A stretch of DNA of 64,000 nucleotides from Aurantiochytrium sp. KH105 (lineage: Eukaryota > Sar > Bigyra > Thraustochytrida > Thraustochytriidae), in NCBI GenBank assembly GCA_003116975.1, contig BGKB01000023.1, forward strand, positions 540,714 through 604,713, in the 5' to 3' direction. The translations under genes were made by a program, and so were the position numbers. Below the pieces are notes generated by a model. The model ran no database searches and was not told the DNA's origin. It worked only from the letters and a program-made list of their open reading frames with translations. Below are positions 1-64,000 of the stretch, piece after piece; the first letter of the stretch is position 1, and the number at the start of each line of letters is the position of its first letter.

Positions 1-660
1 CGTATCGAGGAGGAGGAAGAGGAGCCAAATCTCTTTATCCTCTATGCTGGGCCTCTTTTGGTGCTCTTTCTCTTTACGCAGCCCTTGCTCATGATTGGCC
101 TTGCCGGCGTTGCGGTGGCCATGCTCGCGGGTGCTGGCATGGCGCTCGAAGCCGAACAGCGCCAAACCTTGTTCCAGCAAGAGGGAGCTAGCTACAGCCG
201 TCGTGCACGCCGCCACCGACGCCGCTACGGTGACCCTGATGGTTTTTACGACGATGATGAGGGCGACGATCTTTCGGACGATGACGATGACTTTGACGAT
301 GACGCCGCCTCTGACGTGTCAGACGATGTTGGCTTTTTCAAGCGCAACAAGGGTAACAGCCGCAAGCTCACGCGCCAGCTCTCGCGTCTGACGCCCGGCA
401 AGGAGAAGACCTCGCGTTCGCAAAAGTCTTCGCGCTCGCAGAAACCTTCTCGATCCCCCTCGAGCGCTTCTCGTCGTCCTTCGCGGGCTGCAGAGCCCTC
501 CCCATCGGCGCGTGCTTCCCGCAAGCTCGCGCCTGCGCGCAAGGGCATTTCCTCGCGCAAGCTCGAGATGACCGCCTACGATGACTTTGACGTTTACTTT
601 TCCGGGTCCAAGAAGAAGCCCTCCCGCAACCGCATCCGTCGCAGCGGAGGGGCGCTTTGA
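1..660 (+). CDS. C-terminal part of a membrane protein with basic Ser/Arg-rich tail (5' partial)
   Basis: The frame is open from the first base of the window, so the gene starts upstream; 219 residues are visible. After an acidic run of glutamates come two hydrophobic stretches (about residues 11-25 and 28-49), which look like membrane segments. A cytosol-type tail follows: a basic RRARRHRRR patch, an Asp-rich block (about residues 82-110) and a long Ser/Arg/Lys/Pro-rich region with repeated SRS/SRK units that could be phosphorylated. I do not recognise the family, because the diagnostic N-terminal part is outside the window. No ATG near the start of the window is credible as the true initiator. 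Confidence 0.6.
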   Translation, partial: RIEEEEEEPNLFILYAGPLLVLFLFTQPLLMIGLAGVAVAMLAGAGMALEAEQRQTLFQQEGASYSRRARRHRRRYGDPDGFYDDDEGDDLSDDDDDFDDDAASDVSDDVGFFKRNKGNSRKLTRQLSRLTPGKEKTSRSQKSSRSQKPSRSPSSASRRPSRAAEPSPSARASRKLAPARKGISSRKLEMTAYDDFDVYFSGSKKKPSRNRIRRSGGAL

Positions 661-900
661 AAAAAGAGAGAAAAAAAGGACTCTTTTGATGACCATTACG
701 AGATGGATAGATGGTGCGGCGGCGGCGGTAGCAGAGTTCGTCCGTTCGCAGCAAGTTTATCCGTATACTTCTATTCTGTTCCACTGTTTCGATTTTCCTA
801 TAACTACGTTTACACAATTTTTGTTCGCGGAGTCCTGGGGTGCGCGCTTGTCAGCCAGTAAGGCTCGGTCGCTTGACGAGGGTTCCCAAAATTGTCGGGC

Positions 901-936
<36 letters not shown>

Positions 937-1551
937 CTAGGCCTTACACCTATACACACACAAGCCGTAGGCTAGGCATACAGGTGTAGGCTTGGGTAAG
1001 CATTGGTTCCAGCTGCAAGTCGTTTGCCTCGTCTTTGATCGCCCCATCAACTACTGTCATCATGGCCTGAAATGAAACCTTGAACGTCGGAGCCGCTCGC
1101 GCACCGCCTCTGTCGACGAGGAGCGCCACGCCTGCCTCCACATGACTCGCAAGGAGCGACGAGGAGAATGCAAGCGCCACGCACACAGCCAGCCAGCCAG
1201 CCTCGGGACAACAGCCGCAGACGGGTGCAAGGTGTAAAAGTAAGTCCTCGTTGCGTCGCCAGTGATGGAGGTGTCCACCAGCCTCACTCCGCCTGCCGCT
1301 GCAGCTGCCGCTGGTCGTGTCGGTCGATCGATGTGACTGGCGACTGCCGGGAGGGAGCACACACCTTGCCGAAGAAGATGCATGCTTCTTCCTTCGCATG
1401 CTTTCATACAGACTCATTTACTCGCACGCACGCTCGCCCGTCCCGCTCGCGCGGAGGCCTGCTCGCGCGCAAAGCCTGAACCCCCGGCGCGACGCGAGCA
1501 CCGCGCCTGTCGCGCCGACAGGCCCCGGCAGCTTGCGCGCTCGCCTGCTTG

Positions 1552-1589
<38 letters not shown>

Positions 1590-1736
1590 TGCCTGCTCGG
1601 GCGCCCTGCTCGCGCAGATCAGATCCGAGGCAGCGCGAGACGCTCGCCAGGGCCGCTGGTGGGTCGCAGCAACCTCACCCACGCACGCATCCTCGCTCGG
1701 GCGAAGGCGAGGCCGTGGACACGCTAGCTCGCGAGC
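661..1736. other. Intergenic DNA with tetranucleotide repeats
   Basis: No supportable gene. The stretch holds a GCTT repeat (about 901-935) followed directly by CTAGGCCT, a CAGCCAGCC run near 1190-1202 and a CTGG repeat (about 1557-1589). The last lies in the presumed leader of the ankyrin gene. The open frames here are made of repeat-encoded residues (LACL, GWLA) and are not convincing. Confidence 0.6.
1557..1589. repeat. (CTGG)n microsatellite
   Basis: About eight tandem CTGG units, roughly 150 bases before the ATG of the ankyrin/SAM gene. Confidence 0.9.
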
Positions 1737-3593
1737 ATGGCCACGCGCTTGCGAGGGCTGAGCGCCAGCCTCGACGAAGAACGGCAGAGGCAGCGGCGCA
1801 GCGCAGGCGCCAGGGTGCAGAGCATCAGGGCCGCCGCCTCGAGCGCGTGGAATAGCGCAGCCAAGGCCTGCGGCAAGGGCCCCCAGCAAAAGCTCAACAA
1901 GGACCTCTGTGAAGCGGCGGCGTACGGAGATGCTGACCTCGTGGAGAGCCTCGTGGCGGAAGGCGCCGACCCCAGCCATGTGAGCCGGCAGCGCGCCTAC
2001 GCAGGGCTCACGGCCCTCCATATTGCAGCTGAAGCTGGCAACGTCGGGGTCTGCGAGTGGCTCGTCAACCAGGGTGCACAAGTCAACGCCGAGTCCCGTG
2101 ACGCACGTCACTACACGCCTTCGATGCTGGCCAGCCTTGCGGGCCATTGCGATATTTGCGAGCTCTTTCTCGCCAATGGCGCCCAATGGAAACCGCAAGA
2201 GGCAAACATTTGCTTGCGGGCGGCAGCAAAGGCTCTCTCGTTGCCCATGTGTACCTTTCTTCTTGAAACAGCTGGGGCGAGCGCAGCCTCAAGTGACGCG
2301 AACGGCACCACCCCGCTTCACCTCGTCGCTTCGTACGATGACGTGCGAACGAGTCGCATCATGTCTTTGGCGACACGCCGTGCGCAGCGGGACACAGAAC
2401 GTGTCACCCTGGCACGTGAGGGCGCGAAGCGACGGAAACTCGCCAAAATGCTGTTGGCAGCCGGCGCTGACGCGAACGCTGCCGACAAGGACGGATGCAC
2501 GCCTCTTTATTGCTGTGCTTCACACGCGTCTCTCGCGGCGGTTCTCATCAATGCTGGCGCTGACGTCAATGTCCATGTAGGCCAGGACCAGGAAACGCCT
2601 CTGCTCAAGGCCGCGGGGAGCGCAGCGTCCGTTAAACTCTTGCTAACTAAGGGCGCTGATCCTAACGCCCGTTCATACTACGGTGTGGTGCCTTTACATC
2701 GCGCTGCAGCCTCGCAAAGTCGCAAGGCAGTCTCCTTTCTCTTGCAGTATGGGGCCAAGCCCAATTTGAAGGAGTCCATGGGGCGCACTGCCTTACACTA
2801 CGCCGCAGAGGAACTTCGACGGACCAACTGCGCCACACTTCTTCAGCACAAGAAGACTAATATTGATGCGAGGGACAACGAGGGGAATACCGCTCTCATG
2901 GTTGCTGTCCTACAGTATCGCGTGTCAGAAAAGGCGAACAAAGTCTTGGCCACCGGTCGCTTTCTCCTCCGCCGGGGTGCCGACATTAACATTACAAATC
3001 ATCGTGGCCTCGATCTCGAAGGGCTCACCGAGGCTTACGGGATTCCCATTTTTGATCGTCTCGTGGACACCACCGAAAGTTCGCTCCCGGACGAAGATGG
3101 CCGCAGCGAGTTCGACGACCACAGTTATGCTGACTCGGCCTCGGTAATTTCGCTATCTGAGCTTGCTGAGAGACGTCATGGGTCCGGTTCATCGCGAAAG
3201 GACAAACGAGGCGAACGTGTTGTTTGGCTTCAGAATCAAGAAGACGAGTCAAGGCAAGCAAGCACCGAGGATGAGGATGATGCGGCGGCAGTGGCGGCAG
3301 CAGCAGCAGCGGCAGCAGCAACAACAACAGAAGAAGAAGAAGAAGAAGAAGAAGGGGAAGCTACATTTTCTGAGGAAGAAGGCGAGATTGATCGTTTCAG
3401 CGACGATGAACTCAGCGAAGAAGGTGAGAAAGACGAATGGCTCGAGACGATTGGAGAAAGCCAAGACGGAGCCGAAGGTGGACCTCGGGACGTTTACGAC
3501 GACGACGATCATGACCATAACAATGACGATTATCATTGTGATGAGCACGATGACCTTGACGTCGACGAGGAAAGTGAAGAAGACCTTGAGAGC

Positions 3594-3646
<53 letters not shown>

Positions 3647-4097
3647 AGAAGAAGAAGAAGAAGAAGAAGAAGAAGATGCTAGCGTTGTCGATGGAGCGGA
3701 TGACGACCAGGACGACGTTCACAGTGAGCATGGTGAGGCCAAAGCTCTTCGAGATGCAGAAGCCCGAAGTGAGCTTGCAACACGAAGGGCGCAAGCCAAA
3801 GCAACAAGTGACCTGGTCGTCTTCCTCGAAGCGATTCACATGAGTCGCTTTCTTCCTGCGCTCGTAAAGGGCGGCGTACATAGTATTCGCGACCTGCGGG
3901 CACTTGATGATGCTGGGATCGAGAGTCTTGGCATGCGAGTCAATGAAGAAAAAATCTTCAGGAGTGCCGTGGATGGCCTGCGCGAGAGTGTGAGGCGAAG
4001 AGTTTCCGCTCTCGAGGTACAGCCCGAGCCGCTTGGAATCGTTTACGGATCCGGCGCTGGCACACGGAGTGCCGGTGCACCTGCTTCACCCCCTTGA
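1737..4097 (+). CDS. Ankyrin-repeat protein with acidic linker and C-terminal SAM domain
   Basis: 786 residues, ATG start. Residues about 55-430 hold at least eight ankyrin-type repeats, recognisable by TALHIAAEAGN, TPLHLVAS, TPLYCCAS, VPLHRAAAS, TALHYAAE and repeated GADxN turns. Residues about 440-690 are an extremely acidic, low-complexity linker with poly-Ala, poly-Glu and an uninterrupted poly-Asp block coded by (GAC)n at about 3597-3645. Residues about 690-755 resemble a SAM domain (LVVFLEAIHMSRFLP, then LDDAGIESLGM). Ankyrin plus SAM is a known scaffold architecture (ANKS-type proteins); the function here is not predictable beyond protein-protein interaction. Its last 55 bases overlap the 3' end of the convergent p25-like gene. 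Confidence 0.85.
3597..3645. repeat. (GAC)n trinucleotide repeat coding poly-Asp
   Basis: A near-perfect GAC run inside the ankyrin/SAM gene, followed at once by a GAA run. It is an in-frame, length-variable type of tract. Confidence 0.9.
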
Positions 4098-5593
4098 GCC
4101 GGACGCAAGCCTTTCGTAGGCGTGCCTTTGGCTAACGATTTTGAATGTGACAATTGTGCATGAGCCGGGATCGTGTAGCTCACGCGTAGGACATCAATGG
4201 TGCCGTCCGGGTAGATGGTGACGCGATGGTTTGCGTGTGCTGGCGGCGTTGGCGGAGCTCGCAGCATGAGCATGTCTTCTTTGTCTTGCTCCGCTCGATC
4301 CGCTTTCTCTTCTTCGTCGTCTGCGCACGTGGACGCGGGAATCTGCAATGCTGCTGGTGCGGCCTGTCGCGATGACAAACGCGATGCCGCCGCCAAGATT
4401 GCATCATTTTCGTTTTCTTTCATTCGCAAGTCTTCGTTAAGGGTATGCACCACTCGGTTCGAAGATGATGGCACGGAAGGTGTTGCGGTCGTTGTCGTTG
4501 TCCTCATCGTCGATGTTGTGGTCCACGATTCAAATTCCTCGAATGACGCCGGCGATGCAAGAGGCGGTGAACGAAAGCGCCCGGTGCCTCGTCCTGGGCG
4601 CGTTCGCGGCGACACGAGCTTGCGCCGTCGACGTCGGTTGCGGAGCTCCTCTCGAATTTCCGCAATGAGCTCGCAGTAGGAACGCAAGAAATCCATGAGA
4701 GTCTCCCGCGGACGTTCGCGCACAGCCTTGGCCACGTACGAATGGGCAAAGATCGCTTCGGCAAGATTTTCAAGTGCCACGTCAAAGTCCTGCATCGTAA
4801 GCGTCTCGGTTCCTGCAGCCGTTTGGAATGCGCGAACGAGCGAGCGCCGCGAACAGAGTCGCGGATGCAGCTGAAAATCGCGCGTGAATTGCACAAAGCT
4901 GGTAAACGTCAATCGGTTGTCAGCTTCGTTGGCGTAAAAGGCGAAAATGTCTCGTTTCAAAGCAGACTCAACATCGACATTCTCGATTGCCACGATTTCG
5001 CAAGTCTCGTTTGCCACGGTTTCCTTTTCACACTCGTACGCTTCTGCGTCGTCAATTCCGCCTTGATGTAGCTTCTGGTGCTCCTCATGGGCCTTCTGCT
5101 GGTGCTCCTGCTGGTGCTCCTGGTGAAGTTCTTGAGCGCCAGCCCACTTTCCCTCCATGTCCAAGGGCCTTTCGCGCGGACTTCGGGGCTGACGCGCTGC
5201 CCAGGCCTGAATCGCTTCAGCCCACGCGCGTGGATTTTTGCGCTGCAGGTGGTGGACGAAGGCCTCCTCTCCGTTTGCGAGACCACTTTCAACGGCGAGC
5301 TCACGGACAATGTGAACGAAGCCGTCAAAGTCAGTGAGGCCACGTCGACGGCCTGGGATTGCCCGCTGCTCAAACGCGACGGCAACCGCGCCGGGCGCGG
5401 CGTCAACACCGGCGTCGCGCATCAGGGACGAAAAGTTTGAGAGGCTCATGGCATCTCGGTCTGAGGGACCAAAGTGGTCTTGCCCCAGGCCTGCGTATCT
5501 CTGAAAGAGCACGTAGAGCGCTGGGTCTCGCGTTTGCGCCTGCGTCCGCGTCCGCGTCGGCGCCTCCTTACATTCGTCTTCCCTTGCGGCCAT
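4043..5593 (-). CDS. p25-alpha (TPPP)-like, EF-hand-fold protein
   Basis: 516 residues, taking the ATG at 5593 (MAARED). The open frame continues upstream, but only into unlikely hydrophobic and repeat sequence. Residues about 26-135 match the layout of p25-alpha/TPPP domains: an LYVLFQRYAGLG start, a short-helix MSLSNFSSLMRDAGV segment and an LTDFDGFVHIVRELA segment. TPPP proteins bind and bundle microtubules. A second EF-hand-like region lies at about 215-295 (LTFTSFVQFTRDF, LTMQDFDVALENLAE). Between them are short Glu/His/Gln repeats (EHQQEHQQ). The C-terminal third is Ser/Thr/Arg-rich and disordered. Calcium-binding loops are not obvious. The microtubule role is inferred from the family. 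Confidence 0.65.
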   Translation of the reverse strand: MAAREDECKEAPTRTRTQAQTRDPALYVLFQRYAGLGQDHFGPSDRDAMSLSNFSSLMRDAGVDAAPGAVAVAFEQRAIPGRRRGLTDFDGFVHIVRELAVESGLANGEEAFVHHLQRKNPRAWAEAIQAWAARQPRSPRERPLDMEGKWAGAQELHQEHQQEHQQKAHEEHQKLHQGGIDDAEAYECEKETVANETCEIVAIENVDVESALKRDIFAFYANEADNRLTFTSFVQFTRDFQLHPRLCSRRSLVRAFQTAAGTETLTMQDFDVALENLAEAIFAHSYVAKAVRERPRETLMDFLRSYCELIAEIREELRNRRRRRKLVSPRTRPGRGTGRFRSPPLASPASFEEFESWTTTSTMRTTTTTATPSVPSSSNRVVHTLNEDLRMKENENDAILAAASRLSSRQAAPAALQIPASTCADDEEEKADRAEQDKEDMLMLRAPPTPPAHANHRVTIYPDGTIDVLRVSYTIPAHAQLSHSKSLAKGTPTKGLRPAQGGEAGAPALRVPAPDP

Positions 5594-6329
5594 GGCGGCT
5601 CTCTCGCCCGTGCAGTGCGATCGGCTCGGCTCGGCTCGGCTTGCGACTTGAGAGCGCTGCTTCGTTTCGGCTTTGTGCGCGCTTCCACTTTTTCGAAAGC
5701 ACCCCCTCTCACCAATGATCAGTACAAAACAAATAAAAAAACAAAACAAATCCATCAATCCATCAATTCATCTATCAATCCATCTATTCATCCTAGCCTT
5801 GGTCTGCTGCTTGCGTTCTCGGCTCCTCGCTCTTCTCTCCATTTCCCTCCCTTATCTGCTTGCATTTCTTTTTCCATTTGTTGTTCCAATAAAAATGGAT
5901 CCACCCATCCACCATGGCCAGTACTTCTCTGCGCAGGCGGCTTCGCTGGCTTCTATGCTGTCACTGCTGCTGGTGGTGAACACGAAGGAAAGCCGAAGCC
6001 GTGCCTGACACGCATCATCATCGTTCTGCCTGACACATCGTCTCCTGGCTATTCTCACACACAAACTACCCGAAAAATTACCCGAAATTTTGGTCTTGCG
6101 ATCCGTTCTAGCACCCTCAAAACATTTCCGCGTGACTCAGTAATAGGTCCATGCAGACTTTCCTGCAAGAGGATAGTTGTCCTAGAGTTTGAAATCCTGG
6201 GGAGTAGTTTTGGTCGAAATTTGGGAGGGATTTGGTTTGGCGCTTGAAGCGAGGAAAGTGGCCTATTGGATTAAAATAGGTCTGGGTAGTGGCGTTACCC
6301 GGGCCATGGCGAAGTATTTTTCGTTAGAA

Positions 6330-7673
6330 TCAAAATAGAGATTCATTTGTGCTCGGAGAATCTGTTTTACCGGGTTCGAACTGATCATGCAAGTGTCCCA
6401 GATCCTCGTAAAACATGCCATTGAGACCCGCCAGGCGCCACGACGGGCCATGCAAAATCACTTGAACAGCATACGTCAGCGTGAAAGCGCGCGTGGCAGG
6501 ACTTGCATATGGCAGCCTGACATCACGTGCACCACTTTTGCGTCTTGTGAGGCTCTCTGGCATGCTCGCTAGGGTCTTAGCCATGCTCGCACTTTGCGCA
6601 GCATACGATGCATTTGCGGCCTTTGGCCAACAACGTATGCGTGTGTGCTCCTTTTGCGCGGTTCGCCATGATGTCTGGGAGGCGCTTGCTCCTATCGTCC
6701 GTTGACCTCGTATTTGGGACCTCCTCGCATGGTTCCCCGGCTTCCGCAGTTCCATCTTCCTGGCAAACGTCGCCTCCTCCTCCAAGCAACGCACTCAGAC
6801 TCTGAGCAGGATCACTCAAGCTGATGCGCAGAGCCACCAGGAAGTCCTCGTACGAAATTTGCTTCTTTAGCGACGCCCACGACGCCCAAGAGTTACATTG
6901 GCTCAATTTGTCTTGAAGCTTCGTCAGCTGGTACGCATGGAAGCAGTTGTAGAAGATGTACTCAAGCCAGGCCAAGAACATGATCACATTGGGGCTCATG
7001 CGGGCGGTCCGCCGCGCGCGACCTGCGAGCGTTTTCCGTACGGTGTCCACTCCGCCCATGACATGGTTCCAGAACGAGCCCGCAACGGGAAGGATCCGTT
7101 CGGCCGGTGGAGGGGTTCCATTTGTGATGACGTCGTCGTTATGCCAACGCCAGAGCTGCAGATACTGCTCCACGGTATGGTTATCCGTGCAAAACCGAGG
7201 GGCTTGCTGTAGACCTCGGCGATGTGCGGAACGGGCTCGCCAGTGTCGATGTAGATGAATTCCAAATACTCGTCGGCAAGCGCAGAGAAGTAGCGCCTCC
7301 AAGCCCGGCGCTGCGATGCCGAGAATCTGACGACCACAATCTGCATGATGTAGAGCGGGTCCGCATACACCAAAAGGGGGCCCGGCACGTAGGGACTCGA
7401 AGATTCAAGAACCGTGCCCCGTCAGCTTGATTATGGGATACTCGTCGTTCTGTTACTCGTAATCATTCACGTCTTGCTCATCACCAAGGTCCTCGTCAAT
7501 CTCATGTTCGCGCGTTCCAACTCCTCCTCTGCGTCTGGTTTGTCGTTGACCTTCAGCGCTGCGAGAAGCTCGGCCTCCTCGTCATCGACCATCGCGCCAT
7601 TTGCAACTTCGCGCTCCGGGCCACTGCGTGCTACGGGTTGCTGCACGAAGGACGAGGGCGCAAGAGCAGCCAC
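6330..7673 (-). pseudogene. piggyBac-type transposase remnant
   Basis: Minus-strand coding is spread over at least three frames. 7467-7673 gives an acidic N-terminal segment beginning MAALAPSSF. 6577-7302 holds the best family signal, SFWNHVMGGVD, which matches the YNxHMGGVD motif of piggyBac (DDE_Tnp_1_7) transposases, followed by an NVIMFLAWLEYIFYNCFHAYQL helix region. 6330-6600 continues in another frame and includes degenerate Cys-rich sequence (RKCIVCCAKCEHG) where the family has its zinc ribbon. The span codes for about 450 residues, against 550-600 in intact family members. I could not find an intact DDD catalytic core, so this is a frameshifted, probably inactive copy. Confidence 0.65.
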
Positions 7674-7851
7674 GGCACGTCCGCAGGGCGCAGCTCGCGC
7701 CGACGCGCGACGAGGGCTCGCTTACTCGCTGCAGCGTCGCAGCTTGAACTAGACTTGCGAGTCTAACGAGCGTGGTTAGGTGCGAGCAGCCTGCGCGAGC
7801 AGCTGTAGCGCCACGACCACCGGAGGAATTTCCGTGCAAATTTGCAAGGAG

Positions 7852-8200
7852 GAGCGGGGGCAATGTGGAGACCATGTCGCGAAATCGCAAGAATAAAGGA
7901 GACCCCGAAGGTATTTAAAGTAGGTTTTGTTTGGTCCACCGGAAATTTCGGGTAGTGGGACTACCCGAACCTGCCGCCCATCGGGGAAAATGATTTGCCG
8001 AGAATTTCGGGTAGTGCCACTACCCGAAATTTAGCCAGGGATAGCAAAGGCCTGTTTCTGGTCAGCCAGTACCATTCTACTCTGCTGCGTAACGACTCTT
8101 TGAAGAAGATAAGAAGACCGAGGCGCAGAATCGCGCGGCCCGGACGCAGCGCCGGCGCGGGTCAAAGTCAGCAAATCAGCAAGAGGTAGAGCTAGAGCCA
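7852..8200. repeat. Local tandem duplication, copy A
   Basis: Matches 8201-8530 with an offset of about 330-349 bases (shared GAGACCCCGAAGGT, CCTGCCGCCC, CTGCTGCGTAACGACTCTTT, TCAGCAAATCAGCAAGAG). It includes the right end of the transposon-like element plus the adjacent host flank, so the duplication is younger than the insertion. Confidence 0.8.
8003..8031. repeat. Perfect 14-bp inverted repeat at transposon end
   Basis: AATTTCGGGTAGTG and CACTACCCGAAATT are separated by a single base. The same core recurs at 7949-7967 and, less perfectly, at 6284-6300. These are likely subterminal transposase-binding sites. Confidence 0.8.
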
Positions 8201-8530
8201 GAGCGCGGAGGCAATGCGGAGACCACGCCGAATCGCAAGAAAAAAGGAGACCCCGAAGGTAGTGGCACGCAATACCTGAACCTGCCGCCCTTCGGTGAAA
8301 ATGGTTCGCCAAAAATTGTGCCACGAGTATACCTGAAATTTAGCCAGCGTATTTCTGGTCAGGTAGTACAATACTGAGGGCCTGTTTCTGGTCAGTCAGT
8401 ACTATTCTACTCTGCTGCGTAACGACTCTTTGAAGAAGATAAGAAGACCGGGGCGCAGAATCGGCCCAGGGTCATTGTCAGCAAATCAGCAAGAGTCGGA
8501 GCTAGAGCCGGAGCCAGAGGTAGATTCCGG
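8201..8530. repeat. Local tandem duplication, copy B
   Basis: Diverged second copy of 7852-8200. Its transposon-end palindromes are broken (AGTGGCACGCAATACC, GTGCCACGAGTATACC). It ends immediately before the SAM gene and now forms that gene's presumed promoter. Confidence 0.8.
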
Positions 8531-8578
8531 AGCAGCGCGTTGACCTCAGAGCCGCACGAAGCCAAGACGCACGCACCC

Positions 8579-9583
8579 ATGACGCAGAACGCGGGACATT
8601 CCCCGCTTACGCAGCCGCTGATGCAGCGCGAGTCCTCGGACGGAGAAGGGGACTACGTGGACCCGGTGCGCGTGCTCTCGTCGCTGGAGCAGAAACAGAT
8701 GCACGAGCTCACCAAAATGAACGTCAAGGAACTCGCGAACTTCATGAGCAGGCTCCAGCTCAAGGAGATCCCACGACAGATTCAAAAGCACGGCATTAAC
8801 GGTAGCATTCTGCACACGCTCACCAGCAAGGATATTGACAAAATGAGCTTTGATTCGCTGGGCGAGGCCAAGTCGCTCGAGAATCTCTGTTTAAGCCTCA
8901 ACACGATCGACCGCGAGAACCAGCGCGCCATAGTCATCAAGGAGGCACCGCTCAGTTTCTGGGGCAAAGCTCACGAGTGGCATGAGGGACCCGGTAGCGC
9001 CTTCAACCTCTGCGCCATGAAGAATTACCGAAACAACCGCAGCGGCTGCTATGACGCTGTGTCCGGTTCGCCAAAGCAGTTCGTCGAGCTTCCTCCGTCC
9101 ACGCTTCGCATCTATCGTGACCACCTCTCTATCGAGGAAAGCCGCTGGAAAGAACATGTTGACGAGAAATACCGCGAGCTTAATCATGCGTTTGCGCCGA
9201 CCAACGAGCCCCCCTTCAAGACCAAAGTTGATAACATCGACTTTAGCATGATTACCGACGTGGACCTCGAGATCATTCAAAGCCAGGAAACGTACAAGAG
9301 TTCCTGTGCTGACTGCACCAATCACATTTGCTTTAAAGAGCTCAAGCAAGAGCCGAACAAGGGAGGTTTCTACTGGGTCACCCCGTACCAAATGTTCTGC
9401 GGCTACGACCATTTCTACAAACAGCGCCCTGAGGGCTATGTGACCATTACTCTGCGGGGTGATGGGGACCAGGAAGGCAACGTGCGTAAGATCGGCATTC
9501 TCGAGGACGCTGATGAAGCTGTCAAGGTCATTATGCACCATATGGAGGAGTCTCAAATGGTGCGCGCCCTCCACGTCCGCTGA
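8579..9583 (+). CDS. SAM-domain protein, tandem copy 1 (start codon shifted)
   Basis: 334 residues from the first in-frame ATG (8579). Alignment with copy 2 shows that the ancestral ATG is TCA here (8544-8546), so this copy has lost 12-13 N-terminal residues unless an upstream exon supplies a start. A SAM-like helical domain lies at about residues 40-110 (NVKELANFMSRLQL, INGSILHTLTSKDIDKMS). The C-terminal two thirds has no family I recognise and ends in a conserved block (YVTITLRGDGDQEGNVRKIG, then DADEAVKVIMHHMEE). Only 7 cysteines remain, against 16 in copy 2. The 3' flank contains AAATAAA at about 9645. Function unknown; SAM domains usually mediate oligomerisation. Confidence 0.7.
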   Translation: MTQNAGHSPLTQPLMQRESSDGEGDYVDPVRVLSSLEQKQMHELTKMNVKELANFMSRLQLKEIPRQIQKHGINGSILHTLTSKDIDKMSFDSLGEAKSLENLCLSLNTIDRENQRAIVIKEAPLSFWGKAHEWHEGPGSAFNLCAMKNYRNNRSGCYDAVSGSPKQFVELPPSTLRIYRDHLSIEESRWKEHVDEKYRELNHAFAPTNEPPFKTKVDNIDFSMITDVDLEIIQSQETYKSSCADCTNHICFKELKQEPNKGGFYWVTPYQMFCGYDHFYKQRPEGYVTITLRGDGDQEGNVRKIGILEDADEAVKVIMHHMEESQMVRALHVR

Positions 9584-10460
9584 TCGTTCCAGCTTCACGC
9601 GACTTTAACCGACGCAATCTCAAATATCTAAGGCCTACACACCGAAATAAACGAGAAAAAAGCTTGCTCACCTTTACTATATTTCCGAAATTAGCCCCAA
9701 GTTATCAAGCTGGCTTTTCTAAATCTTTTCCTTTTGCTTCTCTCTTGTCGCCAATAACTCGACATCATTTCTCAAATCCTAAATACGACGACCGGGCTGG
9801 ATCCTCGAGACAAACCCTGCACGACGAGAGTGCAAAATTTCGATGTTCAACGTCTTCGCATGGTTTTCCCGCTCGTATTGCAAGCTCTTGCTTGCTTTGA
9901 CTTCTTTCTCATCGAATAACGTGCGTGGCATCTATCAATCCATCCATCCATCCGTGCGATTTCCTTCTCCTCTATTCATCCAGTCGTTCTCTGCGCAGGG
10001 GGCTTCGCTGGCTTGTATGCGGTCACTACTGCTGGTGGTGAATACGAAAGCCGAAGCCAGCCAAGCCAAGCGGACCACGAGTCTGGGTGGCAATGTCTAC
10101 TTCCGTGCCAGGCACGCATCTTCATCATCCTACCTGCCGCTGGCTGACACATTGTTATTCGGTGGTAGAATACTCTGTGGCGCAACGACTTTTTCAAGTT
10201 TGGGGCACTTGCAAAAAAGTAGAAGATGACCCTCCCTGTCAGTGAGGCGCAGAATGCCGCGGCCCGGACGCGGCGCGGGTCACGGAGCCAGAGCCAGAGC
10301 CAGACTTCGGAGAGGCGCGGGCAGCTGAGCAGCAGGAGGGCGCGCGCGCGCGCGGGACCAGGCAGACAAAGAGCCTGGCAGACAGACACACGCAGACGCA
10401 CACAGACTCACAGGCAAAGAGGCAGGCAGGCGGGCGAAGGAGCGCGTCGTCCGCAGGACC
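9584..10460. other. Spacer between tandem SAM genes
   Basis: No gene. It contains the duplicated 3' flank of copy 1 (to about 9929), a CATC-type repeat near 9940-9956, then the duplicated 5' flank of copy 2. AGGCCTA occurs at 9631. A purine-rich CAGACA/CACACAGAC run precedes the copy 2 start (10370-10430). Confidence 0.6.
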
Positions 10461-11869
10461 ATGGAGCCGCACGAAGCCAAGACGCACGCACCCGTGCCGC
10501 CTACGCAGAGCGCGGGACAGGCCCCGTCCGCGCAGCCGCTGATGCAGCGCGAGTCCTCGGACGGAGAAGGGGACTGCGTGGACCCGGTGCGCGTGCTCTC
10601 GTCGCTGGAGCAGAAACAGATGCACGAGCTCACCAAAATGAACGTCAAGGAACTCGCGAACTTCATGAGCAGGCTCCAGCTCAAGGAGATTCCGCGACAG
10701 GTTCAAAAGCACGGCATTAACGGCAGCATTCTGCACACGCTTACCAGCAAGGATATTGATAAAATGAGCTTTGATTCGCTGGGCGAGGCCAAGGCGCTCG
10801 AGAATCTCTGTTCAAGCCTCAACACGATCGACCGCGAGAACCAGCGCGCCATGGTCATCAAGGAGGCACCGCTCGTTTTCTGGGGCAAAGCTCACGAGTG
10901 GTATGAGGGACCCTGTAGCGTCTGCAACCGCTGCGCCATGAAGAATTATCGAGGCAACTGCGACAGCTGCTGGGACGCTGTGTGCTGTTCGCCAAAGCAG
11001 TTCGTCGAGCTCCCTCCGTCCACGCTTCGCATCTATCGTGACCACCTCACCATCGAACAAGGCCGCTGGAAAGATCAGATTGACGAGAAATACCGCAAGC
11101 TTAATCATGCGTTTGCGCCGACCAACGAGCCCCCCTTCAAGACCAAAGTTGATAACATCGACTTTAGCATGATTGCCGACGTGGACCTCGAGATCATTCA
11201 AAAACAGGAAACGTACAAGCGTTCCTGTGCTGACTGCACCAATGTCCTTTGCTGCAACGAGCTCAAGCAAGAGCCGAACAAGGGGGATTTTTACTGGGCC
11301 ACCCCTTGCCAAAGGTGCTGCGGCTACGACCTTTACTACAAGCAGCGCCCTGAGGGCTATGTGACCATTACTCTGCGGGGTGATGGGGACCAGGAAGGCA
11401 ACGTGCGTAAGATCGGCATTCTCGAGGACGCTGATGAAGCTGTCAAGGCCATTATGCACCATATGGAGGAGTCCCAAATGTTGCGCGCCCTCAAGGTCCA
11501 CTGATCGTTCACGCTTCACGCGACTTTGACCGTCGTAATTTCAAATATGCTCCCTACATACACCACAAAAAAGAAAAGAGAGAAAAGCTTGCTCGCCGTT
11601 TATGCATTTTCGAAGTAAGTCCCAAGTTTCATGCTGGCTTTTCTAAAACTTGTCCTTTTGCTCCTCTCTTGTCGCCAATAACTCGACATCATTCCTCAAA
11701 TTCTGAATACGACGACCGAGCTTTGCGTCTTCGAGACAAGCCCTGCACGTCGAAAATGATCACTTTAGTCATTCAACTTCTTCGCAAGGTTTCCCCGCTC
11801 GTTTTCCAAGCTTCTTGTCGCTTCTTGCTTTGCCTTTTTTCTTTGATCGAATCAACGTGCGTGGCAATA
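9934..11869. repeat. Tandem duplication unit, copy 2 (uninterrupted)
   Basis: About 1.9 kb, in direct orientation relative to 5757-9929. It has no transposon-like insertion and no local duplication, so it shows the ancestral layout. Confidence 0.8.
10461..11504 (+). CDS. SAM-domain, Cys-rich protein, tandem copy 2
   Basis: 347 residues with an intact ATG (MEPHEAKTHAP). Domain order: disordered N-terminus, SAM-like domain at about residues 52-122, then a Cys-rich middle and C-terminal part. Sixteen cysteines fall mainly in three clusters: CSVCNRC...CDSCWDAVCC, CADCTNVLCC and CQRCC. Such spacing suggests metal-binding or lipid-modified clusters. The protein ends in the same YVTITLRGDGDQEGN block as copy 1. 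No signal peptide or membrane segment is evident. I do not recognise the Cys-rich part. It is almost colinear with copy 1 (8579-9583), and most differences fall on cysteine positions. Confidence 0.8.
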   Translation: MEPHEAKTHAPVPPTQSAGQAPSAQPLMQRESSDGEGDCVDPVRVLSSLEQKQMHELTKMNVKELANFMSRLQLKEIPRQVQKHGINGSILHTLTSKDIDKMSFDSLGEAKALENLCSSLNTIDRENQRAMVIKEAPLVFWGKAHEWYEGPCSVCNRCAMKNYRGNCDSCWDAVCCSPKQFVELPPSTLRIYRDHLTIEQGRWKDQIDEKYRKLNHAFAPTNEPPFKTKVDNIDFSMIADVDLEIIQKQETYKRSCADCTNVLCCNELKQEPNKGDFYWATPCQRCCGYDLYYKQRPEGYVTITLRGDGDQEGNVRKIGILEDADEAVKAIMHHMEESQMLRALKVH

Positions 11870-12029
11870 GGCCTAGGCCTACATTAAACGTGCTTTCGTG
11901 CGTGCTCTCGTGCGTAGCAAAGAGGGCGTAGGCGCGAGTGCGCGCGAACACGCTCGCGCGCACGAGAGAGATCAATAGTCCACGGTCGTGAGTACAGGTG
12001 AACAAGCCCAAACGTTCAACAGTGTTGTC
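11505..12029. other. Spacer with TAGGCCTAGGCCTA motif
   Basis: 3' flank of the duplication unit, then TAGGCCTAGGCCTA at 11868-11881 and a purine/pyrimidine-alternating GCGCGCG region before the p24 gene. No gene seen. Confidence 0.6.
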
Positions 12030-12728
12030 ATGGCAACTACAGAAAACGAGACGCGGTTGCCGCCCGGGAAGCAACGCCTCGGGCGACGACGAAGGGGCCG
12101 CGTGTCGAAAGCGTCCGGCTGGCGAACGACTTTGGCGCTTGCCGCGGCGGTTCTTGTCTGCAGCTTCAATCGCGCGTCAGGTGTGCGCTTTGAAGTAGCC
12201 TCCACCGAAGAAAGGTGTATCTTTGACGTGCTTCGCAAAGATCAGCTCGTGACGGGCGAGTTCGAGGTGCACGCCGATGGTGATGACGTCAACATGGACA
12301 TCCACGTGACGGGTCCCTTGGGCGAGGAAGTGTTTAGCAAGCAGAACTCGAAAATGGCAAAGTTCGGATTCACGGCCGAGGCTGCTGGCGAACATGTGCT
12401 CTGTCTCCGCAACAACGACATGATCACGCGCGAAGTTCAAGTCAAGTTGCGCTCCGGGGTGGAGGCAAAGGACCTCACGGAAGTGGTGCAGCGTCATCAT
12501 CTTAAGCCACTCAGCGCCGAGGTAATTCGCATTCAGGAAACGATTCGTGACGTGCGCCACGAGCTGACGGCGCTCAAACAGCGCGAGGCGGAGATGCGCG
12601 ATATGAACGAGAGCATCAACACGCGCGTCAGTCTCTTTTCCTTCTTTTCCATCGCCGTTGTAGGTTCGCTGGGCGCATGGCAAATCATGTACCTCAAGTC
12701 GTACTTTCAACGGAAAAAACTCATCTAA
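12030..12728 (+). CDS. p24/TMED (emp24/gp25L) cargo receptor
   Basis: 232 residues, ATG at 12030. A basic N-terminal segment leads into a hydrophobic signal (TTLALAAAVLVCSF), then a GOLD domain beginning VRFEVASTEERCIF. The two conserved cysteines are present (ERCIF and HVLCLRN), and a KFGFTAEAAGEHVLCLRN segment fits the family. A coiled coil follows (IRIQETIRDVRHELTAL), then one membrane helix near the end and a cytosolic tail FQRKKLI carrying a dilysine-type COPI motif. p24 proteins cycle between ER and Golgi as cargo adaptors for COPII and COPI vesicles; SEC23 is encoded 4.3 kb downstream. The N-terminus before the signal is longer than usual. Confidence 0.93.
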   Translation: MATTENETRLPPGKQRLGRRRRGRVSKASGWRTTLALAAAVLVCSFNRASGVRFEVASTEERCIFDVLRKDQLVTGEFEVHADGDDVNMDIHVTGPLGEEVFSKQNSKMAKFGFTAEAAGEHVLCLRNNDMITREVQVKLRSGVEAKDLTEVVQRHHLKPLSAEVIRIQETIRDVRHELTALKQREAEMRDMNESINTRVSLFSFFSIAVVGSLGAWQIMYLKSYFQRKKLI

Positions 12729-13638
12729 ATGCTATTGCCCATACTAGTTTTTTCTTCTCCCCAGGAGTGGGCTTTCCTTGTTCTGCGGTCAGCTCTTTGG
12801 CCTACACTGGGTCGTACTCGGTCTCACGCTCCTTGGCTCTTACGACTTGACCGATGTCCGATACGTTCGACTCATTGTACTTTACCTCTAAAGGGTAAAA
12901 GAGAGCCCCACCCGCGAAGCGTCGACCCATTTTCAAAATATCAAGCTTGGTCGGGGGATTCTTCGACATGAGCTCTGCTCGGCGGGCTGTCTCTTGGTTG
13001 AAGGAGTACATAAATGCTAAGCAAGCTCACAAAAGAGAAAAGTTGGACTGCTTGGAAAAGATCTTGAAGTTTTCCCGATCAAAGATAGCTCATGGATTGA
13101 CGACCACGCAATACTTGATAACTTTGTGGTTTACGAAAACAGAGAAGAGACAGCACGGTTAGAGGCTTCTATGCAAGCATGTTGCGAATTGTTGACAAGA
13201 CGAGACGAAAGCGCAGAAAGAAAAGCATTGGTTGATGTTTCTGTTTACGACACAGTGTCGATGACGAGCCCCCCGCTTGCGACAAAAAGGATAAAAGGGA
13301 TAAAGGGGCGGGGGAAGAGGAGAAGAGAAAGCAAAAAACAATCCCGCTTTCGCGGCTTGCTTCCGCATCGACGAAGGAGAGGGGCCGTCACATCGTTCGC
13401 GCAAGCTTGACAACTTGCAATTGCCGCTCTTTCCATGTTCTCTCTAGACTGGGCGCCATGGTGGCAACGAAAAAAAAAGAAAGGCCACGGCGGCCTGGCT
13501 GGGCTAAATTCGGAAAGGCGTGAGAGAGCCCACGGACGAGTGAAAGAGCAAAAGTAAAGGATGTTGGAGGAGAAAAAAGGCGTGAAGGGTGAAAATGGTG
13601 AAGGAAGCGATCGACTGGGTCGCGAGAGGCAAGCAGGT
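12729..13638. other. Spacer with AT-richer open frames of unclear status
   Basis: No recognised gene. The part 12950-13260 is clearly less GC-rich than its surroundings and is open on both strands. The minus strand at 12802-13011 gives a 69-residue frame beginning MYSFNQETARRAEL. The plus strand at about 13023-13410 gives a frame with protein-like composition (DSSWIDDHAILDNF, VVYENREETARLEASM) but no convincing start. Either could be an exon or a gene remnant. 13440-13638 is the presumed 3' flank of the kinase gene. Confidence 0.4.
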
Positions 13639-15285
13639 TCAGTCTTGTTCGCCTCGGATCTGACCCTTTTGGTACTCCATGGCAAAGTCATTAAATTCGT
13701 CGCTTACATCGACCTTTTCGCCGCCCTCGGCAGAGGCCGTGGGCTGAGCAGCCCCATCTTGCGCGGTTCCCGAAGCCGCCGGTGCCGCGTCTGCATCGTC
13801 GTCCTCAAAGACCCAAGTAGCTCCGCGGACAAAGCTGCTGCCTTGCTTGGCCTCGAGCTTTTCGAGGTTGGCAATGGCTTGCAGCTTGGGGTCTGTTGAG
13901 TTCGCGGCGTCGGTGACATCGCCAGCGGCCCCGGCGCCAGCAGAGCCCGGCTCGGCGCTAGAAGCTGCTGCAGGTGGGGCAGAGCTTGAGGCGGAACCAT
14001 TAGGCGCCACTCCCTGCTGTTGCGCGCTTTGCGATGCGCTCTCCGGGTTGGACTGTTGTGCGGCGTCCGCCGCTCCCCCGCCAGGTTGCTGTGTTTGCTG
14101 GTTTGCGGCAGGGGGCTGCGCCGGAGTCTGTGCAGGCGCCTCAGCCTGCTGCTGCTCCTGCTGAATGGCCGCCTTGCGCTGTCGTTCGAGCTCTTCCTCC
14201 TGATCCTTTTTCATGAGCTCGAGCTGGCGCTTTTGCTCCGCACGCTCCTCAGAGGACGACGTGCTCTGTTCCCAGGTATCCGGAATAGGGACGGCTTCGA
14301 GCAAATCCTTTGCGAGAAAGTTTGAGGGCGGGGCCCGCCTGAAAAAGGTCTTGGAAAGAAGCGTCGATGCCGACGGGCGATTCGCTGGGTTGCGCTGCAA
14401 ACACAAGGTGATGATTTCGCGGAAGTGGCGCGAAAACTTGTTCTTGGTCTGCTGCCAGTCATCGTAGGAGCGCAGTGAGGGCGGGGGGTTCTGGATGGTG
14501 GCAAGGAGCACGCGCATGGGCGCAAGTCGCGCATACGGCGCGTAGCCCTTGGCGAGCTCAAGCGCGGTGATTCCAAAGGACCAAATGTCTGCCTTCTCGT
14601 CGTAGGCGTCGGTCTGCTCCATGACCTCGGGCGCCATCCAGCACGGTGTGCCAACAAAGGTGCGCCGCTCGACGCTGTTCCTGTCAAGGCCATTGGGGAG
14701 CCAGCCGGCCACGCCAAAGTCGGAGATGCGCACCGAGCCGTCGCTGTCCATGAGCAGGTTACTGGCCTTGATGTCGCGATGGACCTTGCCGCGCTTGTGA
14801 AAGTACTCGAGACCCTCGAGGGCTGACTTGAGAATGGGCGCAATCCACTCCTCCTTGAGACCGTCGCCGAGGCCCTTGCGCTTGAGCACCTTCATGATGC
14901 GCAGGCACGAGCCCTTGCGCATGAGGGGCATGACAAGCCATAGGCTGCGCTTGACCACGAAGCACGCATAGGCGCGCAGCACGCTGGGAAATTTGCTGAG
15001 AAGCATCACGCGAACCTCTTGATAAATATCGTCCAGGCTGGAGGTCAGGTTATCCAGCTCGATGACCTTGATGGCGACGTCCGTGTTCCTCTCCTTGCAG
15101 GTGGCTTGCCACACCTTTGCGAAGGCGCCCTGGCCGATCTGGGCCTTGAGCTCGTACGAGCTCGCGGTCTGGGGCCAATCGAGGTCGTCATCTGCGCCGG
15201 CTCCGGCAACGCCGTCCCCCGTTTGCAGCCCGCGCGCGCTCACGCCGGTGCCGCGCCGCGAGATGAGGTCCTTGATCTCGTTCAT
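13639..15285 (-). CDS. STE20-family protein kinase, OSR1/SPAK (Fray)-like
   Basis: 548 residues from the ATG at 15285 (MNEIKDLISRR). The kinase domain spans about residues 40-310: glycine loop IGQGAFAKVW, lysine in DVAIKVIEL, catalytic loop VHRDIKASN, DFG in ISDFGVAGWL, and the STE20 activation-segment signature GTPCWMAPEVM. The segment LELAKGYAPYARLAPMRVL and the FLAKDLLE tail after the kinase core favour the OSR1/SPAK/Fray branch, which phosphorylates cation-chloride cotransporters in osmotic responses. A coiled coil of Glu/Lys/Arg and Gln/Ala/Pro/Ser-rich low complexity follow, then a short acidic-aromatic block (ATWVFEDDDAD) like the PF1 extension. No clear conserved C-terminal docking domain is seen, so subfamily placement is moderate. 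An open frame continues upstream but is made of repeats. Confidence 0.85.
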   Translation of the reverse strand: MNEIKDLISRRGTGVSARGLQTGDGVAGAGADDDLDWPQTASSYELKAQIGQGAFAKVWQATCKERNTDVAIKVIELDNLTSSLDDIYQEVRVMLLSKFPSVLRAYACFVVKRSLWLVMPLMRKGSCLRIMKVLKRKGLGDGLKEEWIAPILKSALEGLEYFHKRGKVHRDIKASNLLMDSDGSVRISDFGVAGWLPNGLDRNSVERRTFVGTPCWMAPEVMEQTDAYDEKADIWSFGITALELAKGYAPYARLAPMRVLLATIQNPPPSLRSYDDWQQTKNKFSRHFREIITLCLQRNPANRPSASTLLSKTFFRRAPPSNFLAKDLLEAVPIPDTWEQSTSSSEERAEQKRQLELMKKDQEEELERQRKAAIQQEQQQAEAPAQTPAQPPAANQQTQQPGGGAADAAQQSNPESASQSAQQQGVAPNGSASSSAPPAAASSAEPGSAGAGAAGDVTDAANSTDPKLQAIANLEKLEAKQGSSFVRGATWVFEDDDADAAPAASGTAQDGAAQPTASAEGGEKVDVSDEFNDFAMEYQKGQIRGEQD

Positions 15286-15432
15286 CTTCTTGGGGCTTGC
15301 CTTTGCTTGCTTGCTTGCTTGCTTGCTGGCGAGTATGCCTGGCTGTCTGCCTCGCTCGCTCGCTCGCCCGCCCGCTCGCCCGCCGGCGGGTTGCCTGTCT
15401 GGCGGCCGCCGCCTGTCTGTCTGCCTGTCCCC

Positions 15433-15621
15433 GTCTGTCTGTCTGTCTGTCTGTCTGTCTGCGCTCGCCCGCCGCCCGGCTGCCCTCTCGCGCCGCGCCG
15501 CTGCCGACGCGCGCTGCCGGCGCTCCGCTTCTGCTCCCGATCCGCCGCAACCTGCCACTGCGCAGACAGACAGACAGACACACAGACAGACAGACACACA
15601 GACAGAGAGACTGACAGACAG
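15433..15621. repeat. Inverted pair of tetranucleotide repeats, (GTCT)n and (CAGA)n
   Basis: GTCT units at 15433-15460 and CAGA units at 15562-15621 are complementary, so a transcript through them could fold into a long imperfect stem with a loop of about 100 bases, upstream of the kinase start. Confidence 0.7.
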
Positions 15622-16142
15622 CCGCAGAGGAGCCATAGGCGGATACAGTTGCAGAGACGCAAACAAGCCTCGAAAGGGAAAGAAAGAAGAACAAGCAGCC
15701 GGCCAGGCACAGCGGCCCGAGGAGGGGAAACAGGAGAAAGAATAGACGCGGCCGCGGTATACGGCAGAAACAAGCGGGAGAGTGGGGGGGGGGGGCAGGA
15801 GAGAGCGAGAGAGATGAAGAACTTGAAGGAGAGGGGGAAGAGAAGGGAGCAGACAGAAAGAACTTGACGAGAGCTCGGCGCCGACGAATGCTCGGCCCAA
15901 AAGGAAGGAGCTTGCCGTCCATGCTTGCTTGCTCGCTTGCCGTTTATGCTTGCGTGCTCGCTTGCTTCTGCTGGGGCGTTGTCCCTCTCGACCGAGTCGT
16001 AAACCATCATGATGGAAAGTGAGACAACAGTGTTCGAAGGTGCAAGCATCCACTTTTTGTTGGTCGTCTTGTCAGTGCCCGGTCACAGTCATCTCTGCTA
16101 TCGGCTATCCCAAGCCCATGGAGCAGCCATCATGGCCAGCAG

Positions 16143-16171
16143 CCAGCAGCAGCAGCAGCAGCAGCAGCAGT
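16143..16171. repeat. (CAG)n trinucleotide repeat
   Basis: About ten CAG units in intergenic DNA between the kinase and SEC23. Confidence 0.85.
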
Positions 16172-17019
16172 GCAGCTAACAGTAGTAAAATGGTTCGGGA
16201 GAGAGCGTCGTGTCGCACCATGCCTTGAAAAGTTCCTTGTCATGCCCTTCCCTTGCAACACCTTCGCTTCGCGTTCGCGTTCGCCTCGAGTTTGGCCGCC
16301 AACTAGCCACGCCACCATGGCCAGCCACCATGGGCAGCTGCATCGTATACCCGGATCGACAGGAAGAAGATGGAAAAAAATAATTTTTTATTGACGCGGA
16401 TGCTTGTGCTATCAAACAACTTGAACTGTGAGCGAGAGTTTCCGGCTGGCTGGCAAGCGAGCCCGCGCGGTCTGACCGCGTGCAGTGCGGAGGTAGGCTC
16501 TTCATCTGGCTGGGAGGTCGTATACATACATGGCACAGCCCGCCCGGCCAGCCAGCGACCCGTGTCCACGTGGTTGCAGAAGCTTCGGCTTTATCAACAG
16601 AAAATCGTAGAAGCGACGGTTGCAGTGCTCTCGCACCGCACTGGAGGGCTGGCTCACCGTGAACACGGGCGAGTCGAGGCCACAAGTAGATAATAGTGCG
16701 CTGTAAGTGCGGAATGGCCGCGCGCAAGTGCGCAACCGTGGCGGGCCTAGCCGTCGCCTCTCTCTCGGCTCCGTAGTGCAGCAGTAGGCAGTGCTACGGA
16801 GGCGTGGTGCCACGTCGACAAGTAGGACACGAGACGAAGCCGCGCAGAGCGTGAGCGAGAGATCGCGCGCGAGCGGGCAGGCGAGCGAGCGAGCGCGCGC
16901 GCGAGCGGCAGGAGCAGCAGGCGTCTGCCGGAGCCGCCGGACGACCTCGGCTGCACCCCGGCAGAGCCGATTCGAGCCGAGTTGCGACCGGAAAGGGAAC
17001 AACCGGGCGAGGCACGAAG

Positions 17020-19647
17020 ATGCAGCAAGGCGGCTACAACCAGGGCGGCGGCGGGTACGCGCCGCAGCAGGGCTACGCTCAGCAGCAGGGACAGTACCAG
17101 CAACCGCAGCAACAGCAGCCGCAGCAGCAACAATACCAGCAGCAACAGCAGTACCAACAGCAGCAGCCGCAGCAGCAGCAGTACGACCAGCAACAACAGT
17201 ACGCCCAGCAACAGCAGTATGGCCAGCAGCAGCAGCAGCAGCAGCCCCAAGGCCAATACGACCAAGGCTATGGCCAGCAGCAGGCACAGCAACAGCAGCA
17301 GCAACAGTACGCGCAGCAGCAGCAACAAGCTGTCGCCTATGACTTTGCCGGCGAGGAAGAACGCAACGGTGTTCGATTCTCCTTTAACATGTTCCCAAGC
17401 AACAAGCTTGATGCCGAGCGCGCAGTCGTGCCCGTTGCAGCCCTGTACACGCCTCTTAAACGCATCGAAGGCATGCCTGTGCTCGAGTACGAGCCAATTC
17501 GCTGCAAAAACTCCAACTGCATGGCCGTCCTCTCTCCTTGGTCCACCACTGACATGCGATCCAAACTGTGGAGCTGCCCGTTCTGCATGACGCGGAATCC
17601 ATTCCCGCCTCATTACGCAGAAAACATCACCGAGGTCAATCTGCCCGCAGAGCTCATCCCCCAGTATACCACTGTAGAGTACGAGCTCCCGAACCGGAAC
17701 GCTGGCCCCCCTGTCTTCGTTTTTGTGCTTGACGTTGCCGTCTCCGAGACCGAGCTCGAGTCCCTCAAGGATTCCATTCTCCAGAGCATGAGCATCCTGC
17801 CCGAAAACGCCCTGGTTGGACTCATCACCTTTGGCAGCGTTGTGCACGTCCACGAACTCAACTTTGCCGAGGCTTCGCGGAGTTATGTTTTCCGCGGCAA
17901 CAAGGACATTTCTGCAGATCGCATTCATGCCCTCCTGGGACTTCCTGTCAACCGGCAGCCCCAGGGCGCAACACAGGGTGCAGGGGGCTTCCCGCCTGGT
18001 GCGGAGCGCTTTCTCCAGCCGGTCTCCGAGGCCCTCGTGACCCTTGACGCCATCCTCTCGGACCTCACACGTGACCCGTGGCCGACGGGCCAGAACCAAC
18101 GCCCGCAGCGCTGCACGGGCGTAGCCGTAAGTGTAGCCGTGGGTATGCTTGAAAAGCTCTGGAACCGTCGTGGCGCCCGCATCATGCTCTTCATCGGCGG
18201 ACCGGCCACCATGGGTCCTGGTGCTGTCGCCAAGCTCGACCTCAAGGACACCATGCGCTCTCACGCAGACTTGAGCAAGGGCCGGGCCGATCTCTTTGAG
18301 CAGGCAAAAAAGCATTACGATGCGCTCACGCAGCGCTGCGTGATCAACTGCCACGTCGTCGACCTCTTTGGCTGCTGCTATGACCAGGTTGGTCTTCTCG
18401 AGATGAAGACCTGCGTCGACAAAACGGGCGGCCTTGTCGTGCTGGCCGACAGCTTTGGCCAGTCTGTCTTTAAGGAATCCTTCCGTCGCGTTTTTACGCG
18501 ACACCCTTCGGACGAAAAGACAACCGAGCAAGACCGTGGCCACCTGCGCATGGGCTTTGCAGGCACACTCGAATGCATCACATCGCGCGAGTACAAGGTG
18601 CGCGGCGCCATTGGTTCCTGCTCCTCGCTCAAGAAGAAGTCGCCGTCTGTTAGTGAGACCGAGGTCGGCGAGGGTGGCACGTATGCCTGGCGGTTGTGCG
18701 GCTTGGACCCGCAGAGCACCATCGCACTGTATTTTGAGGTCCAAGGCTCGGAGCAGCAGCAACAGCAGCAACAGCAGCAAGCGATGCATGGCCCGCGCAG
18801 GAGGTACACGCAGTTCATCACCAGCTATCAGCACGCCAATGGCCGCTTCCGCATGCGCGTCACGACTGTCGGTGGGCTCGTGCAGAGCGACCCGAACGTC
18901 ACGAGTATCGGCCCCTCTTTCGATCAAGAGGCCGCTGCCGTCCTTATGGCTCGGGCAGCCGTCTACCGTGTCAACGACGAGGACCTTACGGACGTCTTGC
19001 GCTGGCTTGATCGCAGTCTCATTCGTCTTTGTGCACGATTCGCAGAGTACCGCAAGGACGATCCGAGCTCGTTTCGTCTGCCGTCCGAGTTCACCATTTT
19101 CCCGCAATTTCTCTTTTTCCTCCGTCGTTCGCCCTTTTTGCAGATCTCCAACAACTCCCCGGACGAAAGTGCTTATTACCGCATGACACTCACACGCAAC
19201 AACACGTCCGATTCACTCGTCATGATCCAACCGGCGCTTCTAAGCTACTCTTTCTCGGGCCCACCTGTCCCTGTGCTGCTCGACGCCTCGTCCATCAAGC
19301 CGGACGTCATTCTCTTGCTCGACACATTCTTTACGGTTGTCGTTTTTCACGGCGAGACTATTGTCTCCTGGCGTGATGCCGGTTATCATAACAAGCCCGA
19401 ATACGCCAACTTCAAGTCCCTTTTGCAAGCACCCAAGGAAGATGCACAGGCCGTCATGGAGGACCGTTTCCCGCTTCCGCGTTACATTCCTGCCGACCAG
19501 CACAAGTCCCAGGCTCGTTTTCTCGTTGCGCGTGTCAACCCACCCGAGAACTCGGACTCGAGCAGTCAGCAGCGCATCTTCACCGACGACGTTTCGCTGC
19601 AGGTCTTTATGCAGCACCTCATCAAGCTCTCTGTGGAATCAAGCTAA
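17020..19647 (+). CDS. SEC23: COPII coat GTPase-activating subunit Sec23
   Basis: 875 residues, ATG at 17020. Residues 1-110 are a Gln/Tyr/Gly-rich low-complexity extension absent from most Sec23 proteins. Then come a zinc-ribbon (CKNSNC and CPFC), a vWA/trunk region ([44 protein letters not shown]), helical and beta-sandwich parts, and a C-terminal gelsolin fold ([52 protein letters not shown]). These blocks favour Sec23 over Sec24. Sec23 forms the inner COPII coat with Sec24 at ER exit sites and stimulates GTP hydrolysis by Sar1. A poly-Gln insertion lies at about residues 576-587. The gene appears intronless. Confidence 0.96.
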
Positions 19648-20829
19648 TCTCAAACACAGACGAAGCCGTAAAAACGTATCGGGTGGCTAACTAAGCCGTT
19701 GTCGCTCTGTTTTTTTTTGCACTCGGCTCGCGCGCTCTGGTCTTGGAATCGTTGTTGATATACACCCACACTTTTTTCTTTTGACGCTCGTTAAATCCCT
19801 CTCTCTTGTTGATTGCTGCTGACTTGGACACAACGTAAGTCGAAGAATGTTGTCTGGGCGCTTCGAAATTTTTCTTCTCTTTTCTCATTTGAAAATCACT
19901 ATCGTCGATCTTGTGTGGTGGATTCTTTTTTCTTTTTCTCCTTCCTCAAAAAGTAAAAAAAGGAGGGGCGCGGAAATGCTGTCAACAAGGTGTTTTGTAT
20001 AGGACTTTGGTCTTGACGGATTACATTTTTTGAAATTTTATATAATCGTAATGACGAACGCTTCGCAAATGACACGCGCACGTGAGAGAAAAAAAGCAAG
20101 CGAGCACGAACTCTCATGTTTTTTTATTTTTGACCACCCTCGTCTGAGATCAAATCGAGAGAATGAGGTCCTTCAAGACACGCAAATGAAAGGTTGATGT
20201 GTCCGATCCGCTCAAGTCTGGAACTAAAAGGGAGGAAGGCGCTTCGGTGCTTTCCACCCTTTGTATCAGGTAATACAGGTGATTCATTGTCTTTTCCTCT
20301 TCTTGTCGCTCGTGGAAACGACACACGTCAAGCAATCAATCAAGGAAGGAAACAACCAGACAATCAACTGTAAAATCTCATTTTCTCTCGCCATTGCAAC
20401 AAAATCTAATCTCCTTCTCTACGCGACAACTTCGGTCTGCTAGGCAGGGATATTTGTGTGAATTGCTCCACTTACCCACGAAACCGTCGCTCTGCGATGA
20501 TCGGACGACGACTCATGCTGCTGCGACGACTGCGACGCCGAAACGGAACTCACAATTGCGGCGTGTAGTCAGACAGTCAGCCAGCCAGCCGGACGGCCAG
20601 CCAGCCGCCTACAATTTGAACAGAGACGAAAAGTGTCGGGGTCGAAAAGACAATGCGTGTCGATGGATGGTGGCATACAGGGAAGAGGGAAAAGAAGACC
20701 ATGCAGTCCTACGAACGAGTCTTGTTGGACATGACGTTGAGGCGCGCTAATTTTCGTGTGTGTGTTTTGGGTGAAGGGAAAAGGGACAAGGCACAAGCTG
20801 AGGTGACGACCTTGCCGTCCTCGTTTTCC
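19648..20829. other. Convergent spacer between SEC23 and NDUFA13
   Basis: About 1.2 kb of AT-richer trailer DNA with T-runs (19710-19718, 20119-20126) and a TTTTATATAATCG stretch near 20035-20050. Only short open frames without recognisable content. I see no gene. Confidence 0.6.
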
Positions 20830-21225
20830 TTACCAGAGACTCTTGTTGTTGACGTGCGTGGGGACAAACCACGACTGCGTGTTGTACACCTTTTCGTTGA
20901 CGTCCCATCCGGGAACGTCCTTCATAATGCGGGCCTCCTCGTCCTTGGCCTTTTGCGAGAGACGCACGAAACGCGCGTCCTCCTCGGCCTGAAGGAAGGG
21001 CACGATGGCCATGCGGCGCTCGCGCTTCTCCATCTTGAGCGCCCGCCTTTCAATGTTGCCCTGGCCCATGATGTAGAACCCCACGGCGCACGTCGCGGCC
21101 GTCAGCGCGAAGAGCCCGAACCCCGAGATGCGCGGCTTGGGCATCTCGGCCGCCACGCTGAAGGGCTTGAAGCCGCCCGGCGGCGGCATGTCCTGCACCG
21201 GCTTGCTCTTGAGAGGCGTCGCCAT
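20830..21225 (-). CDS. NDUFA13: Mitochondrial complex I subunit NDUFA13 (B16.6/GRIM-19)
   Basis: 131 residues, ATG at 21225 (MATPLKSKPVQDMPPPGG). The family layout is clear: a Pro/Gly-rich start (QDMPPPGGFKPF), one membrane helix (SGFGLFALTAATCAVGFYIMG), a charged helical stretch (ERRALKMEKRERRMAIVPFLQAE) and a C-terminal WDV...WFVPTHV segment. It is an accessory subunit of the respiratory NADH dehydrogenase in the inner membrane. Its length is close to the usual 140-145 residues. A TGCC repeat lies immediately before the start. Confidence 0.9.
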   Translation of the reverse strand: MATPLKSKPVQDMPPPGGFKPFSVAAEMPKPRISGFGLFALTAATCAVGFYIMGQGNIERRALKMEKRERRMAIVPFLQAEEDARFVRLSQKAKDEEARIMKDVPGWDVNEKVYNTQSWFVPTHVNNKSLW

Positions 21226-21229
21226 CGTG

Positions 21230-21265
<36 letters not shown>

Positions 21266-21756
21266 TTCGCTCTGCGCGCGCTGCTCCGCCGCTGCCTGCT
21301 CTCCGCGGGCCCGCGCTGCTCCGCTCGCTCTGCGCTCTGCTCGTCCTCCTCCGCCCTGCTGCTGCTGCTGCTGCTTGCTGCTGCTGCCTGCAGTGGCAGC
21401 TAGCACTAGCTAGCTAGCTAGCGCGCTCCCTGCTTGCTTCCCCAGTCAGTCTCTCTCTCTCTCTCTCTCTCCAGCTCAGCCTCCGCGGTCGAGAGTTCGA
21501 GTTGCTCCGCTCCGCATAACCCACTTGTGCGCCGCTATGATCCACTTGCGCGCGCTCCATCTCCGCCGCTGCAGTGCCGCCCCCGGCCGCGTCGCCACGA
21601 GAAAGAACTACCGCAGAACCGGAATGGAACCCCCTCTCTCGCTTTTTTTTTTTTTCTTTCCTTTCCTTTCCTTTTTTTTTTTTTTTTTCTCTTTTGTCTG
21701 TCAGTCACGTCTGGGACACATTGCGAGCGAGACCAAACGTGCGAGCGCAAGACGCC
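21226..21756. other. Divergent spacer with TGCC repeat and long T-tracts
   Basis: It holds (TGCC)n at 21228-21264, CTCT repeats near 21450-21470, and T-tracts at about 21641-21690 interrupted by CTTTCCTTTCC. It presumably carries both divergent promoters. The polypyrimidine tract could also be a splice-acceptor region for the downstream exonuclease gene. Confidence 0.5.
21228..21264. repeat. (TGCC)n microsatellite in NDUFA13 leader
   Basis: About nine TGCC units, a few bases upstream of the NDUFA13 start codon on the minus strand, so probably transcribed as GGCA repeats in the 5' leader. Confidence 0.9.
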
Positions 21757-23451
21757 ATGCGAAGCGCGGCGCGTCGCGCGGCGGCGCGATGGGCGGTCTG
21801 CGCGATCCCGCAGAACGGCGGCGTGGAAGCGCGGGCATGGACGCGCAGGCCATCCTTTGTGGCGAAGTTGTCGTCGCGCGCGGAGAGTCTCCGAGCAGCA
21901 TCAGCGGTCAAAACACAACTTAACGACGACGACGGCGGCGACGGCGACGGTGACTTGAACAAAATCGTAGACGTGAACCGTGGAAGTCCAAGGGAAAATA
22001 CAACCAAAGGCGAGCGAGACGCTGAGTTCGGAAAATGTCTCGACCCTGAAGCGCGCGTCCTCCTCATCGACGGGTGGCCGCTCCTGTTTCGTCAGTACCA
22101 TGGCATGCGGAACGGAGAGGGTGAGGACGTCGACGAGCACTTTTTACGCACCGTTGCCGTCTCGTACTTTCGCAAGGTGTCGCAAGTGATCCATTATTCG
22201 GATCCGACTCATGTCAGTGTGATCTTTGACGGTTCCGGCGCACGACAGGCTCGGCAAGGCGCCATCACCTCTGCGCGAGACGTGGCGGAACGCGAACTCC
22301 AAGCAATGGAGAAGCAATCCGAGCAAGTATTCTCGTCCAACGTCGCCTCCACACTGCGAGATTTGCAATCTGACATAAGCTTGCTCGAGAGCATTTCGAG
22401 TCGCTGCGCTCGCGAATTTCCTCAAGAGGTTCGCGAGGCAGCTCGCGCCAGGGAAGGTGCCAAGGAGTCCTCGACACATCAAGAGTTTAACGTGGCCGCA
22501 GAACGTCTGTCAAGCTCGCTCGAAACGCGTGTTCCGCTTGGAAGCGAGCCTGAGCTGGCATCGCTTGCAAGTCACGCCGCACGCATGCACGAATACGTCG
22601 CAACGGCAGAGACCGCTGCTGCCCACGACGATATGCGCGTGGCACAACTTGGCCGAGAGTATGCCGAGTCTCTGCAAGTTTTTGCACAACTCATGAGCGC
22701 CTATGCAGACAGCGTCGATGACTTCTCGAAGGAAGCCAGCGAGTTCACGGAGGAAGCCGTCTCGAAGTTTACGCACTACGACAACTTTCCTGGCTACAAG
22801 TCCCATCGGGAGCAAGGGCCTGTGGAGGTGTCAATGGTCTTTCAAATGGCTCGCGAGCGTTTCGATCGCGAAGATATTCACTACGTTTGTCTCCCGCAGC
22901 TCGAGGCTGACGACGTTATTGCCACTCTTGCAGTTCGTGCACGGAGGCAAGGTGCTCGGGTCGACATTGTTTCGAGCGACAAGGATTTTATGCAGCTAAT
23001 CGATGCTGGCACACGCTTGCTCAAGCCAGGAAAAAAGTTTGCCTTCCCTCGCAAAGCCCCGCGCTTCTCATATAACGAGGTGCTGGCGGATGCGATGGAC
23101 ATTGTGGACGAGTCGCGGTTTCGGACGCTCTTTCCTGGTCTCCAGCCGTCGCAGCACATTGACTACCTATCACTTGTAGGCGACGCCGCAGACAATATTC
23201 CTGGTATCAAACATGTCGGTCACAAGACGGCTCTCAAGCTTATTGCTGCTCACAGCTCGGTTGAGGCGCTCGTAGAGCACGTGCGCACGCTCGACAATCC
23301 CAAAAAACGCACGGATCGCATGATCAAGGATGGCATTGAGACGCTTCTTTTTGGAAAAGAACTCGTCAAGCTATCCACGAACCTGGCCCTCCCGCCGGGT
23401 GACCTTGTGTGGTCCGACATGCGTCGCGCTCCTTCTCTGGCCTCGGCATGA
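21757..23451 (+). CDS. Organelle-type 5'-3' exonuclease (PolI/FEN domain) with large insertion
   Basis: 564 residues from the ATG at 21757. The Arg/Ala-rich start (MRSAARRAAARWAVCAIP) resembles a mitochondrial presequence. The bacterial PolI-type 5'-3' exonuclease motifs are all present: LLIDGWPLLF (about residue 103), SVIFDGSG (about 157), YKSHREQGP (about 345), PQLEADDVIATLA (about 382), VSSDKDFMQL (about 406) and the helix-hairpin-helix GDAADNIPGIKHVGHKTALKL (about 474). The metal-binding acidic residues look intact. Between FDGSG and YKSHR, where family members have roughly 15 residues, there are about 175 residues of charged, helix-forming sequence. Likely role: removal of flaps or primers in organelle DNA replication or repair. 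Localisation is inferred. Confidence 0.88.
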   Translation: MRSAARRAAARWAVCAIPQNGGVEARAWTRRPSFVAKLSSRAESLRAASAVKTQLNDDDGGDGDGDLNKIVDVNRGSPRENTTKGERDAEFGKCLDPEARVLLIDGWPLLFRQYHGMRNGEGEDVDEHFLRTVAVSYFRKVSQVIHYSDPTHVSVIFDGSGARQARQGAITSARDVAERELQAMEKQSEQVFSSNVASTLRDLQSDISLLESISSRCAREFPQEVREAARAREGAKESSTHQEFNVAAERLSSSLETRVPLGSEPELASLASHAARMHEYVATAETAAAHDDMRVAQLGREYAESLQVFAQLMSAYADSVDDFSKEASEFTEEAVSKFTHYDNFPGYKSHREQGPVEVSMVFQMARERFDREDIHYVCLPQLEADDVIATLAVRARRQGARVDIVSSDKDFMQLIDAGTRLLKPGKKFAFPRKAPRFSYNEVLADAMDIVDESRFRTLFPGLQPSQHIDYLSLVGDAADNIPGIKHVGHKTALKLIAAHSSVEALVEHVRTLDNPKKRTDRMIKDGIETLLFGKELVKLSTNLALPPGDLVWSDMRRAPSLASA

Positions 23452-24039
23452 GAGGAGCAATGGCAATAGGAGGAACCGGAAAGGAAAAGGCGGCGGGCGC
23501 GGTCAAGCATGTGATTACTCTGCCCAAGTTTGCATGCATAAAAGACCCGCCGCAGTGCTTGATTATGAAATCTATGATGCATGCCTAGATAGGCCTAAGT
23601 GGCATGACCTAGGCCCTAACGCATTGTGCATAACCGCCAGCAAGCCCAAAGCCGCAGTAAATAACTACTAACTACCATCATTCAAAACAATTACAAGTGC
23701 TTGCGCGGGCAATTTTCCATTGAGCCCAAGTGAATGTATGACTTGCGGCTCTTTACGTAGTCAAGCAGAGCAATGGCAGCGAATCCAAAACGGCGCAGCG
23801 AGTGGCGCAGCGAGCGTACGAACGAGCGTGCGCCCCGACGTGCGAGCGCGCGTCGGCTGCGGAGGCAGTGCGAAGCACGCCAGCGCAACGCACAAAGGGC
23901 TACCTAGCTAGGCGAGGGCTCCGCTCGCGCGCTCTGCCTCAAGGTGCCTGAGAAAGGTTTGCCGTGAGATCGAGATCGCCAGATTCTCAAAAGCTTGTTC
24001 AAGTGTGCCGAGCCTCGTGCGCGCACGTAGACAGGCATC
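23452..24039. other. Spacer with TAGGCCTA motif
   Basis: No gene. TAGGCCTA lies at 23590-23597 and CCTAGGCCC just after. Repeated GAGCG/GCGCAGCGAG units lie near 23796-23850. Confidence 0.6.
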
Positions 24040-24789
24040 ATGGCGGACCCCAACACTGTTGCCAATGCCTTTGTGCAGGCTTTTTACAATTCCCTTGACT
24101 CGAACCGAGCCCAAATCGGGGACTACTTCAAGGATGTCAGCACCTTGAGTTTCGAGGGCGATACCGTGGCAGGAGCGGCAGCCATCGTGCAAAAGGTCAA
24201 CAGTCTCGGTCTTCCTGCCAATGCCACTCGTCGCGTCACGGCGACAGATGCACAGGAGTCTTCCCTTGGCTCGGGAGCGATCGTGATTTTCATCACTGGC
24301 GAGTGGATGGGCCAGCAGTATCAGGAGGCCTACCAGCTCGTGCCCAATGGCAACAATGGCTACTACGTGCACAACTGGATCATTCGCATTGGCATGAACA
24401 ACCCCTTTAATGTGCCTGACGAGGCATCCGAAGTCGCGAAGCAATTCCTTCAATTTTACTACACAACCTACGACGGCGGCCCCGAGAAGCGTCAGACGCT
24501 TGGCAACCTCTACTCCCCGAACTCAAACTTCAGCTTTGAAGGAAACCCTCTCAAGGGTCGCGATGCGATCATGGCCCGCATTATGGAACTCCCACCAGCA
24601 CAGCATGATCCCAACATGTCCGTCGATGTGCAAATGATTAATGGAACGGAAATCGTCATGGTTTTTGTCACCGGCCAGGAGAGTCTCGACAACTCCAACC
24701 CCATTCGCTTTGCCCAAATGTTCATCTTGCAAAAGCAGAATGCTTCCTACATCATTGGCAACCAGGTTTTCCGCCTGAACTATGGATAA
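24040..24789 (+). CDS. Double NTF2-domain protein
   Basis: 249 residues, ATG at 24040, made of two NTF2-like domains in tandem (about residues 1-120 and 125-249). Both start with a helix of the VANAFVQAFYNSLD / VAKQFLQFYYTTYD type, followed by LSFEGDTVAGAAAIVQKV / FSFEGNPLKGRDAIMARI and a hydrophobic strand (IVIFITGEWMG / IVMVFVTGQES). NTF2 carries RanGDP into the nucleus, but the usual protein is a single domain of about 125 residues that dimerises. Here both halves of the dimer appear to be fused. There is no signal peptide or RNA-binding domain, so it is not a G3BP-type protein. Confidence 0.88.
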   Translation: MADPNTVANAFVQAFYNSLDSNRAQIGDYFKDVSTLSFEGDTVAGAAAIVQKVNSLGLPANATRRVTATDAQESSLGSGAIVIFITGEWMGQQYQEAYQLVPNGNNGYYVHNWIIRIGMNNPFNVPDEASEVAKQFLQFYYTTYDGGPEKRQTLGNLYSPNSNFSFEGNPLKGRDAIMARIMELPPAQHDPNMSVDVQMINGTEIVMVFVTGQESLDNSNPIRFAQMFILQKQNASYIIGNQVFRLNYG

Positions 24790-25575
24790 ACCGCTCAAAA
24801 AAGCTTAGAATCCCGCACTTTTTCTTTTTCTTCTTTTTTCTTGCCTTGGGACTGCCGAACTGCCGAAACTTGCACTTTTGGCGGATTTTTGAAGCCCTTT
24901 TAGACTCGATGATGAACTTGCAGTTCAACCATCAATGGCCCCTTTACTTCATCTGCCTTGCAGTAGACCTTCTTGCCTAGGCTGGGCCCCCAAAACTCAC
25001 GACGAAGCGAGATTTCCACCTTCATCATCTCCTTTCTCTCTTTTACTTTTTTGCAAAGCAAATTTTGTTTTTATCGAACAAGACCTCATTCTCTGCAAAC
25101 CTGAGCAGCTCGTTCGAACGAACTGAGCGTGTGAAAATCCTTTTGTGCAGCCCAAACGTGCTTGCTATTCTATTCTAGATTTAGATAAATTTTGCAGGGC
25201 CCAGCAAGAAAAGATCAAAACAGCGAGGAAATAGTGGTGACGTTTATTCGGTCAACAAAATCACGTGTCCGCAGGGCCGAAGCTCCTGCGAAGCGGAGGA
25301 GGCAGCTTCACGAGGCTGCTATTGCGCGAGCCCACTCGCCCATGAGTCCCCATGTTCCCATATTTTCAACGGCTACTTTTCAGAGGGAGTCAGCTCTTCT
25401 GTTCCTTTCCAGTCAGCGAGCGAGTGAGAAAGCAACCTCTTGTTATAATCCTGATGCGCGCCGCTTGCGTTTGGTGACGGCGGACCCCCGTTGCGCTCCG
25501 GCGCCGTCTAGCGCGCGTTCTTTGCAGAATTCAATTGATTGACCGGTCCACTCTGCGAGTCCACGCGCAGAAAGG
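24790..25575. other. Spacer without recognisable gene
   Basis: A pyrimidine-rich trailer of the NTF2 gene (TTTCTTTTTCTTC near 24821-24842), CCTAGGC at 24976-24982, and a 116-codon open frame (25192-25542) with no protein-like domain. It presumably includes the promoter of the coiled-coil gene. Confidence 0.5.
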
Positions 25576-28263
25576 ATGGCGACAAGCGCCGAGGAAGGTG
25601 AGACTTGCGAGGTGCAAGCCGACGACGAAGAGGAGAAGCGTCAGTCACCACAACAAGAGAGCAGCCAAGAGGAGGGCGCGAGTGCAAAAACTCCCCAAGA
25701 TCAAGACGAGGTGGACTCTCTTGCTGGTGAAGAAGACACAAACCCTCCGAAAGACAACATTCCTGCTTCTGATCTCCAAACAGCTGCAGAGATCGCCCAA
25801 GGACCTATTAGCGACGGCATTACCCAAAATGCTGACGATCCACCAGACAATGACGAGAATCCAAGCATTCTTCGTGATGCACCGAGTCCGACAACAACTC
25901 CGCGTGTCAACGCGCCACTTATGCAAAGCAGGACTACAGTAGCGGCCAAGGGAGAAGCTGATGACGAGATCTCACGGTCGCATAGCCTCGAGGAGGACAG
26001 CATTGATGGGACAACGCCGTCTTCCGGAAGAAATTCACGGGGCTCTGACGGACTCGAGCGAAGATCTTCCATCGTTTCCAAGACTGAAATTGTGACGAGC
26101 CCGGGAGGCACGAAAACAGTCAAGGTTGGTTTGAAAGGTCAGCCCGCTGTGCCACAGCAACAAGAACCAGCACCCATGTGGAACCCCCATGATGACGACC
26201 CAGTATTTCCGGGAGGCACAGTCCCCAGCGTCGAAGCTGACGAGGACGAAGCCGCACTCGCTGCGGCTTTAGCGGCAGACATGGAGCGAGAAATGGAACT
26301 TGAGGAGCGCAAGCACAAAAGCACGGCTTCAATCCCGAAATCGATGCCTCGCAAGGGACCCGACGCCAAACGCAAAAGTCCCGAGTGGTCAGAACATGAG
26401 GTTTTGCACGACTCGGGCCCCACGGGCACGGACCCCCTTGCGGAGAAAGACCGACAGATTGAGTCTCTTCAAGCACAACTCATGGATGCTTTACGAGGAG
26501 AGGTAGGCGTCGTTGACGGTCTCGATGCAGGCGTGGCGGGTCCAGACAAGCGAGACGCTAAAATTGTAGCGCTTGCAAAGAAGAACCGCAGTCTCAATCT
26601 CGCGCTGGAACGACAAAAGACGCGCATCGCGCAATTAGAGGCTGAAGCAAGCGAGACGCGCAAAGCGCAAGCGCGCGGCCAGGCCAAGAGCAAAATCAGA
26701 CGCGAGATTGCACAAAATCAGTCGAACTCTGAAGAGGAAGCCTTGAGCCAGCAGCGCCTTCGTGAGGCGCGTGAAAGTGCTCATCAAGAGTACGCGGAAC
26801 GTCTCGCCGACGTTGAGCATCGATGCGATCAAATGCGACAAAAGTGTCTGCGTGCAACGAACGAAGCGAAACGGCTGAAAAGAGTGCTGACGCGCGAGGT
26901 AGGCGATGGCCCCCAGTTGGAAAAGGTCCTTGAAGAGGTCGCCTCTGGATCCACGATTGATGAAGAGAACAGCGGGTGGCGTGGGCGCGCGCAGAAAATC
27001 GTTCTGCTCAAGGATAAGCTCAAGCGTGCGCAAGCGCAGTTGGCACACTTACACCAGCAGCAACAACACGAACACCAGGCGCATGATCCGGAGTTGACGG
27101 GTTCTTTTGTCGCGGGATCGCCAATGGGCTTCGGCGCCGCCGGATCCGGAATGTCTTCCTCCGTGGCGTTTGGGCGCGAAGACGATGTCGACGCGCGTGC
27201 AGCAAGAGATATTCGGACCATCGAGCAGGAGCGCCGTCACGCCATGGAGAAATTAGCGCACGAGTACGAGCATGTCGAAAGTAGTCTGGCCGAGGCCAAA
27301 CGAACGATTCATGCTGTACGAGCTCGTGGCAAAGTCCTCGAAGGGGAAAACAAGAGATTCAAAGAGCAGCTCAAGGTGCTCTTGAAGAAGACGAGCAACG
27401 ATGACACGCTTGTGGACGCGCTGCGGCGCGAGCTGGATCGCGTCAAGCGCGAGCTGAACAGCTGCCGCGAATCGTCGCGTGCGCGAGAAGAGTCTTCGCG
27501 AACAAACGTCGAGTTCGAAGAGCTCAAGCAACATGCCATGAATCAGGCCGCGCAAATCGAGCGCCAAGGCCAGCTGCTCGTGAAGATGCGTACCGAAATG
27601 GAACGCGTCAAGGCGACGGCCTCGCGCGACATTGTTCAAAAGGCCCACGAAGAGCTGGATAATCAAGGACATGCCGTGAACAGCAAGCTACTCAAAGTAG
27701 AGAATGATCGCCTTGGAGAGCTTGTTGATCTCTTCAAGCAAAAGCTCGAGCGGGCGGTGGTCGACCGTGAGGCCGCTCTTGGCAAATGTAAGAAACTCGA
27801 GCGGGCCAAGGTCGAGCTCGAGCGCCGTCTTGGCAATATTCACGCTGGTGGACGCAAGCGCCAGCCAATGGCGGATCAGCTCAGTGAGCTGCGAGACCAG
27901 TTGGCTCTCCAGGTTGAGGAAACGCGCGTGGCGCGCGCATCCGCTTCGCAAGCCATTTCACAAAAGAACGAGGAGATCCGAATACTTCGCGAAATGGGTG
28001 TCCAAGTCAAAGAGGCCTATGAGCGCGCCATCGAGGATATGAAAGTTCAGGTTCAGCAGACGGCCCTTGAAGCCCAGCGACGCATTCAAAGCTCGGATTG
28101 CCATGTTGACGAAGCTCTTCTCTCGCAGCTTACAAAGGACAACGAGTACCTTCGTGGTGAGCTATTTGACATGCGTGACCGCAAATTGTCGCCAACGCGC
28201 TCTTCGCCGACCTTTCGTGCGCAACAACATTCGCACCATCAAGTTCATGCGCGTAGAAGGTGA
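25576..28263 (+). CDS. Large coiled-coil protein
   Basis: 895 residues, ATG at 25576. Residues 1-290 are acidic and disordered (Glu/Asp/Ser/Pro/Gln-rich). From about residue 295 to 870 the protein is almost continuous heptad-type coiled coil (for example KDRQIESLQAQLMDAL, LAKKNRSLNLALERQKTRIA, KLERAKVELERRLG), broken by a Gly/Ser/Met-rich hinge at about residues 510-530. The C-terminus is basic, Ser/Pro/His-rich. Conserved-looking islands (NDRLGELVDLFKQKLERAV, KNEEIRILREMGVQVKEAYE) suggest a structural role at the cytoskeleton, basal body or membrane traffic. No catalytic domain is seen, and no specific family can be named. Confidence 0.8.
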   Translation: MATSAEEGETCEVQADDEEEKRQSPQQESSQEEGASAKTPQDQDEVDSLAGEEDTNPPKDNIPASDLQTAAEIAQGPISDGITQNADDPPDNDENPSILRDAPSPTTTPRVNAPLMQSRTTVAAKGEADDEISRSHSLEEDSIDGTTPSSGRNSRGSDGLERRSSIVSKTEIVTSPGGTKTVKVGLKGQPAVPQQQEPAPMWNPHDDDPVFPGGTVPSVEADEDEAALAAALAADMEREMELEERKHKSTASIPKSMPRKGPDAKRKSPEWSEHEVLHDSGPTGTDPLAEKDRQIESLQAQLMDALRGEVGVVDGLDAGVAGPDKRDAKIVALAKKNRSLNLALERQKTRIAQLEAEASETRKAQARGQAKSKIRREIAQNQSNSEEEALSQQRLREARESAHQEYAERLADVEHRCDQMRQKCLRATNEAKRLKRVLTREVGDGPQLEKVLEEVASGSTIDEENSGWRGRAQKIVLLKDKLKRAQAQLAHLHQQQQHEHQAHDPELTGSFVAGSPMGFGAAGSGMSSSVAFGREDDVDARAARDIRTIEQERRHAMEKLAHEYEHVESSLAEAKRTIHAVRARGKVLEGENKRFKEQLKVLLKKTSNDDTLVDALRRELDRVKRELNSCRESSRAREESSRTNVEFEELKQHAMNQAAQIERQGQLLVKMRTEMERVKATASRDIVQKAHEELDNQGHAVNSKLLKVENDRLGELVDLFKQKLERAVVDREAALGKCKKLERAKVELERRLGNIHAGGRKRQPMADQLSELRDQLALQVEETRVARASASQAISQKNEEIRILREMGVQVKEAYERAIEDMKVQVQQTALEAQRRIQSSDCHVDEALLSQLTKDNEYLRGELFDMRDRKLSPTRSSPTFRAQQHSHHQVHARRR

Positions 28264-28515
28264 CGAAACATTGTTTTGTCCTCTTGCAGCGTGTTCCGTT
28301 TTTTTTTTGGCAAATTATTAGATAGGCCTATCACAAATGGATGGTGAGGATGAAATGCGAGTTTTCACGTTCAAGAGCGAGCTCGTGAGCGAGCGAACGA
28401 GCGTGTTCATTCGCAGAATAGTTTCTCTCTTTCTATAAATGGATGTAACTCAAAATAAAAATGTCAGGTGTCATGTGTATTGTGCGAAAACGAGTTCAAC
28501 AATTGCCGAGCCTTA
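28264..28515. other. Convergent spacer with GATAGGCCTATC palindrome
   Basis: It contains the perfect 12-bp palindrome GATAGGCCTATC (28321-28332) between the ends of two convergent genes, and AAAATAAAAATG near 28452. Confidence 0.6.
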
Positions 28516-29904
28516 TCATGTGCTTCGAGGGAGCAAATGTACGGTGACCCGGTCGTTGGTATTCTCGTTCTCGGGGAGAAAGCAAAAGTCAAAACGTGCA
28601 ATTAGAACCGCGAGCAAGGCCGTCGCCTGAAGAGCCGCAACATGTTTTCCCGGAATTGTTCGTTCATCTTTCGTGAAAAGACGAAAGTCTTCGGCACAAA
28701 ACGAGCCCGAAGAGACCCATCTTGCTGGATTGAAGAAGCAGTGCTTTTGCAGTCTATCGGAGGGAGCTGAGAATAATCGAAGCGCCTCCAGAAAGATGCC
28801 ACGAATAATGGGAAGACGGTCGATGTCGACAACGCTTCCAGGGCCATTCCTGCTTTCGTCGCCCAAAACCCGGTCGACTTCGGTTTGCGCGCGATAAGTC
28901 CATATCGGATCTTGTGACAGCAGCTGAAGGGCATTGCATACACTTGTTGTCATGGTATCGAGACCTGGGCACAAGAACTCAAGCAGTGTCTCGACGAGCT
29001 CTTTGTTGTTCACCTCTTGCAGCGAGACACTTAGCATACTGCTGAGCAGATCACGCCTCACCTTGCGTCCTGCACGAAGATCATGTCTTCGCTGCTCTGT
29101 GGCGCCACGAAGAACTGAGCGCATTCGCTCCACCAAATACTCGTGGCACGAGGCACTCGTGCTGCGGACTCCACGATGTGCAGCAACCGCAGCAGCAGGA
29201 GCGACGAGGAAACGATCGATGTCCACATTTTCACGACTGTCGAGACAGCGCAAACGAGCCCCAACAAATGCTCTACTGAGACTTTCTGTGTAGTAAATGG
29301 CCACAGCTGCACGCAAATCGATAAAATCTCCGCGAGAAGCAATCGCGTCGATTCGGTCAGCCAAAGTAAAAGCAGTCTTGAAGACTGCCTTGTTGAGAAG
29401 CGTGCGACTCTGACGGGTGAGAGCCGCGCGAATATACTCCCTCGAGCTGAGTCTACAAGGTCTCAAGGTTTCTTGGTACACTGCGGACTCACATGCTTCA
29501 CAGTCGGCTTGGGCGACGGTCTTGGGAGAAGCTTGTTGAGAGACACGACAATCTTGGTTTTCGATCCTTTGTTTTCGAAGAAAGGAGGACAGCTTTGAAA
29601 GCATCTTGAGCGTCTTTGGCTGTACGAGGAGCGCCTCATGTTTGAAAGTGATAGCTTTCGGATGCCTTTGGATGCCTTTTTTGTCAGCTGTATTTGCTCG
29701 ATCGGAAAGACGTGGCGTTGAATGTGCTCTCCTGTTTCTTCTCCATCTCCAAATGCTGCTCACGACTGCCAGCAAAAAGAGTAGCGTCAAGGCGAAAGGT
29801 GAAGTGGGTTTGCGAACTTTTGCCGTCTGGACATAGGCAAAGAGCACGGGGAGCGCCGCAGACACTGCATGGTGAACGTGGCGCATTCTCCCTCCAACGC
29901 TCAT
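28516..29904 (-). CDS. Cytochrome P450-like protein lacking the haem-ligand cysteine
   Basis: 462 residues, taking the ATG at 29904 (MSVGGRMRHVHH); a second ATG lies at 29886. An N-terminal hydrophobic anchor (FALTLLFLLAVVSSIW) is followed by a P450-like helical core. The I-helix motif is FLCPGLDTMTTSV (about residue 308) and the K-helix ExxR is FLEALRLF (about 370). Where FxxGxRxCxG is expected, the sequence reads LFTKDERTIPGKHVAAL, so the first glycine is Asp and the axial cysteine is Ile. Only about 40 residues separate ExxR from this site, instead of about 75-80, so part of the beta region and PERF loop is missing. It is probably a catalytically dead or decaying P450. The frame is otherwise open. 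Confidence 0.75.
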   Translation of the reverse strand: MSVGGRMRHVHHAVSAALPVLFAYVQTAKVRKPTSPFALTLLFLLAVVSSIWRWRRNRRAHSTPRLSDRANTADKKGIQRHPKAITFKHEALLVQPKTLKMLSKLSSFLRKQRIENQDCRVSQQASPKTVAQADCEACESAVYQETLRPCRLSSREYIRAALTRQSRTLLNKAVFKTAFTLADRIDAIASRGDFIDLRAAVAIYYTESLSRAFVGARLRCLDSRENVDIDRFLVAPAAAVAAHRGVRSTSASCHEYLVERMRSVLRGATEQRRHDLRAGRKVRRDLLSSMLSVSLQEVNNKELVETLLEFLCPGLDTMTTSVCNALQLLSQDPIWTYRAQTEVDRVLGDESRNGPGSVVDIDRLPIIRGIFLEALRLFSAPSDRLQKHCFFNPARWVSSGSFCAEDFRLFTKDERTIPGKHVAALQATALLAVLIARFDFCFLPENENTNDRVTVHLLPRST

Positions 29905-30417
29905 TCTGGGTTTGCAGTCACGCGAGTCGCTTTCGATGGGCTGCTCATGCGCCCGCGCAAGGCCGACTGTCCAGGTTCGTCTCTTGTCCACGATGCTTGG
30001 CTCTTTCTTTGTCCGTCTGGCTGGCTGTTTTCGTCCCAAACCCTTCACGGTGCTCTCACACGGGCAACGCAATGAACGAGTGAGCGACTCACAGTGAAAA
30101 TAAAAAGGACGGTTTCGTTCCGGAACGATAGAGGAACGAAAACAGAACGAGACAGATGCAGGGTATCCCAAGGTTCGCCGTCGACTCGCGCAGCGACCGA
30201 CTTGCACGTGCCGCGCGAGAGCAGCCCCCCCTCGAGCAATACTTACTTCTTCGGCGCGGCTGCCGCGCGAAAGTGGGCAGAGGCAGAGCGAGACCTGGGA
30301 CTCTGATCCCGCCTTGCAAGGCAGGCCGCTACGAGGGCTTGCGTGCGTGCTTGCGTGCTTGCGTGCGTGCTTGTGTACTTGCGTGTGGAAAAGTAAAGCC
30401 CAAGCCAACAAACAACC
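29905..30417. promoter_or_regulatory. Divergent spacer between P450-like and DUF697-like genes
   Basis: A 513-base divergent intergenic region, presumably holding both promoters. A CTTGCGTG/GCGTGCTT repeat run lies at about 30340-30385, just upstream of the plus-strand start. No defined promoter element can be named. Confidence 0.4.
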
Positions 30418-31380
30418 ATGGCGGGCCCGTCACGTGAGGAGCGCGCAAAATTTGAGCGCGCAGCAAGTCTTGCGCGCGAGGCAACCCAGGACGTGACGCT
30501 CTCCGAAGAGGATCTTGCGGACGTGGACGCAGAAGCGGATACGGATGCGGACGCAGACGTACGTCACGGCGAAGAGGATGACCACTCCTCGGTCGCAGAT
30601 CCCAACTCCGAGGAAGGGCGCAAGAAACTCGCTGCGCGCGAGGCCATCAAGCGCGCATGTATCCGGGTGGGCGTCACCTCGTTTGCCACAGCCGGCTTGG
30701 GGCTTGGAGCAGCAGCAACCTTTACGCTTGGCGTGGCCGCGTCTTCGGGAATCACTCAGATCCAGTACGAAATGATTAGCGAGCTGGCGCAGATTCACGG
30801 GCACACGCTGTCCACGCAAAACCGAAATCGGGTCTTGCAACTACTCACGGGAATGTCGCAGGCTTCTACGCAAGTTGCCAACACTGCTGTGCAATCTGCC
30901 TCGCAACAGGCGGTCGTTGCGCTCTCGGAGCGTGCGGCTGCGCACTCGAATCTGCTGGTGAGTCTTGTACCGTATATTGGTCCCGCTATGGCAGCGCTCT
31001 CAATGACGTCCATGTCAATGACCTCTACATATTTGATTGGCCGTCGTGCAGAGATTTACTTTGCAGAAGGTGAAGAAGCCTTGCCAAGCTGGGCGGACAG
31101 CGCTCGTCTGTTGTCGGGCGTGGACGAGCGCAAGTTTGCGCGCTGGCTCGTCGAGGCCTTTGTCATTTTTAAGGACAAGGTTTGGGATGCTCTGTCAAGG
31201 GGCCCGGGTGCGGCGTGGCAGGCTGCAGCCCGAAAGGTGGCGGCCGTACGTGCCTTTGTTACCGCTCGCTTGAGCTTTAGAGCTCCAGCCGTGGACGATG
31301 AAGCCGAAGATGGCGTTGAGGACATGGGCGTACACGATGATGCAGACGCTGACGACAATCAAGCGACGCAACAGCACTAA
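30418..31380 (+). CDS. DUF697-like membrane-associated protein
   Basis: 320 residues, ATG at 30418. An acidic N-terminus (residues 25-65) precedes an alpha-helical region at about 75-220 with glycine/alanine-rich hydrophobic segments (FATAGLGLGAAATFTLGVAA, LLVSLVPYIGPAMAALSM). Between them is the ITQIQYEMISELAQIHGHTL segment, which resembles the core of DUF697, a domain found in bacterial YcjF-type proteins and some GTPase-associated proteins. The similarity was recognised by eye and is not certain. The C-terminus is acidic. I would expect peripheral or integral membrane association; function unknown. Confidence 0.6.
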   Translation: MAGPSREERAKFERAASLAREATQDVTLSEEDLADVDAEADTDADADVRHGEEDDHSSVADPNSEEGRKKLAAREAIKRACIRVGVTSFATAGLGLGAAATFTLGVAASSGITQIQYEMISELAQIHGHTLSTQNRNRVLQLLTGMSQASTQVANTAVQSASQQAVVALSERAAAHSNLLVSLVPYIGPAMAALSMTSMSMTSTYLIGRRAEIYFAEGEEALPSWADSARLLSGVDERKFARWLVEAFVIFKDKVWDALSRGPGAAWQAAARKVAAVRAFVTARLSFRAPAVDDEAEDGVEDMGVHDDADADDNQATQQH

Positions 31381-31670
31381 TTTGTAAAAAAACAAAACAA
31401 AAAGCAAAAACATACATGAATTGAATAATGTGGGCTGGTGCCTGTTTGTGTAATTGTGCCCGAAAGTAGCTTCTTTGTATGCACATGAACCCGATGCTTT
31501 CCTCCTTGTCTTTCAAAATTTCCGAGAGGTGCAGATCGTGACCGCGAGAGTGAGCGAGTCGACTGGGAAATTTAAGAGGCAGACTTCTGTCTCGCCAACA
31601 AGCGTGCAGTGCAGAGGCCCTAACTTTTGATACCAAATTTACAAGATGATGTTTTTGTTTTTCGTATGAA

Positions 31671-32624
31671 TTACACAGTGAAAGAGAGAAAGGAGATGGA
31701 TTCCTGCTCCAAGGCCGTAGCGACTTGATTGCGTTGGTTCTCAGGAGCGCCGTGCACAACAGCACGCTGAAAAGCTGGCGATATCGCAAGACGCTCGACT
31801 TTGGCAAACCCAACATCAATTGCCTTGGCTTCAATGAGATCATTTGTTGCAGCACTGCTCATGAGCAGCCTGCTCGTGCAATTGCACATGAGAAAACGTC
31901 CAGCGGGTGTTGTTCGGCGCGTGTGACGCAATGCAGTGGAGAGAAGGGCAGGCAAGACGCCAAGATCGTACACGCACTCGGCAGCAACGACGAGATCATA
32001 AGTATCTGTGTCCTTGTCTTCTTCTTCCTCTTCTTTGTCGCCTATTGATTCTGTCCAAACAAGCTGGCGGATGACTGTTCGCGAAACAGCGTCTGGGTTT
32101 AAGGCGACATTGCGATGCAGAAGTTGAAGAATCTCGGGAGCGGCGTCTGTACAATGCACTTTTTCTGCGCCGAGAAGTGCAAGCGCGAGACCGACAAAGC
32201 CGGTACCAGCCCCAAGCTCGAGCACAGAACGCGGAAGCGACGATTTGTCCTCGAAGCCGAAGTATTGAGCAAGAATGCGTGCGCCTAGCCAGACCCGATT
32301 GCCAGTAAGATCAATGAAAGCTTCGCCATCCTCGCTCAGCAGACAGGCATCCAAAGGTGAAAGTCGAGGTACCTGGAGGACTGCGACATTTGCTCGAGCG
32401 TGCGACACGGTTGCAGCGTCGGCAAAGATGGCATACGAAGCAACGCGGTGGCCCTGAACTTTGTCAACGTCAAAGTATGCTTCCTCCTCCTCCTCCTCCT
32501 CCTCTTCTTCTTCCTTTTCGTTGCCTGCCTCTTCTTTCTGGGTCTTGACCTCTGCGGCGGCGGTGGCAGCGGCGGCAACAGTGGCGGTGGTGATTGCGCC
32601 GCCCAAAAGATCAGGTGGCTGCAT
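31671..32624 (-). CDS. METTL21-type protein lysine methyltransferase
   Basis: 317 residues from the ATG at 32624 (MQPPDLLGG). The N-terminus has poly-Ala/Thr and poly-Glu stretches. The Rossmann-type methyltransferase domain has the AdoMet motif I VLELGAGTGFVGLALALLGA, an acidic post-I position (HCTDAAPEILQLLHRNV), a preceding VWLGARILAQYF helix typical of METTL21/EEF2KMT proteins, and a post-II DLVVAAECVYD motif equivalent to the family's DxxY. These enzymes trimethylate lysines on chaperones or elongation factors in the cytosol. The substrate cannot be read from the sequence. Confidence 0.85.
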   Translation of the reverse strand: MQPPDLLGGAITTATVAAAATAAAEVKTQKEEAGNEKEEEEEEEEEEEAYFDVDKVQGHRVASYAIFADAATVSHARANVAVLQVPRLSPLDACLLSEDGEAFIDLTGNRVWLGARILAQYFGFEDKSSLPRSVLELGAGTGFVGLALALLGAEKVHCTDAAPEILQLLHRNVALNPDAVSRTVIRQLVWTESIGDKEEEEEDKDTDTYDLVVAAECVYDLGVLPALLSTALRHTRRTTPAGRFLMCNCTSRLLMSSAATNDLIEAKAIDVGFAKVERLAISPAFQRAVVHGAPENQRNQVATALEQESISFLSFTV

Positions 32625-33055
32625 CGTCGCACGTGCAGTGAGTGACGCGGGCGAGGTTAGCACAGGCGCTGAGCGTGCGCGTCACAGAGGCCCTCTCTTC
32701 TCTCGCTAGCTTGCGCGCATCTGCCGTTCGTGACGATGCTGATGCAGCCCGATGTTTTTTGGCTTATTCTTTCGCTTTTGATTTTTGCCATTGAGCGCGG
32801 CTGCGGCCAGGGACTGGTCCCGAGATAACAGTGCTTTCCTGGAGAGGCTCGCTCGCTCGCTCGCTCTCAACGTCTAGTTATGATGCCAAGACAAGCGGCG
32901 GCAGCGGAGGCGACGGCGTTAAGACGCGAAGTAAGGTGAAAGGCATCATGGCGCAAGACGCCGTGATAATGTGTGTTTTGTTCTGTTGATGGGCATAGGC
33001 CAAGACCCAGTCCCAGGCCTCGGTCTAGTTATTTCCCGATGGCTCATGATGGCAC
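32625..33055. other. Spacer
   Basis: No gene. A (CGCT)n run lies near 32848-32868. GGGCATAGGCC occurs near 32991. Confidence 0.5.
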
Positions 33056-35053
33056 TTACATGCGGAGCGCCTGCTCAAGTTTGCGCCACACGTAGGAATT
33101 TTCAGCCTCCTTGGCCTGCAAGGACTGGCGATGGCGATGCGAGAGCTCGTCCTTGTCCTGATCAGCAAGGCGGAGCTGCGTTTGCAAATCATCCGCAAGG
33201 CGAGCAAGTCGGTGAGCCTCTTCGGCTTTGCGTTGCAATTCACGCTTGAGCTGCTGAGAACGCTGGGTGGCAGCCTCCTTTGCGCTTCGGAGGGAGTCAA
33301 CGTCTCTTTGCAGGGCGAGGAGTTGAGTTTGAAGACGCTGCCGCTCATGGGGCTCTTGCGCCAGAGATGCCGATGTGGCTTTGGCGCGCTGGAGCGCCTG
33401 AGAGATACGTTCGACCTCGAGACGTGCATTTCGCGCACTAGTCTGGGTGGCAGCGTTTGCAGCCTCTGCTTGCTGCAGGTTTGCTCGCGTGCGCTCGAGC
33501 TCGAGGCGCAGTAGCTGGTTCTCGTGCTCGGCTTTGGCCACTGCGAGTTGGCGTTCTTGACGAGCGCGAGCATCGGCGGTGCGAAGACGCTCTGCGGCCC
33601 TTCGCGCTTCGTCTTTGGCCTCTTCGAGTTGGCGGCGAAGTGCTTCTGTCTGCTGCAAATGGCCGACCTTGGACTCGCTGAGGCGCTCAAGTTCGCGCTC
33701 GAGCTCGCCATTCTCCGACCGAACACGTTCGAGCTGGCGGAGCGTCTGCTCGCGCTCTGTGCGCGCATCTTGAAGCGTGCGCGTATACTGCGCCAGTTGG
33801 CTCTCGAGGTACTTGCGACGGTCGTCGGCATCCTGCTGGGCTCGTTCTGCAAGGGCGACTCGAGTCTGGGCCTCTTGCACGGCGGCTTTTGTCTCGGCCT
33901 CGGCGCGCCTTGCGGCAGCAGCCACGTCGCCGAGATCGCGCTTCTGCTCGCGAAGGGCATCGAGAGTTTGTTGTGTTTTCTCATGTTCAAGACTAGCTTT
34001 GCGAAGTGCAGCACCCGCCTCGCGCGCGCGCTCGGCCTCGGCTTCGAGAGCTGTACGTGCATCCTCCAATTTTTCAGCTGCGATACGCTTTTCGCGCGCA
34101 GCAGCAGCTTCAGCCTCTTCCGTTTCTGCTTTGAGTTTAGCAAAGCGGGCGCGCTCAGCACGGACCTCCGTCTCGAGCTCGTCACGCTCCTTGGCCAGCC
34201 GACGTTCCCGGTCGGAGCCTTCGGCTTCGAGCTTGCGCACGCGATCCTGTGCTGCGGAGCATGCCTCTCGCACGCTGTCAAGTTCTTTTTGCCTGGTTTC
34301 AAGTTCCTTGAGGGCCTCGTCGACCTTGGCTTGTGTCTTCGCCTCTTCGTCGGCACGAGTTTGCAATTCCTTGACGCGTGTCTGCTGTAGCTCGGCAATG
34401 CTTGCTCGGAGAGCTGCGGCTTCTTGCTCAAGTCTACGGCTTTGACGCTCGGCGTCTAAGACGCGGACCTCGGCCTGCTTGAGCCGCAGAGCTACCTCTT
34501 CAACTAGGTGAGATGCCGCTTGAGGTGGCGTTCCTTTGTAGCGTCTTTCCTTGTTGGCGCTATGTGCGGTGCGCAAACTCCTGCGCGAGGCGTCGCTCCT
34601 GTGCGAGGCGTCGCTCCTGTGCGAGACATTGCTGAGCGAAATACCGACCTGATCCTCGTTGTCGTCGTCGTCGTCGTCATCGTCGTCGAAGCCATTTACG
34701 AGTGCATCGTCGTCGATAAGGTTATCATCGTCAAGGTTGCCAAAGCCGACGTCGTTCGTCAAATCGTCATTGTTTCCTGCACGATCAAAGAAGCGTCGTC
34801 GGTGTCGATCATTTCGAGTGTCGAGACCAAGGTCTTCGTCGGAGGTGGTCACGTTCCGTGCCGCCCTGTCGCGGCGCGCGTGGCGTCGTGATGCTGCCCA
34901 GGAGTCCTGCTCGTTGTTGCCGCCACTCCGCCTGCTCGAATACGAGACGTCGAGCTCGGCGGCGACGTTTCGGGACCGGCGGCCGCGGGCAGCCTCGCTG
35001 TCGGCTGTAGCTCCTCGCGGCCGCAACGCCACGGCATGCCTCGACGCGCGCAT
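33056..35053 (-). CDS. Coiled-coil protein with acidic N-terminal region
   Basis: 665 residues, ATG at 35053 (MRASRHAVALRPRG). Residues 1-175 are disordered: Arg-rich, then Asn/Asp-rich with a run of nine Asp, then short repeats (SHRSDASHRSDASRRS). From about 180 to the end the protein is almost uninterrupted coiled coil (for example ERQSRRLEQEAAALRASIAEL, EALRRQLEEAKDEARRAAERL), ending SYVWRKLEQALRM. Very long coiled coils of this kind are typical of centrosome, golgin or cytoskeletal proteins. No other domain is visible. Its 3' end is separated from the methyltransferase gene by about 430 bases in the same orientation. Confidence 0.8.
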   Translation of the reverse strand: MRASRHAVALRPRGATADSEAARGRRSRNVAAELDVSYSSRRSGGNNEQDSWAASRRHARRDRAARNVTTSDEDLGLDTRNDRHRRRFFDRAGNNDDLTNDVGFGNLDDDNLIDDDALVNGFDDDDDDDDDNEDQVGISLSNVSHRSDASHRSDASRRSLRTAHSANKERRYKGTPPQAASHLVEEVALRLKQAEVRVLDAERQSRRLEQEAAALRASIAELQQTRVKELQTRADEEAKTQAKVDEALKELETRQKELDSVREACSAAQDRVRKLEAEGSDRERRLAKERDELETEVRAERARFAKLKAETEEAEAAAAREKRIAAEKLEDARTALEAEAERAREAGAALRKASLEHEKTQQTLDALREQKRDLGDVAAAARRAEAETKAAVQEAQTRVALAERAQQDADDRRKYLESQLAQYTRTLQDARTEREQTLRQLERVRSENGELERELERLSESKVGHLQQTEALRRQLEEAKDEARRAAERLRTADARARQERQLAVAKAEHENQLLRLELERTRANLQQAEAANAATQTSARNARLEVERISQALQRAKATSASLAQEPHERQRLQTQLLALQRDVDSLRSAKEAATQRSQQLKRELQRKAEEAHRLARLADDLQTQLRLADQDKDELSHRHRQSLQAKEAENSYVWRKLEQALRM

Positions 35054-36594
35054 CGCCACGTTCTCTTGTCCGCACGCACACCGGGAGTTTGTTGTTGGTC
35101 GATGGCAGTGGCGCGTCTGACAAACCTTGAATCAACGGTTTTACCTAACTTGGGCCTTTTGGAGGCAATCTTTTCACCCCTTTTTGTCGAGTCTGTTTTC
35201 TGCCCTTGTGTTGCCACGGTGCCAGTGAAGTGCGTGCCTTGCGTTTGTTTTTGCGACGCTTGCTCGCCGGCACGGGCAAAAACAAAGCTAGCAACGATTT
35301 TCGGAGAGGAGACTCTGGTCCATTGCGGCATAGTCTTTGAGTAGCGGGAGCGGTGTTGCCTACATCAAGTTGGGCTGAAAGCGCCAACTCAAGTGCGAAG
35401 TGAATCGAGAGGAAGGAATATACGTACTACTACTACCACCCCTTGCGTCGTCTGTGTACGAATAAATGTGCACTAGTCTTATTCCTTTGAGACCTGAAAC
35501 CTAGAGCGTTCTCGTTTCTCTCGACATCTGATTTACACAAGTACCAGCGAATGGAAATGGATGATATTGTGAGATGCAAGCTCGTACGTGTACGGCTCGT
35601 GAAGGGATTTTCTATCAGGGGACTAATCTGAACTCTTTGCAAGAGCCAAATTGACAGTGGCGCGATATTTGCGAATGAAAGCGCAATACTGTAAAGACGT
35701 GAGAGTCCTGTGAGCTGAAAGGCGGTGCAGTGAAGGACGAGTTCCAGCAAAGATCGCTTGGCTACGGTAAGGAAGATTGCATGTGTCCGTCGTGTGCTTC
35801 CCGTTTTGTTGTATTTGATCGAAGTTTATCCTATAGGTCGCTTTGACGCCACAGAAAGGGCGGACGCACGTGGACGAAGAGGGTGGAAATGGTGAGAATG
35901 GCGAGAATGGGCGCACGCCCATCACATTGCGGCCCGGCATTCTTGGCTGCAACCCCTCTAAGAAACACGCGCGTCTTTGTAAGGCAATGATCGGCCCCGT
36001 CGCGGCATGCATTGCAATCGCGCCGGCTTTTCGAGTAGAGGCATACCTACGCCTGCGACGTAAGACGCGCCGTCTACTATACCATTGCTCTAACCAACTG
36101 ACTTTGCTTTGCTTTATTCAACGACTTTTGCTTTTTCCGATTGGGAGCGACGATTTTTTAGTGGTTGTGCTGTGAGAGTCCGAGTGGTATGCAAGGCATT
36201 TGTGTATTGTGAAAAACTTAGTGAATTTGTGGTTCCCAGTCGCGCGATAAAAAGCAACAGTAGGGCCTCGTAGGAGATTGTCCTAGACCGTGTGTGGTGT
36301 GCATTTTTTAAGAGTTTACTTTCACAGGCCGGATTGTCAACAAATCGGCCCGCGAGTACCCCAGGTACCCCCCGCTGATTTACCTCACCCTTAGGCCCTA
36401 CCTATTCAGATTCCTAGCATCTCCTCAGGATCTCTGGTCATTGAATGGAAGACCGCCGCAGACACGTTCGCGAAGTCTGTATTAGGCGATTATGGCAGAA
36501 ACCAAGACAAGGTAAGGCAAACCCATTTCTTGTGCAAAGCGAGATCAGGCAAAGCACAAAAGGCGCGGAGCGCTGACACGCTCGATTTAAAACC
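35054..36594. other. 1.5-kb spacer upstream of LCB2
   Basis: No supported gene. It contains a tRNA D-arm-like stretch on the minus strand (about 36077-36105), TAGGGCCT near 36260 and TAGGCCCTA at 36392-36400. Open frames are short and unlike any family. Confidence 0.5.
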
Positions 36595-38094
36595 ATGGGA
36601 AAAGGCGGAGGGCGAGAGCTGCCGCATGATGCCGAGGACCAGAGCATCTTTACGGCAATCACCACATATCTGGGTATCGCCGTGATCTTCTTTTTTGGCC
36701 GCTTGCGCGACAAGTTCGGCACGATCACAGGGCGATCCCGTTTCCGAGACGAGTTGCTCCCGAAGCACGCCAATGAGGCTCCGCTTCTCGATCCATATGG
36801 AGCTGCTTTTTATGCACGCCGCATCAAATTCCGCGTGCAGGACTGTTTTTTCCGGCCTGTTCGGGGGCGTCCGGGCACCTATATCGACGTCATGAAGCAG
36901 ACCATTGACGAAGATGGTATACGCTTGAAGACAACGGGCGAAGCGCAAGCTTGCCTCAATCTCGGTTCTTACAATTATTTGGGTTTCGCAGATGATTGGG
37001 ATGCAACGTGCGGAGAGTGTGTGCATGGTGCTTTGCGCAAGTATGGTCCAGCCTCGTGCTCGGCGCAGAGCGACGCCGGGACCATGGATGTGCACCGAAA
37101 GCTGGAGCAGGTTGTCGCCGACTTTGTGGGCAAGCCTGCAGCGGTCATCTTTAGTATGGGTTACAACACAAATCAGCTTGTGCTGCCAGCGATTGCCAAC
37201 GCCGGCTCGCTGATCATCAGCGACAAGCTGAATCACGTTTCCATTGTCAATGGGTGTCGTGCTTCGGGCGCCAAGGTCATTGCATTTAAGCACAATAATG
37301 TGGATGATCTTGAGCGCACCGTGCGCAAAGCCATCATCGGGGGACGAGGTAAGGCCGACGAGCCGTACCAGCCCTGGAACAAGATCATCATTGCGGTCGA
37401 GGGCATCTACAGTATGGAGGGCGAGATTTGTGATTTGCGTGCCATTGTGGATGTGGCGAAAAAGTACAAGTGCTATACTTATGTGGATGAAGCGCACTCG
37501 ATTGGTGCTCTCGGCAAGACGGGCCGCGGCGTCTGCGAGCACACGGGTGTGAGTCCCGATGAGGTTGACATTCTCATGAAAACGTTTTCCAAAAGTTTCA
37601 ACGGCACGGGCGGCTACATTGCCGGGTCTCGCGAGCTGATTGATCATTTGCGCAGCAGGTGCGCTGGTATGCTCTACTCGTCGAGCTTGTCGCCGGTGGT
37701 GGCCGAGCAAGTGCTGACTGCTTTTCGCATCATTTCGGGCGAGGATGGCACGGATATTGGGCGCGAGCGTCTGCAGGCGATTAAAGACAATGTAAACTAC
37801 TTTCGTGCCGGTTTGAAGGAGATCGGATGCTCTGTTCTCGGGGATGACGACTCGCCCATCATACCTGTGATGCTTTTCAACTACCCCAAGATCAGTGCCT
37901 TTTCGCGCGAGGCTCTTGCGCGCGGCATCGCCGTGGTTGTGGTGGGTGCGCCTATCGTGCCTTTGTACGGGAGTCGCGTGCGTTTCTGCGTCTCTGCGGC
38001 GCACACGCGCGAGGACCTTTCGATTGCGCTCGCCGAGATCGCTGAGATTGCCCAGGACTTGCGCATTCGCTACACGCGCTCGGCCTTTGGCTAG
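36595..38094 (+). CDS. LCB2: Serine palmitoyltransferase subunit 2 (LCB2/SPTLC2)
   Basis: 499 residues, ATG at 36595. A short N-terminal membrane segment (FTAITTYLGIAVIFFFG) precedes an alpha-oxoamine synthase fold. Family motifs are clear: CLNLGSYNYLGFA, SAQSDAGTMDVHRKLE, EGIYSMEGEICDL, YVDEAHSIGALGKTGRG, and the PLP-lysine site TFSKSFNGTGGYIAG with Lys333 as the Schiff-base residue. Having this lysine makes it the catalytic LCB2-type subunit; LCB1 lacks it. The enzyme condenses L-serine with palmitoyl-CoA to 3-ketosphinganine in the ER membrane, the first step of sphingolipid synthesis. The length fits the family. A 543-codon antisense frame over this gene is a shadow. Confidence 0.95.
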   Translation: MGKGGGRELPHDAEDQSIFTAITTYLGIAVIFFFGRLRDKFGTITGRSRFRDELLPKHANEAPLLDPYGAAFYARRIKFRVQDCFFRPVRGRPGTYIDVMKQTIDEDGIRLKTTGEAQACLNLGSYNYLGFADDWDATCGECVHGALRKYGPASCSAQSDAGTMDVHRKLEQVVADFVGKPAAVIFSMGYNTNQLVLPAIANAGSLIISDKLNHVSIVNGCRASGAKVIAFKHNNVDDLERTVRKAIIGGRGKADEPYQPWNKIIIAVEGIYSMEGEICDLRAIVDVAKKYKCYTYVDEAHSIGALGKTGRGVCEHTGVSPDEVDILMKTFSKSFNGTGGYIAGSRELIDHLRSRCAGMLYSSSLSPVVAEQVLTAFRIISGEDGTDIGRERLQAIKDNVNYFRAGLKEIGCSVLGDDDSPIIPVMLFNYPKISAFSREALARGIAVVVVGAPIVPLYGSRVRFCVSAAHTREDLSIALAEIAEIAQDLRIRYTRSAFG

Positions 38095-38827
38095 CGTTTG
38101 CTGGGTACTTTGGCAAGGCAAAAGTCACTAACTGTAAAGTGACTCTTTGAGCCTGCCTGTATAACACGAAAATGAAAGAATTCTGCTCTTGGTAATCTGG
38201 CTGCTGGCATCGCTGCGTTGCAGCTCTTTGTATTATTCATCCCCCAAGCTGCAGCTCTTTGCGAGTTTTCCGTGGCGCTGGCACAAGTTGTCGCGTTCCG
38301 CGTCGCCCTTGCTTGCGAAGAAGAAAGACTCCGTCCAGCCTCGGTCCCGTGGAAGACTCCCACCCAGGCTCGCCTTCCTTCCTCCTCTCGCCTGCGGTGC
38401 GAGGCGGGCGTTGGCGGAGCAAAAGCGTTGCAGCGCCCGCCCGCTGCCGCCCGTCTGCGCTGCGCGCACGAGCCTGGACCTCGCCGGGGCTCTGCGCTCT
38501 CCGCGCCCGCGTTCGCGCCGTTCGTCCCCGCCCTTCGCGCCGCGCGTGCGCGTCTCTTCCCGCCCGGTCCACAGCCAGCCAGCTGCAGCTGCGCCTGGCC
38601 CGGCTTCCCCGCCCTCGAGATGCGGCCGCTCTCTCGCTTTCTCTCCCTCTCTTTGTCCGCCGCAAATCGGCGCGGCGCGGCGCGGGAGGGACGGGGAGAT
38701 GAGACGAGACGAGGGGACCGCGCCGGGCCGAGGCGGCGGCACACGGCGGCGGCCGAGGCGACCTCGTCGCCATTCGCCGCGCCGCGGGGCGGTCGGCGGA
38801 GGCAGGCAGGGCTGACGGTGCGCGCAG

Positions 38828-38859
<32 letters not shown>

Positions 38860-39023
38860 AGAGAGAGTGCCATGCTACGAGGCCTGCCTGCGATTGCTTG
38901 CCTTCGCTGTAGTAGTATGGCGCTTTCTTTGCAAGTTGGGAAGGAGGGAACGAAATGGAAGCAGGGCGGGGGCGGTCGGTTATTTCCCGTGCCGCTCTCG
39001 TTCGTTTCGTTTCTCCGCTCGTC

Positions 39024-39080
39024 CGTTCGTTCGTTCGTTCGTCCGTTCGATCGATCGATCGACCGATCGACCGATCGACG
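39024..39080. repeat. Compound GTTC/GATC/CGAC repeat
   Basis: GTTC units pass into GATC units and then GACC/GATC units. The GATC part is self-complementary. Confidence 0.85.
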
Positions 39081-40520
39081 GATGGACCGATGCGCCTCCC
39101 TTTTCTCCTCCGCCTCCACCATCACGGTACGGCACGGCACGGCGCGGCGCAGGATGAGATGTCACAGCGCATGGCGTTGACGCGGAAGCCCTGACCTGCG
39201 CTGCGCTTTGCACCGCCACCGCGCACTTTGAATCCGCCTCTCTCCGTGGCTGTTTGCCCGATTTGCGACCTCCCTCCATACGGCCAGACTGCAGGTGTGA
39301 AAAGAGCCCGATTGTGACCGCGTGAAGACAGGCTCCACCCGAGTAACTCACTGGCCGGCCACAAAGGCTGCTGCTGCTGCTGCTGACTGCATCTGGTCAG
39401 CCGGCTTCGAGACCTGCCGCGCCAAAGAGCGTCGCCGCCACCGGCCACCGGCCGTGCGGAGCGCCCTGCGCCCGGCCCCGCCTCGCATCCATCGCCTCGC
39501 GCTCTTGTGCTTACTGTTAGTCATAATCGTGTCTCAATACGTATGTCCGTCTGTCTGCCCCTGTGGCTGCTGCCATAGTGTAGTAGCATAACATAACAAG
39601 AAGGAAGGAAAGCCCGAGGCTGGTCCCGCGACGAGCCCGCGCGCCCGTCTGCGGGGGGCGGCTGCGGGCGGCTGCGGCTCTGTCCTCGCACCTGGCCCCC
39701 GCAGCCGGATCCGAGCAGTGCAAGATACGGCCGTATGCGCCTGCGCCTCTGCGTACGCTCCCGCGGGAGGAGGCCGTGGCGAGGATGGGGAGCTCCGCCG
39801 CCCGCGCGTTACTGTTTCACTATGGTAGTATAGTATCATGGTACTAGTCTGGGCGCAGGCACAACTTATACCAACCGTGGCATGGCTTTCTTGCGGGGAG
39901 GGAAGAATGAATGAATGATCAATCGATTGAATGACGCGAAGGAACGAAGGGAGGGAGGAAGCTCGGGAGGAAAGAACGCGCCGCAACCGAAGCGACGCAG
40001 ATGCTCGGCACGGGCTCGGACCCGGAGCGGCACCAGCGCAGCGGATCCCCTCCTCCTCCTGCTCCTCCTCCTCGCGCACGTGGCGGACCGCCTGCGCTGC
40101 GCTGCGCTGTTTTATTTCCCTCCCTCCCTCGCTCGCGACAACGCGCCGCGGCGACGGACAGGACAGCCTGCGCGCTGCCCTGCGCTGCGCTGCATCTGCA
40201 CCAGCCAGCAGCAAGCCTGGCTTCGGCCTCGGCGCGTCCCAGGTCCGGGGGCACGCCACTGGGACAGTCGCAGGCGGCAGCTGGCGGCGGTCACCCAGCC
40301 CGGCCCGGCCCAGCCCAGCCAGCCTGGCTGACGAGCTCACGGTCCTCGCCCCGGTCACGTCATTGCATGTCCTGCCCTCAACGCGAGCCAGACAGGCACG
40401 GCAAGGCACGGATAGGCAAGAAGCAGAGTGGGCAATTCAAGGCAAGGCAGCGCACACAAGTTGAACTCGAAAGGGGAGGGAAGGAGGAACTCTCTACAGC
40501 TTACCCTACCTTTCCTTTCT

Positions 40521-40586
40521 TGCCTGGCCTTGCGTTGCGTTGCCTTGCCTTGCCTTGCCTTGCGTTGCCTTGCCTTGCCTTGCCTT
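40521..40586. repeat. Pentanucleotide repeat, TGCCT/TGCGT units
   Basis: About 13 units of a CCTTG-type pentamer with two variants (CCTTG and CGTTG) interspersed. Confidence 0.85.
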
Positions 40587-41481
40587 CACTGTCAAGTTGA
40601 ACTTTACCTTCTTTCCAGTGGCAGCAGAAGCACACCGTCGGATGCACGGCCCGCTGATAACGCCAAGTAACGACAACGGGCGGCGGGAATGGCGCAGCGC
40701 GTCGCGCAGCCGCCGCCGCCGCTCGCATTCCGTACCGCCCACGCCTCCCTTCGCAAGCCACCTGCCGCCGGCACCGGCACCTGTGCTGCCGGGTCATCCG
40801 TGTCGCCGCCCTCAAGCAAAAGCAGCACCGCAACAATCAAACCAGCTGCTGCTGCAACCACCAGCGGTGCGGCCAGCCAAGGAGCCTCCTCGCCGCCGCG
40901 CGTGCTCCATGCAGACCGCGCCCTCTCTGCGCCTTCTCCCCTCCCTGCCGAGGTTCCCTTGCTCCCGTCCAGCCCCCGCGCACTGCAGCGCACCGCCGCG
41001 CCAAATGACGCGCCCTCGGCCCGGCCGGCTGTGCTGGCCGCGCCTGCCGCGCCGGCGACCCCAAAACGGAGCGCCGCCTGCGCCTCTCAGCCAGCGTCTG
41101 CGCCGGGCAGCATACGCACGTACGCGCGTACGTACCGGCCAGAGCAGAGCAGCTGGCTGGCCGCGGCGGGCGTGGGCCGGCGCCGGGTCTCTCCGTAGTG
41201 AGTCACGTCAGTCCGTGCCGCCCGGTTATTTTGGTTTCTTGTGCAGCTGCGCTGCGTGCATGTGCGTTACCGTGGCCGCGTCGAAGTTCACGTTTGCGGG
41301 AGGAGAGAGGAGAGGATACGGAGGGAGGGGGGGCTAGGCGCCGGCTAGGCGAAGCGGTGGCGGCTGGCCGAGCTGGGGGGGTGCCGCGCCAACAACCCGT
41401 TGTTTGGACGCGCCTCTTCCGGCGGTGCCCCGACTCCGCATCGGCCTCCGCCCGCGCCGCCACGCGCAGCAAAAGGCGGCC

Positions 41482-41516
41482 GCCTGACTGACTGACTGAC
41501 TGACTGACTGACTGAC
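41482..41516. repeat. (TGAC)n microsatellite
   Basis: About eight tandem TGAC units. Confidence 0.9.
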
Positions 41517-41587
41517 AAACTGCAGTAGGCTTTGCTGCAGCAGCAGACTGAGACAACTTGCCATTGGTTGCTTGGACTGCGCCACGA

Positions 41588-41591
41588 AGGA

Positions 41592-41647
<56 letters not shown>

Positions 41648-41656
41648 AGAAAGAAG
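41588..41656. repeat. (GAAA)n microsatellite
   Basis: About 16 tandem GAAA units, a strand-asymmetric purine tract. Confidence 0.9.
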
Positions 41657-42146
41657 CGCTGCTCGCCGGCGGCGGGTCCGCGGCGCGGCGCGGTTCAAAC
41701 GGCGCGGCGAGACTTGACTCCGCCCGACGCCGGCCAGTCCTGCCGCGCCCGGTCCAGTCCAGGCCTGGACGCGACAAATTGCCTTGCGACGCGAAGCGAG
41801 ACGCCGGAGCGGCGCAGAGGCAGAGGCTTCAAGCGGCGCAGGCGAGGATGAGCACGCCGACTTGAGCGGCGCAGAACGAAAGAAATGAGCAGAGCCTCCT
41901 CCTCCTTTCTCTCACTCCTTTCCATCCTTCCTTCCTTCCGCTTTTTCTTCCTTTCGCCACCTCCTGCGGCGGCGCGGCGGCTGCGGGAGACCCGGCCCCG
42001 CAGACAACCCACACAGCCGCGCCCCACCGCCACGCACGCAGCTCAGACAGTCGCCAGAGGCGCAGTGGGCGCGGAAGGAAGTCCGGCATCCTATTCAGCC
42101 GCCGGATCTCGTAGTCACTCGGCTGCGGCTTTCACGCCCGCCGCAA

Positions 42147-42218
42147 CCCCCTCCCTCCCTCCCTCCCTCCCTCCCTCCCTCGCGCCTCCAAACCGCGCCT
42201 CCCTCCCTCCCTCCCTCC
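42147..42218. repeat. (CCCT)n tracts, G-quadruplex-prone on minus strand
   Basis: Two CCCT blocks (42147-42181 and 42198-42218). The complementary strand carries repeated GGG runs spaced by single bases. Confidence 0.85.
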
Positions 42219-42392
42219 GGCCCAGTCCCTCCCTCCGCCCTCGCGCCGCTGTCCGCCGCGCGCCGCCCAAGCGTGCCGGAACGGGGCTGCGCGCCCCGTG
42301 GGCCTGGCTCGCCTGCCTGGCGAGCTGGAACTTGGCCTTATCTCATTTCACCCCACTCCATTTCACTGAGCGGTATCATACGGGCAGGAGGT

Positions 42393-42838
42393 ATGTCTGT
42401 CTGTATGTATCGAGCGAGCGAGCGGACTCGACTCGACCCCACTCGGCCTGGAGAGAGAGCGACACCGCTCGAGCGCCCTGCCGCTCGATTCCTCCCCCCC
42501 TCTCCCTCCCTCCGAGCGCCGCTCAGACTCGCTGTCGCGACCTCGCTCCGGCCGACCCGCGTCGCGCCGCCGCTGCGGATCCGCTCTGGACTGCTCGGGA
42601 GGGAGGGAGAGAGGGAGGAAAGGAGAACGAGTCCAGTCTGGTCACTGATTACAGTCCATCGTCGAGCCACTCTTTTATTATGGTGTGATAGAGAGAATGA
42701 AGAGGTCCAGGGCGCAACAGCGGGCGGGCAGCAAAACCCAAACGCAGACGGAGACCTGGCCGACGAGGAAAAAGCAAAGGCAAGGGCCACGTGCTTTGCT
42801 CCGCTCGACAGGAGACGAGACCACAAAGAAGAAATTAG

Positions 42839-42901
<63 letters not shown>

Positions 42902-44117
42902 CGAGGTGGAGAAAATGATCACCAACACAGCAGGTATGCGCAACGCCATTGCGGAATGGTCGGGCACCGTCGGCGTGGAGACGAGCCAGGCCCATGTGAA
43001 CAATGCGCCGAGGAAAAAGAAAATGAACGCCAGACCTCCCGCGCCATGCAAGAACGCGGCGCGCGCACGTGCAGAGAAAGCAAGGCTTGCCGTAAAAGAG
43101 TGGTCCGGCACCGTCGGCGTCGCCAGCTCCAGCGACAACGCAAATGACGTGCCATCCAAAACCAACACGTACGCGGAACACAAGTCCGTCATTCGTCGCA
43201 AAGGCTCTCTTCTGGGCAATGCAAGGAGCGCGAGACTCGCTTTGGCAGAATGGTCCGGCGTGGTCGGCATCGGCGACGACGAGGACGAACTCGACGTTGA
43301 CATTCCCAAGACGTGCAGGAGTAGTGGCTATAGCACCAGCAGCATTAGCACTATCTCTAGCGTGAGCTCATGCGGATCCAGCGACGCGAGCACCATCGAT
43401 GACTTTGTATACACCACATCCACGCAAAGACCACCCGTCAACAAACATACCAGCACCAAATCGTCTGGCCCCATGCGCAATGTTCGTCTTGCCTTCGCAG
43501 AGTGGTCCGACACCGTCGGTGTTGGCATGGCGGAAGACAATGACGATGACAACGATGCGGCTGCTGCTGCTCCTGCTGCTCACAAGGCAACAAAAGCAAA
43601 ATCACCCTCGCGCTCAAAGAGTTTGCGTCTTGCTCTCGCCGAGTGGTCTGGGACCGTCCGCGTGTCCTTGGACACGGACGAAGAACAGCACGAGACTTCC
43701 GAAACGCGAACGTCAGATACTGGATCGTCACAAACGACATCCAGACCAGAAATTCGCAAGACAAAGTCGGCTCGTGCCAAGCTCGTGCGCGGAGTCAGCC
43801 GGAAGATGTCCAATCTGCGCCATGGACGCTCTTTGAGCCATAAAAAACAGCAACAGCCGCAGCGGAACCTGACCATATCGACCGCATCCACTTTTGACAA
43901 TAGCCAATTTTCGCTTCATCAGCAACCAGAGCCTACTTCGTGCCCAGTGCGCGACGAAGAGTTCTGCCTGCAAGAACAAGCAGAAACAACAGCAGCAGCA
44001 GCAGAAGAAGAAGACACCTCTGCTTGGGACTTTGGCAGCAGCGACGATGAGGAGGAAGATGACAATGATGACGATGACGACGACGCTCATTCTTTTGCCG
44101 CCATCGCCCCGTGCTAA
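42393..44117 (+). CDS. Unrecognised protein with five EWSG motifs and poly-Gln
   Basis: 574 residues if the ATG at 42393 is used. The next in-frame ATG is 42915, after the poly-Gln run, and a spliced start is possible. The N-terminal part is Arg/Pro-rich and doubtful. From about 42690 the sequence looks coding: acidic, then 20 Gln coded by (CAG)n at 42840-42901. Five copies of a motif with consensus RLALAEWSGTVGV follow, starting near 42938, 43076, 43229, 43481 and 43622 and separated by disordered linkers of about 35-70 residues rich in Ser, Thr, Asp and Lys. The tail is basic, then Gln-rich, then very acidic (Asp run). I know no family with this motif. The regular recurrence of an otherwise conserved 13-mer in disordered sequence suggests repeated docking sites. 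Confidence 0.7.
42840..42901. repeat. (CAG)n repeat coding poly-Gln
   Basis: Twenty uninterrupted CAG codons, in frame with the EWSG-motif protein. Confidence 0.9.
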
Positions 44118-44692
44118 TCTCATCGAAGAACAGCGGCCCTCCTTCAACTTGTACAATCTATTTTTGCCTCAATTTTTATATATAAATAAATCTAGGTATA
44201 GGAACCTCTACAAAGTCACGAACAGAAAGCGAGAATTTGCAGACTCTACGCAGCCTCCTCCAGCCCACTGCATCTCTTTTGAGGACCTCCCAAGCCTGAG
44301 AAGTTCCATAGCATTTCCTGCAAGACTAGTACGTGAGTATTGATAGCAGAATTGATGACCGAGCTCGTCAAGGATAGGCCTAGGCTTAGTTGAATCCTGA
44401 ACTTGACGACGGTAGCGGTAATGGTGATGAAAGAAGGCGCAACACTTGGTCCATCGATGTATTTTGTTTTTGTTTTTTCTGCAAGCAGCTCTGCCTACAG
44501 TGCAGCTGCCTTGCTAAACTGGAGGCAATCTATCCACCCATCCGCGCACACAAGCGAGGGGACGCGGACGCGTGCGTCCGGCCGCGTCCAAGCACGTGGG
44601 CTGTGGTGCATGAGAGCTGCACGCAAGGCGACGTATAGGAGTTGTCCAGCGAAGCTTGGACTTTCACACGGGGTGGAGGTCATTGCTGCGGC
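44118..44692. other. AT-richer spacer with TAGGCCTAGGCTTA
   Basis: A TATATATAAATAAATC stretch (about 44177-44193) is a likely polyadenylation region for the EWSG gene. TAGGCCTAGGCTTA lies at 44375-44388. No gene seen. Confidence 0.5.
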
Positions 44693-46144
44693 ATGCAGCT
44701 TGTCTTGGTGACGCTGCGCGCAGTCGCGACTGTCTTTGTCGTGCAAGCATTCGGGGTGGCGCTGGTGCGCGCAGGAATTTTGACGCGCGATGTCATCTCG
44801 GGTCTGTCGAGCCTCGTGCAGAACTTTCTGCTGCCAGCGTCCATCTTTGTGCGCATGGGCGGGATCATGACCATGGAGCTCTTGCGTGAAATGTGGCTTT
44901 TGCCAGTCGTTTATCTCTTGATGATCTTGGCGAATTTGCTCGTAGCGTACACTCTCCTTTTGCCACTGTCTGGGTCGCCAGATTGGTTTCGACCTTGGTT
45001 TACGCTCACTGTCTCTTTTCCCAACATGGTAGCCATCCCACTTATTTTCGTGCGCGAAATATGCCAGCAGGTCACCTTTGTCGAAGATGGTGTCGCTCTC
45101 GATGCAAATGAGTGTCTCGCACAAGGCGAGCTCTTTTTGTTCTTTGCAGGTCAGCTTGTAACCCTTTCATTTTGGATCATCGGCCCGGAAATGGTCGCTC
45201 AGCACGACGCAGCGGCACCTGCTGGAATTGAACTCACCTCTCAAACTGTCAACAATCGTGCAAACGGCTCAAAAGCAGCATACACGCGCGTCGCATGCGA
45301 GGAGGACCTGGAGGAATTTTCCCTTGCCGATCAGGCAAAGAGCACAAGTCGAGGTGCCAATGTCCAGGCTGCTGCGGATGCAGAGGCAGACGACCAAGAG
45401 CATAAGAATACGCCTCCCGCGGCCGACCCCGACTCCTCAAACATCAACAGAAGAGGAGATCTTCACGATAACTTGGCTGCCCTGGAAAAAGATCTTGATG
45501 GTTCCGACTGTGATGACCACCAGAACAGCATTCTTGATGATTCACAAGAGCCCACAACGCCGAGAGAGACAAGTTTTCTCAAAAAATGCGCATCGACCTG
45601 CAAGCGCGTCTTGCTGCGACCACCAACACTTGCCCAACTTGTGGCAATACCCATAGCACTCGTTCCAGTGCTGCGTAGCGCGGTATTCGGAAAAGCGTCC
45701 ATTTTGCAGCCCGCAACAAGCGCACTGATCACCATGAGCTTTGCAATGGTCCCGAGTCTAAATTTAGTTGTCTCAGGTAGTCTCGGGTTGAGCTTTTTCG
45801 AGCCAATGGATGAGAGCAGGCCGCCGCTCTTCTCTATTATTCCCGCTCGCGCGCTCGCCGTCCTTTTACTAGGGAGGATGGTTTTGCTGCCACTGGCATC
45901 GTTTGGTTTTCTTTCGTGGCTGCAGCCACGTCTCTTTGCAGATACCGAGAACTCTCTCATGATGGCTGTCATGTTCATGTCTGTCTGTACGCCAACTTCC
46001 AACAATTCCGTTGTTTTGCTGACCATGTCAAAGCAGCCAGATGCTGCTGATGCTCTCGCTCTCGTTATTATGGGACAGTACATTGTTGGAATGTTTTCCA
46101 TGACTGCCTTTCTTGTTCTTTCTTTCCGTCACTTGGACATTTGA
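44693..46144 (+). CDS. PIN/PILS-type membrane transporter (auxin efflux carrier family)
   Basis: 483 residues, ATG at 44693 (MQLVLVTLRA). About ten hydrophobic segments lie in two blocks, residues 1-165 and 305-483, separated by a hydrophilic acidic loop (about 170-300). Family-type features include GVALVRAGILT and SLVQNFLLPASIFVRM at the N-terminus, SFPNMVAIPLIFVREICQ and a C-terminal CTPTSNNSVVLLTM motif. The Mem_trans family (bacterial malonate/auxin-type carriers, plant PIN and PILS, yeast Ecm3) moves small organic anions across the plasma or ER membrane. The long cytosolic loop resembles PIN and PILS proteins. Substrate unknown; auxin transport is not implied. Confidence 0.88.
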   Translation: MQLVLVTLRAVATVFVVQAFGVALVRAGILTRDVISGLSSLVQNFLLPASIFVRMGGIMTMELLREMWLLPVVYLLMILANLLVAYTLLLPLSGSPDWFRPWFTLTVSFPNMVAIPLIFVREICQQVTFVEDGVALDANECLAQGELFLFFAGQLVTLSFWIIGPEMVAQHDAAAPAGIELTSQTVNNRANGSKAAYTRVACEEDLEEFSLADQAKSTSRGANVQAAADAEADDQEHKNTPPAADPDSSNINRRGDLHDNLAALEKDLDGSDCDDHQNSILDDSQEPTTPRETSFLKKCASTCKRVLLRPPTLAQLVAIPIALVPVLRSAVFGKASILQPATSALITMSFAMVPSLNLVVSGSLGLSFFEPMDESRPPLFSIIPARALAVLLLGRMVLLPLASFGFLSWLQPRLFADTENSLMMAVMFMSVCTPTSNNSVVLLTMSKQPDAADALALVIMGQYIVGMFSMTAFLVLSFRHLDI

Positions 46145-46550
46145 CACAATGCGCACATGTGACGCCTTTTCACAAGGGACAATGTCAAGAATGTGAATTT
46201 TGCCGTCAACACTTCGTGTAGCCGATGTATTTATTTATTTTCCTTTCTTCTCTTTCTTTCTCTTCAACATTTGCTGATTGCTCCTAGCCCGCTAGCAAAA
46301 GCTACGATCGATGCGACTCCTGCGACGGAGGCTTGTTCCTTCTTTCCATTGCAAAATGACATTCTGAACACATCCACATTGCAAGGCAGAGTTCTCTTGT
46401 CTTGTCTTGTCTTGTATTTACGAGAAAAGTCGCAAACGATAAGATGCAGGTTTGTCTCGAGTCAAAAATGTAAATGTTTGCGGACTGTCTTCTCTCTCGC
46501 GCGCCACAACGCACCGAACGATTCGCCTTGTTTCGTTTGCTGCCGCATTT
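46145..46550. other. Convergent spacer
   Basis: A pyrimidine-rich trailer (CTTTCTTCTCTTTCTTTC near 46242-46262) and a CTTGT repeat at about 46396-46417. No gene seen. Confidence 0.5.
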
Positions 46551-47381
46551 TTACTTGTCTGCTGCGTTATCCTCGCTTGCTTCATGTTCGTCATCGCACA
46601 CATCTTTCTCTGCAAAAACAAATTCTGCCGCTTGGATGGCAGCTTCAAGCTCCTCGTCCGTAAATGCACACATATGAACTTCCTCAAGTCCTTCGTACGA
46701 AGCATCCCGAATTGCCTGCGCGCCGACCTCAAGAACACGCTCGAGCGATTGCTCTCCGCGAAAGATACCAGCTGAAATTAGACTAAAGGCGATGGTCTTG
46801 AGATTTTTCTCCTGAGCGCGGGTCATTGCCGCCGCGTATGCCGAGCGCAGCATGCGGTCCCCCTCCTCCAAGTTCGCGTGCGACATGTACATGGGCCCCA
46901 CGGCATGGATGCAATAACGAGCATTTAAGTCGCCCCCCACGGTTATGACGGCGTCTCCAGTCGCGCAACGTTTCGACGATCCTCCTGGGAGAATAGGAAG
47001 TGCTAGCCTTGCATTTTGAAGTGCGGCGCCGCCTGCTCTGGAAATCGCTCCATCTACCCCGCCTCCACCAAGACAGCCCGTATTTGCAGCGTTCACAATG
47101 GCATCACCTTCGAACCCTACAACAGACCCTTGCGAGATCACAAACCTGCCGCCCTGATCGAGCGCGAACACGTCGCGAGGGTGCACGTTTCTCCACTTGA
47201 GTCCATGTTGCAGTGCAATTTCTAGCGTCAACTTCGCGTCCCTGTCTTCATCGTCGCGGGCTTGCGACGTTTCGCCTTCAAGGCCTTCATTTGAACGAGC
47301 CTGCTGCTCCTCCTCCTGCTGCTCCTCTTGCTGGCCTGCGCCAAGGTCTTCCTCGCTCTCGTTCGCCTCAAGGGTGCTCAT
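46551..47381 (-). CDS. Macro-domain (ADP-ribose-binding) protein
   Basis: 276 residues from the ATG at 47381 (MSTLEANESEED). The N-terminal 60 residues are Glu/Gln-rich and disordered. The macro domain covers about residues 78-255, with the ligand-binding signature DAIVNAANTGCLGGGGVDGA and later KTIAFSLISAGIFRGEQSLER. Macro domains bind or hydrolyse ADP-ribose on proteins or its acetylated metabolites. The asparagine and glycine-rich loop of the MacroD-type hydrolases is present, so activity is plausible. The frame stays open far upstream of this ATG, but that part lies across the divergent gene's leader and is unlikely to be protein. Confidence 0.9.
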   Translation of the reverse strand: MSTLEANESEEDLGAGQQEEQQEEEQQARSNEGLEGETSQARDDEDRDAKLTLEIALQHGLKWRNVHPRDVFALDQGGRFVISQGSVVGFEGDAIVNAANTGCLGGGGVDGAISRAGGAALQNARLALPILPGGSSKRCATGDAVITVGGDLNARYCIHAVGPMYMSHANLEEGDRMLRSAYAAAMTRAQEKNLKTIAFSLISAGIFRGEQSLERVLEVGAQAIRDASYEGLEEVHMCAFTDEELEAAIQAAEFVFAEKDVCDDEHEASEDNAADK

Positions 47382-47770
47382 GTTGACCAACTCGCGCTCT
47401 AAATCTGGAGCAGCTGCAACCGATGATTGACAAGCACTTGCGCTTCGTTCTGCGACCGCGGCCTCTGCTGCAGGAGCTGCCCTTGCTGTTGCTGCAGCTG
47501 CCGCCGCCGACGCCACGCGTGAACTCCAGACCCCTCGGCGCTGATTGTTTGTGCTCTGCTTTCTTGCTTTCAAGTTGCACTGCACCAGCGAAAGTGACAA
47601 AGAAGACCCGGTGGCGGAAGAAAAAAAAGGAGAAGAAGAAGAAGAAGATAAAGAAGAAGTTGTGCACGGCCCGGGGTCGTGTAGTATACAGCGATGTTGC
47701 ACAGCGCAGACGAACGCGGACAGAGCAGAGCAATAGACGGCCTGGATACTTGCACACCTGGAAGCCATCC
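47382..47770. promoter_or_regulatory. Divergent spacer between macro-domain and DOPA-dioxygenase-like genes
   Basis: A 389-base interval between two divergent ATGs, with a purine-rich GAAGAAGAA/GATAAAGAAG tract at about 47618-47660. It must hold both promoters if both starts are right. Confidence 0.45.
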
Positions 47771-48502
47771 ATGCGTGGGATTGCAAGACTGGCGCTGAGC
47801 TTGGCGCTGGCGCTGAGTCTAGCGCTAGAGAAAGCGCAGGCTCTGGCAGCAGCACCAGCAGCTGCTGCAGCTGTCGCAGATACGGCGGGTTCGGACCCAC
47901 GGGCAGGAAAGAGTTCGCCGGCCTGGTACCCGCAAGGTGGAGCACGCTACGCCACCTCTCACGCCACCAAGACGCCCATTCCTGGCGAGGATCACTTTGC
48001 AGAAACCTTTGATGTGGAGACTATACTTGAGTTCCACTTTCATGCGTACTTTTTCGAGCATAATCCCCAGGCCAAGGCGGACGCCATGCGACTTCGGCGT
48101 GAGCTAATTGATGCAGTGGCCCGCGGCGATTTTGTTTGTGTTCTCCCGGGGGTCACGGCGGCAATGATTCCCGGACTCAACGAGTCAGAGATCTGGCCAA
48201 TCGACGATGGACCCATTGGACCCCATCCCGTCGGGCAAGACGAGATTTGGGTTCCTGACGAGCACCTTGCGGCAGTCATGTCATTCATCATGAATTATCG
48301 CGGCGAAGTTTCAATACTTTTTCATCCGCTCACGCAGAGCTGTATCGAGGATCACTCGGGTCGCGCCATGTGGCTCGGCCCACCTTTTCGTCTCGACCTT
48401 ACGCCTCTCACTCGTGGCACCGACCATTGCGACCGACCACAGTACAGATCGCTTGGATTGGGCTACGCCAAGCGCCATGTCGCCGGGGCAGCCCTCATAT
48501 AA
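47771..48502 (+). CDS. Secreted DOPA 4,5-dioxygenase-family protein
   Basis: 243 residues, ATG at 47771. A strong signal peptide (MRGIARLALSLALALSLALE) and an Ala-rich stretch precede a domain with the DOPA_dioxygen family layout: FHFHAYFFEHNPQAKADAM, then a GPIGPHPVGQDEIWVP segment, MNYRGEVSILFHPLT and a DHSGRAMWLGPPFRLDL end. The conserved histidines needed for metal binding (HFHAY, GPHP, FHPLT, EDHSG) are present. In fungi and plants these extradiol enzymes open the ring of DOPA (betalain-type chemistry); bacterial relatives are uncharacterised. The substrate here is unknown. A secretory location is unusual for the family. TATAAATAA follows the stop codon. Confidence 0.85.
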   Translation: MRGIARLALSLALALSLALEKAQALAAAPAAAAAVADTAGSDPRAGKSSPAWYPQGGARYATSHATKTPIPGEDHFAETFDVETILEFHFHAYFFEHNPQAKADAMRLRRELIDAVARGDFVCVLPGVTAAMIPGLNESEIWPIDDGPIGPHPVGQDEIWVPDEHLAAVMSFIMNYRGEVSILFHPLTQSCIEDHSGRAMWLGPPFRLDLTPLTRGTDHCDRPQYRSLGLGYAKRHVAGAALI

Positions 48503-48734
48503 ATAACTCCAAGACAAAATTGACAAAACAGCAGCTAAGTCTTGCGCAACCTCCTGGGTACTACAATCTACTGGCACTGAACAATCCAAAAACGTAGACG
48601 AAAAGTGAAAAAAAAGGATAATTATCATCATTAGCGAACGCGTTTCGGACAGGTCACAGGACAGTCAACCATGCATGTCACGCAGGTGAGTGAGTGGGCC
48701 GGGTCATTGCTATCGAATCAGTCAAGTCACTTGG

Positions 48735-49553
48735 TCAGTCTTCCATCATTTGCACGTGCTCAAGCTGCTCCTCCTCTTCGGTGATCCAGAGCTGCAAGTT
48801 GTCCTTGATGAGCTGCAAAATTAGAGAAGCGTCCCTGTAATCCTCTGAAGCCTGGATTTGGTCGATTTCGCTGTTTGCTCCATCGAGCGCGACCTGAGCA
48901 ATTTCTTTGGCGCGTTTGTAGTCCTGCACGATTTCGTGGTAAAACACAGACAAATTGAGCGCGAGCCCCAGCCGCAGCGTGTTGGTCGGCGGAAGCTCCT
49001 CGGCAATTGTTTGAGCCTCGCTATATGCTTTGAGCGCTTCGGCCGAAGCCTTTTGCCGGTGCTCGTTCCGCGTGAATTCAGCCAGATACCGATAATAGTC
49101 CCCCATAATCTTATAGCAAAATACGCGCGACTCTGGCGCGCCGGCCTGTTGCAAGAGCGTCTCGCGCAAGAGCGTGAGCGCCTCTGCGCACGCGGTCTCC
49201 AGTTCCGTTTCGAGCTGTCTAATGTAGTCGCTGAGCTCCTCGCCCTGGAGCTCCTTGACCATGTTCATGCCAGCATGCGGCGGTGCAACGTCAAAGGTAT
49301 TGTGAGCGATCGCCGTCAGCGTCCGCCAGCTCTGCCGCAGCGCGCCGACGCGCTGCTTGAAGGCCACGCTCAGGAGATTTCTCTCTTCCACGCTCAGCTC
49401 CTGCTTGTCATGCTGCGCTTTTTGCGCCAGCAGCTTGACGAACCGCACCATGTCCTCCCACCTCTCCGCGTGCTCCGCCAGGTGCGCCAGCCGCACCAGC
49501 GCCTCGCGGCTCAGGTGCCGCAGCTCGCCGCCGCCGTGGCCCTGCTGCATCAT
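48735..49553 (-). CDS. 14-3-3 protein
   Basis: 272 residues from the ATG at 49553 (MMQQGHGGGELRHLS). Nine-helix 14-3-3 fold with its hallmark segments: LSVEERNLLSVAFKQRVG, RQSWRTL, CYKIMGDYYRYLAEF, LGLALNLSVFYHEI and LILQLIKDNLQLW. Lys, Arg and Tyr residues that bind the phosphate (AFKQ region, DYYRYL) are kept. The family usually reads AYK and NSVFYYEI, so this is a somewhat diverged member. It binds phosphoserine/phosphothreonine motifs as a dimer in the cytosol. The C-terminus is acidic, as usual. It is divergent from PAF1 across about 670 bases. Confidence 0.93.
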   Translation of the reverse strand: MMQQGHGGGELRHLSREALVRLAHLAEHAERWEDMVRFVKLLAQKAQHDKQELSVEERNLLSVAFKQRVGALRQSWRTLTAIAHNTFDVAPPHAGMNMVKELQGEELSDYIRQLETELETACAEALTLLRETLLQQAGAPESRVFCYKIMGDYYRYLAEFTRNEHRQKASAEALKAYSEAQTIAEELPPTNTLRLGLALNLSVFYHEIVQDYKRAKEIAQVALDGANSEIDQIQASEDYRDASLILQLIKDNLQLWITEEEEQLEHVQMMED

Positions 49554-50023
49554 CCCCGGCCGCGCCTCGCGAGCCCCGCGCGCGGCCTCCGGGGGCGGGC
49601 CCGCCGCGCCTCTCTCTGCGCGCCGCCTCCGCCGCCGCGCCCGCTCTGCACGCCGCGCCTCTGCACGCCGCGGCTCCGCTCCTCGCGCGCGGGCTCGTCT
49701 CGCTGGCGGTCTGTCTGGAGGCGCCGCGCCTCCGCCTCGCGCGAGCCGCGCTGCGGAAGAGACGACGCGTAAAGGCACTCTAGAGTGCCGCGCGGATCCT
49801 GCCTGGATGAACACAGCAATGGGAAAGCAAGCAGCGCAGCCGAAGGGAGGGAGGCAGGGAGGGAAACAGCACTTGCGGGCCATAGCTCACTTGCGCGGCG
49901 GGCTATACCGCACTTGGCGGGGTCGCCTCTCTTTCTGGCTGGAGCCGCGCAGCCGCGGAAGGCGGGCAGGTGGCAGCAGCCAGATCGCGCCGCCGCAGAG
50001 CGCTTTTTTCTGCCTGTGCAGCA

Positions 50024-50099
<76 letters not shown>

Positions 50100-50220
50100 C
50101 CGCGCCGGAGACGGGCGCGGGGACGCGGCCGCGGCCGCGCGCGGCCCCCGCTCCTCGAGAGAGAGCGGCGAGGCGAGAGGGACGACGCGCGCCGCGGCGG
50201 AGGCGGAGAGGGATCAGGAG
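49554..50220. promoter_or_regulatory. Divergent 14-3-3/PAF1 spacer with (GGCGAC)n
   Basis: A 667-base divergent spacer, very GC-rich. A hexanucleotide GGCGAC repeat (50025-50069) runs into (GGC)n to about 50100, in the presumed PAF1 leader. Open frames across it are repeat-encoded (Gly-Asp) and not supported. Confidence 0.45.
50025..50100. repeat. (GGCGAC)n followed by (GGC)n
   Basis: About seven hexamers pass into about ten GGC triplets, upstream of the PAF1 ATG. Confidence 0.9.
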
Positions 50221-50252
50221 ATGGCGGGCGAGCGCAGCGCAGGGCCCGCCGG

Positions 50253-50285
<33 letters not shown>

Positions 50286-51987
50286 CAAGGGGCAGGGCAA
50301 CAAGGAGCGCAAGTTCCTCGTGGAGCTCAAATACCGCAATGAGCTGCCACCGCCGCCGTGCGACCCCAAGTTTCTCAAAATTCCGTCGCAGGTGGAGTCC
50401 ATGTTCAAATACCATTTCTCGTCCATGGAGAGGAGTTACAGGCACAAGATCTATCTCAAGCCCACCATCGGGCCCGCAGTGAACCTCATGGATCCGCGCA
50501 CCGCCGAGCTCGATGGCGTCAAACTCAGCGCGGCCGATCGTCGCCTCCTTCGCCGAGACACCGAAGACGACTTTGCCAATGCCAACGGCGCCGGCGGCGA
50601 GGGCCCCCTGCGCCGCATCGGCAATGACATGAGCCAGCGTAACACGCACAAGACCATGGCAGTCCGCGCCAACAAGCATTGGCTCCGCAAAACCGAGTAC
50701 ATTGACAACAATCAGTTCCAAATGTCTCATCGCGCCTTGTCCATGCTGCAGGAGAACAATCAGCGCATGTCAGCTCTCATGCAGCGGAAAAAACAGGTCG
50801 AGGGCAACCGCAGCCTCAAACCCAAGACAGAACGAATCGAGGACCAATTCGCCAAGGCCCGCACTCTTCCTGTGCACCAGTCAAACCCGAACCTCAAGCC
50901 CGTGCGCATCTTTAACATCGAGCCCGATATGGAGTTCAACCTTCAGCGTGTCTATCACATCTCCTTTTCCGACGAAAGTGCGCTCGAAGATCGCCCTGGA
51001 GGGGCCAAGGCCAAAGCACAGGGCGGACAACATCTTGCACAGTATTCCGAGGGCCAGCGCAAGATGCTCTCGCGCGCTCTTTTGGAGCAGCTGCACGATG
51101 ATGAACCTGAGCAAATCTCCTTCTTGGTTCCCGCGGACCGAGACAATGCTGGCAACAAAAGATCGGCGCCTGATGACCAAGGCGAGGACGAGGAGATGGA
51201 CGACCTCGAGCGTCCCGCAAATCGCGAATCCAACCAGTTTCGCTGGGTCCGCGACTATCAGTATGACTACCGTGAAGGTGGCGTGAAATTTGCCTTTGTT
51301 TGGGACAAAAAGGCGACAACCGCGCCTGCATCGGCCGCAAAGCCAGTATATAGCAAAGTTCGATTTGTCGAGCTCGAGCCGACGCTCATCTCGCTCACGA
51401 GAAATCAAACCGACCGCTTCGACACCAAGGCTTCTCGGGCCAAGCGCCTCCGTGTCGAGCGACGCGATTTCAACTCTGACGAACAGGCGTACCGCCAGGA
51501 AATGCTCGACGACCTTGAGCGTGGCCAATACGACGTCGAGGAAGAGATTATGGCCCAGGAGGAACAGGCAATGGAGGCTGCCGAGGCTGACGCTTCCGCC
51601 TCTACACCATTGGCTGCAGCTTCTTCATCTCCCGGGGCTGCCTCGTCTGCTGCCAAGGGTGCTGGTACCGGTGCCGATGCAGACGCAAGTAAACGTAAAA
51701 AGGCAAAGCGTGTTGCCTTTGCGGAGCCCTCTGATGATGAAGCTGACGACGCTGCAGATGACGAGGGCGAAGCCGAAATGAACGAGGACAACGTGCAGGG
51801 TACGACGCGCGAGGAAGCCGCCAGGTCGGCAGGTAAAGAAGTCAGCCCTGCGCCAACCAAGGCATCTGCGAGCAAGTCTTCCACAAAGTCGACGAAAAAG
51901 TCCGCGGATGTCTCGGACGATTCGGATTCTTCGGACTCGGACTCCGACTCCGACTCCTCCTCGGGATCCGACTCGTCTAGCGACTAA
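50221..51987 (+). CDS. PAF1: RNA polymerase II-associated factor PAF1
   Basis: 588 residues, ATG at 50221, followed by a Gly-rich stretch. Conserved PAF1 blocks: KFLVELKYRNELPPPPCDPK, YRHKIYLKPTIGPAVNLMDP, KHWLRKTEYIDNNQF, then KPVRIFNIEPDMEFNLQRVYH and FRWVRDYQYDYREGGVKFAF. The C-terminus is acidic and Ser/Asp-rich, as in other PAF1 proteins. PAF1 is the name-giving subunit of the PAF1 complex, which rides with RNA polymerase II and promotes elongation and histone modification. The shift from the upstream (GGC)n leader into a coded poly-Gly run suggests the same repeat has expanded on both sides of the start. Confidence 0.95.
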
Positions 51988-52516
51988 AGGTCGCTCGCTG
52001 TATGCTGATGATATGCAACTTGAATTCTTTTTGCATGCGAATGATACAATTGACAGCGGGGCCGACCAACCTAATGCGGTGGTGTGATCAAAGGAAGTTC
52101 AATACAATACAACAAACGTGGTGTTCCAGAGATCCTCATTTTCTTTTTTCTTTTCTTTCTCTTTTTCTATTGGGGTATGATTCCAGCAGCACTTTCGGTG
52201 TTGTCTTGACTGTTTTTCTTCATGGGTTTTGCCCATCGAATTTTGCTCCGGTGTGGAACAGCTTCTTCGTGCCGCGGGCTTACGCACGCTCTTGGTGGGG
52301 CCCGTCCACGCCACCGCAACCGTCTCAGGAAGATGAGATTTTTTCCAAACAGCAAGTCAAGGTTCCGCCGCGACTTGAATCACAACAAAAACACTCGACC
52401 ATTTTGTTGATGCAAGCTGGCATCATCATTGCTTTGTTTCGGTTCTTTCGAATCGCTTCCTTTGAATTTGATTTCTATTGTTTTCATACAGCAGCAAACG
52501 AGGACCCCAGCTGATC
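51988..52516. other. Convergent spacer between PAF1 and RRP36
   Basis: An AT-richer trailer region with a TTCTTTTTTCTTTTCTTTCTC tract (about 52141-52165). No gene seen. Confidence 0.55.
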
Positions 52517-53917
52517 TCAGCGACCCAGAGGCGGTCGCGCCGTCGGCAAGATCTTGCGATCCTTGGCTGCAAGCTTTTTCCGACGCTTCTCCAAAAACTT
52601 GTCCAGCTTGCCCTTGTCCTGCAGAACCTCGTAACGCTTTTGCAACTCGAGCTTGCGCAGCTCTGACTCCTTCGGAAAGTACGCCTTTTTGCCAGCGGCA
52701 ACCTTCTCGCGCTCCTTCCGCTTGAGGTCCATCTTGATATCCCTGCGCATCGATTCGCGCTCGTGACGAGCCCGATCCTGTTGCAACTGCGTGAGCTTGG
52801 ACATTGCCGCCTGCCGCTCCTCTTCGCCCATCGCGCGATGCCGGTTTCGTTTCTTGGCGTTGCGTCCCTTGCGCTGCAGCAGACGATCCTTCTTCAGTGC
52901 CTCTTGCAAATCCTGAATCTCCTGGTCGCGGGCTTCAGAGAGAAAGGCATACCGCTTTTCGGCGCGTCGTGGGTCCCGCTCGTTCCCCGTGTCCATGAAG
53001 CGAGGGTCTCTTCTCTCCCGTTTCGGAGCCTTGACTACCGTACGGAAGCGCGACACTTGCTTCGTCGCTGGCACTTCCATTGGCGCATCACGCTTCCGCT
53101 TCTTGCCGGTGGCATCCGTGGATGACTTGCTTTCGGCTGCTGCGCCTGCGTTTTCCGCAACGGCGTCCAAATCAAGCGAACCGTCGAGCCATGCGTTAAT
53201 ATATTCGGGTCCGGGAAGCTCGAGAGCCTTGTGCAACGGCTTGCCGTTCAAGCCCTCCTTTTTCAACTTTGCAAGCTGCTGCATCGGCATCTCTCGCAGT
53301 GTCTCTCGAAGCTGGTGGATTAAATCTTGCTCCGCGTCACCTGCTTCATCCTCTTCCTCCTCCTCTTCTTCGTCGTCGTCATTCTTGTCTCTGGTCTGCT
53401 GATCCTCGTCCTCAGAATCCGAGCTGGATGAGGCCCCCTCGAGGGCGCGTGCTGCACGCGTGTCATCAGCGTCATCGTCGTCATCATCGTCATCGTCATC
53501 TTCATCGTCTTCATCATCATCAGAGCTCGAAGCAGCGGGCATCCCCCGCCGGCCATCTTCTGCCTTTTGAGCGCGACGCAATTTTACAAGCTCGTCCTCG
53601 CTCTCGGAGCTCTCGCCCTCATCCTCGCTGCTCGCGCCATTCTCGTCGGGGCCCGAAGCCTTCAATTTGGCTTGCGCGATTCTTCGTTCTCTGCGCATCT
53701 TCACCAGCTCATCTTCGGACTCGCTGTCGCCGTCGTCGTCGTCGCCGCCGCTGTCGCTGTCGTTCTCGGCCTCGTTTTCCTCCTCGTCGTCCTCGTCCCT
53801 CTCGAGAGCTGCTCGCCTCCGGGCAGCAGCGGCCTGCATCTTGCGCCGCAGCGCATCGAGGTCAGCAGAGTCGGCGTCGCCCGCCTCCGCGCCTCCTGCT
53901 CGTCTCGCGCGCGGCAT
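52517..53917 (-). CDS. RRP36: rRNA-processing protein RRP36
   Basis: 466 residues, ATG at 53917 (MPRARRAGG). An alternative in-frame ATG at 54040 would add 41 residues. The N-terminal half is very acidic, Asp/Glu/Ser-rich with repeated SEDELVKMRR-type units. The C-terminal 180 residues are the RRP36 domain: ERRDPRFMDTGNERDPRRAEKR, YAFLSEARDQEIQDLQEALKK, VAAGKKAYFPKESELRKLEL and GKLDKFLEKRRKKLAAKDRK, ending in ILPTARPP. RRP36 is a nucleolar protein of the 90S pre-ribosome needed for early 18S rRNA cleavage. The acidic extension is longer than in yeast or human. Confidence 0.9.
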   Translation of the reverse strand: MPRARRAGGAEAGDADSADLDALRRKMQAAAARRRAALERDEDDEEENEAENDSDSGGDDDDGDSESEDELVKMRRERRIAQAKLKASGPDENGASSEDEGESSESEDELVKLRRAQKAEDGRRGMPAASSSDDDEDDEDDDDDDDDDDADDTRAARALEGASSSSDSEDEDQQTRDKNDDDEEEEEEEDEAGDAEQDLIHQLRETLREMPMQQLAKLKKEGLNGKPLHKALELPGPEYINAWLDGSLDLDAVAENAGAAAESKSSTDATGKKRKRDAPMEVPATKQVSRFRTVVKAPKRERRDPRFMDTGNERDPRRAEKRYAFLSEARDQEIQDLQEALKKDRLLQRKGRNAKKRNRHRAMGEEERQAAMSKLTQLQQDRARHERESMRRDIKMDLKRKEREKVAAGKKAYFPKESELRKLELQKRYEVLQDKGKLDKFLEKRRKKLAAKDRKILPTARPPLGR

Positions 53918-54251
53918 GCTGTCCTCGCCGTGGTCCTCCTCGCCTCGGCACTGGTCCTGGTTCTGGAGCGCCGCGCCACTCGTGCGCCTTGCGCTCGACT
54001 CGCATCCACATTTGTATGATTCGAATTTTAATGGGCACATTTGTAGTATTTAATTTTGTTGTGATTATCCCCCCCCCCCTCCCCCTTCATAATTCCTTTT
54101 ATGAGTGGGCTATCGTTGCTTTCAGCAAGCACCCATTGCCGGAAGAGAGCTCTTGCATGTTGTGGTGGGCGCCATGAGTCGAAGATCACGCTTTCGCGAT
54201 AATTTATTACTTCTTTTTATCTACTTTTGCAACAAATGATCAGAGTATATC
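53918..54251. other. Spacer with poly-C run
   Basis: A C-rich run (about 54068-54086) between the RRP36 promoter side and the end of the YqaJ-like gene. No gene seen. Confidence 0.5.
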
Positions 54252-57200
54252 TTAGTTTTTGGGGGTCTCGGCAGCAGCATCAGATGGCGCAGGGCGAGAC
54301 TTTCGCGCGAGCTCGCGCCGTTTTACGATTGCATCATTGTGCCACTGTGACCAGCACGTATCGACCTGGTTCACCGACGAACGGCGTTGCACATGAAGCA
54401 CAACGTTGCAAAACTTGCACGCAATTCGGGCATTCGTGCCGCAGACGACGCAAAAGCGCGTATCCTTGAGCGTGTGCTGTCGATGTGCATTCGAGGAGAG
54501 GCGCAGACGCTTGCATTCATGCGTATTCGCGATCTTTATCACGTTGCGTTTTCCCGTAGGGAGACGCAGTGCTTCGTGTTCCTCCGCAGAGAGCCAATTC
54601 GGACCCTGCGCAACGTCATCGCCTCCTTCGGCAAAGGCAAGAGACGGCGCAGCAAAGGCATTGTCCACGCTAGGCTGCTCGTGGGATTGTACCCCGTTCT
54701 TCCCCCAGGGAGGCGGCTCGCGCGATAGCGTTCGATTCGTGTGCCATTGCGCCCAGCACGTATCTTCTTGCTGCACTGAAGATCTTCGCTGCACGTGGAG
54801 GACAACATTGCAGAACTCGCATGAAATTCGAGCATTCTTACCACAGACGACGCAGTTGCGCGTTCCTTTGAGTGTCTGTTGTCTGTGAGCATTGCATGAC
54901 AGACGCAATCGCCTGCACTCAATCGTGTTTGCAAGTTTGAAAACGCCTCGTTTGCCCGTGGGAATACGCAAAATCTGATGTTCCTCGGCCGAAAGCAAGC
55001 TCCCCTCGGTGCCATCCGGCATTGCCGACTCAAACGCGGGCCCTTGTAGATCTGGAAGCTGTGGAACGGGGTCCCGAAGGCGGCTTGCATGTGTCATCAA
55101 TCCAAAGGAGACGGCTCGAATGAAGAGCGAAAAGTCTTCGGCGCCTTGCTCTGGCGCAAGCACGCGTTGGACGTCAAGCCATGTTTCTCCGGCACCTCGC
55201 TTTCTGATAAACTTTCGCATACGCCATGCAAGAAATGCGTTGATCACAACGTCGCTAAAGATTCCGAGAACCGATGCCTGTCTTTCGCCAAGCTTGAGTT
55301 GACGGAGATCGAGACGATCTGCGTAGTCGGCATACACATGCGCGCCACGCGACGAAGCAGCAAACTTGAATTGCACGAGAGCGCTTGCGCGCCGCACAGG
55401 CATCGCAACCCCATTCGTGGCGCGCTGTTTGTGAAACGCGTTCCAAAGGGGTAAGTTTGACGCGATCATCTCCTGGCTCGCACTACCAAAAGCGCTGGGC
55501 ATTGATGCTGGGTCAGCTGCTCCTGGATCTTGCGCGTATGCCCAATCGACCAAACTTCGACCAATGTCCTCGACCGCCGAGTTCCACGTGTCGCGAACCT
55601 TTTGTGGAAACAATACAAGCACCATGTAGGCGCAGGTTCCGCGCGCAGATTGCGCGTAAAATACGCCATGTGTTGTGCCATAAACGACTGCCTGGTGCAA
55701 GAGCTCGCTTCGATGTCGAAGTGGGACAACCTCGAACCAAGTTGTCGATCCGGCGACGCACGAAAAGTATGTGCCATACTTTTCGGCCACAAAGGTAGAC
55801 TTGTCATGAGTTACCCGTGGGCCAATTCGAAGGGGCGCAAGAACCCGCATTTCTTGCGCCGCATTGCCAGGCACTTGTACCACAACAACACCGTCAGCAC
55901 TTGTACCTATGAACGGTCGATCCTCAATACGCACCAGACCAACCGCAAAGACTGCCGCAACCCAATCCTGGCCACGGAGCTGCTCCAGGGTGCTTGGCGC
56001 AAGACTTGTGGGGGAGGCCTGGTACGAGGCTCCGTTGGACTCGAACCAGATTCGACAAAGTTGACTCTCCAAAGCATCTTTCGCCTGTTCAGCGACCTTG
56101 CTTGGGTTGCGGAACACAAGACGACGACATTCGGCAGAGCGCTTGGCGATGGCCACAGCGGCGCGATCGTTAATCAGGAGCATATTAAAGACGTACCAAT
56201 CTGCAGAGTATTTGCCGGCCGATAGGGGAAAGACTCCCATGTCTGCCAAGGCACGTTCTATGTCATTCTTTGACGGAATATCCACGTCCCGAATTCGGTG
56301 CATCGGTAACACATCAGCCCTGTCGGTATCCTCGCGCAAGCTATTCTCGACTTCAAGCTCGCTGCTTGCAAAGGACTCGGAGGCTGACTTGTCAATGTCT
56401 TCATGGTCATCGTCGTCATTCTCGTCGCCTAAACTATCCTGTCTTGCGGCTCCGCCGTTTTTGGCAGTTTCTTTGGCATTGAGAAGCAGACTTATTTCGT
56501 GGTCAAGGTCTTGCAATTCGCTTTGCTCAGGGTAAAAGAGCCAACTTTCTGTGAGCGCATCGGGTGCTCTGCGCAGAGGCTCAAGCACAAAGGTGTTTTG
56601 AAAACGCTTCCATGCATCAGCATCATTTAATGTAAGGAAGCGACTTAAGCGAGCGCGAGAATGGCTCGTCGGTTGGCGTACAGCAAAAGCGTGCATAACT
56701 TGTGGGTCCGCCACGTCTTCCACTTGAACTAATGTTTTGGCAGACAAAATCTGACTCCCAAAGAATGAACTGTCTGCAACGACAAAAGCGGAGTTCGCGC
56801 CGTCACGTGCGTCTCCTTCCGCGCGCTCTACGAGGGAAAATGGGCATGACCCGGACGTTGCATCGGTTTTCTGTGAGACAACAAGAGAGAGTCCGAGTCG
56901 TGCGCATTCAGAAAAGAAGCTGGCGTACAAAGGCTCGTGATCAAGACACAGTTCGACGCCGGCGAGATCCCCACCCGCGACATTCTTTGCGCGTTCGAGC
57001 ACGTGCATCAGCCCGTCGCTGTCACCCTGTTGATCTTGCGTGCTCAGACCACTGGCGAGCTTGAGGCCAAGAAGAGCGTCAACGCTTGTCATGCACTTTG
57101 TAGCGTCTGCACCGTTCTGCGTTGGAGCATTGTGAAAGGGACACGTTGACACGTGTCTGTCCTCGAAACCAATACGAAGATGGTTGTCGACAACGAGGGA

Positions 57201-57854
57201 CATGGTTTGGTCTAATGCAGCAATTTCGAGCGAGTCAAGACCTTCTACCTGGTGATCCTCATCGAATTCGGGATCAGAGCTTGCGTGCGCTGACGTGCTC
57301 GAGCTAAGATGATCCCGAAGCTCGTCAAACCGGGCTGGATCAAGAATGGCATCTATGGGGAAGATTTGGGTGTTGGCCATTTCTGCCCGCATGGCTTGTG
57401 GTGCGGCCTCCTTTGGGTATCTCGTGCACCCTGCAATGTAAAGCGCCTGTCCGAGAAAGGCGTGAAGCTCCCAATCTGTGATGAGATGCGACTTGTCCAT
57501 GCTCTCTTTCATGGCTGACATGAGTATACGCAGCGCACTTGATCCGAGAAAGGCCAGGTATGCGTCTGCCTCGGCGGTTTTGTCAACACCAAGCCTTCTC
57601 TGCAGAGCTGGAATGGCATCAAGTTTACACATGACCTTGTCGAGATGCCTTTGCGCAGCCCCATTCAGATCACAGATCTCGAGGGCTTCATGAGGGGATA
57701 CGAGTATAGGAGGTTGTTTTTCCAAAAAACTCCACGTCTCTGGGGAATTGCTGCCCATTCCAGCTGATTTTTCGCCCTCTCGCGGCAGTGGTGGAGGCGG
57801 CGGGGGCGGCGGGGCCTCGGGGTCCTGCTGCGACGTTGACGACGAGGACGACAT
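54252..57854 (-). CDS. YqaJ-exonuclease-like protein with twin transposase-type zinc ribbons
   Basis: 1,200 residues, ATG at 57854. The N-terminus is Ser/Pro-rich with a poly-Pro run. Residues 60-470 have no recognised family. The middle (about 540-830) resembles a YqaJ/lambda-exonuclease-type domain: VGLVRIEDRPFIGTSADGVV matches the SPDG motif, and HRSELLHQAVVYGTTHGVFY matches the later Gln helix. The expected ExK residues are not obvious (MRVLAPLRIG), so activity is doubtful. Residues 953-1037 and 1087-1171 are two copies of an 85-residue module, 67 of 85 positions identical, each with C-x2-C-x7-C-x2-C-x4-H-x12-C-x4-H. This resembles the C-terminal zinc ribbon of piggyBac-type transposases. 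It is probably a transposon-derived gene, intact and possibly domesticated. It is divergent from the 2OG-oxygenase gene. Confidence 0.7.
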   Translation of the reverse strand: MSSSSSTSQQDPEAPPPPPPPPLPREGEKSAGMGSNSPETWSFLEKQPPILVSPHEALEICDLNGAAQRHLDKVMCKLDAIPALQRRLGVDKTAEADAYLAFLGSSALRILMSAMKESMDKSHLITDWELHAFLGQALYIAGCTRYPKEAAPQAMRAEMANTQIFPIDAILDPARFDELRDHLSSSTSAHASSDPEFDEDHQVEGLDSLEIAALDQTMSLVVDNHLRIGFEDRHVSTCPFHNAPTQNGADATKCMTSVDALLGLKLASGLSTQDQQGDSDGLMHVLERAKNVAGGDLAGVELCLDHEPLYASFFSECARLGLSLVVSQKTDATSGSCPFSLVERAEGDARDGANSAFVVADSSFFGSQILSAKTLVQVEDVADPQVMHAFAVRQPTSHSRARLSRFLTLNDADAWKRFQNTFVLEPLRRAPDALTESWLFYPEQSELQDLDHEISLLLNAKETAKNGGAARQDSLGDENDDDDHEDIDKSASESFASSELEVENSLREDTDRADVLPMHRIRDVDIPSKNDIERALADMGVFPLSAGKYSADWYVFNMLLINDRAAVAIAKRSAECRRLVFRNPSKVAEQAKDALESQLCRIWFESNGASYQASPTSLAPSTLEQLRGQDWVAAVFAVGLVRIEDRPFIGTSADGVVVVQVPGNAAQEMRVLAPLRIGPRVTHDKSTFVAEKYGTYFSCVAGSTTWFEVVPLRHRSELLHQAVVYGTTHGVFYAQSARGTCAYMVLVLFPQKVRDTWNSAVEDIGRSLVDWAYAQDPGAADPASMPSAFGSASQEMIASNLPLWNAFHKQRATNGVAMPVRRASALVQFKFAASSRGAHVYADYADRLDLRQLKLGERQASVLGIFSDVVINAFLAWRMRKFIRKRGAGETWLDVQRVLAPEQGAEDFSLFIRAVSFGLMTHASRLRDPVPQLPDLQGPAFESAMPDGTEGSLLSAEEHQILRIPTGKRGVFKLANTIECRRLRLSCNAHRQQTLKGTRNCVVCGKNARISCEFCNVVLHVQRRSSVQQEDTCWAQWHTNRTLSREPPPWGKNGVQSHEQPSVDNAFAAPSLAFAEGGDDVAQGPNWLSAEEHEALRLPTGKRNVIKIANTHECKRLRLSSNAHRQHTLKDTRFCVVCGTNARIACKFCNVVLHVQRRSSVNQVDTCWSQWHNDAIVKRRELARKSRPAPSDAAAETPKN

Positions 57855-58282
57855 TTGTGAAAGAAGACTAGTCCGAGCGCAGCTTCGCGCACAGTCTGGG
57901 CTCTTTCCACTCCTTTATCCGTCGCTCTGCCGTCCGATGAGCGCAGCGGACTGCGGCGTCCTGGCGCGAGACCTGCCCTGCTCGGCGCCAGCTCGCGGCG
58001 CGAGGGTCGCCCGCCCTTAGAAGGTCGGCCCTAAGGCTCGTGCGCACCGGGAGCTTTTTGTTCAACTGTCGAAGGCAACATTCGTGGTGCTTGCAATCAA
58101 GTGCTAAGAAACGGGTGCCTCTGGCCTTGTCTGGGCGTGGGCAAAAACCCTTCGCGCTATCTGCTGCAGCTGCTGGCGCACAACTACCACTACAAGTTGG
58201 GTTGTGTTTGCGCTTCTGCACGAGAGAAGAAACTCGCAAATTACGACCCGAGGTCGCTGCCGCGCAAGGACCTCCTGGCAAA
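57855..58282. promoter_or_regulatory. Divergent spacer between YqaJ-like and 2OG-oxygenase genes
   Basis: 428 bases between divergent ATGs. The upstream open frame continuous with the oxygenase has no ATG before 58283 in frame. No named element recognised. Confidence 0.4.
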
Positions 58283-60409
58283 ATGAGCCGGGGCCGCGCT
58301 CCCCCGACTGCGCCGTGGTACCGGCAGCACGAGCAGGAGATGGAGGACTCTCAAGAGGACGGGGAAGCACTGCGTCTGGTGGAAAAGGCGAGAGCGATCG
58401 AGGCGCGCGACCATGCTGAAAGTTACACGCGGGCGCTGAAGTACTGCGACTACGCCCTGTCGCAGAATCCGACGTGCGCCGAGGCGTTGATGCTCGCCAT
58501 CGAGTTGCGATTACGGTACAAGTTCATCATGAACCCTACGGAAATAATTCAGGCGCTGAAGAAGGTCACCTCTCACAAGAGCGAGGGCGCAAAGGCACGT
58601 TACCTGCTTGCGCTCGTGCTTCTTGCCAATGGAAAGACCGAGTATGCCGACAAACACCTTGGCAAGCTCGGATTCGTTTGGCGCTTGAACGCCTCGGTCT
58701 TCACGGAGACATCGAGCTCCGGGACGACGATGCAAGAGAAAGTCTTTTACATGGATAAGCTGGTTCCAGAAGAAGTCCTCGCTAGCATCGCTACTCAGTT
58801 CGGTCCGGATGCGCCGTACTGGTCAGCACATCGCTATGGCGAGACGGGCTACTTTAGCCACTCGTTTGACCTGCGAGCAGCACCGACCATTGGCGCCGAG
58901 GCTCTGATCGCGAACCACATTTACCCATTTCTGCGCAAGGCAATTCTTGAGCCACGAGGCTTGGTGGAAAAGGTCCGATACGCAGAGTGGTGGGTCCACC
59001 GACGGGACGCAATGAGTGGACATCAGCTTCACTGGGACACCGATGAGCATCGGCTCAAGACCGGGCGCGGTCTCCACCACCCCATTTACAGCACGGTATT
59101 CTACGTCGAAGCTGGCGCTGGCACCCCAACGTTGATCATGGACCGCACCTATGCAAATGCTGAAGATCTGGCATCCACCCAGGGTTGGCTTGTTCACCCG
59201 GATGAAAATCGACTTGTGGTCTTTGACGGTCAACTTTTGCACGGCGTGGTTCCCCGTGTCGGCGGCGCATCGAATGGCCTGACGCGTCTTACATTCATGG
59301 TTGGTTTCTGGGGCGAGGATGTTGCGAGGCTCCCGTGTAATATGTCTATGCCTTCGGCCAACATGCTGGCGCCCCCTCATGGGGTTGATTCGCAATGGCG
59401 CAAGAAGATGGAATCTTGGCCCACGTGCGCTGCGCTCGAGCACGGAGCGAGCCCAAACATGAAAAGCCCGCCTCAATTTGCCAATGTGTGGAAGAAGATT
59501 CCGCAAAAGATCAGTGGCTCGAGCCAGTCCAAGCAAGAAGAAGATGTTACTGAGTTCTCTGGCGACTTCTTTCTTCGCAATCCGACGCAGCTCTCGAAAG
59601 GCATCAAATTCTACGTGGATCCATCTTTCGAGGTATTGAAGGATCTGGTGAGTCAAGCGATGGATATCACCGATGAGCAAATGGAGTTTCTGGCAAACTC
59701 GCTGGTGCTCCGCTGGGATTTTCGCAGTCCCGACGGTACATATTTGTACGATGAGTTCATGGCAAGCTTATCGAACACACCAAGGGGCGCATGCGCTCTC
59801 GCAAAGGTTCTGCACGGTGGAGGGGCGAACGAAGGTACTGGCAATTTCCGCTGCATAAACTCGAGCACGGCGGCTGGTGCTGCAGTGTTGTGGAATCTCG
59901 CCAAGCGCGGTTTTTGCGTTGATCCTGAGCGCGACGCCGCAGTTTGGAAGACCGTGGGAGATTTATTCGAGGATTTCATCGCAAAAGCCGAGAAGAACCC
60001 CGAGACCTTGCAAGGCGCTGAGCAAGGCGAGCTCTTGGCTGGTGCGATGGCCTACTCGCCGTTTCGCGCTCCGCTGATCCCGCAGATTCTCCGCCGTCTG
60101 CTTTTGCATGTCGGAGAGCCGCTATGGGCCGTGGACGAGGGTGGTGAGGATGGTGAGGTCGAGATAGAAGACTGGTTGGAGGATGACGAGGAGGATGAGC
60201 TCAACGGTGTGTCGAACCACGCAGAGGAACTCCGCGAAGCCATTCGACACGCAACCTCCTGCAAGGATCTTGAGGAATCCGTTCAGGTTGATGAGGCCCT
60301 GGACACACTCAGCGCCGAACACGCCAAATCTGCGCGGGATCTCCTCTTTATCGAAGCACCCATCTTTAGCGACGTCCTGCTCAAATTTGGGCAATCTCTG
60401 TACGACTAA
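58283..60409 (+). CDS. 2-oxoglutarate/Fe(II) dioxygenase-like protein with TPR-like N-terminus
   Basis: 708 residues, ATG at 58283 (MSRGRAPPTAPWY). Residues about 35-130 are TPR-like helices (ESYTRALKYCDYALSQNPTCAEALML). Residues about 145-350 have the double-stranded beta-helix pattern of 2OG oxygenases: HQLHWDTDEH supplies His250 and Asp252, VFDGQLLHGVVP supplies the distal His320, and GLTRLTFMVGFW supplies Arg335 for 2-oxoglutarate. The C-terminal half (350-708) is helical, with acidic patches, and unrecognised. The full HxD...H...R set argues for an active enzyme, possibly a protein or lipid hydroxylase. The substrate cannot be named. Confidence 0.75.
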   Translation: MSRGRAPPTAPWYRQHEQEMEDSQEDGEALRLVEKARAIEARDHAESYTRALKYCDYALSQNPTCAEALMLAIELRLRYKFIMNPTEIIQALKKVTSHKSEGAKARYLLALVLLANGKTEYADKHLGKLGFVWRLNASVFTETSSSGTTMQEKVFYMDKLVPEEVLASIATQFGPDAPYWSAHRYGETGYFSHSFDLRAAPTIGAEALIANHIYPFLRKAILEPRGLVEKVRYAEWWVHRRDAMSGHQLHWDTDEHRLKTGRGLHHPIYSTVFYVEAGAGTPTLIMDRTYANAEDLASTQGWLVHPDENRLVVFDGQLLHGVVPRVGGASNGLTRLTFMVGFWGEDVARLPCNMSMPSANMLAPPHGVDSQWRKKMESWPTCAALEHGASPNMKSPPQFANVWKKIPQKISGSSQSKQEEDVTEFSGDFFLRNPTQLSKGIKFYVDPSFEVLKDLVSQAMDITDEQMEFLANSLVLRWDFRSPDGTYLYDEFMASLSNTPRGACALAKVLHGGGANEGTGNFRCINSSTAAGAAVLWNLAKRGFCVDPERDAAVWKTVGDLFEDFIAKAEKNPETLQGAEQGELLAGAMAYSPFRAPLIPQILRRLLLHVGEPLWAVDEGGEDGEVEIEDWLEDDEEDELNGVSNHAEELREAIRHATSCKDLEESVQVDEALDTLSAEHAKSARDLLFIEAPIFSDVLLKFGQSLYD

Positions 60410-61224
60410 CCTCGTGAAGCGCGTCGTATCCACGTCAGCCCCAAAGCCAAATTAAAAAAAAAAAAGAGGACTACAAGTCATAAAAAATGCATCAATTACG
60501 TATCAATCCTTGTTGGCTATCTTCTCAATGCAGGCATGCACATTCGCGCATCCGTCCACCTTCCCAGCCCCAGCGCCATCTCCTCTCTTCTCCCCTCCCT
60601 CCCTCGTCCCTCACCCCCAGAGCACTCACTGCCCGCCCCGTCGGCCGCGTCGCCGCGCGCGGGCGCTTCTTCCCCACTTGCAGCGGCTATTCCCCACTTG
60701 CGCGCGCGCGGCGCAAGTCGGCCTCCGGCCGGCCCTGCAGTGCGGCGCCAGTGCTCCGCTGCGCGAGAGAGAGACGGAGAGAAAGCACGGCGGCCGAGGA
60801 AGGAAGGCAGGCAGGCGGCCAGCCCCAGATGCCAGAGACGAGGGGAGAAGGCGCAGAGAGGGGCCAGCAGCAGCAGCAGCGGCGGCGGCGAAGAGCAGAG
60901 CAGCGCAGCGCAGAGCAGCGCAGAGCAGAGCAGAGCAGAGCAGAGCAGAGCAGAGCAGAGCAGAGCGAGGCAGGCGCGGCGCGGAGCACGGCGGCGCGCG
61001 CGGGAGGAGGAGGCGCGGCGGAGGCCGGCTCGGGCCGGTGGGCGTGCCCCGCGGCGAGCGAGCGGGCGGAAGCGCGAGCTGATCCCGCGCGCTAACTGGC
61101 TGCTGGCTGGCTGGCTGGGCGGCCGGAGCGAGCGCGTGGCTGCGAGCGCGCGGGCGGGCGGCTTGCGCAGGCGGGCCGAGCGCGGCGGAGGGAGGGGCGG
61201 GCTGCTGTCTGCGCGGCCGGCAGG
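60410..61224. other. Spacer with CAGAG pentanucleotide repeat
   Basis: An A-run (about 60453-60464), then GC-rich DNA with (CAGAG)n at 60921-60966 in the leader region of the bL25 gene. Open frames are compositional. No gene seen. Confidence 0.6.
60921..60966. repeat. (CAGAG)n pentanucleotide repeat
   Basis: About nine tandem units, about 260 bases upstream of the bL25 start. Confidence 0.9.
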
Positions 61225-61908
61225 ATGAACCCGCTGTGGTCGACCGTGTCGAATGCCGCCGTGCTCAAGGCGTTCTCGCGGGAGAGGTATATGCGCACGA
61301 CGGGCAAATATGTCGCGGCGCAAATGAGGAAGGACGGCTTCGTGCCGGCGATCCTGCAGGGCAAGGACGCCAACGGCAACAACGAGAACAGATTGCTGAT
61401 GACCCCCTACATGGAACTGGAGAAACGAATGGACAAGCGAGGCCTCAGTATGGAGGCCACGCTTCACAAGCTCGAGCTCGAGGACGGCACCACCGAGCTC
61501 GTTCTGCCACGGACAGTCCAGGTCGGCACCGTCTCACAAAAGATCACGAGCCTCACGTTCATGCGCTATGACCCAGAAAAGGGCGCCAAGGTGTACATGC
61601 CCATCGATTACACGGATCAGGAGGTCTGCGCCGGCATCAAACGAGGCGGTTTCCTGAACGAGGTCACGAGCATGCTCTGCGTCAAGGTCACGGGCGAGGT
61701 CATCCCGCACGCCCTGGAGGTGTCTGTGCGCAATCTCGATGTGGGCGAACGCATGTGGTTTAGTGACCTCACGCTTCCTGAAAACGTCGAGCTCCGGCAG
61801 CGAATCCCCTTGTATCAGGATGATATTATGCTCTGCAACATCACCGGTAAGCGCTCGCTCATCCGCGCCGTCGCTCTTGAGAAGAAAGAAGCTGCCAAGC
61901 AAAATTAG
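61225..61908 (+). CDS. Mitochondrial-type ribosomal protein bL25
   Basis: 227 residues, ATG at 61225. The start (MNPLWSTVSNAAVLKAFSRE) resembles a short mitochondrial presequence. It fits the bL25/CTC layout: GKYVAAQMRKDGFVPAILQG at the N-terminus, ELVLPRTVQVGTVSQKITSL, FMRYDPEKGAKVYMPIDY and the C-terminal CTC domain (EVIPHALEVSVRNLDVGERM, FSDLTLPENVELRQRIP). bL25 binds 5S rRNA in bacterial large subunits; mitochondrial homologues occur in many protists. Organellar targeting is inferred. Confidence 0.85.
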   Translation: MNPLWSTVSNAAVLKAFSRERYMRTTGKYVAAQMRKDGFVPAILQGKDANGNNENRLLMTPYMELEKRMDKRGLSMEATLHKLELEDGTTELVLPRTVQVGTVSQKITSLTFMRYDPEKGAKVYMPIDYTDQEVCAGIKRGGFLNEVTSMLCVKVTGEVIPHALEVSVRNLDVGERMWFSDLTLPENVELRQRIPLYQDDIMLCNITGKRSLIRAVALEKKEAAKQN

Positions 61909-62096
61909 GTTAAAGAGAGGAAAACTATAGAAAAAAAATCGGAAAAAGAAAAAAGAAAACTATTCGCATTATCTCGATCAAACAAACAAACAAAACAAGC
62001 AAATCACGCGCGGTCACGTTGTGCCGTTGGGCGAGCCAACCTTGGCCTCGCGTCAATGGTGTGCGCGATCTCCACACCGTTGTTTCAGTGATGTGC

Positions 62097-63182
62097 TCAT
62101 GCGAGCGTCAAATGCTCACCAGCCTCCTCTCCCTCCACATTCCTTTGTACTCTATAGTTTCGTTCTGGATCGGTGGTCTCGCGAGCGTTGGGCACTCGAC
62201 TATGCCCGCCGTTTACATCGCCGTCATTGTCGTCGTCATCGTTGTCGTCGTCATCACCATTAGCTACTCTGCCGTCGCTTCCGATGGGTCCGCCAATATC
62301 GTCAAAGTCGGACGAAAATCGTCGTCGCCGCAACTTGGCAGCTGCGAGCGCAGACTGACGACGATCGCGAATGGCCTGAAAAATCTTGCGCGAGACGAAG
62401 ACAAAGAGAAGCAATGCCTGCCACCAGCCAACAATAAGGACGACCTGCCAGTCTGTCCCGCAAGCCCAGGTTTCGTAGCACGTCCGCGAAATATTGCCCG
62501 AAACAATTACGGTCTCCGAATCAGGGGCGTAGCATGGCAAGCCGCCATACGCTGGCTCGGGAGACGAGCAATGGCTCGGTCGATATTGCGTGCCATTCCC
62601 GCAGCCTGTGGAGCATTCAGACCAAACGTCCGTGTAGCCGAGGCCGCCATCGACAGGGCCAAAGGCGCCAAGCCGGATGATCAAACCCTGCAGGTCCACA
62701 GACTGACCTTCAATGCCTGAAGATAGTGTGAGGTTTTGGAGCACTGGCATGGGAAGCGTCCAAGTGCAGGTGCCAGCTGATGTGCAAGGCCGGCTGACGG
62801 CGGCCGCATTCTCCGAGGTTGAAGGCCAGACGCTTAATCGCAAATCAAGATTGTTCTGGTCCGTGATCGTTTGAGCGAGCTCAACAGAAACATATTCGAC
62901 AGCAAACACGGTGCCCAGGTCTACGCTCACCTCCTCACCGGACCAAGGCACGCCAGAAGCGCTGACCAACTGGCTTGGCTCGCTCGCGAGGTTTGTATCT
63001 TGGGCTTCGCTGCCACATGCCACGGCAGCTTCGCGACGCTTTGCGGCGGCTTGAAGGCAGTTCTCGTCCACGTCCGCCGCGTCCATGCACTCCATAGATG
63101 GCGCGCAGTAGCTGCAGGAGCGCCCAAGGTTGGCCGCAAAGCAGGCGCAGGCCTCACCATTCCACGTGCTGCATTCTGCCAT
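62097..63182 (-). CDS. Single-pass membrane protein with thrombospondin type 1 repeat
   Basis: 361 residues, ATG at 63182 (MAECSTWNGEACACFAAN). Residues 1-45 are Cys-rich. About 60-180 form a beta-rich extracellular-type region (SVDLGTVFAVEYVSVEL, then WPSTSEN), perhaps a discoidin-like fold. About 183-240 is a TSP1 repeat (YTDVWSECSTGCGNGTQYRP, with further cysteines). One membrane helix follows (VVLIVGWWQALLLFVFV, about 244-265), then a cytosolic tail with a basic patch, an Asp/Asn-rich run and a charged end. The ectodomain needs a signal peptide, but none is present at this ATG, so a 5' exon is probably missing from this single-frame model. TSP1 proteins act in adhesion. Confidence 0.75.
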   Translation of the reverse strand: MAECSTWNGEACACFAANLGRSCSYCAPSMECMDAADVDENCLQAAAKRREAAVACGSEAQDTNLASEPSQLVSASGVPWSGEEVSVDLGTVFAVEYVSVELAQTITDQNNLDLRLSVWPSTSENAAAVSRPCTSAGTCTWTLPMPVLQNLTLSSGIEGQSVDLQGLIIRLGAFGPVDGGLGYTDVWSECSTGCGNGTQYRPSHCSSPEPAYGGLPCYAPDSETVIVSGNISRTCYETWACGTDWQVVLIVGWWQALLLFVFVSRKIFQAIRDRRQSALAAAKLRRRRFSSDFDDIGGPIGSDGRVANGDDDDNDDDDNDGDVNGGHSRVPNARETTDPERNYRVQRNVEGEEAGEHLTLA

Positions 63183-63563
63183 TCTTTCTTTCTATATTTT
63201 GCGTACGCTCGCGGCCAAGGCGAAGCGAAGCGAGGCGAGGCGAGGCGAGGCGAGGCGAGGCGAGGCGAGGCGAGGCGACGACGGGATGTGGCGTGGCACA
63301 ACACGACGTAGCGCGACGCGAAGGCCGGCGTTCCCGCTTGGCGCCTGCGTTGTCCCCAGTACACGTGCTTTGTTCAAAAACTACTAAATAAGTGACTGCC
63401 CTGACAAAGACTGAGAGATTGATTGACTGTGATTGATTGATTTATCGACGCGAGGTCCGTACTCTAGGTCGACAACAACCATGGGAACAGCAAGACAAGA
63501 CAAGAAGTAGGGGTCACATGACGATGGGATGTGAATGCAGCATGAAATTTGATTATTCCAAAT
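63183..63563. other. Spacer with (GAGGC)n repeat
   Basis: (GAGGC)n pentanucleotide repeat at 63222-63276, then AT-richer trailer of the EF-2 gene (TGATTGATTGATT near 63418-63440). A missing first exon of the TSP1 gene could lie here. Confidence 0.6.
63222..63276. repeat. (GAGGC)n pentanucleotide repeat
   Basis: About eleven tandem units just upstream of the TSP1 gene. Confidence 0.9.
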
Positions 63564-64000
63564 TTAGAGCTTGTCGTAGAACTTGTCGTAGGTCGGGATC
63601 TCCTCCTTGAGGCCCTTGCGCTGGCGGATGCCGAGGACGACCTCATTGCACTTGGAGCCCGGGGTCATGGGGTCCGAGTTGAGAGCCTGCCAGTGCGAGA
63701 AGCTGTTCTGGGGGAAGGCCTTGCCACCGGTGGCGGCGCGGAGGGCGCCGGTGAAGCCGAAGGACTCCGAGACGGGAAGGTAAGCCTTGAGCTGGACAAT
63801 GGGCGAGCCATGGCGGACCTCCTCGGCAAAGACGTGGCCGCGGCGGGTGGTGAGAACACCGTAGATGCCACCGGTCGAGTCCTGCGGGCACGAGATATCG
63901 GCAAGGTAGACCGGCTCGAGGAGAGTGGGCGAGGCGGTGAGGATGGACGCGTAGGTGACGCGGCGCATGGTGGGCAGGATCTGACCGGCACCACGGTGAA
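63564..64000 (-). CDS. EEF2: Translation elongation factor 2, C-terminal part (5' outside window)
   Basis: The minus-strand frame runs off the right edge of the window; the last 144 residues are visible. They match domain IV/V of eukaryotic EF-2: [73 protein letters not shown] and the typical end [22 protein letters not shown]-2 is the ribosomal translocase. The diphthamide loop lies upstream of the visible part. The stop codon is at 63564-63566. Confidence 0.95.

Follow-up and report, generated by a model that had tools for sequence, protein, structure and literature searches.

Five copies of a conserved tryptophan motif in a low-complexity protein of Aurantiochytrium sp. KH105

What might a protein built largely of low-complexity sequence do with five copies of one short tryptophan-containing motif? 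The question is raised by an open reading frame in a 64,000-nucleotide stretch of contig BGKB01000023.1 (the window, in whose own numbering positions are given). A first-pass annotation had described five near-identical 13-residue motifs in otherwise disordered sequence, had called the linkers between them completely different and had suggested that the motifs dock repeatedly onto one partner.

The motif array and the protein that carries it

The protein has 400 residues, 78% of which belong to the set AGRQSPEKDNT, with only three Tyr and seven Phe. The features of the locus are as follows, the other haplotype being that described in the next section.

42840–42899, + strand: CAG tract, in the 5′ UTR most likely; 20 units, against 5 on the other haplotype
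42915–44117, + strand: coding sequence, an intronless open frame of 400 residues, low-complexity with five EWS motifs (from translation, haplotype substitutions and dN/dS of 0.13)
42939–42977, + strand: motif 1, residues 9–21, RNAIAEWSGTVGV
43008–43022, + strand: basic cluster PRKKK, residues 32–36 (from translation and inference)
43083–43121, + strand: motif 2, residues 57–69, RLAVKEWSGTVGV
43233–43271, + strand: motif 3, residues 107–119, RLALAEWSGVVGI
43485–43523, + strand: motif 4, residues 191–203, RLAFAEWSDTVGV
43626–43664, + strand: motif 5, residues 238–250, RLALAEWSGTVRV
43764–43847, + strand: basic segment, residues 284–311, KSARAKLVRGVSRKMSNLRHGRSLSHKK (from translation; 0 amino-acid changes between haplotypes)
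44043–44084, + strand: acidic tail, residues 377–390; the other haplotype has one extra residue

Five of the protein's six Trp lie in the motifs; the sixth and last, W371, stands just ahead of the acidic tail. PRKKK resembles a monopartite nuclear import signal, and we take it to be a putative one.

The motifs share the 13-residue consensus R-[LN]-A-[ILVF]-[AK]-E-W-S-[GD]-[TV]-V-[GR]-[VI] and start 48, 50, 84 and 47 residues apart. Six of the 13 positions (R1, A3, E6, W7, S8 and V11) are invariant in all five copies, and position 4 (Phi1) admits only I, V, L or F. Any two copies share on average 75% of their motif residues, but their flanks agree at 11% (15 residues before the motif) and 15% (15 residues after it); control windows drawn randomly from the same protein gave 7% (99th percentile, 14%). 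All five occurrences of the DNA core GARTGGTCNGRNNNNGTN in the window lie inside 42915–44117. Shuffling yielded a mean of 0.01 occurrences, reaching five in 0 of 100 shuffles, and 20,000 shuffled versions of the protein never contained the pattern R.A..EWS..V. The near-identity of the five motifs is thus borne out.

The linkers are less completely different than had been said. Motifs 2–5 are all preceded by basic sequence (net charge of +3 to +5 in 15 residues) and followed by acidic sequence (−1 to −6 in 15 residues), a polarity absent from the N-terminal motif 1 (0 upstream and +3 downstream). Random placement equalled the summed charge contrast of all five motifs in 200 of 20,000 draws, and that of motifs 2–5, a subset picked after the data had been seen, in 32 of 20,000. 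The description of the intervening sequence as disordered has its basis in composition and low-confidence models rather than in a disorder predictor, and low model confidence is no proof of disorder.

The motif had also been read as a half-helix followed by an extended strand. A model of one unit, with the other four supplied as the alignment, has a mean pLDDT of 55.9 and contains a helix (residues 99–113; pLDDT about 55–60) that ends at the motif Trp, which favours this reading at low confidence. The full-length model, from an alignment of two sequences (mean pLDDT 38.7), speaks against it: its single helix, residues 48–57, stops at the opening residue of motif 2, and the other motifs have none. 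On these models the half-helix shape is no more than plausible. A globular repeat domain such as a propeller or solenoid is thought unlikely, since the linkers are of low complexity and neither model folds, a test that shallow alignments weaken.

Divergence between copies and between haplotypes

Comparison of the motif copies with one another gave dN of 0.13–0.39 and dS of 0.46–3.1 in eight of ten pairs, dS being incomputable in the other two; with just 13 codons per copy these values are rough. Residues that are identical between copies are nonetheless encoded differently, with 3 to 7 silent codon differences per 9 or 10 identical residues. Because silent sites between copies approach saturation, the duplication is an old one whose amino acids selection has preserved.

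These data bear on the suggestion that the motifs are left over from a tandem duplication in decay, or that the protein is simply of low complexity and its motif has no specific function. Three of the four spacings are near 48 residues (48, 50 and 47), the linkers are of low complexity and the collections searched, viral or prokaryotic and none of them eukaryotic, yielded no relative. Six residues have nevertheless stayed invariant in five copies while silent sites diverged widely, and dN/dS between haplotypes is 0.13; we regard this explanation as very unlikely. The same two observations bear out the claim that selection acts on the motif.

The haplotype comparison rests on a second copy of the gene, on contig C296, which encodes a protein 97% identical. 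That contig is colinear with window positions 28449–63822 at 91–93% identity, except for 36620–38095, which is present twice on C296. Given this colinearity, the C296 locus is most simply, and most likely, the other haplotype. Many further pattern and family matches in the genome are also paired, and the genome looks diploid, with long open frames. Across 28449–63822 the haplotypes differ by about 7–9% in DNA, with dS mostly near 0.1. For alleles within a single species a DNA divergence of 7–9% is high, and it could perhaps reflect hybrid origin.

Between haplotypes, the 65 motif codons differ by 3 synonymous changes and no nonsynonymous one. In the remaining 185 codons of residues 1–250 the count is 13 synonymous and 3 nonsynonymous, and in residues 251–400 it is 9 synonymous and 8 nonsynonymous, together with two one-residue indels. 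The contrast between residues 1–250 and the tail is suggestive only (Fisher test, p = 0.07). The linkers of residues 1–250 are well conserved too, with nonsynonymous changes in 3 of the 16 codons that differ, so the motifs do not stand out from the haplotype comparison alone. For the whole gene, dN is 0.013 and dS 0.104. The resulting dN/dS of 0.13 is the lowest among the ten of 12 regional ORFs with a computable value, the next being a transporter at 0.15, in a comparison where several of the other ORFs have unverified ends and some overlap, which may inflate their ratios. Haplotype substitutions at codon positions 1, 2 and 3 number 9, 3 and 27, a pattern that favours the + frame; an antisense ORF at 42338–43309 is judged unlikely, as substitutions track the + frame.

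The haplotypes also bear on the start codon. A longer open frame continues upstream of the ATG at 42915 across the CAG tract, but upstream of this common ATG one haplotype reads poly-Q and the other poly-S, and the indels that separate them are not frame-preserving. A poly-Q N terminus is hence judged unlikely. Because the upstream frame is not common to the haplotypes, the tract is probably 5′ UTR and translation starts at 42915 or at the Met codon that follows, 42936; both starts retain motif 1. The tract is in addition a length-variable trinucleotide repeat (20 versus 5 units) directly 5′ of the start codon.

The motif in other sequences and among known signatures

The genome searched comprises 76 Mb in 367 contigs. 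The whole protein found the two gene copies and three weak places (E of 0.19 to 9.5). All eight matches of a 25-residue query fell in the two copies of the gene, at motifs 2–5 only; this query missed motif 1 in both copies, finding eight of ten known places, so a copy equally diverged could be missed. The DNA pattern GARTGGWSNGRNNNNGTNNNNRTN matched 25 places, of which ten are in the gene (five per haplotype) and 15 elsewhere, with 12 for a reversed-pattern control. In the 11 extra places that were translated (L006–L010, L018, L020, L021, L022, L024 and L025), R-x-A is absent at the motif's distance from E-W; the other four (L011, L017, L019 and L023) have matched letters the same as the examined ones or one base off. 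None of these whole-protein, 25-residue and DNA-pattern searches found a further gene with a motif array in the 76 Mb, or another place with a convincing coding match to the motif. As far as searched, the array is at one locus of the genome.

Viral contigs gave 69 and 35 pattern stretches and prokaryote genomes 20, with 0 confirmed by tblastn in the former and 0 confirmed in the latter, in a confirmation step too strict for an isolated short motif. The lack of viral and prokaryotic relatives is expected, the gene being eukaryotic. Searches of Pfam-A returned 0 families for the whole protein at E≤1 and 0 for all five units at E≤10, with filters that drop most matches above 0.1. Among PDB sequences, a motif profile gave three chance-like matches, the best at E of 0.5 over eight residues of a seed protein, and the whole protein gave two, also chance-like, in which its C-terminal part was matched to RAD6-type enzymes (E of 5.6 and 9.9). 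No occurrence of four peptide strings was found in 5.39 million papers, and nothing relevant on disordered or repeat proteins of thraustochytrids or labyrinthulids was among the best 8 of 1,077 papers. The first-pass annotation had named assignment to a known domain by profile search as grounds for refutation; with no Pfam match and no credible PDB sequence match, that did not occur.

Short linear motifs have to be weighed separately. If the motif were a divergent form of a known Trp motif (the W-acidic motif of kinesin light chain, the GW/WG of the AGO hook, LIR or the KWSP of PYCO1), its Trp would be expected in the kind of low-complexity, partly acidic sequence in which it sits. The patterns themselves fit poorly: W-acidic, GW/WG and KWSP match none of the five copies and LIR one. 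The W-acidic pattern has one match in the protein, outside the motifs, which must be W371. The AGO hook is defined by GW/WG dipeptides, and the protein has 0. In W-acidic motifs D or E typically flanks Trp, often with L or M at −2 (PMC5450233). The kinesin-1 motifs of calsyntenin-1 and of SKIP, which has two copies (PMC5450233), are Trp docking motifs of adaptors and share with ours an E before Trp. Our motif has E at −1 in all five copies but differs in having Ser, not D or E, at +1 in all five, with A or K at −2. We consider descent from any of these motifs highly improbable. In a wider set of patterns, none matched more than one of the five copies: LIR, W-acidic, RVxF, GW/WG, SIM, PxIxIT, LxVP, IQ, KEN, D-box, UIM, WH2, LxCxE, 14-3-3, WxxF, cyclin RxL and EPYC1.

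Candidate functions of the array and its surroundings

Similar conservation would be expected for five copies of any functional signal, and one known signature does fit. Class 1d nuclear export signals follow Phi1-x2-Phi2-x3-Phi3-x-Phi4, with C, W, A or T permitted at one position only, in the NESmapper description (PMC4168985). All five copies have this spacing, with Trp at Phi2 (IxxWxxxVxV, VxxWxxxVxV, LxxWxxxVxI, FxxWxxxVxV and LxxWxxxVxV). Hence the earlier claim that the motif has no known signature stands for Pfam and PDB but not for export signals, whose class 1d spacing it fits with Trp at one hydrophobic position. A CRM1-type signal repeated five times could, with the basic import-like cluster, make the protein a shuttling or strongly cytoplasmic one, and Phi1 varies among I, V, L and F alone, as such a signal would have it. 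Class 1d and the motif have in common both this spacing and an expected helix-then-strand shape, the mode of binding that structural workers infer for the class (PMC5358978). Moreover, the 25-residue C-flanks of motifs 3–5 have net charges of −5, −4 and −6, which NESmapper rewards (PMC4168985, in the same description); those of motifs 1 and 2, at +5 and 0, do not follow.

Several features weigh against export. R, E and S are invariant in five of five copies at non-hydrophobic positions, where the export consensus asks for nothing and CRM1 contacts are mostly to hydrophobic anchors (PMC5358978). By the NESmapper description Trp contributes weakly, class 1d is a minor class and the consensus has a high false-positive rate (PMC4168985). 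Export patterns are also not significantly commoner than composition alone would give, with six in the protein, five of them in motifs, against a shuffle mean of 4.46 (P = 0.31), so the class 1d match amounts to a single event in five copies. It would be unusual for a protein to have five export signals. A plain class 1d signal would thus differ from the motif in its invariant R, A, E and S outside the hydrophobic positions, in Trp at Phi2 and in its five copies, and we read the invariant polar residues and the fivefold repetition as arguing against one. Export, which the first-pass annotation had not raised, is the sharpest specific rival to docking, and we think it unlikely; if true, it would make the array an unusually repeated, Trp-type example of a class whose structure PMC5358978 only infers.

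Our preferred reading, to which we give an even chance of being right, is that the protein is a multivalent scaffold whose five 13-residue motifs repeatedly dock one separate partner. A largely unstructured scaffold would hold several molecules of one partner, or one oligomeric partner, by docking motifs set at about 50-residue spacing. In each motif R-L-A-Phi-A-E-W would be a short amphipathic helix with its cap near S-G, T-V-x-V would continue in extended form and the Trp would be the main anchor; the charges around motifs 2–5, basic ahead and acidic behind, could steer binding or let neighbouring units pair. The multivalent docking, the single kind of partner and the helix–strand shape are what we infer. 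The spacings of 48, 50, 84 and 47 fall within the range of 20–120 residues by which disordered linker proteins are sought (PMC11570498); against the docking reading, both models are of low confidence and motif 1 is without charge polarity. If docking is the function, a scaffold at one genomic locus would carry a new short linear motif of the Trp type in repeated form, and a single peptide array plus a point mutation in each copy should suffice to recover the partner.

The closest working example of this layout, and evidence that a short Trp motif repeated along a disordered protein can function so, is PYCO1, the diatom Rubisco linker, a repeat protein with six KWSPR stickers whose Trp is essential for binding and for sticker oligomerisation, and whose motif is given as absent from the diatom's other proteins save a short isoform (PMC10288592). 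Both are low-complexity repeat proteins with Trp-containing stickers and Ser after Trp. PYCO1 differs in its sticker, KWSPRGGS, with Pro and without E-W, in a second sticker, GTGYNP, in prion-like spacers and in its partner, Rubisco; indeed, KWSP matches none of our five copies. The green-algal linkers EPYC1 and CsLinker are disordered, with short helical elements repeated at 20–120-residue spacing, the layout (disorder plus repeated elements 20–120 residues apart) that FLIPPer takes as its criterion (PMC11570498); their hosts are photosynthetic. The likeness to EPYC1 and CsLinker is one of layout, and an EPYC1-like pattern matches 0 of 5 copies. By analogy, then, the protein has the PYCO1/EPYC1 layout with a different sticker sequence, and is not a shown relative. 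A six-frame search of the genome gave no match to the light-harvesting protein family PF00504, which makes Rubisco an unlikely partner.

PYCO1 also lends weight to a partner-free alternative, in which copies of the motif pair across molecules through Trp and opposite flank charges to give a condensate or fibre, since its stickers oligomerise via Trp (PMC10288592, as above). The upstream-basic, downstream-acidic polarity, which random placement of the five motifs reached in 200 of 20,000 draws, is what such pairing would use. The polarity is missing from motif 1, however, the 32 of 20,000 draws for motifs 2–5 rest on a post hoc subset, and the protein has few Tyr and Phe, and we find self-association distinctly unlikely.

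A bolder form of the docking reading, which we hold to be rather unlikely, is that a dedicated disordered linker with five R-L-A-Phi-A-E-W-S-G-T-V-x-V stickers gathers a non-Rubisco oligomeric enzyme or organelle protein into a condensate. This would be an undescribed docking system in a heterotrophic protist, the PYCO1/EPYC1 design having evolved independently outside photosynthesis. The linkers of sticker–spacer design compared here bind Rubisco, and a non-photosynthetic case would make the design more general.

The neighbouring genes encode a membrane transporter of the PF03547 family, a macro-domain protein, a DOPA-dioxygenase-type protein, a 14-3-3 protein, Paf1 and RRP36, and have no common theme; in eukaryotes the order of genes says little about what they do. 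An aminotransferase gene (PF00155; window 36400–38095) is single here and has two adjacent places on C296, 8139–9840 and 10853–13496, with matches of 94% over 36400–38095 and 83% over 36620–39200. The haplotypes may differ in copy number here, or the assembly may be at fault. ORF 54252–57854 (− strand; 1200 residues) is without a Pfam match over the cut-off, its best zinc-finger match being zf-HIT at a sub-threshold E of 0.0064. At its end stand two Cys-rich units, each of roughly 85 residues, that resemble one another (by eye, CVVCGxNARI...CxFCNVVLHVQRR...CWxQWH) with a 72% DNA match, a pair that self-BLASTP does not list. Finally, ORF 62097–63182 (− strand) carries a thrombospondin type 1 domain (PF00090, E of 5.8e-07).
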